From Saprospiraceae bacterium (GTDB taxonomy: Bacteria; Bacteroidota; Bacteroidia; Chitinophagales; Saprospiraceae), in contig JAJTFM010000017.1 in the NCBI GenBank assembly GCA_021298575.1, forward strand, positions 4,725 to 46,569: a DNA stretch of 41,845 nt, written 5' to 3'. This document shows positions 1-41,845 of the stretch, one piece after another. Position 1 is the stretch's first letter, and each line of letters opens with the position of its first letter. Made by a program: the position numbers and the translations under genes. A model generated the notes under the pieces. The model saw only the letters and a program-made list of their open reading frames with translations. It made no database searches and was not told the DNA's origin.

Positions 1-1
1 A

Positions 2-616
2 ACTGGTACGGGTGCATCAGGTGCCTCTCGTCAGGGTGGCTCCGTATCTATCAGCGCCGATGGTAACACAGCTATATGGGGTGGTTTCGGTGACGCAACC
101 AATACAGGTGCCATGTGGGTGTACAAGCGCGCCAGTGGCTCATGGACACAACAAGGCGGAAAGCTAACTGGTAGCGGTGCTGTAGGCCCGGCAAAGCAAG
201 GCACTTCTATTGCCCTCAGTTCTACTGGTAATACCGCTCTCCTCGGCGGTCCTACGGATGCTTCCAACAAGGGTGCGGCATGGGTTTATGTGCCAGGTGC
301 ACCGATTTCAATATCCTCACCTGCATCGAATGATCGTCAACAGGAAGTAACTTCTGTAACGGGATTCGTTCTCAGTCAGAATATTCCAAACCCGACTGCC
401 GATCGTACAACAGTTTCCTTCACACTGCCGGAAGCATGCTCTGCTGAATGGCAAATCACTGATGTAAACGGAAGGGTAGTATTCATGATGGAACGTGAGT
501 ACCCGGCCGGTGAAAATGCCGAGACGTTTGATATGAGCAAGTACAACGGTATGTTCCGCTACACACTCAAAACGCCGTTCGGTGTTAAAACAAGAAATAT
601 GACGGTGATCAAATAA
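2..616 (+). CDS. Secreted FG-GAP-like repeat protein with T9SS type A sorting domain (5' partial)
   Basis: The frame is open to the left edge, so only the C-terminal ~204 residues are present. Two copies of a ~60-residue unit are visible (S-x-S-x-D-G-N-T-A-x-x-G-G, then G-A-x-W-V-Y); they resemble FG-GAP/beta-propeller blades of surface proteins. From about codon 110 a Bacteroidota C-terminal sorting domain follows: LSQNIPNPTADRTTVSFTLP, a central DVNGRVV strand, and a final KTRNMTVIK. That architecture means Sec export followed by T9SS passage across the outer membrane and cell-surface attachment or release. The ligand or role of the propeller part cannot be told from this fragment. It is followed directly by a strong terminator, so it ends its transcription unit. 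Confidence 0.8.
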   Translation, partial: TGTGASGASRQGGSVSISADGNTAIWGGFGDATNTGAMWVYKRASGSWTQQGGKLTGSGAVGPAKQGTSIALSSTGNTALLGGPTDASNKGAAWVYVPGAPISISSPASNDRQQEVTSVTGFVLSQNIPNPTADRTTVSFTLPEACSAEWQITDVNGRVVFMMEREYPAGENAETFDMSKYNGMFRYTLKTPFGVKTRNMTVIK

Positions 617-632
617 TTCCTGATTCACTGTT

Positions 633-689
633 TTCAAAGTAAAAGGCTCTGATTTTTCCATTGGAAATTTCAGAGCCTTTTACTTTGAA
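633..689. terminator. Bidirectional intrinsic terminator
   Basis: Perfect 20-bp inverted repeat (arms 633-652 and 670-689, core AAAAGGCTCTGA / TCAGAGCCTTTT) with a 17-nt loop. Because the arms carry A-tracts on one side and T-tracts on the other, it can terminate both the T9SS gene ending at 616 and the convergent acyl-CoA dehydrogenase gene ending at 742. Confidence 0.85.
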
Positions 690-741
690 GAAACTGTGAT
701 GTAGAATATTCGACCGGATATGATCAGGGTTTTGAATAAAC

Positions 742-1890
742 TCAGCCCTTCAATGCCTCGCGCGCAATAACCAGTTTCTGAATTTCAGAAGTACCCTCGC
801 CAATGGTGCAAAGCTTGGAATCGCGATAGAATTTCTCTACGGGGAAATCCTTGGTATAGCCATAACCGCCAAAAATCTGGACGGCATCGGTGCTGACTTC
901 AACAGATACTTCTGAAGCGTAGTATTTGGCCATGGCTGCCTGTTTGGTGCATTTCAGACCGGAATCCTTGAGGGAGCCAGCCTGACGGGTAAGCAGTTCC
1001 GCAGCCTCAATTTTGGTTGCCATGTCGGCCAGCTTGAATGAAATACCCTGAAAGTTGGCAATGGGCTGCCCGAACTGATGGCGCTCTTTTGCGTATTTCA
1101 CCGATGCCTCATAAGCTCCTTTGGCTATGCCGAGCGCCAGCGATGCAATGGAAATACGCCCGCCATCGAGGATTTTCATGGCCTGGATGAAACCGTCTCC
1201 GGCCTCACCCAGAATCTGCGATTTGTGTACCCTGCAGTTGTCAAAAATCATTTCAGCAGTTTCACTGGCGCGCATGCCCAATTTGTTTTCTTTTTTTCCG
1301 GCATGAAAGCCGGGAGTACCTCGTTCGACAATAAAGGCGGTCATGCCCCGGCTGTCGAGGAGCTCTCCTGTGCGCGCGATGACAACGGCCACATGGCCAC
1401 TCTTGCCGTGTGTAATCCAGGACTTGGTACCGTTGATTACCCAGTGGTCTCCATCCCGGGTGGCTGTACACTGCATGCGCATGGCATCCGAACCGGTGTT
1501 GGGTTCGGTAAGTCCCCACGCTCCAATCCACTGCCCGGAGGCGAGTAACGGCAGGTATTTCTGTTTCTGATCTTCATTGCCGAACATCAGTATATGGTTG
1601 GTACAAAGGGAGTTGTGGGCAGCCACACTCAATCCGATAGAACCGCATACCCGGGCAATCTCGTCAATGATGGTGATGTACTCCTGATACCCCAGGCCTG
1701 CGCCGCCGTATTGCTCAGGAACGAGTACACCCAGAAAGCCCTGCTCGCCCATCCGGTGAAAAAGATCTATGGGGAAGTACTGGGCCTCATCCCATTCCAT
1801 GAGATGAGGCTTTATTTGCGATTCTGCAAAGTCGCGCGCACTTTGGCGGATTAACTGCAGATTGTGGTGCTGATCTGCTGATATAAACAT
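742..1890 (-). CDS. Acyl-CoA dehydrogenase (short-chain/butyryl type)
   Basis: FAD-dependent enzyme that oxidises an acyl-CoA to the trans-2-enoyl-CoA and passes electrons to ETF. It is 382 residues, the usual length for the soluble short/branched-chain group. The first family signature is [14 protein letters not shown] (~residues 122-135) and the second is [18 protein letters not shown] near the C-terminus. The likely catalytic base is E365 in IGEGTSEIQ, the position used by short- and medium-chain dehydrogenases. There is no signal peptide, so it is cytoplasmic. The chain-length specificity (butyryl, isovaleryl, 2-methylacyl) cannot be decided from sequence alone. It appears monocistronic: a convergent terminator lies downstream and the Rpn gene lies 85 nt upstream on the same strand. 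Confidence 0.93.
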
Positions 1891-1975
1891 GGTCAGAGCT
1901 TGTATGTGATTGGTTTGTAAATGATATGAAAATTAACTGCTAGATGGAACAAAGATGATGATTTTAGGTTCAAAA

Positions 1976-3055
1976 TCAGGCTTTCTGATGATACTGCCGG
2001 TAAGTTCGCACCAGATCAGCACTAATTCCGAAATGAGCAGCTATGGCCTCATCCGAGGCGTTCTGGTTAACGGATAGATAGGAGGAGATATCTAGTGCCA
2101 GTTTAAGGCCTTGTTCTATACCTTGTTCTATACCTTGTTCTATACCTTGTTCTATACCTTGTATGACACCCTTTCTGGCGGCAATGATTACCGCACTGTC
2201 CACGACACTTGCATGTTCCATCACACGGGCAGTGAGTTCTTCAACGGTAACTTCCAGATCACCGCGATACATCTCTACAAACCAGTTGGAGGGGGTTGAT
2301 GAATTGCTTTTGGGCATTCCTGTTGTCATATCCCTGAGTTTTTGGTTAATTATTTTTGAGTGGCCGTTGAGATAAACCAGCGTGGCTCCAGCTACTTCAT
2401 CCCTCTCTGATTTATCCCCAACTTCCGCAAATGTAATTATTTTTTGCCAGTTTTCAAGCATATACTTGTCATCGCGTCCGTGACGCAAGGCTCTTAGAAC
2501 ATTCCATAATATGCCGGGTTTTAAACTGTCTAACCGCTCATCTTCCAATCGTGTTATGTCTATAAACACGTAGTCGAATCTGAATTGAAATGGAACAAGA
2601 TGTGGCGATATACCAGGAAACTGATTCTCTGGAGTTTCCCGCTGTAATGGTAATTGTCCGTGGTATACCACGATAGGAAGTATCACAGAAGGAGGAAGTT
2701 TCTGCCTGGCCTCCCTTAGTCTGATTTGAACGATGTAACTTGCCAGTTGCGTACTCAGTGGAATAGTTGGGGATTCACTCTTGTGCTCAAACAATATCGT
2801 TACCTTCAAATCATTGCCATCTGTCGTTCGTGTTGTGTAACAAACATCCGTGAAGTATGCTTTCAACTGTCGGTCAACAAATGAGTCGCTTGTAAGTTCC
2901 ATATCTTGTAATGCTATCTGATTTAATATGTCTCGGGGAACTCCGAGTTGCATTAAATCGCGGGCGATACTTCTGACATGTAGCACAAATCGAAAATACC
3001 GGTCATGGATATGATGAATGGCGCGCGGGAATCGTTGTTTCTTTTGGAGAGGCAT
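1976..3055 (-). CDS. Rpn family recombination-promoting nuclease (PD-(D/E)XK, YhgA-like)
   Basis: 359-residue protein of the Rpn/YhgA (Transposase_31-like) family, DNA endonucleases that promote RecA-independent recombination. The start has the family pattern HDRYFRFVL, followed by the likely catalytic residues D70 (YFTDVCY) and E90-x-K92 (LFEHKSES), which match a PD-(D/E)XK site. A central region of about 200 residues is followed by four and a half GIEQ units (~residues 298-316) encoded by a 12-bp tandem repeat. A short helical C-terminal tail with a recognisable small HTH-like segment (SDEAIAAHFGISADLVRTY) closes the protein. A good Bacteroidota promoter sits 36 nt upstream. Rpn genes are often multicopy and variable; whether this copy is active is not known. 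Confidence 0.85.
   Translation of the reverse strand: MPLQKKQRFPRAIHHIHDRYFRFVLHVRSIARDLMQLGVPRDILNQIALQDMELTSDSFVDRQLKAYFTDVCYTTRTTDGNDLKVTILFEHKSESPTIPLSTQLASYIVQIRLREARQKLPPSVILPIVVYHGQLPLQRETPENQFPGISPHLVPFQFRFDYVFIDITRLEDERLDSLKPGILWNVLRALRHGRDDKYMLENWQKIITFAEVGDKSERDEVAGATLVYLNGHSKIINQKLRDMTTGMPKSNSSTPSNWFVEMYRGDLEVTVEELTARVMEHASVVDSAVIIAARKGVIQGIEQGIEQGIEQGIEQGLKLALDISSYLSVNQNASDEAIAAHFGISADLVRTYRQYHQKA
2109..2162. repeat. 12-bp in-frame tandem repeat, 4.5 copies, inside the Rpn gene
   Basis: The unit CCTTGTTCTATA (plus strand) is repeated without mismatch at 2109, 2121, 2133 and 2145, followed by a half unit CCTTGT at 2157. On the coding strand each unit encodes Gly-Ile-Glu-Gln. Gain or loss of units by slippage would lengthen or shorten the protein by four residues without changing frame. 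Confidence 0.97.
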
Positions 3056-3090
3056 TGGTGGTTTTTTGACGTGTACTGGTATTGATTATT

Positions 3091-3122
3091 CAAAGTTAAC
3101 ATATTTTACTGGTAAATGCAAA
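3091..3122 (-). promoter_or_regulatory. Bacteroidota-type promoter of the Rpn gene
   Basis: On the minus strand TTTG (3122-3119) is followed after exactly 20 nt by TAACTTTG (3098-3091). This matches the -33 TTTG / -7 TAnnTTTG consensus of the Bacteroidota primary sigma factor. The -7 box ends 36 nt before the ATG. Confidence 0.6.
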
Positions 3123-3164
3123 TTGAATTTGTGATTTTACCGGTTCCCGAATGCACCGCTTCAC

Positions 3165-3172
3165 TATCTTCG
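3165..3172 (+). promoter_or_regulatory. Possible -7 box for the cytidylate-kinase-like gene
   Basis: TATCTTCG lies 21 nt upstream of the ATG and is a one-mismatch variant of TAnnTTTG. I see no clear -33 element, so this is a weak call. It would be divergent from the Rpn promoter in the same 138-nt gap. Confidence 0.3.
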
Positions 3173-3193
3173 CAGCCCTAAAAGTAACACACT

Positions 3194-3745
3194 ATGTCCC
3201 TGGCTTCAGACACAAAAATCACCCTTACAGGCGATCTCGGCAGCGGAAAAAGCGCTGTTTCCTCTATTCTCTGTGAAATAACAGGGTTCGAATATCTGTC
3301 AACGGGCCGTATTCAGCGAAAAATAGCGGAAAATATGGGCATGGATACGCTCGAACTGAACCGCCTGGCTGATACTGACCCCAGTATTGACGAGCGAATT
3401 GACAGTGTTTTTATCTCGCTGGCCAACGACCCCAAAGGATATGTAGTGGATAGCCGAATGGCATGGTTCTTCATCCCGCGCTCATTCAAAGTGTATCTGC
3501 AGACAGACGTGCGCGTGGCCGCACAGCGAATTATGAATGATCCTGACCGGAACCGCGAGCAATATGCCAGCGAGGAGGAGGCTGTTGAAAAAATTCTGGC
3601 CAGAAAGTCCAGCGAGAATGCCCGGTTTCTAAACAAATACGGCGCTGATTGCGCCGATTTGAATAATTTTGGCCTGGTTATTGATACCACCAGCCGTACC
3701 CGTGAGGAGGTGGCTGAATTGATTCTGCGGGCCGCTGGTGCCTGA
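3194..3745 (+). CDS. Cytidylate-kinase-like P-loop nucleotide kinase
   Basis: 183-residue P-loop protein. Walker A is GDLGSGKS (residues 13-20), followed by a short helix and a YLSTGRIQRKIA segment that resembles the NMP-binding part of the compact Cmk2/AAA-type cytidylate kinases. A VVDSRMAWFFIP segment (~residues 83-94) fits the second conserved block of that group, and FKVYLQTDVRVAAQRI with nearby Arg residues suits the LID region. The product could phosphorylate CMP/dCMP or another small substrate; the exact substrate is inference. There is no signal or membrane segment, so it is cytoplasmic. It is transcribed alone, and its TGA directly abuts the stop of the convergent glycosidase gene. 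Confidence 0.7.
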   Translation: MSLASDTKITLTGDLGSGKSAVSSILCEITGFEYLSTGRIQRKIAENMGMDTLELNRLADTDPSIDERIDSVFISLANDPKGYVVDSRMAWFFIPRSFKVYLQTDVRVAAQRIMNDPDRNREQYASEEEAVEKILARKSSENARFLNKYGADCADLNNFGLVIDTTSRTREEVAELILRAAGA

Positions 3746-6010
3746 TCAGCCTTTTGTTACGAGCATCACACGCTCGCCCTTCTCCAGATTGCATTTCCAG
3801 ATTCCGTCCTTCACACCGATGTTGCTCCGTTTGCCCAGGGCATACCAGTCGCCTGGTGGCACAGCAAGTACTAGCTGACCACCATGCTCCGCCATGATTT
3901 TGATGTTTTTGCCATATTCGGCAGACACCAGAAATGCTCCCTCCGATCGCAGGTTCCTAAAGGACACACCGCTTCGCCAGTCATCCGGTATCGCAGGAAA
4001 TACCCTGATGATGCCGTTCTGACTCTGAAGCAGCATCTCCAGTACCCCGGCAGCACTGGCAAAGTTACCCTCCAGGGTGAAGGGATCATAGGTGAAGGAG
4101 GAGTACCCCTTGCCCGACTGATCGCCGTTCAGGTGGAATGAATTGGCCGAAACAAATGAAGAAGCAAAAATACGAAGTGCCTCGCGTGCGCCCTCGCCAT
4201 CGCGCGCCCTCGCGCGCAGGTTCGCAAGCCAGGCCCAGGAATATCCGCACCACTGCGATGGACCTACTGAGTCCAGTAATGCCAGTGAACGCCTGATAAC
4301 TGTTCTGTCAGCCTCTTTGTTCCAGTCTATAAGCCCCAATGGATGTATGGCCATCAAGTGTGAAAAATGCCTGTGACTTGTTCTGTAACTCAGTTCCGGT
4401 GCAAACTTGAGTGCGTCATCCGGTTCCAGTGCGTAACCCGGCAGCTCTCTGCTCAGGCCGAGCCATTTTTCCGACTCGTCCGCAAGTCCCTGCTCTTTGG
4501 CCAGTTCGGCAGTTTTCTCAAATACAAAACGGGTGAGCGACAAATCGTAGTTGGTCCAGGTGTCCGTAAACCAGGCACTGATGGAATTGTCGTTGATTTC
4601 AGGTGACGACGACAAAGGGAGTACCCTGATTCCAGCCGAATTTTTACTGGTTACTTCCGACAAGTGGGTGGCTACATCGCGCAGGAATGGCCAGCCGTGT
4701 TGCTGCAGCCAGTCGCGGTCTCGGGAATATTGCCAGTGCTGATAGTAATGCAGTGCGCACCACGCAGTAACTGTCGGTGAACACGAGTATTGTATCCATC
4801 CACCCATTTCAGTGCCATCAAAGGTGGTTACACCGGGTATGTTCAGTCCGGATGTGCCAAAGTATTTACGGGTATATGCTCTGTGGGCCCTGTCGTTTCT
4901 TTCCAGGTGGTTCAGGTAGCTGAGTCCTTCCGGTAAATGATTGGATGTGTATGCCGGCCAGTAGCTCATCTGTGTGTTCAGGTCGTGGTGCAGATCACCT
5001 TTCCAGGGTGGCAGACGGCCGTTATCAGCTGTCCAGACGGCCTGCAAACTGATCATAGGACCGTCTTCACGGGCAGTACACCCGAATTTGTACATGTCCA
5101 GATAATATTCCCGCTCTATCAGCGTATCCGGAATACTAACGGAAGATTTGGCCCAGTATGCTTCCCACCACGCTGCAGAGGCCTGACGTGAAGCTTCAAA
5201 GCCACGCTCAATGGCTTTTTTAACCAGTTTTTCTGCTTTTACTTGCCCTTTTTGCCCTGGCAGCTGGCTTGAAATACTCCAGACTCCCTCGAAATCTCTG
5301 TTTGTCAACTGTTTTACTGCCACAGCTATTTCATAGTTGAATTCTCCCCAGCCCGCCTGCCGGTATGTCCATATCCCTTTTTTCATCACAGGCACCCCCT
5401 GCGTGTAGCCCAGCCTCGCCAGATCGCTTCCCTGTACGGAATTGGCATTGTCTGCTTCTTTGGGTGCCCCGTATTGTGGTGCCAGTAACCGCATAATCTC
5501 TTCGGGGTTACCGAACCCGTAGCATCTGAACCAGCCTTCCTGCGCGCCTGCGTGCACGAAGGTCTCCAGCGTTTTGCCATCAGTCCAGCGGATGGTAGCC
5601 AGCCCATTCTCAATGTTGAGAGTGATTCCGTTTTTCTGTAACGGCCCTTTAACACTGAACTCCAGTGCTCCCCCGGGCAACTTGGTGGGCCCTGCTTCTC
5701 TCTCGTAAGGTGCGTCGAAGTATTCCTGTACAACGCCATATTCCCCTTTCTTTACCTGCTCCGCAACCCATTTATAGCTGAATTCAGACCGGTCAAGTCC
5801 TTTCATGGGGCGCAGATCCCACAGGTCGGCACGATCAAGAGCCAGCCGCAGTCGACCTTCTTTCTGCCATACCAGACAGCCGATGGTTCCATTGCCCATT
5901 GGCAGACCCTCGTTCCATTTCTGAGGAACATGGTCAAAAACGAGGTTGTGCCCCGGGTCGGGTTGGGCCGATAGTACAGCCGGAAGCAGAATAGCCAGCA
6001 GAAATCTCAT
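3746..6010 (-). CDS. GH95-like glycoside hydrolase (alpha-L-fucosidase superfamily, altered catalytic positions)
   Basis: 754 residues starting with a signal peptide (MRFLLAILLPAVLSAQ). The N-terminal domain carries the GH95 hallmark WNEGLPMGNGTIGCLVW, followed by LALDRADLWDLRP. The (alpha/alpha)6 barrel shows HHDLNTQMSYWPAY, LPLSSSPEINDN, HRHFSHLMAIHPLG and TLEGNFASAAGVLEMLLQSQ. By analogy with Bifidobacterium AfcA, E471 in SPE is the general acid and N345 is retained. The first Asn of the N-x-N pair is D343, and the catalytic-base Asp of the usual I-D-G-N-F motif is E647. The enzyme probably acts on a fucose/galactose-type alpha-linkage in the periplasm, but activity may differ. It is the last gene of a minus-strand run, 36 nt behind the AAA+-like gene. 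Confidence 0.8.
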   Translation of the reverse strand: MRFLLAILLPAVLSAQPDPGHNLVFDHVPQKWNEGLPMGNGTIGCLVWQKEGRLRLALDRADLWDLRPMKGLDRSEFSYKWVAEQVKKGEYGVVQEYFDAPYEREAGPTKLPGGALEFSVKGPLQKNGITLNIENGLATIRWTDGKTLETFVHAGAQEGWFRCYGFGNPEEIMRLLAPQYGAPKEADNANSVQGSDLARLGYTQGVPVMKKGIWTYRQAGWGEFNYEIAVAVKQLTNRDFEGVWSISSQLPGQKGQVKAEKLVKKAIERGFEASRQASAAWWEAYWAKSSVSIPDTLIEREYYLDMYKFGCTAREDGPMISLQAVWTADNGRLPPWKGDLHHDLNTQMSYWPAYTSNHLPEGLSYLNHLERNDRAHRAYTRKYFGTSGLNIPGVTTFDGTEMGGWIQYSCSPTVTAWCALHYYQHWQYSRDRDWLQQHGWPFLRDVATHLSEVTSKNSAGIRVLPLSSSPEINDNSISAWFTDTWTNYDLSLTRFVFEKTAELAKEQGLADESEKWLGLSRELPGYALEPDDALKFAPELSYRTSHRHFSHLMAIHPLGLIDWNKEADRTVIRRSLALLDSVGPSQWCGYSWAWLANLRARARDGEGAREALRIFASSFVSANSFHLNGDQSGKGYSSFTYDPFTLEGNFASAAGVLEMLLQSQNGIIRVFPAIPDDWRSGVSFRNLRSEGAFLVSAEYGKNIKIMAEHGGQLVLAVPPGDWYALGKRSNIGVKDGIWKCNLEKGERVMLVTKG

Positions 6011-6046
6011 GGTATATTGTTGTGTTAATCGGTATCACCCGACAGG

Positions 6047-7714
6047 CTATTTTCCTGGCCGGTCAGATGAGTATGCTTTTTCAACGTTTTCATTGAATTG
6101 TTCGTAGGTTTCAGCCGGAATCTTGTGCCTGATAGACTGCAGGAACTGCCTTAGTTTGAGGTATTCACTCTCGTTCAGCACGCCGTCCTCCATAAAGGCC
6201 TCAAAAAGTTCGGAGAAGTTCTCGCTGACATTCCTCGCAAACTCAATCCGTTTAACTTTGTCTTCAACGAATGCCATGAAGTAAAGGCCTTCGGTATAGC
6301 CCAGTTTGCGCTTCAACACCAGATTATCCACTTCCTCCTTGATGTTTACAAGCCGGCGGGCAGCTACATCGGCGCTGATTTGCTGCTCTTCAAATTTCTG
6401 AAATACCTGTTTGGCTTTTTCCCCGTAGCGCCTGATCAGTAATTCTCTGCGCCTGTAAACCAGATATCCCACGAAGGCCGTGAGCAACGCTGTCGCAGCA
6501 ACCATGGTAATTTCCACCAGATAGCCCGTGTCCTGAAGAAACTGTACCTGCCTTGCCAGGAAACTTGTACGGGGCATCAGGCCATTTTCTCTTATGGTAT
6601 ATTCAATATCGTCAAAGTCGCTCATTCTGAGCTGTTTATCAGGCTTTAACGCGTTCAGGTGACTGATTACGGTCTGTTTCATCTTAACCCGATCGTCGGG
6701 ATGGTAGCAGGCCCGAAGGTTTGTCCCTTGACCCATCTGGAAGCCGATGCCGAATCGGTCCTTCAGCAGTTCATTGATGCGAATAAAGTAAAAAACAAAG
6801 GCTCTTTTATTCTCCCTGATGTTGAGTGCCTTTGATTTCGTCGAGTCGAGTACACCGTTTTTGTATTGCCACTCAAGAACAGCTATCAGCTCTCGCGGAT
6901 TGGGCTCGAGTACGTACTGATTGCCCAGCCGCTTGAAGTGCTCTTCATTAAATTCTATTTTTGAGCCCGGACCCAGATGCGTGACTGAAATCAGATGGAA
7001 ATTATCCGGCATTGTGTAGCGTACACCGTCTGTCTCCATTTCAACGAGTCGTGAACTGAGTGCCTCCCATAGTGTTGCCCCAAAGAAGGTTTCAGGGTTT
7101 ATTTTGTCGAAATTATCCACTACAGCCACGTAACGTCGCTCCGGATGCTGCCGGCATTTTTCCCAGAATTCAAGCAGCTCTCCCGCCACAAAATGATCTT
7201 GTTCATCCTCCGACCCGATGTACTTTTTATGGTACTCCATATCGAATCCCGGAGCGCAGTCAATGGACAAAACTCGTTCCGAACTTCCTGCTATCAGATT
7301 CGCAGCCCTTTTGGCCTGTTTCGTTGCTCCCGTACCCGTTACCCCGGAAATTACTATGCGCTGGCTCTTCCGGGCTGCCAGGGTGAGATCTCTGAATGCC
7401 TTCCACTCAATATTGGCCGGAGCCGGCTGATTAACCAGATGCAAGCCCGTAGTGTCTCCCGGGCGATATGCTATCTGATGGAGCTGACAGTACAACCATT
7501 GCAGCGAATCGGGTACATCCGCTATAAGCCGGGTATCATCCTGTAACAGTAATCCACCCCTGATCCATAAGGGATCCTGCTGGTCCCGTGTTCCAAACCA
7601 CAAAAAAGCCACCGCTACCGGAAACAGTAGCAGCCACGAGTATCTGTATGAAAAGCGGGGAGCCAACCTGTCTTTTTTGGATATATATTGATAAAAATCA
7701 ATTTTTTGACCCAA
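6047..7714 (-). CDS. Two-TM membrane protein with degenerate McrB/MoxR-like AAA+ module
   Basis: 555 residues, with a TTG start that overlaps the upstream gene by 17 nt; a stop two codons before it makes this the only early start. TM1 spans residues 25-41 and TM2 about 397-420. Between them lies an AAA+ fold readable block by block. The P-loop is GVTGTGATK (124-132), with Ala at the Walker A Lys. Walker B is VAVVDNFDK, with D200-N201 in place of D-E. A sensor-1-like PDNFHLISVTH and a GLMPRTSF segment resembling GLSPR of McrB/MoxR relatives follow. Flanking positive charges (KK, R residues before TM1; RRRELLIRR after TM2) predict that this module faces the periplasm. The C-terminal ~130 residues are charged, helical and cytoplasmic. 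The function is unknown; ATPase activity is probably lost. Confidence 0.6.
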   Translation of the reverse strand: MGQKIDFYQYISKKDRLAPRFSYRYSWLLLFPVAVAFLWFGTRDQQDPLWIRGGLLLQDDTRLIADVPDSLQWLYCQLHQIAYRPGDTTGLHLVNQPAPANIEWKAFRDLTLAARKSQRIVISGVTGTGATKQAKRAANLIAGSSERVLSIDCAPGFDMEYHKKYIGSEDEQDHFVAGELLEFWEKCRQHPERRYVAVVDNFDKINPETFFGATLWEALSSRLVEMETDGVRYTMPDNFHLISVTHLGPGSKIEFNEEHFKRLGNQYVLEPNPRELIAVLEWQYKNGVLDSTKSKALNIRENKRAFVFYFIRINELLKDRFGIGFQMGQGTNLRACYHPDDRVKMKQTVISHLNALKPDKQLRMSDFDDIEYTIRENGLMPRTSFLARQVQFLQDTGYLVEITMVAATALLTAFVGYLVYRRRELLIRRYGEKAKQVFQKFEEQQISADVAARRLVNIKEEVDNLVLKRKLGYTEGLYFMAFVEDKVKRIEFARNVSENFSELFEAFMEDGVLNESEYLKLRQFLQSIRHKIPAETYEQFNENVEKAYSSDRPGK

Positions 7715-9392
7715 GTATCAGCCTGACTGGGGTCTCACTGTGCCCGTCGGTGCTCAAACGGCAGAAGTAAACGCCTGCCGGAAGACGCTGTCCGGCATCG
7801 TCGCGACCATCCCAGCGCAATTGCTGTACTCCTTCGCTCTGCTGCTGATCAGCCAGCATACGCATCAGGCGCCCCGTACGGTCGTACACCTGTGCGCGTA
7901 CGCGTGCGTCGGAGGAAAGATAGTACCTCAGGACTGTCTCTTCGGAAAATGGATTGGGAGTGGCAGACAGAACGCTGATTTCGCGGGGGATATCTTTTGC
8001 AGCTGAGGTTGCCACGGTTATCCGGCTGAAGTAAACATCCTGTCCGCCAGTGAATGTGGCTGCCCAGGCAAGACTGGCTCCTTCGTTGTCGGAAATCATG
8101 TGAAAGTAGTCACCCATTTTCTGTTGTATCGGCCATCCGGCATGTGGATCGAAGGACTGCGACATGCGCTGATTGGGTGCCCAGGTCTCTCCCCCGTCGG
8201 TTGAGTAGGAGTAGTAAAGCGAAGACAGTACTGTTCCGGGATTATCGCGGGTGTCGAGCCAGGCTACATCAATACGGCCGTTCGGTGCTACCGACATGGC
8301 TGCCATCCATTGCCAGGCTGGTGCGCCATTGTCATCATTAATTCGGAGTGGTGTACTCCATGTATTTCCGTTGTCAGTGCTTCTTATAAACATGATTTCT
8401 GCCGGATCAGACTCATCGGCTGGTATCACGGGCTGTACCTGATATATCTGTCCGAAAAGCGGGCCGGGGGCGTGGTTAACGGCAATCCAGTTCTGACCTT
8501 TCAAGCCAGCTGGATTGGGGTCCTGGCCTTGCCACTGGCCGGGGATGTAACCGCCGATATTAACCGGTATGGCGGTGGGCTCCCACTCAGTGGCTTCATT
8601 TTCATTTTCTGCATTCGATGAGCGGGCAAATGATCCGTCTGCTCCCGAAACATACAGCGTGCCGTCAGGGGCTACAGCGCAGGTGCCCCAGTAAACTTCC
8701 GGAGAAATACGGTTGCAGGCTTCATACGTGTCTCCTTCATCGGTTGATCTTGTGAAGTTGTTATCCGGACAGGCGGAGTAGTAGGATGTCCAGTGCTCAT
8801 AAATATTCCCTCTGCCGGGACCGTCTGTCTGATCTATAACCATCCACTGCTTGTCGCCTCCGATGGCATACGGCCCGTCGTCCCAGGTGCCGAGCCCTGT
8901 GGAACGGTACACATTGCAGCTGAACTCGTCGTTATTGTCCAGCGTAAGGCTGTTATAGTAAAACCGGCCTTCCGCATCGGTTGCCAGTACCGGATCAGAC
9001 CTGAATACGCCCGGGTTTATTGACCCCGGAAACGTCCAGTGCATGCCACTATCGGTACTGTAGGCATACCCTGCCTGACGAAAACTGCTCTGAATGTTGT
9101 CAAACTGTCTCCAGCCTATCATCATCTTGTTGGGTTCTACCGGACTGATGGCAATTGACGGCTCATTGGCGGCATCATTCAGGATATTTTGGCCGCTGGC
9201 GTTTACATTTACCTGAACGGTCCAGATGCTGGCGCCTGAATAATTGTACGCCGGAGAAACGGGCTGATTTTCAGGAGAGGCTGGCGGCAGGTACGGATCG
9301 GTGGGTATCTCCAGATGTTGCTGAGCGCGGGCTGTTTGTACAGAAACTGCCAGAAGCAGCAGGAATTGTCCTATTATTTTGATGTGATGCAT
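7698..9392 (-). CDS. T9SS-secreted Asp-box (BNR/sialidase-like propeller) protein
   Basis: I place the start at the Met that begins a typical signal peptide (MHHIKIIGQFLLLLAVSVQT, cleavage near ARA-QQ); upstream Met codons would add an implausible cytoplasmic leader. The mature part has at least four Asp-box motifs of the S-x-D-x-G-x-x-W type (YSTDSGMHWTF, RSTDEGDTYEA, RSTDNGNTWST, YSTDGGETWAP), as in sialidase-like beta-propellers. The catalytic Arg triad of true sialidases is not obvious, so this is not called a sialidase. The last ~85 residues are a T9SS type A/FlgD-like sorting domain (ATPNPFSEETVLRYYL, YDRTGRLMRML, LPAGVYFCRL). It is cotranscribed with the AAA+-like gene, whose start overlaps its stop. 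Confidence 0.82.
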   Translation of the reverse strand: MHHIKIIGQFLLLLAVSVQTARAQQHLEIPTDPYLPPASPENQPVSPAYNYSGASIWTVQVNVNASGQNILNDAANEPSIAISPVEPNKMMIGWRQFDNIQSSFRQAGYAYSTDSGMHWTFPGSINPGVFRSDPVLATDAEGRFYYNSLTLDNNDEFSCNVYRSTGLGTWDDGPYAIGGDKQWMVIDQTDGPGRGNIYEHWTSYYSACPDNNFTRSTDEGDTYEACNRISPEVYWGTCAVAPDGTLYVSGADGSFARSSNAENENEATEWEPTAIPVNIGGYIPGQWQGQDPNPAGLKGQNWIAVNHAPGPLFGQIYQVQPVIPADESDPAEIMFIRSTDNGNTWSTPLRINDDNGAPAWQWMAAMSVAPNGRIDVAWLDTRDNPGTVLSSLYYSYSTDGGETWAPNQRMSQSFDPHAGWPIQQKMGDYFHMISDNEGASLAWAATFTGGQDVYFSRITVATSAAKDIPREISVLSATPNPFSEETVLRYYLSSDARVRAQVYDRTGRLMRMLADQQQSEGVQQLRWDGRDDAGQRLPAGVYFCRLSTDGHSETPVRLILGSKN

Positions 9393-9417
9393 CGGAAACC
9401 GGATTTTTATGAAGTGG

Positions 9418-9425
9418 CAAAGGTA
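9418..9425 (-). promoter_or_regulatory. Possible -7 box upstream of the Asp-box gene
   Basis: Read on the minus strand, TACCTTTG matches TAnnTTTG and lies 25 nt before the chosen start, in the 93-nt gap after moeA. A convincing -33 element at 19-21 nt was not found. If used, it separates the secreted-protein genes from the moeA transcription unit. Confidence 0.35.
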
Positions 9426-9485
9426 TATAACCGCTTCCTCAATCACGCCAGTCATGCCTGTTTTGCATGATATAATCATTTAATA

Positions 9486-10670
9486 TCAGATGCGCCAGAA
9501 GGAAAATAGTGTTCCGGCCTCAAACCGGGATTTTTCCGCAGGTAATTCGATGAAGCCATCGGCGTTCAGCAGACTGGAATAATCACCCGAGCCCTGGTGC
9601 CGGATCGGAACGGCTCTGAGCAGTCCTGTATCGTCGGTCCGGATTGTTACCTGGCTAAACAGGGTAAGGTTGGGTTCAAAGATAATATCTTCTGCCAGCA
9701 CTGCCTTGCGGGCCGATACAGGTTGGCCCAAAGATGCCTCAATCCATGGTTTGACATATCTAGCCATGCAGGCCATGGTCGAAACCGGATTGCCGGGCAA
9801 GGCAAAGATGGTTGCCTGCCCCCTTTTGCCAAACCAGAATGGTTTTCCCGGTCTCTGCCTGACCCCCCTGATCAGTTTGTTTACCCCAAGGTCTGTGAGA
9901 GCATCCGGTATGTAGTCAAATTTTCCCGCCGAGATACCGCCACTGATGATAATTGCATCATACGTCTCCAGAGCATCACGCAGGGCTTCTCTTATCTGCT
10001 CCGGATCGTCGGGCAGGTGAAACAATCCGGCCTCAATACCGTAAGACCGGAGGATTGCATGGCATACGTAACTGTTGGATCGTCTGATCTGAAAGGGCTG
10101 CGGGGTTTCGTGTACATCAACCAGTTCGTTGCCTGATGAAAATACTGCCACCCGTGGTGGTTTTATCACCCTTATATGATGACAACCAACCGAGGCTGCG
10201 ATACTTGTTTCAACCGGACCAATCAACCGGCCAGCCTGCATCAGAACGTCACCAACCCTGCGGTCTTTGCCTTTCAGGTGAATATTCTGACCAGACTTTA
10301 CTTCTCCGTTCAGTAATGCAATTCCTCCGTCAGTATGTATCTGCTCGTAAGGGATTACCGTGTCAACGAAAGGAGGGAGAGAGGCACCGGTCATAATTTC
10401 CACACACGTGCCCGAAGGTATGTGTGTCATAACGTCCTCGCCTGCGCCAATGACACCGGAAATGGGGAAAGATCTGATACCAGATTGATAATCAGCATAT
10501 TGAATTGCAATTCCATCCATTGAAACCCGGTTGTATGGAGGGATATCGCGGTCAGCATGCACGTCCTGTGCAAGTACGCGCCCCTGCGCCTGCAGGAGCG
10601 GTATATATTCTGTCTCTGGAGTGAACAGGTGGCTTCTTACGGTCTCCCAGGCTTCAGTTACAGTCATCAT
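9486..10670 (-). CDS. moeA: Molybdopterin molybdenumtransferase MoeA
   Basis: 394 residues. MoeA inserts molybdate into adenylylated molybdopterin, the last common step of molybdenum cofactor synthesis. Conserved blocks are in order: PYNRVSMDGIAI near residue 45; EIMTGASLPPFVDTVIPYE in domain III; the MPT-binding-fold motif IISGGISAGKFDYIPDAL, where most MoeA proteins have SGGVSxGxxD; and FALPGNPVSTMACM. Length and order are those of a complete MoeA. No other moa/moe/mob gene or molybdoenzyme lies in the window, so its pathway partners are elsewhere. It starts 2 nt after the stop of the helicase gene and is almost certainly cotranscribed with it. Confidence 0.93.
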   Translation of the reverse strand: MMTVTEAWETVRSHLFTPETEYIPLLQAQGRVLAQDVHADRDIPPYNRVSMDGIAIQYADYQSGIRSFPISGVIGAGEDVMTHIPSGTCVEIMTGASLPPFVDTVIPYEQIHTDGGIALLNGEVKSGQNIHLKGKDRRVGDVLMQAGRLIGPVETSIAASVGCHHIRVIKPPRVAVFSSGNELVDVHETPQPFQIRRSNSYVCHAILRSYGIEAGLFHLPDDPEQIREALRDALETYDAIIISGGISAGKFDYIPDALTDLGVNKLIRGVRQRPGKPFWFGKRGQATIFALPGNPVSTMACMARYVKPWIEASLGQPVSARKAVLAEDIIFEPNLTLFSQVTIRTDDTGLLRAVPIRHQGSGDYSSLLNADGFIELPAEKSRFEAGTLFSFWRI

Positions 10671-10672
10671 AA

Positions 10673-13600
10673 TCAGTGCATTTCAACGGCATAACCATCA
10701 CAGGGGAATATCAGCCAGGTATCCGGTGGCATCAGTCCCCTGTCTTTCCACACTTTTCGGACCCACATGAGCGTATTTTCGTGCTCTTTGGCAATAGTTT
10801 GCCATTTTTTCATACCCTCTGCAAATTCGGCAAAGATTAAAACAGCTGTCTTGGGCCCGGAATCTATCCGAAGATCTGCCTCCAGCTTGAGTATTCGTTG
10901 TCCGAATATTGCCTCAACCGGACTGGATGCTGTTATTTCCGCGGCAGGGTACCTGTTGGCAATGAAGGTTTTGAAATCAAGCCATTGCCTGACCAGTTTG
11001 TCTGCAGATACGTTTTCTCCCAGTTTTCTTATTTCAATCTGGTGCTCTGTAACAGTACGTTGCTGCTCTTCGGAGTATGTACCAACTGTGCAGAGTAGCG
11101 ACTGGAGCGCCGGGGCCAGTGCCGGGTTGTATTCGCCATTGAACGCTACCCAGCTCCCCCAGGATACGGGCTCACCCCATTCTGGCGTGATATCCGACGG
11201 AACCTCCGAGTTGACCGATATTTGCCTCTGGATCAGACCCGCGAGACGTCCTTTTCGCTCAGCAGGGAATTCTACAGTTGTTTCTTCGGCTGTTATTTCA
11301 CCCCAGTCACGGGGCTTGTAGATAACTTCAGTATCGCAGTGCAGCGACTTTTCATGGTGATAAAATGGTGTTTCAGTGGTATCCGGGTCCAGCGTTGGTG
11401 TGTCTTCAACGCCTCCGTTGAAGACCCTGTTGAGCCATTTGGTACCCTTCACGGTTGTAGGAAAAACAAGGTAGTCGCGCGGACGCGTGAGGCCCACATA
11501 CAGCAGCCTGGTTTCTTCTTCCAGCGCCTGCGTTTGGGCAGTTTCCCACTCTTCGGTTTGCTGCAGCGCCTCTTCAAGATTGGTACGCCCCAGTTGGTCA
11601 GAATAGGGGTTCACCCAAAAACGCAGCCACCGGTTACCCAGAATATCATTCAGGTCAGGTTTTTCCGCCTCGGAAACAAGATTGATACCCCATATTTTCT
11701 CCTTTAAATTCTGGTCAAGGTTGTGGCATACGGTTACGGGGAACTCAAGCCCCTTGCTTTTATGGTAGGTAAGAACCTTTACCGCATCGTCTCCGTCGCC
11801 CGAGCCCTGCAGATCGCTACCCGAGACCGAGAGTGTGTTGGTCCAGAGCAGAAAACCGCCGAGTGTGGCAGCCGAATGCAAGCGCTTGCAGGCAGATTCG
11901 TAATCGAGTGCGTAACGGCGCAGGCGGTCCAGGTTGTCAAGACGCTGATTGATATTTCCAAGTCTGGCGACCACCCGCCTCAGATCGAGTTCGGTCATAA
12001 CCAGTTCCAGAATTTCCGAGGCGGAAAGATCGGTGGTATGCGACCGTAGGGCATCAAGTTGTTCAAGAAAAGGATTGTCCTTTGCCCAGCGGAAGTAGTG
12101 CTCCTCCTGTTCCCTCCGGTGAAGATACTCAAGTCTGTCGTTCACTATTTCTCCCAGATCCATTGCACCCGTTAGCAGCAGTATCTCGGCTACGCTGAGC
12201 GAATCGGAGGCTGTGAGCAGGTATCTCAGACAGGCGAGTGCCAGTCTTGCTTCCTTTGTCTGTAACAACCCGGCGCGACTGATAGATGCTTTCAGTCCCG
12301 ACCGGTGCAGAGCCTCGGCTACCGACAGGCAGCCGGCATTATTTCTGCATAAAACAGCGATATCTCCGGGTCTGACGGCCCTGGTTTCGTTTCTGTCCTT
12401 GTTACGGTATATGTGTGGTGCTCTTTCCAGAAAGATCCGGATCTGATCGGCTATACAGTTGTCAAACCACGGAGCCCCGGGCACCTTGCGGTCATCGGGC
12501 GCAGCTTTGAAATGCCAGTGAACGAGACCTCGACCAACTGCGGGGAGCTCTTTCTCTGGTGAGAAGGCCGGTTCGAGCACAATCTGCGCCTCCGGCAATC
12601 CCGTGAATGCCCTTTTGAAAATGGCATTGGACGCATATACCAGATCCGATCGGCTTCGCCACGACTGTTTAAGGATATCAGCAGATTTGACTCCGCCGGT
12701 TGCCTCGACAACTGCCTGCATGAGGGCCGGTTCCGCTCCCCTGAATCCGTAGATACTTTGCTTCGGATCGCCCACCCATATGGCCTGATCGGCTATTTCG
12801 CTGAGTTGCAGGAATATGTCAAGCTGAATAGGGGAGGTATCCTGAAATTCATCTACCAGTAACAGACTGATGGTGCCACGGAGCGCTTCTTTCACATCAT
12901 TGCGGCGTAAAAGACGACTTACCCCTGCTTCCTTGTCTGTATAGTCAATCAGTCCGCGTTTCTTCTTGTACTGTTCATATTCTTCGAGTGCATCGGAGGC
13001 AATGTCAAAAACGAGATCAGTGTAACCTTTAATATCTTCCCTGAACTGTGGATGCTCATCATGGCTCCGGGCAAAATCAACCAGATCCTCGATCAGGTCG
13101 CGGCTTTTGGCGCCTACTGTTAATTTGCAGAGCTTCGACCATTCATACCAGTATAATTCTCCACGGAATTTGAGCTGACCGGCAGTGGCGCGCAGATTTT
13201 CGATGCCATCTTTCGTAGTTTTCGTGGTGTCGGATGTATTCTCTTCAAGGGCAGCGATGGTTTGATCTATGGCAGACAGCAGCCGGTTGTTCCAAACAAT
13301 GGCATCGGCATTCCCGACTGGCGGAAGAAATCGTACGAACGACTGCCAGGATAACTGCTTGCTATGCTGAAGTACCTCCCTTGAAAAGTTGTTCGCCCGG
13401 GCAACCTCTGTAATTTCCATGATATCTCGTCGCCAGTCGAAAGCGCCGCCGTATGATTTCTTGGTCAGACCGAGCCTGTCAGCGAGGAGGTTCATTCTTT
13501 CCGTGCGCTCCTGCGTGAGTACCTGCGCGAGCGACTCGTTGAATATGCGTTGCTCGTCGCCATCAGCAATTATTTCAACGAGAGGCGAAACGCCTGCCTC

Positions 13601-13870
13601 AAAAGCAAAACGCTGCAGCAGACGGGTCCCTATACTGTGTACGGTTCCGATGAGCGCTTCACCAAGCTCACTGGCTTCTTCGGTCATGCCGTTTTGAAGC
13701 AATTTGAGTCTTACTCGTTCCTGCAGTTCGGCAGCCGCCTTTTTGGTAAAGGTAGTGGCGATTATACCGGAGGGCCTGACGATTCCATCCTTCATCAGGT
13801 CGTACATTTCGCCTGTAAGGCGGTGGGTCTTGCCGGATCCGGCGCCGGCTGATATAATTTTGATATTCAC
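10673..13870 (-). CDS. AddA/RecB-like UvrD superfamily helicase with degenerate C-terminal nuclease
   Basis: 1,065 residues, the size of AddA/RecB-type DNA-end-processing subunits. Helicase motifs are all visible: Walker A SAGAGSGKT (7-15), Ia ATTFTKKAAAEL, II LLVDEFQDTSP (~340-347), III GDPKQSIYGFRGAE (~367), IV SWRSRSD, V TYHKSKGLEFP (~701) and VI LLYVGLTRPRDYL (~790). The C-terminal region, where AddA carries a PD-(D/E)XK nuclease, reads KLEADLRID then AVLIFAEFA and lacks a D-x-K pair, so I infer a dead nuclease. The expected role is ATP-driven unwinding during double-strand-break repair, with a partner supplying the nuclease. No addB is adjacent; moeA follows directly. Confidence 0.85.
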   Translation of the reverse strand: MNIKIISAGAGSGKTHRLTGEMYDLMKDGIVRPSGIIATTFTKKAAAELQERVRLKLLQNGMTEEASELGEALIGTVHSIGTRLLQRFAFEAGVSPLVEIIADGDEQRIFNESLAQVLTQERTERMNLLADRLGLTKKSYGGAFDWRRDIMEITEVARANNFSREVLQHSKQLSWQSFVRFLPPVGNADAIVWNNRLLSAIDQTIAALEENTSDTTKTTKDGIENLRATAGQLKFRGELYWYEWSKLCKLTVGAKSRDLIEDLVDFARSHDEHPQFREDIKGYTDLVFDIASDALEEYEQYKKKRGLIDYTDKEAGVSRLLRRNDVKEALRGTISLLLVDEFQDTSPIQLDIFLQLSEIADQAIWVGDPKQSIYGFRGAEPALMQAVVEATGGVKSADILKQSWRSRSDLVYASNAIFKRAFTGLPEAQIVLEPAFSPEKELPAVGRGLVHWHFKAAPDDRKVPGAPWFDNCIADQIRIFLERAPHIYRNKDRNETRAVRPGDIAVLCRNNAGCLSVAEALHRSGLKASISRAGLLQTKEARLALACLRYLLTASDSLSVAEILLLTGAMDLGEIVNDRLEYLHRREQEEHYFRWAKDNPFLEQLDALRSHTTDLSASEILELVMTELDLRRVVARLGNINQRLDNLDRLRRYALDYESACKRLHSAATLGGFLLWTNTLSVSGSDLQGSGDGDDAVKVLTYHKSKGLEFPVTVCHNLDQNLKEKIWGINLVSEAEKPDLNDILGNRWLRFWVNPYSDQLGRTNLEEALQQTEEWETAQTQALEEETRLLYVGLTRPRDYLVFPTTVKGTKWLNRVFNGGVEDTPTLDPDTTETPFYHHEKSLHCDTEVIYKPRDWGEITAEETTVEFPAERKGRLAGLIQRQISVNSEVPSDITPEWGEPVSWGSWVAFNGEYNPALAPALQSLLCTVGTYSEEQQRTVTEHQIEIRKLGENVSADKLVRQWLDFKTFIANRYPAAEITASSPVEAIFGQRILKLEADLRIDSGPKTAVLIFAEFAEGMKKWQTIAKEHENTLMWVRKVWKDRGLMPPDTWLIFPCDGYAVEMH

Positions 13871-13908
13871 AGATTAATATACCTGTTTGTGATGGGGATG
13901 TTGACCGA

Positions 13909-13916
13909 CAAATATA
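13909..13916 (-). promoter_or_regulatory. Possible -7 box for the helicase-moeA unit
   Basis: On the minus strand TATATTTG matches TAnnTTTG exactly and ends 38 nt before the helicase start. The -33 region would fall about 20 nt upstream, close to the end of the neighbouring MITE (from 13939). No clear TTTG is seen there. Confidence 0.42.
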
Positions 13917-13941
13917 GTCTGAAAATATGGTAACTACTTAA

Positions 13942-14091
13942 GAGCTTGTTCAGGATTCTCTGCCGGTGGCAAAAACAGGCTGATTTTTTGTCAGTTTTTG
14001 CCTTTTAGAAGGCGCATAGCCGGAGCTGCGTAACTGAAAAAAGGTGAAAAATGAGACGTTTTGACTCGGCGACAGAATCCTGAACAAGCTC
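13942..14091. mobile_element. MITE-like element, copy 1 (150 bp)
   Basis: The ends are inverted repeats of at least 18 bp (GAGCTTGTTCAGGATTCT at 13942 and its complement ending at 14091), extending imperfectly for about 35 bp. The element is flanked by direct TAA triplets (13939-13941 and 14092-14094), as expected of a 3-bp target duplication. It has no coding potential and can fold along its length. A second copy of about 95% identity in the same orientation lies at 14836-14986. Confidence 0.8.
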
Positions 14092-14111
14092 TAATACGCA
14101 GCGTTCAGAAT

Positions 14112-14144
14112 AAAAAAACGCCCTGTACTGTGGCACAGGGCGTT
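14112..14144 (-). terminator. Intrinsic terminator of sodA
   Basis: Arms AACGCCCTGT (14117-14126) and ACAGGGCGTT (14135-14144) pair perfectly around an 8-nt loop. Read on the minus strand the hairpin is followed by a run of seven to eight T residues. It starts 16 nt past the sodA stop. Confidence 0.88.
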
Positions 14145-14159
14145 GAAATAAATAGTTTC

Positions 14160-14768
14160 TCAACTGATTTTTGCGAATCTTGCCTCCACCGCGTTCCAGT
14201 CAACCACATTCCACCAGGTGGTGATGTAGTCGGGGCGTCTGTTCTGGTAGTGCAGGTAATATGCATGCTCCCACACATCGAGGCCGAGCAGTGGAGTACC
14301 TTTTTTTTCGGCTACATCCATCAGCGGATTGTCCTGATTGGGGGTTGAACTGACAAACAGATTGCCATCGGCTCCCACACACAGCCAGGCCCATCCGGAG
14401 CCGAAGCGAGTGGCGCCAGCCTGTGCAAATTGTTGCTGCATGGCTTCGAAAGAACCAAAGTCCTGAGCAATTTTGGCACCGAGTGCTCCGCCGGGAGTGC
14501 CGCCTCCGTTGGGCGACATACTTTCCCAGAAAAAAGTGTGATTCCAGTGCCCTCCGCCGTTATTGCGCACAGCCACCGGAAGTGTGGAAATATTTGCCAG
14601 AAGCTCATCCAGCAACTTGCCTTCGTGCTCGGTACCCTGAATGGCAGCATTCAGGTTGTTAACATAGGCAGCGTGGTGCTTTCCATGGTGAATTTCCATG
14701 GTTCGTGTATCAATATGCGGCTCAAGTGCATCGTGCGCATACGGGAGATCGGAAAGAGTGAATGCCAT
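14160..14768 (-). CDS. sodA: Superoxide dismutase, Mn-type
   Basis: 202 residues. It dismutates superoxide to oxygen and hydrogen peroxide. Metal ligands are readable as H27 (EIHHGKHH), H77 ([11 protein letters not shown]), D164 and H168 (LDVWEHAYY). The metal-selectivity positions are Mn-like: Gly in GGGHWNH and the second-shell Gln at 145 (TPNQDNPL), rather than a Gln before the WNH block as in FeSOD. Cambialistic use of Fe is possible in this phylum. No signal peptide, so it is cytosolic. It is monocistronic with its own terminator. It sits between two MITE copies, whose insertions lie 65 nt upstream of its start and about 70 nt beyond its stop; I found no clean -33/-7 promoter between the upstream copy and the start. 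Confidence 0.96.
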
Positions 14769-14835
14769 ATTACTAATTTTGTCTGATTGTTAACACGTTT
14801 CCTTTAAACGACATTGCAGCAAAAAAGTTGTATAA

Positions 14836-14986
14836 GAGCTTGTTCAGGATTCTCTGCCGGTGGCAAAAACAGGCTGATTTTTTGTCAGTTTTTGCCTTTT
14901 TGAAGGCGCAAAGCCGGAGCTACGTAACTGAAAAAAGGTGAAAAATGAGCCGGTTTTGACTCGGCGAGAGAATCCTGAACAAGTTC
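14836..14986. mobile_element. MITE-like element, copy 2 (151 bp)
   Basis: Direct-orientation copy of the element at 13942-14091, with about eight differences. It has the same terminal inverted repeats (GAGCTTGTTCAGGATTCT at the left; AGAATCCTGAACAAGTTC at the right, one mismatch) and the same flanking TAA triplets (14833-14835, 14987-14989). It occupies half of the 300-nt gap between sodA and the WbqC gene. The remainder (14990-15071) holds no other feature I can support. Confidence 0.8.
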
Positions 14987-15071
14987 TAAGCAGGTATATT
15001 GGGCATGCCTGCAGTTTTTGTAGTCACAAACGAACCAATCATTTACATTTACGCCGGTTTATTCCTGAAGC

Positions 15072-15698
15072 GTGTCCAGAATTTTCCGTCAACAGCAAAA
15101 ATCATGGACAGCCGCTAACTATGCAAAAATCATTGCTTTGACTGTATCAACCGCATATTTACCCCCCGTATCATGGTGCCGGGCAACTGTCGCAGTCGGT
15201 GAACTTGTTCTGGAAGGTCATGAACATTACCAGAAGGGATCCTGGCGCAACCGCTGTGAAATTGCCGGTCCCAATGGCCGGCAGCTCCTCAGTATTCCGC
15301 TGGTAAAAGGGAAAAACAATAAAATGCCCATAAGAGATGTCCGGATTGCTTATGACGAACCCTGGCAGCGTCAGCACTGGCGTACCATCCGAACGGCATA
15401 CGGCAATGCTCCTTTTTTTGAACACTATAGCCATGAACTGGCCTCTTTTTATGAAAAAAAATACAATTTTCTGTTTGATTTCAATTTTGAATTGATAGAA
15501 TTTGTACTTTTACAGAAGATGAAATGGCCGGGCCGGATTCGTATAACCGATACCTGGCAGCCTTTCAAGCCCCATACATCAGTAACCTCGCCCCGATATC
15601 CACAGGTTTTTGAAGATAAAAACGGATTTCTCTCCGATTTGTCTGTTATTGATCTGCTGATGTGTGCCGGCAAAAACGGCCTCGATTATCTCGGATAG
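15072..15698 (+). CDS. WbqC family protein
   Basis: About 208 residues from a GTG codon. The family start pattern (S-T-A-Y-L-P-P) appears as LTVSTAYLPPVSW only at residue 23, so the TTG at 15138 may be the real start; ATG is not available in frame. Other WbqC features follow: an EGHEHYQKGSWRNRCEIAG block, LLSIPLVKG, RQHWRTIRTAYGNAPFFEHY and a conserved acidic/aromatic C-terminal part. WbqC proteins occur in polysaccharide loci and in Bacteroidota core regions; their biochemical activity is not established. No glycan genes are adjacent here. The downstream aminotransferase begins 28 nt after its stop. Confidence 0.8.
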   Translation: MSRIFRQQQKSWTAANYAKIIALTVSTAYLPPVSWCRATVAVGELVLEGHEHYQKGSWRNRCEIAGPNGRQLLSIPLVKGKNNKMPIRDVRIAYDEPWQRQHWRTIRTAYGNAPFFEHYSHELASFYEKKYNFLFDFNFELIEFVLLQKMKWPGRIRITDTWQPFKPHTSVTSPRYPQVFEDKNGFLSDLSVIDLLMCAGKNGLDYLG

Positions 15699-15726
15699 TC
15701 TTCACCTTTTTGATGCCTTTCATTTT

Positions 15727-16995
15727 ATGTTTTCTTCCCGCCGCAGTTTTATCCGCCACACAGCAGCTCTGCTGGGCTCGGTTGCACTCCACCAGAATAC
15801 AGCGTCAGCATTTCCGGGACTTTCACCCGATTATTCCGGTCTGAAAGACGCTGCGTCCGATGAAGATTTCTGGCGTCAGGTGCGAATGGCTTATGCCGCC
15901 AGTCCGACCATGATCAACCTGAATAACGGAGGTGTTTGTCCGATGCCGCGCGCCACCATGGATGCTCTCGACTATTACAATCGTATGTCCAGTGAGGCTC
16001 CTTCCTATTACATGTGGCGTATTCTTGATCAGGACAGGGAGCCACTCCGGGAGAATCTTGCTGCTATTGCCGGGGCAAATCCGGATGAGATATCCATCAA
16101 CCGGAATGCGACAGAGTCGTTGAATACGGTAATATTCGGTCTCGATTTTCAGCCCGGCGACGAGGTGGTTCTGTCGAAATACGACTACCCGAATATGATC
16201 AACGCCTGGAAGCAACGGGAAAAGCGCGACGGTATCAAACTCGTATGGGTTGATCTGGAGCTGCCGTCTGAAGACGAGGAATATCTCGTCAATGCGTTTG
16301 TGTCCAGATTTACCGATAAAACCAGGCTGGTACATATAACACACATGATTAACTGGTGCGGACAAGTATTGCCCGTCAGGAAAATCGCCGAGGCCGCACG
16401 CGCACGCGGGATAGAGTCGCTGGCAGACGCAGCGCATTCTTTTGCGGTGCTCGACTATAAAATTCCTGACCTTGCATGTGATTACTGGGGTACCAGTCTC
16501 CACAAATTCCTGTGCGGCCCAATCGGTACCGGCATGATGTGGATCAGGAAGGAAAAAATTGAAAAAGTGTGGCCATTACTCTCGGCACCCGAACCACGCA
16601 GTGCGGATATCCGAAAATTTGAAAATCTCGGCACTCGCAGTTTCCCGATAGAGATGGCACTTGGATATTCCGTTGATTTGCACAATCTGATCGGCAGCGC
16701 CCGTAAAAGCGAAAGATTACACTACCTGAAGCGCTACTGGATGTCCCGGGTGAAGGATTTGCCGGGCGTAAAACTCAATACCTCGCTCAAACACGAGTGG
16801 AGCTGTGCAATTGGAAATTTCAGTATCGAAGGCCAAAAGCCGGGCGATATTGCCGATAAACTCTTCCAAAAACACAAAATTCACACGGTAGCTATCGAGT
16901 GGGAACAGATAAAGGGGGTACGAGTTACACCCAATGTTTATACCACCACCGACGACCTGGATAAACTGGTTAGGGGCATAGAAGGAATGGTGTAG
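15727..16995 (+). CDS. Tat-exported class V aminotransferase (isopenicillin-N epimerase-like)
   Basis: 422 residues from the ATG that begins a twin-arginine signal (SSRRSFIRHTAALLGSVAL, cleavage near TASA-F). An upstream GTG/ATG reading would put 21 residues ahead of the signal, so I prefer this start. The body is a fold-type I PLP enzyme: NNGGVCPMPRATMDAL substrate-side loop, SINRNATESLNTVIFGL phosphate-binding loop, DAAHSFAVLDYKI with the ring-contacting Asp, and the Schiff-base lysine K260 in TSLHKFLCGPIGTGM. It resembles isopenicillin-N-epimerase and cysteine-desulfurase-like proteins; the substrate is unknown. Tat export fits a protein that folds around PLP before crossing the inner membrane. 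It follows WbqC closely and may be cotranscribed. Confidence 0.85.
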   Translation: MFSSRRSFIRHTAALLGSVALHQNTASAFPGLSPDYSGLKDAASDEDFWRQVRMAYAASPTMINLNNGGVCPMPRATMDALDYYNRMSSEAPSYYMWRILDQDREPLRENLAAIAGANPDEISINRNATESLNTVIFGLDFQPGDEVVLSKYDYPNMINAWKQREKRDGIKLVWVDLELPSEDEEYLVNAFVSRFTDKTRLVHITHMINWCGQVLPVRKIAEAARARGIESLADAAHSFAVLDYKIPDLACDYWGTSLHKFLCGPIGTGMMWIRKEKIEKVWPLLSAPEPRSADIRKFENLGTRSFPIEMALGYSVDLHNLIGSARKSERLHYLKRYWMSRVKDLPGVKLNTSLKHEWSCAIGNFSIEGQKPGDIADKLFQKHKIHTVAIEWEQIKGVRVTPNVYTTTDDLDKLVRGIEGMV

Positions 16996-17074
16996 TTCGC
17001 CAGGTATTCGAACGTAAATATCTTGATGCCAATTTAGCACTGAATGCCGGCCATGGTTCAGCCGGTCATGGAAT

Positions 17075-18577
17075 ATGACAACCACTCATTTGCAGCGAAT
17101 AATCCTTGGCCTGAAGGTCAGGCAGTTCCGTCAGGAGCTGGGATGGAGTTTTGAGGATCTGAGCCGGAAAACCGGCATATCCGTTTCATACCTGAATGAA
17201 ATTGAAAAGGGCAAGAAGTATCCGAAAAATGAAAACCGGGAGATTCTGGCCAGCGCGCTGGGCACCTCGGAATCTTTTCTTTCCTCCCCGGAACTTACCC
17301 GTCAGTTCGCTCCGCTGGGTGAATTGCTGAAGAGTAATTTCCTGAGCGAACTTCCGCTCGATCTGTTCGGTATCGAAATTCAGAGAATCATAGAGATTAT
17401 AGCCCGTGATCCCGACAGGGTTAATGCATTCATCTCGGCGTTGCTCGAAATTGCCCGCGTACATTCGCTGCGCGAGGAAAACTTCTATTTTTCGGCACTG
17501 AGAGCATATCAGGAACTGCGCTCAAATTATTTTGAGGAAATTGAAGAGGCCGCTGCCCGTTTTGCCGCTTCCATTGGCCTGCCAGGAGAAGGTGCCGTTC
17601 AGTATTCGGTACTCGAAAGCCTGCTTCAAAAAAAATATGGATACGAGGTTATTCCCGACGGACTTTCTGATTATCCCGACCTGCATGAGATTCGAAGTGT
17701 ATTTAATCCTGTCAGGAAACAACTTTTGCTGAATGGCCGCCTCAACGAAAGACAACAGATTTTCCATCTTGCCAAGGAACTCGGTTTTCAGGTGCTGGGC
17801 CTGAAGGAACGTCCGCTCGCCTCGTCTTTTACCCGGATATCATCGTTTGAGTCGGTACTAAACAACTACAAGGCTGCCTACTTTGCCGTAGCGCTGCTGA
17901 TTAACAAAGACTCTTTTATACATGATATTGGCGCATTTTTCTCGCTTGAAAAGTGGGACAGTCAGGTGCTGCTTGGTCTGATGGAAAAATATCAGGCGAG
18001 CCCGGAGGTCTTTTTTCAGCGTTTCAACGCAGTAATCAAGCATTTTGACCTCGAAAGGGTCTTTTTTATGCGTTTCATACACCACCTCGACTCCGATAAA
18101 TTTGAGGTGGACAAAGAGCTCCAGATCAACAGAAAGCAGCAGCCGCACGCCGCAGGCCTGTATGAACATTACTGCCGTCGCTGGGTATCGCCGTACCTGC
18201 TCCGGCAATTGAAAAAATACCCGACTGGTTCCGCCTCCCGGAATGTTATACTGCACGGAATTCAGCGGGCCGTATTCCTGAGTAGTGGTGAAGAGTATCT
18301 GTGTATTGCACTTGCCAAACCGGGGTATCCCACGGCCGGCAGAAATGTGAGTGTCTCCCTGGGTGTACGTCTCGATGAGCGTGTCAAAGGCCTGATCCGT
18401 TTCTGGAATGATCCGGAAATTCAAAATATTACCGTTAATTTCACCTGCGAACGATGTTCAGTTGATGATTGTATGGAACGGGCAGCTCCCCCCACTTATC
18501 TGATTAATCGGGAAAAGCGACATAAACTGGAAGAAATAATCGCTCAACTCTCGGGTCAAGATAAAATACCCCGATAA
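17075..18577 (+). CDS. XRE-family regulator with IrrE-like and ScfR/RamB-type C-terminal domains
   Basis: 500 residues. An N-terminal HTH_3 domain (~10-68: VRQFRQELGWSFEDLSRKTG, SVSYLNEIEKGKKYP) binds DNA. Residues ~150-280 resemble the IrrE/ImmA peptidase fold, but the zinc motif HExxH is replaced by FHLAKELGFQVL, so peptidase activity is unlikely. The C-terminal ~200 residues end in CERCSVDDCMERAAPP, matching the short-chain fatty-acyl regulator (ScfR/RamB) family, which senses acyl-CoA-related metabolites and controls acetate/propionate metabolism. A role in carbon metabolism is inferred; no such target genes lie nearby. It sits 79 nt after the aminotransferase and 39 nt before the helicase-nuclease gene. 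Confidence 0.85.
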   Translation: MTTTHLQRIILGLKVRQFRQELGWSFEDLSRKTGISVSYLNEIEKGKKYPKNENREILASALGTSESFLSSPELTRQFAPLGELLKSNFLSELPLDLFGIEIQRIIEIIARDPDRVNAFISALLEIARVHSLREENFYFSALRAYQELRSNYFEEIEEAAARFAASIGLPGEGAVQYSVLESLLQKKYGYEVIPDGLSDYPDLHEIRSVFNPVRKQLLLNGRLNERQQIFHLAKELGFQVLGLKERPLASSFTRISSFESVLNNYKAAYFAVALLINKDSFIHDIGAFFSLEKWDSQVLLGLMEKYQASPEVFFQRFNAVIKHFDLERVFFMRFIHHLDSDKFEVDKELQINRKQQPHAAGLYEHYCRRWVSPYLLRQLKKYPTGSASRNVILHGIQRAVFLSSGEEYLCIALAKPGYPTAGRNVSVSLGVRLDERVKGLIRFWNDPEIQNITVNFTCERCSVDDCMERAAPPTYLINREKRHKLEEIIAQLSGQDKIPR

Positions 18578-18616
18578 CGGCACGGGATTTGCGGCAAATT
18601 TGCAACAGGATAAACA

Positions 18617-21600
18617 ATGACCGATCTGCATGAAAGAAACGAACGCTTCAGCGAATATCTGAATACGCTGAACCCCGAACAACGCACTGCCGTTGACAGG
18701 GTGGATGGCCCCGTACTCGTCATTGCAGGTCCCGGAACCGGCAAAACGCAGCTCCTCGCAGTCAGAATCGGTAATATCCTGCTTAAAACGGATACAAAGG
18801 CTCCCAATATTCTCTGTCTCTCTTTTACCGACGCCGGCGTTAATGCCATGCGCAAGCGTTTACTCGGTATTATCGGACCCGAAGCACACCGAATACCCGT
18901 CCATACTTTCCACGGCTTCTGTAACAGGGTGATTCAGGATAACATGGAGTATTTCGGCCAGGGTTCTCTTGAACCACTTGCCGACCTCGAAAGGATTGAA
19001 ATTGTCCGGGGTATCCTGTCGGACCTGCCTGTGGATCACCCGCTCAGAAGTGGCAGGAAAGATGTATTTGCGTATGAATCGCAGGTGAGAGATCTTTTCG
19101 CCAATATGAAAAAGGAAGGCTGGGCCCCCGGTTTTGTTATACGAAAGACAGATGAATTTCTCCGTAGTCTGAACGGGCACCCGGCTTACACTTATCAGGT
19201 TAATAGCAAATATGGAAAGAAAGGCGACCCCAAATTGTCGCAAATTGCTGCTGTTACCGAAAAAATGCATCGGCTCAAGGTGGCCGCCGACCTCTTCCCG
19301 ATTTATCAGAAGGCACTTGACAAGGCAGGAAGATACGAGTACGAGGATATGTTGCTGTGGGTGAACAAAGCCTTTGAAAAACACGAGGCGCTACTCAGAA
19401 ATTATCAGGAAAGGTACCAGTATGTGCTGGTTGATGAATTTCAGGATACCAATGGTGCCCAGTTCCTGTTGCTGAACCATCTGCTCAATTACTGGGATAC
19501 GCCCAACGTGTTCATTGTGGGCGATGATGACCAGAGTATCTACGAATTTCAGGGCGCGCGCCTCGAAAATCTGGAGCGTTTTGCCAGTGATTATAAACAG
19601 GGCCTCGAGGTGGTGGTACTGAAAGAAAACTACCGCTCTTCACAGGAAATACTCGACTCGGCAGGTAATGTAATTGAAAATAACAAGTTACGTGCCGTCG
19701 AACGGCTCGGTATCACCGGCGGAAAGCAACTCGTCGCGCACGCCGGCAGTGGGGCTTTCCCGGTAATAAGTCAGTATGAATCCCGAACCCATGAACTGGC
19801 AGACCTGTCGGCGCACATCGGAAAACTGATAGAATCCGGTATTGAGCCCTCTCAGATTGCTGTTCTGTACAGTCGCCACAAACAGGCCGACTCTGTTCAG
19901 GCACTCTTCAGAAAGGAAGGTATCCCGTTTCAGACCAAACGCCCGCAAAATATCCTGGAAGCCCCGCTGATTGATCACTTCAGGGAGCTTCTTCTGTATA
20001 TCAGAGATGAAAACAGAACTCCGTTTTCAGGGGAACACCGTATTTTCCGACTTCTGCACGCCGATTTCTTCGGGGTTGATTCACTCGATATTGCACTGGT
20101 GGCAGCTGAGGCCCGCAGGTATCAGGAAAAACAGTCACATTCCGGTCTGTATGGCGACGATGAATCAGTCCCTGTGGTAAATGCCTTCGTCTGGCGACAA
20201 AAACTGACAGATCTGCACTGGCTCCAGTCACTGCGTATCTCGGATCCGGTCAAACTGTACAATTTCGGACTCCTTTTTAACCAATGGATTGCCGCAGCCT
20301 CCAATGTTCCGCTGCTCCAGCTGATGGAAATGGTGGTCTCGCAGTCGGGTATGCTCGACTGGGTACTCCGGCATCCCGACAGAATCTGGCAGATTCAGGC
20401 TTTGTCAGCCTTTCAAAATGCCATCCCGCTGCCTGTTGCCGACAGAAAACCCAACTTGAGTTTCTTTCTGGAAACGCTCGACAATCTCGAGGCGAATCGT
20501 CTTGGAATTCCGTTCAGAGAAATCATTGATACTACTCCGGGTGTACAGTTGCTCACTGCACATGCCGCCAAGGGGCTCGAGTTTGATTACGTATTCATGC
20601 CAGATTGTGTGGAAGACGCCTGGGAAAACAGCTCCGGTGATGCCAGAGGCCGCTTTCAGTTGCCCCCGACGCTCACACTTTCCGGCGAGGAAGATGCACT
20701 GGAAGCCCGGCGCCGTCTGTTCTATGTGGCGATGACCCGCGCCCGAAAGGGCCTGTTTCTCTCGTACGCGCGCACAGCCAATGATGGGAAAGCACTGACA
20801 CAGAGCCGCTTTCTCGACGAAACCCTGCTGCCACATATACCCGTGGTACCCGACCGCGATCAGATAATACGCACAGTACAATTCATGCTGGCAGCACCGG
20901 CCTCTCCGGTCGTAAGTCTGCCCGAAAAGCCGGTAATTGAAGGTCTGATATCACAGCTTTCCCTGACAATTACCACCCTGAACAGATATCTCAGATGTCC
21001 GATCGCGTTCTGGTATGAAGATCTGCTGAAGGTTCCCGGCGCTATGAGTGAGGCCGCTGCCGCCGGCATTGCCGTACACAGCACGCTGCAGAAGTTTTTC
21101 CTTCGGATGAAGACCGACAAACAGAACCAGTGGCCATCGGCTGAAATACTCTACCGGATCTATTCGAGAGAAATGGAGAAAATGAGGATGAACTTCTCTC
21201 CGGATGGCTACGAACAGAGAAAAGCGCTCGGTCTTGAGCATCTGCGCCGACTGTATGCCGAACAAATACCCTTCTGGAAGAAACGCGCCGTTGTGGAACG
21301 CCGAATCAACCATGTCGAACTGGATGGAGTCCCTGTATCGGGCGTACTCGATAAAATTGAATGGCTCGACGGTGGTAAAATACGGATTGTTGACTTCAAA
21401 ACAGGAACCCCTGATACTTCCAAAACAGCACCTCCCGATGAAAAAAATCCGCTCGGGGGGCCGTACTGGCGCCAGCTGGCTTTCTATCAACTAATACTCG
21501 AGTCGGCCAACGCTTATCCCGAAACGGTAGAGAAAACGGCAGTAATTTGGCTGGAACCCGACAAAAGAGGAACATTCCCTGTGTCGGAGCTCTCCTTCTC

Positions 21601-21772
21601 CCCGCAAGATCTTAACTTTGTGAAAGATCTGGTGCGACAAACCTACGACAACATCCTTGCCGGCAAATTCGATACCGGTTGCGGCAAATCCGACTGCACC
21701 TGGTGCAAAATGCACTTTCAGAGAAGCTGGACGGGCGAAGGACGGGATGCGGAATCAGATCTGGACGAGTAA
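18617..21772 (+). CDS. UvrD/PcrA-type helicase fused to PD-(D/E)XK Fe-S nuclease (AdnB-like)
   Basis: 1,051 residues. Helicase motifs: Walker A AGPGTGKT (37-44), Ia LSFTDAGVNAMRKR, II LVDEFQDTNGAQ (273-278 core), III GDDDQSIYEFQGA (302-314), IV ENYRSS, V TAHAAKGLEFDYVFMP and VI LFYVAMTRARKGLFL. The C-terminal nuclease is intact: D912 (GVLDKIEW), D926 and K928 (IVDFKTG). Four cysteines, C794 (RCPIAFWYEDLL) and C1022/C1027/C1030 (C-x4-C-x2-C), have the arrangement of the AddB/AdnB [4Fe-4S] cluster. It is likely a 3'-5' translocating end-processing motor-nuclease in recombinational repair. It may complement the nuclease-dead AddA-like protein at 10673-13870, but that pairing is inference. Confidence 0.88.
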   Translation: MTDLHERNERFSEYLNTLNPEQRTAVDRVDGPVLVIAGPGTGKTQLLAVRIGNILLKTDTKAPNILCLSFTDAGVNAMRKRLLGIIGPEAHRIPVHTFHGFCNRVIQDNMEYFGQGSLEPLADLERIEIVRGILSDLPVDHPLRSGRKDVFAYESQVRDLFANMKKEGWAPGFVIRKTDEFLRSLNGHPAYTYQVNSKYGKKGDPKLSQIAAVTEKMHRLKVAADLFPIYQKALDKAGRYEYEDMLLWVNKAFEKHEALLRNYQERYQYVLVDEFQDTNGAQFLLLNHLLNYWDTPNVFIVGDDDQSIYEFQGARLENLERFASDYKQGLEVVVLKENYRSSQEILDSAGNVIENNKLRAVERLGITGGKQLVAHAGSGAFPVISQYESRTHELADLSAHIGKLIESGIEPSQIAVLYSRHKQADSVQALFRKEGIPFQTKRPQNILEAPLIDHFRELLLYIRDENRTPFSGEHRIFRLLHADFFGVDSLDIALVAAEARRYQEKQSHSGLYGDDESVPVVNAFVWRQKLTDLHWLQSLRISDPVKLYNFGLLFNQWIAAASNVPLLQLMEMVVSQSGMLDWVLRHPDRIWQIQALSAFQNAIPLPVADRKPNLSFFLETLDNLEANRLGIPFREIIDTTPGVQLLTAHAAKGLEFDYVFMPDCVEDAWENSSGDARGRFQLPPTLTLSGEEDALEARRRLFYVAMTRARKGLFLSYARTANDGKALTQSRFLDETLLPHIPVVPDRDQIIRTVQFMLAAPASPVVSLPEKPVIEGLISQLSLTITTLNRYLRCPIAFWYEDLLKVPGAMSEAAAAGIAVHSTLQKFFLRMKTDKQNQWPSAEILYRIYSREMEKMRMNFSPDGYEQRKALGLEHLRRLYAEQIPFWKKRAVVERRINHVELDGVPVSGVLDKIEWLDGGKIRIVDFKTGTPDTSKTAPPDEKNPLGGPYWRQLAFYQLILESANAYPETVEKTAVIWLEPDKRGTFPVSELSFSPQDLNFVKDLVRQTYDNILAGKFDTGCGKSDCTWCKMHFQRSWTGEGRDAESDLDE

Positions 21773-21793
21773 AATCTTTGTACAACCTCTTAC

Positions 21794-24061
21794 ATGCGCT
21801 TCCTGACCTTACTGCTCGTGCTGCTCTGCACGAATGCCCCTGCACAAACTTTCACCGGCGGTAGTGGCCCTGTTCCCGACGATGGTACTGTTGTCAACTA
21901 TCCGATACAGGTATCCGGTTTGCCTGGCAATGTCAATATACTCGACTTCGGACTCGAAAGCGTCTGTTTTGATATAACGCATACATGGACTGCCGATCTG
22001 GCAGTGTGGATAGTTGCGCCCGATGGCACCTCGGTACCACTGGTATCCGGAATCGGCGGTGACACTGACGGCTTTGTCGGTACGTGTGTGAACAGTAACG
22101 CCAATACGTCTATTTTTCAGCAGTGGTATCCATACACCGGTACTTTCAGGCCGTTCGGAGATATGGGACAGATTAATCTTAAAGGAACCAATCCCAATGG
22201 CACATGGTACCTCCGCGTGCTGGATACATACCCGTTCGCTGATGCAGGAAATCTAAACTGGTGCAGTGTTACCTTCGGCTCTGATCCGTGCAGGCCGTTT
22301 GTATTTGAATCAAGTGATTTACCCATCATAAGAATCAGTACCGGAGGCCAGCCAATTCCCAATGACCCCAAAATAACGGCGCAAATGTCGGTGATTGATA
22401 ACGGACCCGGGCAGCGCAACTATCCCGATCAGCCCGGTACAGCGTGGTCGGGAGAAATCGGAATAGAGTTGCGGGGAAACAGTTCACAGGGCTTCCCCAA
22501 AAAATCCTATGCCATTGAAACCCGCGATGAACTGGGTGAAGACAAGGATGTATCGCTGCTCGGACTGCCCGAAACCAGCGATTTCGGCCTGATGGCCAAC
22601 TTCAGCGACAAAACCCTCATGCGCAACGCGCTCGCGTACGACCTGTTCCGGCAGATGGGGCACTACGCCTCCCGTACCCGTTTCTGTGAGGTGATGCTCG
22701 ATGGTACCTATCAGGGTATATACATACTCACCGAACGGATCAAGCGCGGGGATGAACGGGTGGACATTGCCCGGCTTTCACCACAGGATACCTCCGGAAC
22801 TGATCGCACCGGAGGATATATGCTGCGTATTGACTGGAATACCTCACCCGGGTGGAATTCCCAGTTCTCACAACCCAACAGTCCGGGCATTTTTACCTAT
22901 TTCCAGCATGAGTATCCCGAGTTTGACAGACTGCACCCGTCACAGGTGCAATATATAAGGTCTTATGTTGACAGTTTCGAGGTAGCGCTTCGCAGTCCGG
23001 ATTTTCAGAGCCAGTCAACAGGCTGGCGCAGGTTTGCCGATGAAAAGAGTTTTATGGATTATCTGATCCTTAATGAAGTCAGCAAAAACGTGGATGGATA
23101 CCGGCTGAGTACCTATTTTCATAAAGATCGCGACGACAGGGGAGGGAAACTGAATATGGGACCACCCTGGGACTACGATCTGGCTTTCTACAATGCCGAT
23201 TACTGCGAGGGATTTCTGGCATCCGGTTGGGCATATAATATAAACTATGTATGTAACGATGCCGGTGTGCCCTTCTGGTGGGAACGTCTGAACGAGGATA
23301 CGCTCTTCAGGCAACACCTCGCCTGTCGCTGGCAGTCGCTGCGCAGCCCAAACGGGGCTATGAGCGATGCCCGACTTGGCTATGTAATTGACTCCATGGC
23401 AAACATACTGCAGGAAGCCAATACAAGAAATTTCAACTACTGGCCGATTCTTGGCACCTATGTGTGGCCCAATCCGGGGCCACTCCCTGATACGTACAAC
23501 GGGGAAATACAGAAACTGAAGGACTGGATAGGGGAGCGCACAGCCTGGCTGGATTTCGCCTTTTCTCAAAGTCTGCCCCAGCCGGATGCAAGTTTCACAG
23601 CTACACCGGTCAATACGCTCACCTGGCAATTCTCGGCGGCGCCCGGATGGCAGTATCACTGGGATTTCGGCGACGGAACCACCTCCGATGAAGCCACACC
23701 AACCCATACGTTTTCATCAATCGGAACCTGGACTGTCACACTGACCATCTCGACGCCGTATGGTTGTTCGGCATCCAGTGAACAGATTATACATATTGTC
23801 AGCACCGGTACAATAGCTGCTCATAACTTGCAGGTACAGGTTTCGCCCAATCCCGCCACCGAAGTTATCACCGTCCGAACCCCCGGGTACGGAAATACTG
23901 TCGCATTATACAACCAGGCGGGGCAGCTGGTGAGAAGCGCGCAGTTTCAGGAGAATAATACCGAACTCCGGTTACAGGTAGCCGAACTGCCACGAGGTGC
24001 CTACAGGCTGGAGGTCAGGGGCGAGAGCGGGGTGGCAAATGTGATGGTGAACATCATCTGA
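21794..24061 (+). CDS. T9SS-secreted CotH kinase family protein with P-domain and PKD domain
   Basis: 755 residues, starting 21 nt after the helicase-nuclease gene. Signal peptide MRFLTLLLVLLCTNAPAQ. Residues ~20-165 form a proprotein-convertase P-domain-like jelly roll (CFDITHTWTADLAVWIVAPD, LKGTNPNGTWYLRVLD). Residues ~175-590 are a CotH-type protein-kinase-like domain: IELRGNSSQGFPKKSYAIE, GTYQGIYILTERIKRGDE and the metal-site motif GPPWDYDLAFYN. A PKD domain (YHWDFGDGTTSDEATPTHTF) and a C-terminal T9SS type A sorting domain (VQVSPNPATEVITV, LPRGAYRLEV) complete it. CotH proteins phosphorylate secreted proteins in spore-formers; here an extracellular role on the cell surface is inferred. 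Confidence 0.87.
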   Translation: MRFLTLLLVLLCTNAPAQTFTGGSGPVPDDGTVVNYPIQVSGLPGNVNILDFGLESVCFDITHTWTADLAVWIVAPDGTSVPLVSGIGGDTDGFVGTCVNSNANTSIFQQWYPYTGTFRPFGDMGQINLKGTNPNGTWYLRVLDTYPFADAGNLNWCSVTFGSDPCRPFVFESSDLPIIRISTGGQPIPNDPKITAQMSVIDNGPGQRNYPDQPGTAWSGEIGIELRGNSSQGFPKKSYAIETRDELGEDKDVSLLGLPETSDFGLMANFSDKTLMRNALAYDLFRQMGHYASRTRFCEVMLDGTYQGIYILTERIKRGDERVDIARLSPQDTSGTDRTGGYMLRIDWNTSPGWNSQFSQPNSPGIFTYFQHEYPEFDRLHPSQVQYIRSYVDSFEVALRSPDFQSQSTGWRRFADEKSFMDYLILNEVSKNVDGYRLSTYFHKDRDDRGGKLNMGPPWDYDLAFYNADYCEGFLASGWAYNINYVCNDAGVPFWWERLNEDTLFRQHLACRWQSLRSPNGAMSDARLGYVIDSMANILQEANTRNFNYWPILGTYVWPNPGPLPDTYNGEIQKLKDWIGERTAWLDFAFSQSLPQPDASFTATPVNTLTWQFSAAPGWQYHWDFGDGTTSDEATPTHTFSSIGTWTVTLTISTPYGCSASSEQIIHIVSTGTIAAHNLQVQVSPNPATEVITVRTPGYGNTVALYNQAGQLVRSAQFQENNTELRLQVAELPRGAYRLEVRGESGVANVMVNII

Positions 24062-24063
24062 AC

Positions 24064-24534
24064 TCAGATTACCTTGTCTGCACAACAGGATGCCGCCACT
24101 GCATCCGGCTTTGCTTTGAATACAAAGCCCATGCCGAGAATATATCCCATGGCCTCCTTCAAAGCAGTATTGCTCTCGAATGCCGGATCTGTGTTGATAT
24201 CGGCGTGCACTTCGAGTGCTACGTCGTATAAATCCAGTAACGGACAAAGTGCATAGGCAACCTCCACCGACCGCCCTGTCTCCATAATCATACGTCCCCG
24301 CAGCGACATCTTGTGGTTCGTTTTCTCATTTGAAATAAACATAAAGCCGCCACGCTTCTCCCGCAGGAAAACGATAACAGTCGCAAAGTGTACCTCATCC
24401 CCAATAACCTGTGAATCAGTACCTATACAAACTTTTAGTCTGTATCCCTCGGCATGCTGCTGTTCGATAGTCTGTTCTACGGCATCCAGAAGAGGAGCCT
24501 CAATACGTTGTCCGTTTAATCTTCTCCATTCCAT
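24064..24534 (-). CDS. YkuK-like RNase H-fold protein (DUF458)
   Basis: 156 residues. The pattern VCIGTDSQVIGDEVHFATVI near residue 35 and EVHADINTDPAFESN near residue 110, followed by GFVFKAKPDAVAASCCADKV, is the DUF458/YkuK signature, a predicted RNase H-like fold with acidic active-site residues. Its molecular function is not established. There is no signal peptide. The gene converges on the CotH gene with only 2 nt between stops. A weak promoter-like CGAAAATA (TATTTTCG on the minus strand, 24560-24567) lies 26 nt upstream of its start. Confidence 0.82.
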   Translation of the reverse strand: MEWRRLNGQRIEAPLLDAVEQTIEQQHAEGYRLKVCIGTDSQVIGDEVHFATVIVFLREKRGGFMFISNEKTNHKMSLRGRMIMETGRSVEVAYALCPLLDLYDVALEVHADINTDPAFESNTALKEAMGYILGMGFVFKAKPDAVAASCCADKVI

Positions 24535-24781
24535 AACTGATTTTGTATTTAATTCCCCACGAAAATAAGGTTTTTTTTTGTCTTTTTGAAATTAATAAAC
24601 TGTTAACTAGTCTTTTAAAGATGCCCGTCTTGTTCGAAAGAATAGCAAAACAGGGATCTGGAAGAGAAACGAATCATGGCTAACCGAATTAAATTCCGAA
24701 ACCACTACCCAATTTACCATGCTTGCCCTATTTTTTTCTGAAAAATAATTTTCATGGTTTCTTAATACAAACATCTCATAG

Positions 24782-24789
24782 TACATTTG
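24782..24789 (+). promoter_or_regulatory. Probable -7 box of the ATP synthase operon
   Basis: TACATTTG matches TAnnTTTG and lies 35 nt before the atpB start. A partial -33 element TTTC is 20 nt upstream (24758-24761). The preceding stretch 24535-24780 is A/T-rich and holds no gene I can support. Confidence 0.5.
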
Positions 24790-24824
24790 TGCCCGAATTG
24801 ACAAAAGCCATTTCAATAGCCGAT

Positions 24825-26159
24825 ATGACCGCTATTCGCAAATACTGGATTGCATTGATTTTCAGCGGCTTCGCCGCATTTTCCTACGCTCAGGACCACC
24901 ACGGGCATCACGATCATGCCACTGAGCACCACGATCACGCTGCCGGGCAACCTGCAGATGCTCACGCACCCGACTCAACGGCGCAACACGACCAGGCCGG
25001 GCACGCTGACCACGGCAGCGCCTGCGGTCATTCGATCAGTGCCGAGCAGCCCTTCAACGCTGGCGATAACGCAGTTCACCACATCTCTGATGCCAACGTC
25101 ATTCATATTTTCGGAGAGACTTATCTCAACCTGCCCGCTATCCTGAAAACGGAGAAAGGCTGGCATGTTTTCTCTACCTCAGCCCTGCACCCGCACCACC
25201 ATGGTAATGGCGAGCAAGCCCACGAAGGTTTCGTACTGGTTCACGGCAGTATCATGCGTATTCAGGGTGGCGTTATGGCCGACCAGGACTACCATATAGA
25301 AGATTACACTCACCAGGAAGTTGAGGCCGGCGGTAAAAAGAAGGTTGTTTACAACGCAGTAATCAACGGACAGTGCTACCCACTCGAGGCAAAAACTACC
25401 TACGACGGCGGAATTCTGGGCGGCGGCGTTACAAGTTTCATGGATTTCAGCATCACGCGCAACGTGTTCACCATGTTGCTCACCGTAATTGTACTCTTCC
25501 TGCTCTTCCGCGCGGTAGCCGTTGCAGCTACAAAACGCAGGGGAGAGGCCCCAAAAGGTCTGCAGAACTTTATCGAGCCTTTCTATACTTTCATCCGCGA
25601 TGAAGTGGCCAAGCCGAACATCGGTCATCACTATGAGAAATATATGCCTTACCTGCTTTCGGCATTCTTCTTCATTCTGGGACTGAACCTCATTGGTCAG
25701 GTGCCATTCTTCCCGGGCAGTGCCAACGTGACGGGTAACATCTCCATCACTTTCGTGCTGGCGGTCATTACTTTCCTTATCTCAACATTCAGCGCCAACA
25801 AGCATTTCTGGGAACATACTCTCTGGATGCCCGGCGTTCCGGCAGTACTGAAAATCTTTATCCTGACTCCGATCGAGATTCTCGGCCTCTTCCTCAAGCC
25901 ATTCACACTGCTTCTTCGTCTTTTTGCCAACATTACTGCGGGCCACATCGTGATTCTGTCCTTCGTGAGCCTCATCTTCATTCTTGGCAAGTCCGGTGAG
26001 AGCACCAGTGGTTCAATCATGGGCGTGACGGCCTCCATACCGCTCACATTGTTCATGATGACACTGGAGTTGCTGGTGGCGTTCCTGCAGGCCTTCATTT
26101 TCACCATGCTGAGTGCTACCTACATCGGCACGGCAATCGAAGAGCCGCATCATCACTAA
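24825..26159 (+). CDS. atpB: ATP synthase F0 subunit a with signal peptide and His-rich extension
   Basis: 444 residues from the ATG that opens a signal peptide (MTAIRKYWIALIFSGFAAFS, cleavage near SYA-Q); the upstream in-frame codons overlap the promoter. Residues 25-69 are a His-rich linker with 13 His in 45 positions, followed by a Bacteroidota-typical extension (HISDANVIHIFGETYLN). The membrane part starts near residue 205 and contains five to six helices. The essential arginine of the proton path is in LLLRLFANITAGHIV, and the last helices end ATYIGTAIEEPHHH. Together with the c-ring it forms the proton half-channels. No atpI/atpZ gene precedes it. It is the first gene of the operon. Confidence 0.95.
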   Translation: MTAIRKYWIALIFSGFAAFSYAQDHHGHHDHATEHHDHAAGQPADAHAPDSTAQHDQAGHADHGSACGHSISAEQPFNAGDNAVHHISDANVIHIFGETYLNLPAILKTEKGWHVFSTSALHPHHHGNGEQAHEGFVLVHGSIMRIQGGVMADQDYHIEDYTHQEVEAGGKKKVVYNAVINGQCYPLEAKTTYDGGILGGGVTSFMDFSITRNVFTMLLTVIVLFLLFRAVAVAATKRRGEAPKGLQNFIEPFYTFIRDEVAKPNIGHHYEKYMPYLLSAFFFILGLNLIGQVPFFPGSANVTGNISITFVLAVITFLISTFSANKHFWEHTLWMPGVPAVLKIFILTPIEILGLFLKPFTLLLRLFANITAGHIVILSFVSLIFILGKSGESTSGSIMGVTASIPLTLFMMTLELLVAFLQAFIFTMLSATYIGTAIEEPHHH

Positions 26160-26163
26160 TTAA

Positions 26164-26415
<252 letters not shown>

Positions 26416-26427
26416 GAAATGCACAAC

Positions 26428-26470
26428 CGGGTTGCGTGAGCAACGATTGGTTCGTTCTGCAACCCGTTTT
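26428..26470 (+). terminator. Terminator-like hairpin between atpE and atpF
   Basis: Arms CGGGTTGC (26428-26435) and GCAACCCG (26459-26466) are followed by TTTT. The 23-nt loop contains a second small pairing (AACGA...TCGTT). The T-tract is short, so partial termination or an mRNA-stability element is more likely than a full stop, since atpF to atpG have no obvious promoter of their own. Confidence 0.55.
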
Positions 26471-26532
26471 CAGAATTCTCCTGTTGGGCTTCCAACATCA
26501 ACCATAACCATCATTCACACATACTTCGAAAG

Positions 26533-27045
26533 ATGTTATTTCTGGCAGATTTCAACGTACTCAAGCCCGAACCAGGGCTTTTGATCTGGACGACCATCAT
26601 ATTCCTGCTTTTCTGGTTTCTGATGAGTCGTTTCGCCTTCAAGCCGATTGGCGCTGCTCTCAAACAGCGTGAAAACGATATTCAGAGCGCACTCAACGAG
26701 GCCAAAATGGCACGGGAGGAAATGTCCAACCTTCAGGCAGAAAACGAGAAGTTGCTGGCTCAGGCCCGCGAAGAGCGCTCGGCTATCCTGAAAGAGGCCA
26801 AAGATGCTAAAGACGAAATCATAGCAGAGGCCAAGGAACGCGCAAACGCTGAATACAAGCGCAAGGTGGAAAGTGCCCTGCAGGATATCGAAAACCAGAA
26901 AATGGCTGCACTGGTGTCTCTCAAAAACGAAGTCGGCAGCATGGCTGTCGAAATCGCTGAAAAGATTCTTCGTAGAGAACTGGCCAACAAGGTTGAGCAG
27001 GAAAGCTATGCCAAGTCTCTGACCGATAACATCAAAATGAACTGA
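26533..27045 (+). CDS. atpF: ATP synthase F0 subunit b
   Basis: 170 residues. One N-terminal membrane helix (~17-34: LLIWTTIIFLLFWFLM) is followed by a long charged coiled-coil (KQRENDIQSALNEAKMAREE and onward) that forms the peripheral stalk, and a C-terminal VAEKILRRELANKVEQ-type segment that contacts the delta subunit. The pattern and length are those of a complete b subunit. It lies 10 nt before atpH. Confidence 0.94.
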   Translation: MLFLADFNVLKPEPGLLIWTTIIFLLFWFLMSRFAFKPIGAALKQRENDIQSALNEAKMAREEMSNLQAENEKLLAQAREERSAILKEAKDAKDEIIAEAKERANAEYKRKVESALQDIENQKMAALVSLKNEVGSMAVEIAEKILRRELANKVEQESYAKSLTDNIKMN

Positions 27046-27054
27046 TAGTTACCC

Positions 27055-27618
27055 ATGAGCATAATCAGAATCGCCACGCGATACGCCAAGTCGCTGATGG
27101 ATCTTTCCATCGAGCAAGGGAAGCTGGAGCAAATCAGCGCCGATATGCGCATGCTCCATGAGGCTGTCACGGGTAGCCGCGAGTTCCATAATATGCTGAA
27201 AAGCCCGATCATTCACGCCGACAAGAAGAATGCTGTTATGGCCGCTCTCTTCAAAGGCAAGGTTGACGCGCTCACGATTGCCTATCTCGAACTGTTGGTA
27301 AACAAGGGCCGTGAGCCCTATCTGCCCGAAATTACCGCCGAGTTCGTGCGTCAGCACAAGGCAATGCAGCATATCACAACCGTAACTGTCACAACTGCCG
27401 TTGAAATGAGCGACTCCGTACTGGCCGAACTCAAAGAGCAACTGTTGGCAAGTGGTGCCACCACCGAAAAACTGGATGTCGTCACAAAAGTGGACCCCGA
27501 ACTGATCGGCGGATTTGTTCTCGAATTCGACCAAAAACGCTACGATGCTTCCGTAGCCAACAAACTCGATGTTCTGAGGAACAACTTCACAAAGAATTTT
27601 TACATCAAGGAATTTTAA
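27055..27618 (+). CDS. atpH: ATP synthase F1 subunit delta
   Basis: 187 residues. OSCP/delta family: an N-terminal helical bundle (RIATRYAKSLMDLSIEQGKL, FHNMLKSPIIHADKKNAVM) binds the alpha N-termini at the top of F1. The C-terminal block VVTKVDPELIGGFVLEFDQK then VANKLDVLRNNF is the family signature. It connects F1 to the b stalk. Its binding site on alpha is the N-terminal peptide, which is the part affected by the lesion in the next gene. The gap to atpA is 13 nt. Confidence 0.94.
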   Translation: MSIIRIATRYAKSLMDLSIEQGKLEQISADMRMLHEAVTGSREFHNMLKSPIIHADKKNAVMAALFKGKVDALTIAYLELLVNKGREPYLPEITAEFVRQHKAMQHITTVTVTTAVEMSDSVLAELKEQLLASGATTEKLDVVTKVDPELIGGFVLEFDQKRYDASVANKLDVLRNNFTKNFYIKEF

Positions 27619-27631
27619 ATAACACAACAAT

Positions 27632-29132
27632 ATGGCAGACGTCAGACCGGAAGAAATCTCCGCGATATTGAAACAGCAACTGGCCGGCTTCGGAGCAGAC
27701 ACCAATCTGGAGGAAGTTGGCACCGTGCTGCAGGTGGGCGAACCTCGAAGAAGATAACGTCGGTGCCGTTCTCATGGGCGCGTCCGATGGTATCCGCGAA
27801 GGCTCTATCGTGAAGCGCACGGGCAAAATCGCCTCTATCGAGGTAGGTGAAGGCTTCGTTGGCCGCGTTGTGAATACGCTCGGTCAGCCAATTGACGGCA
27901 AAGGCCCCATCACCGGCGCAAAGTACGAAATGCCCCTCGAGCGCAAAGCTCCGGGTGTTATCTATCGCCAGCCCGTAAATGAACCTCTCCAGACGGGTGT
28001 CAAGGCGATTGACTCCATGATCCCAATCGGCCGCGGTCAGCGTGAGCTTATCATCGGCGACCGTCAGGTGGGCAAAACAGCCATCGCGATTGACACAATC
28101 ATCAATCAGAAGGAGTTCTTCGATCGCGGCGAACCGGTTTACTGCATCTATGTAGCCTGCGGACAAAAGGCTTCCACGGTTGCTTCTGTGGCGCGCACAC
28201 TTGAAGAGTACGGCGCTATGTCTTACACCACGATTGTATCTTCCTCAGCCTCCGATCCGGCACCTCTGCAGTTCTATGCTCCGTTCGCCGGCGCAGCAAT
28301 CGGTGAGTTCTTTCGCGATACTGGCCGCCCGGCACTCATCATTTATGATGACCTCTCCAAGCAGGCTGTGGCCTACCGCGAGGCTTCTCTGCTGCTCCGC
28401 CGCCCTCCGGGCCGCGAAGCTTATCCGGGTGACGTGTTCTACCTGCACAGCCGCCTCCTCGAGCGCGCTGCCAAAGTCATCAATAACGATGAAATCGCAC
28501 GTTCTATGAATAACGTGCCCGAGAGCCTGCTGAAAGCCGGCCTCGTAAAGGGCGGCGGCTCTCTGACAGCTCTCCCAATCATCGAAACACAGGCAGGTGA
28601 CGTATCTGCCTATATCCCGACAAACGTGATTTCGATCACCGACGGTCAGATATTCCTCGAGTCCAACCTCTTCAACGCGGGTGTTCGTCCCGCCATTAAC
28701 GTGGGTATCTCTGTAAGCCGCGTGGGTGGTAACGCACAGATCAAGTCCATGAAGAAGGTGTCCGGTACCCTGAAACTCGACCAGGCTCAGTACCGCGAAC
28801 TGGAGGCATTCTCAAAATTCGGTTCCGACCTCGATGCTGCTACCCAGGCAGTACTGGCTAAAGGTTCCCGTAACGTGGAAATCCTCAAGCAGCCGCAATA
28901 CAGCCCGGTTCCTGTGGAAAAACAGGTCGCAATCATTTACCTCGGTACCAATAACCTGCTCCGCGATGTGCCCCTCGACAAGGTGCGCGAATTCGAAGAA
29001 CTTTTCCTCGAGCGAATGGAAGCCAAACTTCCTGAAGTGCTCGAAGAGTTCCGCAAGGGCAAACTGGAAGACGCCAGCCTGGCTAAAATGAAGGACCTGG
29101 CTGCTGATCTCGCCGGACAATACAAAAAGTAA
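27632..29132 (+). CDS. atpA: ATP synthase F1 subunit alpha, reading frame broken by an N-terminal deletion
   Basis: The natural ATG at 27632 starts [20 protein letters not shown] and reads to VGTVLQVG, then meets TAA at 27755. Immediately at 27741 the normal downstream sequence resumes in another frame ([20 protein letters not shown]). In AtpA proteins these two blocks are separated by 29 conserved residues (DGIxRVxGL...NGxxxxxL), which are absent here. About 86 nt therefore appear to be missing, shifting the frame. The rest is intact: Walker [37 protein letters not shown] and a normal C-terminus. The only early start in the second frame is a TTG at 27717. The lost part belongs to the N-terminal beta-barrel crown, so functional F1 assembly is unlikely if the sequence is real; a sequencing or assembly error is a serious alternative. 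Confidence 0.9.
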
Positions 29133-29145
29133 TAATGTTGCTGAA

Positions 29146-29203
29146 AACGGAAGAGGAGTGATGCGCCAACGGAATTAACCCGAATGCATCATTCCTCCGC
29201 CGT
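29146..29203 (+). other. Intercistronic hairpin between atpA and atpG
   Basis: Arms GAGGAGTGATGC (29153-29164) and GCATCATTCCTC (29186-29197) pair over 12 bp with one G-U wobble. A short ACGG/CCGT pair extends the stem with a bulge. There is no T-tract, so it looks like an RNA stability or processing element rather than a terminator. It fills the 127-nt gap. Confidence 0.5.
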
Positions 29204-29259
29204 CTGCAGTTGCGTTGTTTCCAACAAATATTCATCACCTATCATTTACCACTCAGATA

Positions 29260-30153
29260 ATGGCTGGCGGTTTAAAAGAAGTTCGCGAACGGATCAAGTC
29301 GGTTATCAACACGCAGCAAATCACGAAGGCCATGAAAATGGTTTCAGCTGCCAAACTGCGCAGGGCTCAGCAGAATATTCAGCAGGTACGCCCTTACGCA
29401 GATCGTCTTAACCGTATGCTTTCCAACATCCTGTCTAACCTCGACGGAGATGCAAGCACGAGCTTTGGCAAAAGCAGGGAGGTGAAAAATACGCTTTTGG
29501 TGGTCATGACTTCCAATCGCGGCCTCTGCGGTGCCTTCAATGCGAATATCTGCAAGGAAACTGCAGCTCTTATTCGCGAAAAATATGCTCAACAGCAGCG
29601 CACTGGCAACCTTACTGTCCTTTTTATCGGTAAAAAAGGATATGACTGGTTCCGTCGCCGTTACAAGGATATCAATTTTATTACCGACTTTATACCGGTA
29701 TATGATCATTCCGACTACGAAAACGTGAGCTCTGTGGCACGCAAACTGATGGACGAATTTTCAACAGGGAAGTACGATGCCATAGAAGTGGTTTACGGCC
29801 GCTTCAAAAACGCCGCAACTACATTCCCCACTGTCGAACAATGGCTGCCAGTACCCAAAATGGAATCACCAGCCGGTACCAAACAGAAGAAAGCAGATTA
29901 TATCTTTGAACCCGACCAGCAGCAGTTGCTCGAACATCTGGTTCCAAGTATTCTCCAACTCTCTTTCCACAAATGCCTGCTCGATACACTGGCTTCCGAA
30001 CATGGCTCCCGAATGACAGCCATGGACAAGGCAACAGAAAACGCTGAAGAACTTCTCAAGGCACTGCGTATCAACTACAACAAGGCCCGTCAGGAAGCTA
30101 TCACCAAGGAGCTCGGTGAAATTGTCGGCGGCGCAGCAGCACTCGAAGGGTAA
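29260..30153 (+). CDS. atpG: ATP synthase F1 subunit gamma
   Basis: 297 residues from the ATG giving MAGGLKEVRERIKSVINTQQ, the conserved start of the rotor shaft; the upstream in-frame codons are non-ATG leader. The two coiled-coil arms are present: ITKAMKMVSAAKLRRAQ at the N-terminus and a C-terminal RMTAMDKATENAEELLKAL, NKARQEAITKELGEIVGGAAAL. The middle SNRGLCGAFNANI motif is the family signature. It couples c-ring rotation to catalysis. It is the last gene of the cluster and is followed by a strong terminator; atpD (beta) and atpC (epsilon) are absent from the window. Confidence 0.96.
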   Translation: MAGGLKEVRERIKSVINTQQITKAMKMVSAAKLRRAQQNIQQVRPYADRLNRMLSNILSNLDGDASTSFGKSREVKNTLLVVMTSNRGLCGAFNANICKETAALIREKYAQQQRTGNLTVLFIGKKGYDWFRRRYKDINFITDFIPVYDHSDYENVSSVARKLMDEFSTGKYDAIEVVYGRFKNAATTFPTVEQWLPVPKMESPAGTKQKKADYIFEPDQQQLLEHLVPSILQLSFHKCLLDTLASEHGSRMTAMDKATENAEELLKALRINYNKARQEAITKELGEIVGGAAALEG

Positions 30154-30186
30154 AATTCTTCCCGATGGGTTCACTCATCAATATAC

Positions 30187-30225
30187 AAATCCCTTCGCAG
30201 CTATCAGGCAGCGAAGGGATTTTTT
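30187..30225 (+). terminator. Intrinsic terminator of the atp operon
   Basis: Arms AATCCCTTCGC (30188-30198) and GCGAAGGGATT (30211-30221) pair perfectly around a 12-nt loop and run into TTTTTT (30220-30225). It starts 34 nt after the atpG stop. Confidence 0.92.
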
Positions 30226-30313
30226 GTTGACCGGACTGCAATATCAACTCCCGGATACTCGTTCCCTTCCGGATGTGATTTTTCCTAACCTGTTTCCCCC
30301 AAACCCGGTAATC

Positions 30314-31123
30314 ATGCAATTCTGTAAATATCAGGGCGCTGGCAATGATTTTGTACTCCTCGACCAGCGTACACACCGGTGGATTTCCCGCGATGATACT
30401 GACCTGATCGCACTCCTGTGCGACAGAAGGTACGGAATAGGTGCCGATGGCCTTATACTGCTGCAGTCAGTCGAAGGACATGACTTTGAAATGATCTACT
30501 TTAACTCTGATGGCAGGGAAAGTACACTCTGCGGAAATGGTGGCAGATGTATCGCTGTTTTCGCACGCGATATTGGCGCAACGGGGAATGAATGCCGCTT
30601 TCTTGCCATAGATGGCCCCCATGAAGCAATCATCACCGCAGGAGATGTCAGAAAACCTTCGGAGGTGTCGCTCAAAATGGCCGATGTGAGACATGTAACT
30701 CAGGAGGGCAACTCATTCATCCTGAACACCGGATCCCCACATTTTGTACGCTTCGACTCCTCAGTGGATACAGCAGATATGGTTGCTGAGGGCAGGGCAG
30801 TGCGTTACTCTCAGCGCTTCCGTACGGAAGGTATCAATGTCAACCTTGTCAGTCTGGTAAATGGCAATCCTGATCAACTCAAAATCAGGACTTATGAACG
30901 CGGAGTGGAAGATGAAACACTCGCTTGTGGAACAGGAGTAACGGCAGCAGCTATTGCATTTCACCAGTACCGTGACCTGCAGCCCGGATCATATCACCTG
31001 CCTGTGCAGGCACTTGGAGGCAATCTGTCGGTCCGATTCAAGGCTCACTCCGACGGTTCATTTACCGATATCTGGCTCTGTGGTCCGGCTACTTATGTAT
31101 TTGAAGGCAAAATTCAGATATGA
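30314..31123 (+). CDS. dapF: Diaminopimelate epimerase
   Basis: 269 residues from the ATG giving MQFCKYQGAGNDFVLLDQ, the usual DapF start. It interconverts LL- and meso-diaminopimelate, supplying peptidoglycan and lysine. The two catalytic cysteines are C73 (STLCGNGGRCIAVFA) and C205 (ETLACGTGVTAAAIA). The substrate-contacting stretches FNSDGRES and YERGVEDETLACG are present. The start lies 89 nt after the atp terminator; I see no clear TAnnTTTG box in that space. It converges with a small exported-protein gene with 6 nt between stops. Confidence 0.96.
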   Translation: MQFCKYQGAGNDFVLLDQRTHRWISRDDTDLIALLCDRRYGIGADGLILLQSVEGHDFEMIYFNSDGRESTLCGNGGRCIAVFARDIGATGNECRFLAIDGPHEAIITAGDVRKPSEVSLKMADVRHVTQEGNSFILNTGSPHFVRFDSSVDTADMVAEGRAVRYSQRFRTEGINVNLVSLVNGNPDQLKIRTYERGVEDETLACGTGVTAAAIAFHQYRDLQPGSYHLPVQALGGNLSVRFKAHSDGSFTDIWLCGPATYVFEGKIQI

Positions 31124-31129
31124 ATGCAA

Positions 31130-31639
31130 TCACTGGCATTTCAGTCCTATGGGTCCGGCCTTTATTTCATTGCTGATGTTTCCGGCCCGGTCTCTGATCT
31201 GTATAAAGTAGTACAGGGTGTCGTACTGAAATGAAGGCGGCACATTGTCACAGGCAAGTTTAATACCCTCGGGTGTTTCAAAAATACAACAACTCGTGGG
31301 TATCACAATGGAAATCTGGCCGGAAATACCATTGCCAGCTCCCTGCGGATCCACATAGGGGAGTTTGTATCTGAACTTGACGAATGAATCCCTGTTATCT
31401 TTTACGAAAACACTTGTTGTCGTATCAGATTTCGGGTAGCCCAAATCGCCATCGCCATCAGTATAGGAGAATGAAATGGTAACACTGTCACCCTTGGAAC
31501 TTCCCTGCTGCATGACAGTCTTCGACAAGCCCGTGAAACTGATCTCGGGTGTGTCAGGATAATCGGGCGGTTTTATACAAAACTGTGCCGCAAATGCGAA
31601 CATGGTCGTAATTGCAAATAAAATCAAGTGCCTTTTCAT
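31130..31639 (-). CDS. Small exported Bacteroidota protein, possible lipoprotein
   Basis: 169 residues from the Met giving MKRHLILFAITTMFAFAAQF; earlier in-frame Met codons (up to 31666) overlap a promoter-like TATTTTTG. The N-terminus is a signal sequence, and the Cys after FAAQF could be a lipobox Cys, though the motif is weak. The mature part begins IKPPDYPDTPEISFTGLS and contains SFSYTDGDGDLGYP, a pattern I recognise from hypothetical Bacteroidota envelope proteins. Two further Cys pairs (SCC, KLACDN) and a C-terminal IRDRAGNISNEIKAGPI follow. No enzymatic motif is visible and the function is unknown. Confidence 0.72.
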   Translation of the reverse strand: MKRHLILFAITTMFAFAAQFCIKPPDYPDTPEISFTGLSKTVMQQGSSKGDSVTISFSYTDGDGDLGYPKSDTTTSVFVKDNRDSFVKFRYKLPYVDPQGAGNGISGQISIVIPTSCCIFETPEGIKLACDNVPPSFQYDTLYYFIQIRDRAGNISNEIKAGPIGLKCQ

Positions 31640-31723
31640 ACCCCAAAAATACATCATTAAACGCATTCAACCTGTGAAAATTGTATTCCCCGGTTTTCCG
31701 CCAACTTTAAACCAGACGCGAAA

Positions 31724-32692
31724 ATGCAAACACTTCTCAGGAATGAAATACTGAAAAAAATTGCAACCCCGGGGTCGACCAACGAGGCTATTAACAGCCT
31801 TTTCAGATACCAGTGTGCCAATAACGCACTATATGGCCGTTTTGTGGAGCTACTGGGAGAAAAAGAAATATATCCTTTTCTTCCCGTCTCGTTCTTCAAG
31901 TCGCATGAAATCAAATCGGGTAACTGGTCTGCAGAAACCTGGTTTGAAAGCAGCGGAACTACCGGCCAGACAAGTTCAAAACATCTGGTAAGAGATATAA
32001 ACTGGTATCTGACAAATGCCGAACAAGGCTTTTCCCGATTTTATGGCAATCCGCGCAACTGGTGCATACTCGGACTGTTGCCAAATTATCTGGAACGTGG
32101 CCACTCTTCGCTGGTGGCAATGGTAAATCACTTCACAGGGCTGTCAGAATATCCGGAGAGTGGTTTCTTTCTCCACGATTTTGAAAGACTTCAGGATACG
32201 TTGCTCCGGTGTCGTACGGCACGAATACCTGTACTGCTTTTGGGTGTCACCTACGCACTGCTCGACTTTGCCGAAAGATTTCCGATGGATCTTCGGGGGG
32301 TGACAATCATGGAGACGGGCGGAATGAAGGGTCGCAGAAAGGAAATGACCCGAACGGAGGTTCACCAGGTGCTGATGGAGGCTTTTGGTGTTGATTGTAT
32401 CCATTCTGAATACGGAATGACCGAGCTGTTTTCACAGGCTTATGCAAGAGGTGGCACTATTTTTGCCCCGTCGGATACTATGAAAGTGGTAGCTACAGAA
32501 ATAAATGATCCGTTCTGTACCGTACAGCCCGGTAAAACAGGCGTACTGAACATAATTGATCTGGCTAATCTCGATACTGTCAGTTTTATACAAACAGAAG
32601 ATATCGGAAGGGTTCACCCCGACGGTTCCTTTGAGGTACTCGGCAGGCTCGATGCCGCCGAATTGCGTGGTTGTAACCTGATGGTTGAATAA
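31724..32692 (+). CDS. LuxE-like acyl-protein synthetase/adenylating enzyme
   Basis: 322 residues. The ANL-superfamily phosphate-binding loop ESSGTTGQTSSKHLVRD (~residue 75) and the later blocks IMETGGMKGRRKEMTRTEVH and IHSEYGMTELFSQAY resemble LuxE and related proteins that activate a carboxylate as an acyl-adenylate and transfer it to a protein thiol. The C-terminal QTEDIGRVHPDGSFEVLGR is the A8-like hinge block, so the enzyme seems complete although shorter than acyl-CoA ligases. The substrate is unknown; no luciferase or reductase genes are nearby. hutI starts 14 nt downstream, so the two are probably cotranscribed. Confidence 0.82.
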   Translation: MQTLLRNEILKKIATPGSTNEAINSLFRYQCANNALYGRFVELLGEKEIYPFLPVSFFKSHEIKSGNWSAETWFESSGTTGQTSSKHLVRDINWYLTNAEQGFSRFYGNPRNWCILGLLPNYLERGHSSLVAMVNHFTGLSEYPESGFFLHDFERLQDTLLRCRTARIPVLLLGVTYALLDFAERFPMDLRGVTIMETGGMKGRRKEMTRTEVHQVLMEAFGVDCIHSEYGMTELFSQAYARGGTIFAPSDTMKVVATEINDPFCTVQPGKTGVLNIIDLANLDTVSFIQTEDIGRVHPDGSFEVLGRLDAAELRGCNLMVE

Positions 32693-32706
32693 CTTGAACC
32701 TGTTTT

Positions 32707-33942
32707 ATGTCATCATTGCTTATCCGGAATATCCGGACGCTTGTTTCGGCAAGCCATGCTCCCCGACACATTGTCAGAGGAGCTGAAATGGCCGATCTTC
32801 CAGCTATTGACGATGCCTGGCTCCTGTCTGAAAATGGCAGAATTATTGCGTTTGGTAATATGACCGATTGCCCCGAACGAGCTGATACTGTTCTGGATGC
32901 CACCGACAGATTCGTTTTGCCGGCCTGGTGCGACTCACATACGCATATTGTTTTCGCAGCTACCAGAGAAGAAGAGTTTGTTGACCGTATTCGCGGATTG
33001 TCTTATGAAGAGATCGCACGCCGGGGAGGGGGGATTCTGAACTCTGCCAGAAAAATGCAGGCAGCATCCGAAGAAGATCTGCTCGCAGGAGCCCGCGCCC
33101 GCCTGCGTGAAGTAATCGGTATGGGTACCGGTGCCATCGAAATAAAGAGCGGGTACGGCCTGACGCTCGAAAGTGAATTAAAAATGCTGCATGTGATACG
33201 CAAACTCAAGGAGGAGAGCCCGATACCGGTGAAAGCCACTTTTCTGGGAGCCCATGCAGTTCCGTTAGAATACAAAGACCGAAGAGAGGACTATATTTCG
33301 CTGATTATCAATGAAATGCTGCCAGTAGTTGCCGGTGAGGGTCTGGCAGAATATTGTGATGTATTTTGCGATAAAGGCTTTTTTACACCCGGTGAAACAG
33401 ACAAAATCCTAAAATCAGCATCAGTTTACGGGCTAAAAGCCCGGATTCACGCCAACGAGCTGGGTATTACGGGTGGGGTACAGGTTGGGGTTGCCAACAA
33501 TGCGCTGTCAGTTGATCATCTGGAGTACACCGGCGATGAAGAAATAGAAGCACTGCTGAATAGCAGTACCATTCCTACGCTGCTGCCCAACTGTGCCTTT
33601 TTTCTGGGCATACCTTATCCCAATGCACGCGCAATGATAGATGCCGGCTTACCCGTAGCACTGGCCTCCGATTTTAACCCTGGCTCCGCTCCGTCGGGTA
33701 ATATGCCTTTCGTGATTTCGCTGGCTTGTATCAGGATGAAAATGTTGCCCGAAGAGGCCATTAATGCAGCTACTATAAACGGTGCCCGGGCGATGGAACT
33801 GGAAAACGAAGTGGGATCTGTAGCTGTTGGCAAGCGTGCAAATCTGATGATTTCCCGCCCGATGAACAGTCTGGCCGTCTTGCCTTACCACTTCGGGAGT
33901 CAAATTGCTGAAAAAGTGATTATTAACGGACAGGTAGTTTAA
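32707..33942 (+). CDS. hutI: Imidazolonepropionase
   Basis: 411 residues, normal HutI length. It hydrolyses 4-imidazolone-5-propanoate to N-formimino-L-glutamate in histidine breakdown. The amidohydrolase metal site is readable: HTHIVFAATREEEF (first His pair), FLGAHAVP and ARIHANELG (later His), and the metal Asp in ALASDFNPGSAPS. The substrate-binding blocks GTGAIEIKSGYGLTLESEL and RRGGGILNSARKM fit as well. No other hut gene is in the window. The role of the LuxE-like upstream neighbour in this pathway is not obvious. Confidence 0.95.
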   Translation: MSSLLIRNIRTLVSASHAPRHIVRGAEMADLPAIDDAWLLSENGRIIAFGNMTDCPERADTVLDATDRFVLPAWCDSHTHIVFAATREEEFVDRIRGLSYEEIARRGGGILNSARKMQAASEEDLLAGARARLREVIGMGTGAIEIKSGYGLTLESELKMLHVIRKLKEESPIPVKATFLGAHAVPLEYKDRREDYISLIINEMLPVVAGEGLAEYCDVFCDKGFFTPGETDKILKSASVYGLKARIHANELGITGGVQVGVANNALSVDHLEYTGDEEIEALLNSSTIPTLLPNCAFFLGIPYPNARAMIDAGLPVALASDFNPGSAPSGNMPFVISLACIRMKMLPEEAINAATINGARAMELENEVGSVAVGKRANLMISRPMNSLAVLPYHFGSQIAEKVIINGQVV

Positions 33943-34027
33943 GAATGAACAGCCTGTCCCGACAATAAAAATAAACTGTCAGTCGTTAGTCAAAACTCTC
34001 TCCTGATTTTGTTAACAAGCAAAATTG

Positions 34028-34059
34028 TTGCGATTTTGACCGGAAAATTGGTAATTTTG
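34028..34059 (+). promoter_or_regulatory. Candidate promoter of the SprB-repeat gene
   Basis: TTG (34028-34030) and TAATTTTG (34052-34059) are separated by 21 nt, matching the Bacteroidota -33/-7 pattern. The -7 box ends 146 nt before the chosen ATG, which would give a long 5' leader. The rest of the 33943-34205 gap shows nothing else I can support. Confidence 0.45.
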
Positions 34060-34205
34060 CGGCCGTTCTGCTTCAGAATACACTTCATGTCACAAATCTT
34101 TCCTCCATGAGCGATAATCGGACGTACTCCATAAACCGATACGCTGCACGTCTTTTCCCTGCTAACAATCTTTTCCATCAACCATTGTTAAATTTCAACA
34201 TCCTG

Positions 34206-37200
34206 ATGCAAAAACTTCTAATCCCGATCTTTGCGATTATTTTCGTCGCGATTACCATTGAGTCGTCGGCCCAGACGCCTCAGCAGATTGGTCTGCCTGC
34301 CGAACCGATCAAATACACAACTCCTGCCACTGGGGGTAACCCTGAGTCGGTCTGCAATTTTGCCGGTTCTTTTACTTTGGCCCAATTTATTGGAAACAGT
34401 AATGACAGAGACCTCCCGGAGTTGTTTCTCTGTGCCGGAGACTCGTTTCTGCTTAAACACAACGGAGATGCCATTCTTAATGGCGATCCGAATCCGGCTA
34501 CAACCCCCGGTATTGCCTATGCTCTGTATGAGTGCCCGCCCACAATTACCGGCGATAATCTGCAGGCTATCAGTCTGGTACCCGGCCCCGGCGACCAGTG
34601 CCTGTGGTCAACTCCGTTCCCTTTCAATGGTTTTTACATAACCGAAGGTGTGCCTAATGGAGGCGACAGCTGGTTCTTTAATAACGGTGGTATCAATGCT
34701 GCCTTCAATATGAACCAGCCTACCACGCTCTACTTTGCACCTATCACACTCGATGAAATAACTCCGCCCTCTGGCTTCGAAGCTACTCCCAACGGCCCCA
34801 CTGGCCCGTGTGTCAATGTAAATACTATAGAGACCTTCAAGGTTATCTACCTGAACCCCATTATTGCAGATGGTATCAATACCAACTCCAATAATGACTG
34901 TCTCGGCCGTTTTACTATCAAAGGCGGATACCCTGAGTACAATACCACGTCAACTTATGATATCGAGATTTACCTGACATCAAATCCAAATGTCAAGGCT
35001 GTCATTCAAACACAAAAATCGCAGCTTTTCCACCTGGCTCCTGTAGTGTTTTCAGTCCCCCAGCCAGGAAATTATACTGTTGTAGTTTCTGATGGAAAGG
35101 CTTGCCCAGCCTCCTTCACGATAAATATGTCAACCTGTGATCCGTCTGATAATGTTATTCTGAGTGTTCAGGATACGGTTGTTAACCCTGGTACGTCAAA
35201 TCTTTGCGTACCGATAACTGCGGATAACTTTGAAATTGTTTCAGCCTCATTCTCTGTTAACTGGGATCCCACCGTGTTGTCATATATAGGTATAGCTGAT
35301 CTCAATCCGGTTCTTGATCCGTTCACATCATCAACTCTGAACGAGGCTGACGCAGCTGTCGGCCAGGTAGGCCTGATTATTTACGATCTCGATTTCCTGG
35401 GCAATACTCTTCTGATACCCAACGGTGAAATACTCTTCACGGTTTGTTTTGATGTTGTGGGTAATTTGGGCGATTGCTCGGATGTAAGTGTGACCAACAG
35501 CCCGACAGCTATTGGCTTTGAAGACGAATTCGGTCTTCCCCTCGCTCTGACTCAGAATGCCGGCGCTGTATGTATCGGTTTTCAGCCCCTCGATTACACT
35601 GTCTTTGTCACAGATACTACTTGTCTGGGAACGGCCTCTGTAGTTGTGACTGCAACAGGCGGCGAAGGCCCATACGATGTGGTCGTACAGCAGTTTGATC
35701 CCACAAGCGGCCCTACTTACTTTGATGTAATTGACACGCTTGGCAGCAGCGTAACTTTCACCGGTATCGGAAACTCCAATAACATTGCTGCAACTTACTC
35801 GGTTTGTATCAACGATCGCAACAATAACACACTCTGTGACACCATCACGCTCGATATTCCAACACTTGGATCACAGATTTCTTTTATTCAGGAACCAAGT
35901 TGTAACGGCTCTGACGATGGTATTATCAAGGCGGTCGTACTGGTTGGCGGTGTAGCTGTCCAAAACCCCGGTCCGCAGTTCACTTTCCAATGGTCGCCAC
36001 TTACGCTTCCCGCACCCACAGGAATTCTGCAGGACGGTGCAGCATTCGGTGGCGTTCCCTCTGGTAATTATACCCTGATTGTACGTGATACAATCAGAAA
36101 TTGTTTCGCACCGGTTGCGTCCGGTTTCCTCGGCCAGCCACTCGATATTACAAGAAAATCGGTAAACGTCACGAACGCATCCTGCTCGGGTGTTTCAAAC
36201 GGCTCAATTACATACGAGGCACAGGGTGGAGCTCCCTCAGCAGGCGGTGAATACACATACAAGTGGGAAGATTCAAACGGAGTACTCGTCGGGGTACCTA
36301 CAACTGCCAACCCGATCACTGTAAACAATCTGGCTGAGGGTACATACCGCGTAACGATAACCGACAGCAACGGTTGTACACGTACGGATGTGGTTACGGT
36401 GGGCGCACAAAAGTCTATAACGCTCGAACCATCGCTGACTCAACTGAGTGTATCCTGCTTCGGTCTGAGTGACGGAGGTGCTGCTGTTACTGTTGACGAA
36501 TTCCCGGTTGCATTTGGCAGTGTTTATGGCTTTACCTGGTCTCCCACTATCCCCGGCGCATCCGTCAGTAACCTGAACAAATCTTCCGCTTACACAAATA
36601 TCCCTGCAGGAGATTATACGGTAACGGCAACGGATGCAAACGGATGCAGCGCCACTACAATAGTAACAGTTTTCCAGCCTGCCGAACTGAATATCATTAC
36701 ACTCGGTCAGGTAAATCCAATCTGCGGCCAGCCAAATTCGGGTTCAATCAGTGTGGTGGCTCTGGGTGGCAATGGCGGCCCGAACTACAACTATCAGTGG
36801 AGTGTTCCTGGTAACGGTCAGTCGCAGTCAGGCCTGAGCGCAGGTACATACTCCGTAACTGTCACCGATGTCAAGGGTTGCAGCGACTCCATGATGTTCA
36901 CGCTGACTGCTCCAACGCCTCCCAATATCAGTGTATCGGTAACGCCCGTTCGCTGTGGCAATGATGGTTCGCTGACTGCCAATGTAGCCAACGCAGCTTC
37001 TTATGAGTGGATACAACTGGGCACCGGTTTCAATATCGGTAACTCACAGACGGTCACCGGCCTGAATGGTGGCGCCTATTCTGTCACAGTCACTGATATC
37101 TTTGGCTGCATAGCTACATCCACCGCTCAGCTTAATAACGTCGTACCGCTTTCGTTTGCCGATACCTCCATTGTTCAGCCAACCTGTTTTGGTGGCAGCA

Positions 37201-38894
37201 ACGGGGTGCTGGGCGTTGTGGTACAGAATGGTCAGGCACCGTATGTGAACTACAACTGGTCGCCCGCACAGACGAACAGCCCTACCATCTTCTCTCTGAA
37301 AGCTGGTACTTATGCCGTAACGGTTACTGACAATGCCGGCTGCACGATTACAGGCTCATTCACGCTCAACCAACCTCCGCAAGTGCTCAACACTGTAACG
37401 GGTGTTCAGGGTGTTTCATGCTTCGGTGTGTGTAATGGTACGGCCTCCTCATCAGCAACGTATGGTACTATTCCGCCATCTCCCGGCTCATTTACCTATA
37501 TCTGGAATGACGGTTTCATAGGTGCAAGCAGAAATAATCTGTGCGCCGGCGTTTACACCGTAACTGCTGCCGACCCCAATAACTGCAGCAATACCGACAC
37601 TATTACAATTGCCAGCCCGACAGCGGTTGCCTCTGCTTCCACCAATACAATTGATGCCTCCTGCTTCGGCCTGTCAAACGGAACTGCCACTGTGGTCGGA
37701 ACCGGCGGTAACGGAGGCCCCTATTCCGTTCTCTGGAGTAATGGAACTGCCGGCAATACCGCTACCGGTCTCGCTGCAGGTATCTACAGGGCAACAATCA
37801 CCGACGCCAGCGGCTGTACAGGTGTTGTTTCAAATATAATTATCAGTCAGCCACCCCAGATATCTCTCTCGCAGGATCTCATTCAGACTGAATCACCCAA
37901 ATGCTTCGGCGACAGTGATGGCATGATTGCAGTTGACGTAACTGGTGGTAACACCGGCCAGGTTAATTATAAATGGTTTAATGCCTCGGGTACAGCTGTC
38001 GGTAACGAGAGAATTCTTGAGGATGTTCCTGCCGGAGACTACACTGTGGTTATTACCGATAGCGAGGGTTGCTCAAGCAGCGCTACCTACACCCTGCAAA
38101 ATCCTCCTCCGGTAACGGGCAAATTCAACCTGCCATCAGTCCTCTCTTGCTTTGGTGACGAAACGACTCTTCGCGTTGATACAATCTACGGCGGTAACGG
38201 CGGTCCGTACCAGTTCAGCGTTGATTTTGGTGCTGTACTCTCTCCCGGATTCCCGGTAACAGTTGGTGGTGGCGATCACTACGTAACCTATTACGACATC
38301 ACAGGCTGCTATCTAACAGATACTGTCACCGTTGTGGAGCCAGCCAAAATTGAAGTTGTTTTCGATCCCAATGTATTCGAAATCGAACTCGGTGATACCA
38401 CTTACAGGCTCAAGCCATTGATTTCCGGCGCCGCTATTGACACATTCTTCTGGAATCCGGAAGAACTCGTGAGTAACCCCGGTATTCTTAATCCGAAGGT
38501 CAATATTACCACCGACCAGCGGTTTACACTGCAGGTGGTGGATGATAACGGCTGCACAGGCGAGGGCTCTATCCTGATCGAAGTGGATCCCAACAGGAAT
38601 ATCTATGTGCCCAACGTCTTCAAGCCCGGCTTTGGTGGTGAAAATGACCACTTCAACGTTTATGCCGGCAGGGGTGTCAAAGTGGTGAATTATATGCGGG
38701 TTTTCGACCGCTGGGGTAACCTGATGTTTGACAGGGAAAGTTTCTACCCGGATAATAACAACCTTGCCGACGGGTGGGATGGCAAATTCAACGGACAGTA
38801 CGTCAATCCCGCTGTATTCGTCTATATCATCGAAGTGGAATTCCTCGATGGTAAAGTACTGCTCTATCGCGGCGACGTTACCGTAGTAAGGTAA
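34206..38894 (+). CDS. Giant cohesin/SprB-repeat surface protein with T9SS type B sorting domain
   Basis: 1,562 residues from the ATG that opens a signal peptide (MQKLLIPIFAIIFVAITIES, cleavage near SAQ). Residues ~24-315 are a unique region ending in an Ig-like unit. Residues ~316-459 look like a cohesin fold (VNPGTSNLCVPITADNFEIV, SVNWDPTVLSYIGI). About ten SprB-type repeats follow (~559-1381), each with a C-x-G-x-x-x-G start, a W/Y core and a G-x-Y-x-V-x-x-x-D-x-x-G-C end. An Ig-like unit and the gliding-motility-associated C-terminal domain (VPNVFKPGFGGENDHFNVYA, YMRVFDRWGNLMFD, VFVYIIEVEF) close it. It is a probable T9SS-exported adhesin like SprB; gliding itself is not shown. It is a single-gene unit with its own terminator. 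Confidence 0.92.
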   Translation: MQKLLIPIFAIIFVAITIESSAQTPQQIGLPAEPIKYTTPATGGNPESVCNFAGSFTLAQFIGNSNDRDLPELFLCAGDSFLLKHNGDAILNGDPNPATTPGIAYALYECPPTITGDNLQAISLVPGPGDQCLWSTPFPFNGFYITEGVPNGGDSWFFNNGGINAAFNMNQPTTLYFAPITLDEITPPSGFEATPNGPTGPCVNVNTIETFKVIYLNPIIADGINTNSNNDCLGRFTIKGGYPEYNTTSTYDIEIYLTSNPNVKAVIQTQKSQLFHLAPVVFSVPQPGNYTVVVSDGKACPASFTINMSTCDPSDNVILSVQDTVVNPGTSNLCVPITADNFEIVSASFSVNWDPTVLSYIGIADLNPVLDPFTSSTLNEADAAVGQVGLIIYDLDFLGNTLLIPNGEILFTVCFDVVGNLGDCSDVSVTNSPTAIGFEDEFGLPLALTQNAGAVCIGFQPLDYTVFVTDTTCLGTASVVVTATGGEGPYDVVVQQFDPTSGPTYFDVIDTLGSSVTFTGIGNSNNIAATYSVCINDRNNNTLCDTITLDIPTLGSQISFIQEPSCNGSDDGIIKAVVLVGGVAVQNPGPQFTFQWSPLTLPAPTGILQDGAAFGGVPSGNYTLIVRDTIRNCFAPVASGFLGQPLDITRKSVNVTNASCSGVSNGSITYEAQGGAPSAGGEYTYKWEDSNGVLVGVPTTANPITVNNLAEGTYRVTITDSNGCTRTDVVTVGAQKSITLEPSLTQLSVSCFGLSDGGAAVTVDEFPVAFGSVYGFTWSPTIPGASVSNLNKSSAYTNIPAGDYTVTATDANGCSATTIVTVFQPAELNIITLGQVNPICGQPNSGSISVVALGGNGGPNYNYQWSVPGNGQSQSGLSAGTYSVTVTDVKGCSDSMMFTLTAPTPPNISVSVTPVRCGNDGSLTANVANAASYEWIQLGTGFNIGNSQTVTGLNGGAYSVTVTDIFGCIATSTAQLNNVVPLSFADTSIVQPTCFGGSNGVLGVVVQNGQAPYVNYNWSPAQTNSPTIFSLKAGTYAVTVTDNAGCTITGSFTLNQPPQVLNTVTGVQGVSCFGVCNGTASSSATYGTIPPSPGSFTYIWNDGFIGASRNNLCAGVYTVTAADPNNCSNTDTITIASPTAVASASTNTIDASCFGLSNGTATVVGTGGNGGPYSVLWSNGTAGNTATGLAAGIYRATITDASGCTGVVSNIIISQPPQISLSQDLIQTESPKCFGDSDGMIAVDVTGGNTGQVNYKWFNASGTAVGNERILEDVPAGDYTVVITDSEGCSSSATYTLQNPPPVTGKFNLPSVLSCFGDETTLRVDTIYGGNGGPYQFSVDFGAVLSPGFPVTVGGGDHYVTYYDITGCYLTDTVTVVEPAKIEVVFDPNVFEIELGDTTYRLKPLISGAAIDTFFWNPEELVSNPGILNPKVNITTDQRFTLQVVDDNGCTGEGSILIEVDPNRNIYVPNVFKPGFGGENDHFNVYAGRGVKVVNYMRVFDRWGNLMFDRESFYPDNNNLADGWDGKFNGQYVNPAVFVYIIEVEFLDGKVLLYRGDVTVVR
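35880..38347 (+). repeat. Tandem SprB-type protein repeats (about ten units)
   Basis: Ten diverged units of 70-90 residues begin near 35880, 36142, 36412, 36690, 36925, 37150, 37385, 37628, 37860 and 38110. Recurrent pattern: S-C-x-G-x-x-x-G, a central W-S/N, A-G-x-Y-x-V-T-x-T-D-x-x-G-C. DNA identity between units is low, so these are old protein repeats rather than recent DNA duplications. Confidence 0.85.
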
Positions 38895-38920
38895 TTTTAC
38901 CTGCACACATTGTATATAAG

Positions 38921-38969
38921 GAAGCCGTTGCACTGCATACTTTTGCGGAGCAACGGCTTCTCTCTTTTT
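38921..38969 (+). terminator. Intrinsic terminator of the SprB-repeat gene
   Basis: Arms GAAGCCGTTGC (38921-38931) and GCAACGGCTTC (38950-38960) pair perfectly around an 18-nt loop and run into TCTCTTTTT (38961-38969). The loop contains TACTTTTG (38938-38945), an exact TAnnTTTG box that could belong to a promoter for the downstream methyltransferase gene. Confidence 0.88.
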
Positions 38970-38990
38970 AATGTTTCATTCCGCCAGATT

Positions 38991-39836
38991 ATGCTTCGTA
39001 AACTTGCCAGATTCCTGCACCCCCGATTCCAGACGCTATTCCTGGAATACAAGGTTGATTTTAAACCCCGTTACGGCCACGGACTGCCAGCTCATCCCGG
39101 ACTGCTGCGTGTTGTTGAATCAAACAGGCCCGAATACGCCAACTGGATGAGGTGTGTAAGTAAATATACCACGGAGCTGCAGGCAATCCGGCAGGCCGCT
39201 GTCGAAACGGATAACACAAAGCCAGGCTGGAATAATGGATTTCTTCCCGGACTGGACATCATGGCCCTCTACACGATAATCGCTGAAACAAAACCCGCAA
39301 GGTACGTGGAGGTGGGGTCCGGCAACTCAACCCGGGTGGCTTACAAGGCAGTGAAAGAACACTCGCCCGACACGAAAATTATTTCCATTGACCCCTATCC
39401 CCGGGCAGAAATTGATCACCTCGCCAGCGATATTATCCGAAAACCCTTTGAAAACGCAGATATCGCCTGGCTGACAGAGCTGGAACCCGGTGATATTCTC
39501 TTTATTGACAATTCTCACAGAATGCTCCCCAACTCGGATTCAATGGTGTTTTATCTGGAAACACTGCCTCTCCTGAAACCGGGTGTTATCGTGCATATTC
39601 ACGATATTTATATTCCCTTTGATTATCCGCAGTTCATGTGCGACAGGTTTTATTCAGAACAATACGGACTGGCCATTAATCTGCTGGCAAATCCACAGCG
39701 ATATCACACAGTTTTCCCGGCCTGGTTTATCGCGGAAGACAAGGAGCTGAGCGATATTATCAGTGATATCTGGAATCACCCGAATCTTCACGATGTTGAA
39801 AGGCATGGTGGCTCCTACTGGCTGAAAATTCAGTGA
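38991..39836 (+). CDS. Class I SAM-dependent methyltransferase
   Basis: 281 residues from the ATG giving MLRKLARFLHPRFQ; earlier in-frame codons overlap the terminator. The Rossmann-type motif I is ARYVEVGSGNSTRVAYKAV, followed by an acidic strand end IISIDPYPRAEIDHL (ribose-binding D) and a motif IV-like GDILFIDNSHRM. This resembles the Methyltransf_24 group of small-molecule or glycan-linked methyltransferases. The substrate is unknown. No signal or membrane segment is seen. It lies 1 nt before a second methyltransferase-like gene, so they form a two-gene unit. Confidence 0.82.
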   Translation: MLRKLARFLHPRFQTLFLEYKVDFKPRYGHGLPAHPGLLRVVESNRPEYANWMRCVSKYTTELQAIRQAAVETDNTKPGWNNGFLPGLDIMALYTIIAETKPARYVEVGSGNSTRVAYKAVKEHSPDTKIISIDPYPRAEIDHLASDIIRKPFENADIAWLTELEPGDILFIDNSHRMLPNSDSMVFYLETLPLLKPGVIVHIHDIYIPFDYPQFMCDRFYSEQYGLAINLLANPQRYHTVFPAWFIAEDKELSDIISDIWNHPNLHDVERHGGSYWLKIQ

Positions 39837-39837
39837 C

Positions 39838-40383
39838 ATGGCCCGTTCTATTCGCCCGTTGTACGACCAGTATGGTGCTGAAGGTTATTATCAGTCGCAA
39901 AGCGATTCTTACGAAAATCCACACCTGCCACTCATAGAACGGTTACTGGAGCGCAATTACCACCAGCTGGATATGAGGGGCAAAGTACTCGACTTCGCTG
40001 CAGGAGGCGGAGAAGTCACTTGCGCCCTCGTGCGTATGGGTGCGCAGGAAGTAGAAGGCAGCGATCCTTTCACCTCTTCTCTCTATGAAAAGAAAACAGG
40101 GCTGCATTGCCACCGGTATTCCTTTATGGATGTGGTGAAAAACGGCCTTAACGGTAAATATTCTACCATTATTTCCTCATTTGCGATGCATTTGTGCCCG
40201 CAGAGGGCCCTGTTCTCCCTGACGTGGAATCTGTTTCAGGCTACACCGCTGCTGGTAATAATCACTCCACACAAACGACCAGAACTGGAGCTGGTGCCCG
40301 GAATCGAACTGCTCTGGCAGGATGTCACTGAAGACGAACGCGGGAAAAAAGTACGCATCAAAGCGTACTGCCAGGCTCCCTGA
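39838..40383 (+). CDS. Short class I SAM-dependent methyltransferase
   Basis: 181 residues. Motif I is GKVLDFAAGGGEVTCALVRM (~48-67) and motif II gives EGSDPFTSSLYEKK; YSTIISSFAMHLCP is the post-II strand. The YESYE-like N-terminus (YGAEGYYQSQSDSYENPH) is typical of small Bacteroidota/cyanobacterial methyltransferases. It is shorter than most family members but has no sign of truncation. Its substrate is unknown. The 1-nt spacing after the preceding methyltransferase gene indicates cotranscription and perhaps translational coupling. It converges on the ABC transporter gene with 7 nt between stops. Confidence 0.8.
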   Translation: MARSIRPLYDQYGAEGYYQSQSDSYENPHLPLIERLLERNYHQLDMRGKVLDFAAGGGEVTCALVRMGAQEVEGSDPFTSSLYEKKTGLHCHRYSFMDVVKNGLNGKYSTIISSFAMHLCPQRALFSLTWNLFQATPLLVIITPHKRPELELVPGIELLWQDVTEDERGKKVRIKAYCQAP

Positions 40384-40390
40384 CACGGTA

Positions 40391-41845
40391 TTACCCGGGC
40401 ATCAGGTTGAACTGCAATCGGGCGAGACTTGAGTAGACGCCGTCTGCTTTCGCAGAAAGTTCTGCGTGTGTGCCCTGTTCAACAATCTTTCCGCCCTCAA
40501 GCACATAAATACAGTCAACCTCCCTGATGGTGGCAAGTCTGTGAGCAATGATGATACTCGTCCGCCCCTTCATCAGATTTTCCAGCGCTTCCTGAACCAG
40601 TCTTTCCGATTCTGCATCAAGCGATGATGTAGCCTCGTCGAGCAGCAATACACTGGGGTTTCTCAGAATTGCGCGTGCAATGGCAATACGCTGCCTCTGT
40701 CCTCCAGATAACTTGAGACCCCGCTCTCCCACAACGGTTTCCAGCCCTTCCGGGAATCTGGATATGAATTCCCAGGCATTGGCCTGCCGTGCAGCAATCT
40801 CGATTTCCTGTCCGGTGGCATCCGGCTTTCCATAAATAATATTCTCTCTTATAGACCCCCCGAAAAGAATTACCTCCTGAGGCACCAGGGCAAAATTTTC
40901 CCGGTATGACGACAGCTCATAATCCTGTATGTCACGGCCGTCGGCCAGCACCCTGCCCGAGTCGGGGCGGTGAAACTGGAGCAGCAACTGCATGATGGTT
41001 GATTTGCCGGCGCCGCTTTGTCCGACCAGTGCCACCTTGCTGCCCGAAGATATGGTCAAGTCCACACCTTTCAATACGGGCATATCCGGTCGGGTGGGAT
41101 AGGCAAATCCGATGTTCTCGAGCGAAATGTCGCCTTTTAATCGCCCTGCTTTCAGATTAGTTTGCGGGCGTTCCTCTATTTCCGAAGGCGTATCCAGTAT
41201 TTCAAGAAGACGCTCGGAAGCACCAACTGCACCTACCAGCTCGGTAAAAAAATTGCTCAGTGCTGCTATGGAGGCACCAACAACAGCTGTAAACGTAACA
41301 AAGGAAACCAGCTGACCGGCTGAAAGTTCACCCGACTGTATCATGCGCATTCCCATCCAGATCACAAAAAACAGGGCTCCAAACAGCAGGGTTATTACAA
41401 AGACAGTGAAAATAGCCCTGCTTGCAGCAAATTTCATCGAAACCTGAACTACATCTTCATTAGATCGTCTGTAGCGGTTGTTTTCAAACAACTCATTGCT
41501 GAAAGCCTTTACGGCATGGATCGTCTGAAGTGTTTCATCCAGAATTGTATTGCTGTCGCCGAGTATTTTTTGTCTGTTCTTGGACATATTACGAATCCAG
41601 CGACCAAATATAATGGCAGCAACTACCAAAATCGGAATGGTCAGCATCATTATACCGGCCAGCTTCGGTGTTTGCCAAAGGAGAAACAGTGCCCCGCCTG
41701 CCAGAAAAATCAATTGTCGTACAAATTCTGCAAGTATGAAAGAAAATGTGTTGTAAATACGGCCAATATCGTTTGTAAGACGGCTGTTCAGCTCTCCCGT
41801 GCGGTTCTGTTCGAAGAAAACAATTGGCAGCGAGATGATTTTGGA
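40391..41845 (-). CDS. ABC exporter, fused membrane and ATPase domains (N-terminus beyond window)
   Basis: The frame stays open to the right edge (the first visible residues include IVFFEQNRTGELNSRL), so roughly the first 100-150 residues of the usual ~590 are missing. The visible membrane part has about four helices of the type IV exporter fold. The ATPase domain is complete: Walker A GQSGAGKST, Q-loop LVPQEVILFGGSIRENI, signature LSGGQRQRIAIARA, Walker B VLLLDEATSSLD and H-loop IIIAHRLATI. It resembles MsbA/lipid-exporting half-transporters (ABCB group) that work as homodimers in the inner membrane. The substrate could be lipid, peptide or drug and is not decided by sequence. Confidence 0.93.
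   Translation of the reverse strand, partial: SKIISLPIVFFEQNRTGELNSRLTNDIGRIYNTFSFILAEFVRQLIFLAGGALFLLWQTPKLAGIMMLTIPILVVAAIIFGRWIRNMSKNRQKILGDSNTILDETLQTIHAVKAFSNELFENNRYRRSNEDVVQVSMKFAASRAIFTVFVITLLFGALFFVIWMGMRMIQSGELSAGQLVSFVTFTAVVGASIAALSNFFTELVGAVGASERLLEILDTPSEIEERPQTNLKAGRLKGDISLENIGFAYPTRPDMPVLKGVDLTISSGSKVALVGQSGAGKSTIMQLLLQFHRPDSGRVLADGRDIQDYELSSYRENFALVPQEVILFGGSIRENIIYGKPDATGQEIEIAARQANAWEFISRFPEGLETVVGERGLKLSGGQRQRIAIARAILRNPSVLLLDEATSSLDAESERLVQEALENLMKGRTSIIIAHRLATIREVDCIYVLEGGKIVEQGTHAELSAKADGVYSSLARLQFNLMPG

Follow-up and report, generated by a model that had tools for sequence, protein, structure and literature searches.

Can an AAA+ module leave the cytoplasm, lose its hydrolytic machinery and still be kept in use? 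AAA+ modules are cytosolic engines, and this question is raised by a minus-strand open reading frame (6047-7714) in the 41,845-nucleotide stretch of Saprospiraceae DNA analyzed here (hereafter the window), which a sequence-only reading took to encode a membrane-anchored AAA+ protein with its module outside. We favor, at a probability of roughly 0.45, an inner-membrane protein with two transmembrane segments (TMs), in which an extracytoplasmic, former McrB-type AAA+ domain without hydrolysis is reused as a receptor or assembly module. The finding itself is real, unusual and not an artefact.

The reading frame is present and counts 555 aa from its first TTG (7714). The second TTG, at 7666, is the probable start, since it matches the start position in the relatives, most of whose 28 rows open with TTG (some with GTG or ATG) just ahead of TM1. 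Residue numbers here run from TTG 7666, so that residue n of the sequence-only reading becomes n-16. The domain order is TM1, AAA+ module, TM2 and a conserved helical bundle:

6047..7666, minus strand: probable coding sequence from the TTG at 7666, 539 aa and a stop codon (relatives' start position, purifying selection)
7589..7648, minus strand: TM1 or signal anchor, residues 7-26 (model helix; TM score in 20 of 29 rows, the window protein not among them)
7454..7588, minus strand: linker or N-terminal module extension, residues 27-71 (low conservation, with 2 of 45 positions invariant)
6581..7453, minus strand: McrB-type AAA+ module with lid, residues 72-362 (structure match and profile alignment)
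7319..7345, minus strand: pseudo-Walker A, GVTGTGATK, residues 108-116 (Ala114 replaces the Lys in the window protein; no Lys there in any of 29 rows)
7103..7129, minus strand: pseudo-Walker B, residues 180-188 (D184-N185, then F-D-K)
6965..6982, minus strand: sensor-1 loop, residues 229-234 (McrB Asn333 replaced by His230, Asp336 by Pro233)
6929..6934, minus strand: K245-R246, aligned with McrB Arg348 and Arg349, which act in trans; arginine finger (unchanged in all 29 rows)
6455..6523, minus strand: TM2, residues 382-404, ending at RRR (model; TM score in 29 of 29 rows)
6050..6454, minus strand: C-terminal five-helix bundle, residues 405-539, predicted cytoplasmic (structure model, conservation)

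The gene is under purifying selection and shows no decay. Among eight close pairs, with dS saturated in many cells, dN/dS was 0.027-0.111 over the AAA region (the five pairs with finite dS), 0.033-0.062 over the C-terminal region (three pairs) and 0.017-0.598 over TM1 (six pairs). Two observations concern the start region. TACCTTCG or TATCTTCG occurs in 12 or more of the relatives' 28 rows (e.g. L017, L021, L024 and L026), about 20-40 bases upstream of the start codon; we take these boxes to resemble the Bacteroidota TAnnTTTG promoter box. A terminator-like hairpin (9-10 pairs, then TTTTTT; 7608-7634, minus strand) lies inside the 5' start of the gene, just past the end of the upstream gene at 7698, and may be a chance occurrence.

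The AAA+ identity of the module goes beyond chance, and its fold and kinship are solidly of McrB type. When an AlphaFold2 model of the full protein (29 rows; pLDDT 86.5, pTM 0.66) was compared with known structures by VIA-align, McrB chains ranked highest (Z 16.9-19.9; best 6ut6_D, Z 19.9, 262 residues aligned at rmsd 3.7 over model residues 72-355), followed by the YdjA-YdiS model 9a5m (14.7), NorQ/CbbQ, and dynein (about 11-12), and Foldseek also returned McrB as its top matches (E 1.4e-10). MoxR, NorQ and CbbQ chaperones, soluble and active members of the same wider AAA+ group, gave Z 12.2-14.6, below McrB. A seven-member family profile aligned by hhalign with 14 TM-free McrB-like proteins at E 9.2e-22 (probability 99.4), the family profile matched McrB at E 5.8e-10, and McrB was the top sequence match in phmmer (E 4.4e-4). 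No Pfam or NCBIfam model passed its cut-off on the protein; the sub-threshold leads over the whole protein were AAA_22 (E 0.066) and the NCBI McrB model (E 0.0052), the latter matched at E 0.01 or better by 8 of the 29 genus rows. A PADLOC search gave no clear match to a known anti-phage defence protein, only weak matches in the P-loop region (E 1.3e-3 and 4.3e-3 for the window protein, 1.3e-4 and 1.5e-3 for the relative L090). A TM check of 22 AAA hits or relatives found two in L142, a full-length relative; of the others, only L093 and L094 showed a weak stretch, one each, outside the matched region.

With fold, motif order and a kept Arg finger in common, the protein differs from McrB, the AAA+ GTPase of McrBC, in having two TMs and in lacking the Walker A Lys, the Walker B Glu, the sensor-1 Asn and the loop Asp. 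The residues that guide this comparison, as named in the McrB structure report (PMC6624300), are Asp279, Glu280, Asn282, Arg283, Asn333, Asp336, Arg348 (a proposed sensor 2) and Arg349 (the finger). Our mapping was taken from the profile alignment, counted from Asn333, and would equate Asp279 with D184 (kept), Glu280 with N185, Asn282 with D187, Arg283 with K188, Asn333 with H230, Asp336 with P233, Arg348 with K245 and Arg349 with R246. In the genus alignment of 29 rows, the Walker A Lys position (114) is occupied by Ala (16), Ser (9), Gly (2) or Thr (2), whereas T115 and K116, the latter two places after the lost Lys, are invariant, as are D184, N185, D187 and K188 of Walker B, H230 and P233 of sensor 1, and the pair K245-R246. 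Thus, the Walker A Lys and sensor-1 Asn of an active McrB GTPase are missing from all 29 rows, its Walker B Asp-Glu reads Asp-Asn in each, and its trans arginine finger is present as R246, with K245 in place of Arg348. In one row (L025) the P-loop reads GVTGTKATK, with a Lys one place ahead of the lost one, in place of Gly. Read from the alignment, the cis catalytic set is gone, and the Mg-type ligands (T115, D184) and the trans Arg are kept.

Much of what the sequence-only reading had proposed for this module is borne out: a McrB/MoxR-type core is there, with McrB the closer of the two both by fold and by profile in the AlphaFold and profile comparison that it had suggested, and the Walker replacements (its Ala130 and D200-N201, here 114 and 184-185) are as it described them. 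Its notion of a degenerate Arg-finger region was wrong, given the invariant K245 and R246. Conservation of the Walker losses across the family holds throughout the genus but breaks down at L090, with its intact Walker A and a D-D Walker B, so that one of the refuting observations named in that reading is in part borne out.

The altered Walker positions are more conserved than the protein as a whole (14 of 22 invariant vs 104 of 539; p 3.7e-6, nominal as the rows are related), and so is the finger segment (6 of 8, p 9e-4), whereas the sensor-1 loop (4 of 9, p 0.075) shows no significant enrichment and the entire AAA+ module none (49 of 291, p 0.95). Together with the purifying selection, this above-average conservation marks the protein as a functional pseudoenzyme. 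The most conserved long parts are TM2 (region 380-404, 12 of 25 invariant, nominal p 8e-4) and the C-terminal bundle (40 of 131, nominal p 2e-4), which would suit an output part.

How the motifs came to be altered can be approached through the relatives. A protein search of 100 genomes found the protein in 31, all belonging to one genus: 31 of its 42 genomes had a match, and none of the remaining 58 did. Named genomes, when scanned, yielded 31 loci, every one from a MAG labelled as Bacteroidota/Bacteroidetes, Saprospiraceae, Saprospirales, Chitinophagales or Lewinellaceae. Three full-length relatives lie outside the genus. L142 belongs to a different genus within the family, L087 to a Saprospiraceae MAG, and L090, found in a scan of 395 genomes, to another family of the phylum. 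The MAG of L087 is probably the second genome of L142's genus (L179), judging solely by its 581-aa open frame. A class-wide search of 395 genomes gave no further full-length relative among the matches listed; apart from the query's own genome, its 150 matching genomes gave partial AAA-region matches, which, among those listed, fall mostly in ClpB-looking frames some 860 aa long and in a few McrB-like ones. Among 146 relatives of L090's genome, a full-length copy occurs only in L090's own, and one other genome gave a match of 67 residues. The scans that found L142 and L090 and the class-wide search scored at most three candidates per genome, and absence from them is not strict.

L090 is 24% identical, has the same layout, and carries an intact Walker A (GVSGSGKTT), a D-D Walker B, both finger arginines (Arg348 and Arg349 positions) and RRR. 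L142 has GVSGVGNTT with D-D, L087 has GVTGAGNST with D-N, and the focal genus has GVTGxG(A/S/G/T)TK, L025 apart, with D-N. As L090 shares the layout and keeps Walker A, the loss reads as specific to the Saprospiraceae branch and not as a property of the whole family. In the tree, L087 and L142 adjoin the genus; L090 sits on a very long branch, its placement unsure, and the root is a midpoint only, so the direction of change along the series is itself conjectural. A mobile or phage origin was rejected, as a family member found no relative in viral_contigs, L090 found none among phages, and its search of plasmids gave a single generic AAA match covering 27% of its length.

The location of the module is probably extracytoplasmic (periplasmic), a prediction drawn from sequence through the positive-inside rule. 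With a 19-residue Kyte-Doolittle window and a threshold of 1.3, TM2 exceeds the threshold in all 29 rows and TM1 in 20; TM1 is short, L033 lacks the region, and L035 and L038 start inside it. Mean K+R and D+E counts over the 29 rows, with missing stretches counted as zero, are 1.2 and 0 before TM1, 1.6 and 2.3 after it, 1.3 and 1.5 before TM2, and 5.4 and 2.0 in the 15 residues after TM2, and the signal comes mainly from an RRRxxxIR-type run behind TM2. The patterns of L090, L087 and L142 read alike by eye, and the probable topology for the genus and these three relatives would be N-in, module out, C-in; cleavage of TM1 as a signal would leave the module outside all the same. Of the earlier proposal that two TMs and the positive-inside rule place the module outside, the charge pattern and TM2 stand, but TM1 is found in 20 of 29 rows. 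A histidine-kinase control for the charge rule yielded ORFs from 4 of 14 HisKA loci; the three with two TMs carry 5, 2 and 2 K+R behind the last one, a sample too small to calibrate the rule. A possible C137/C171 disulfide was set aside because a Cys at position 171 is also found in several McrB-like proteins.

The bundle gives few leads of its own. Its model is confident (pLDDT 93 for 131 of 135 residues), but sequence, profile and fold searches found no signalling family and no sequence relatives outside the protein family: the bundle profile recovered only the gene itself in 198 genomes of the order and matched the PDB at E 0.095 or worse, and fold matches reached Z 9.9 at most, scores that call for caution with helical bundles. 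A shared output domain was rejected on these grounds, and CARD/DED matches at the C-terminus, which failed the cut-off at E 0.0035 and 0.077, were taken as chance. The charge pattern agrees with a two-TM receptor layout (N-in, sensor out, C-in), although TM1 is weak and the bundle is without a known output family. A likeness of the protein to TAXI solute-binding proteins, which we had presumed, was dropped, with PF16868 in 0 of 37 genus genomes and in 1 of 60 searched.

Gene neighbourhoods were compared in 30 regions representing 25 distinct contigs (five duplicated; several regions end at contig ends). The most widespread neighbour occurs in 8 of the 30 regions and 6 of the 25 contigs, and operon logic was therefore rejected, leaving no operon to name a pathway. 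A Pfam scan of five flanking window proteins (1979-10670) found no McrC-type gene. One neighbour (1976-3055, minus strand) is a YhgA-like putative transposase or Rpn-type nuclease (PF04754, over its cut-off) with a repeated GIEQ stretch near the C-terminus. In the genomes of L142 (L177:7195-8958) and L090 (L107:8635-10299), the gene is on the strand opposite to nearby nuo genes, two genes away from a nuoA-F run and one, an M16 peptidase, from nuoG-H-I; this may be a lead or a coincidence (NuoA, NuoB, NuoG and M16 named by Pfam, the other nuo genes by eye). A tblastn search found no nuo genes in the genus neighbourhoods covered or beside L087.

Could the fold serve purely as structure, a ligand-free assembly domain joining a periplasmic complex to a cytosolic partner? 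The loss of Lys, Glu and sensor-1 Asn from every row and the lack of a conserved neighbour giving a pathway would fit, but T115, K116, D184, N185 and H230 of the pocket are invariant in a module much of which varies, which suggests that the site remains in contact with something, and we consider the purely structural role unlikely. About equally unlikely, in our estimate, is a cytoplasmic module (N-out and C-out, or TM1 not inserted) in a nucleotide-binding, slow or non-hydrolysing membrane AAA+ protein. McrB relatives are cytoplasmic, TM1 is weak in several members, and L090 keeps GVSGSGKTT together with RRR; that a domain predicted to lie outside should keep its Walker A intact is odd and the weak point of our topology reading, as either the family was outside before the Lys was lost or the topology prediction fails for all members. 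However, with both TMs inserted, a cytoplasmic module would leave RRR(E)xxIRR and about 130 residues outside, against the mean of 5.4 K+R behind TM2.

Kept Arg and lost cis residues invite another comparison. LAP1 and LULL1, the torsin activators, differ from our protein in being eukaryotic, of non-McrB type and with one TM. Their luminal domains are described (PMC4358337) as a membrane-anchored AAA+ fold outside the cytosol that lacks canonical nucleotide motifs and has a conserved finger Arg, and our protein would share all of this, its motif pattern fitting in 29 of 29 rows and its extracytosolic site resting on the charge pattern. LAP1 is the nearest precedent known to us. By the same analogy, the module could be an AAA+-fold domain without nucleotide binding that contributes its Arg in trans within a mixed ring shared with an active AAA+ partner, since the cis residues are gone, the Arg349 equivalent is invariant, and the perinuclear domain of LAP1 has the same pattern (PMC4358337). 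However, the gene has no linked active AAA+ partner, and the invariant Arg could merely hold a homomeric interface. We know of no active AAA+ partner in the periplasm, and regard such an activator as improbable, clearly more so than either alternative above.

In the receptor or assembly reading that we prefer, the module keeps its fold, P-loop backbone, the Mg-site-type T115 and D184, K116 and the trans Lys-Arg pair; it would most likely self-assemble and engage a ligand or partner at its former active site, with no hydrolysis, and its state could pass through TM2 to the conserved cytosolic helical bundle, as a sensor or a scaffold. A bolder version, that a McrB-type domain moved to the outer face of the inner membrane and became, stepwise (L090, K and D-D; L142, N and D-D; L087, N and D-N; the genus, A/S/G/T and D-N), a ring receptor that does not hydrolyse and is coupled to a new helical output domain in the cytosol, a bacterial counterpart of the LAP1 type, is a doubtful though conceivable extension. 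FtsH and other membrane AAA+ proteases likewise join an AAA+ module to two TMs in a single polypeptide, but in FtsH the active module lies behind TM2, in the cytoplasm, with a protease domain. Our literature search, in which subscription journals were mostly outside coverage, found no bacterial extracytoplasmic AAA+ protein. The Walker series (K/D-D, N/D-D, N/D-N, A/D-N) supplies testable intermediates, and if the preferred reading is true, an engine fold that has kept its trans Arg and dropped hydrolysis outside the cytoplasm would show how such a module can be turned into a receptor or scaffold.
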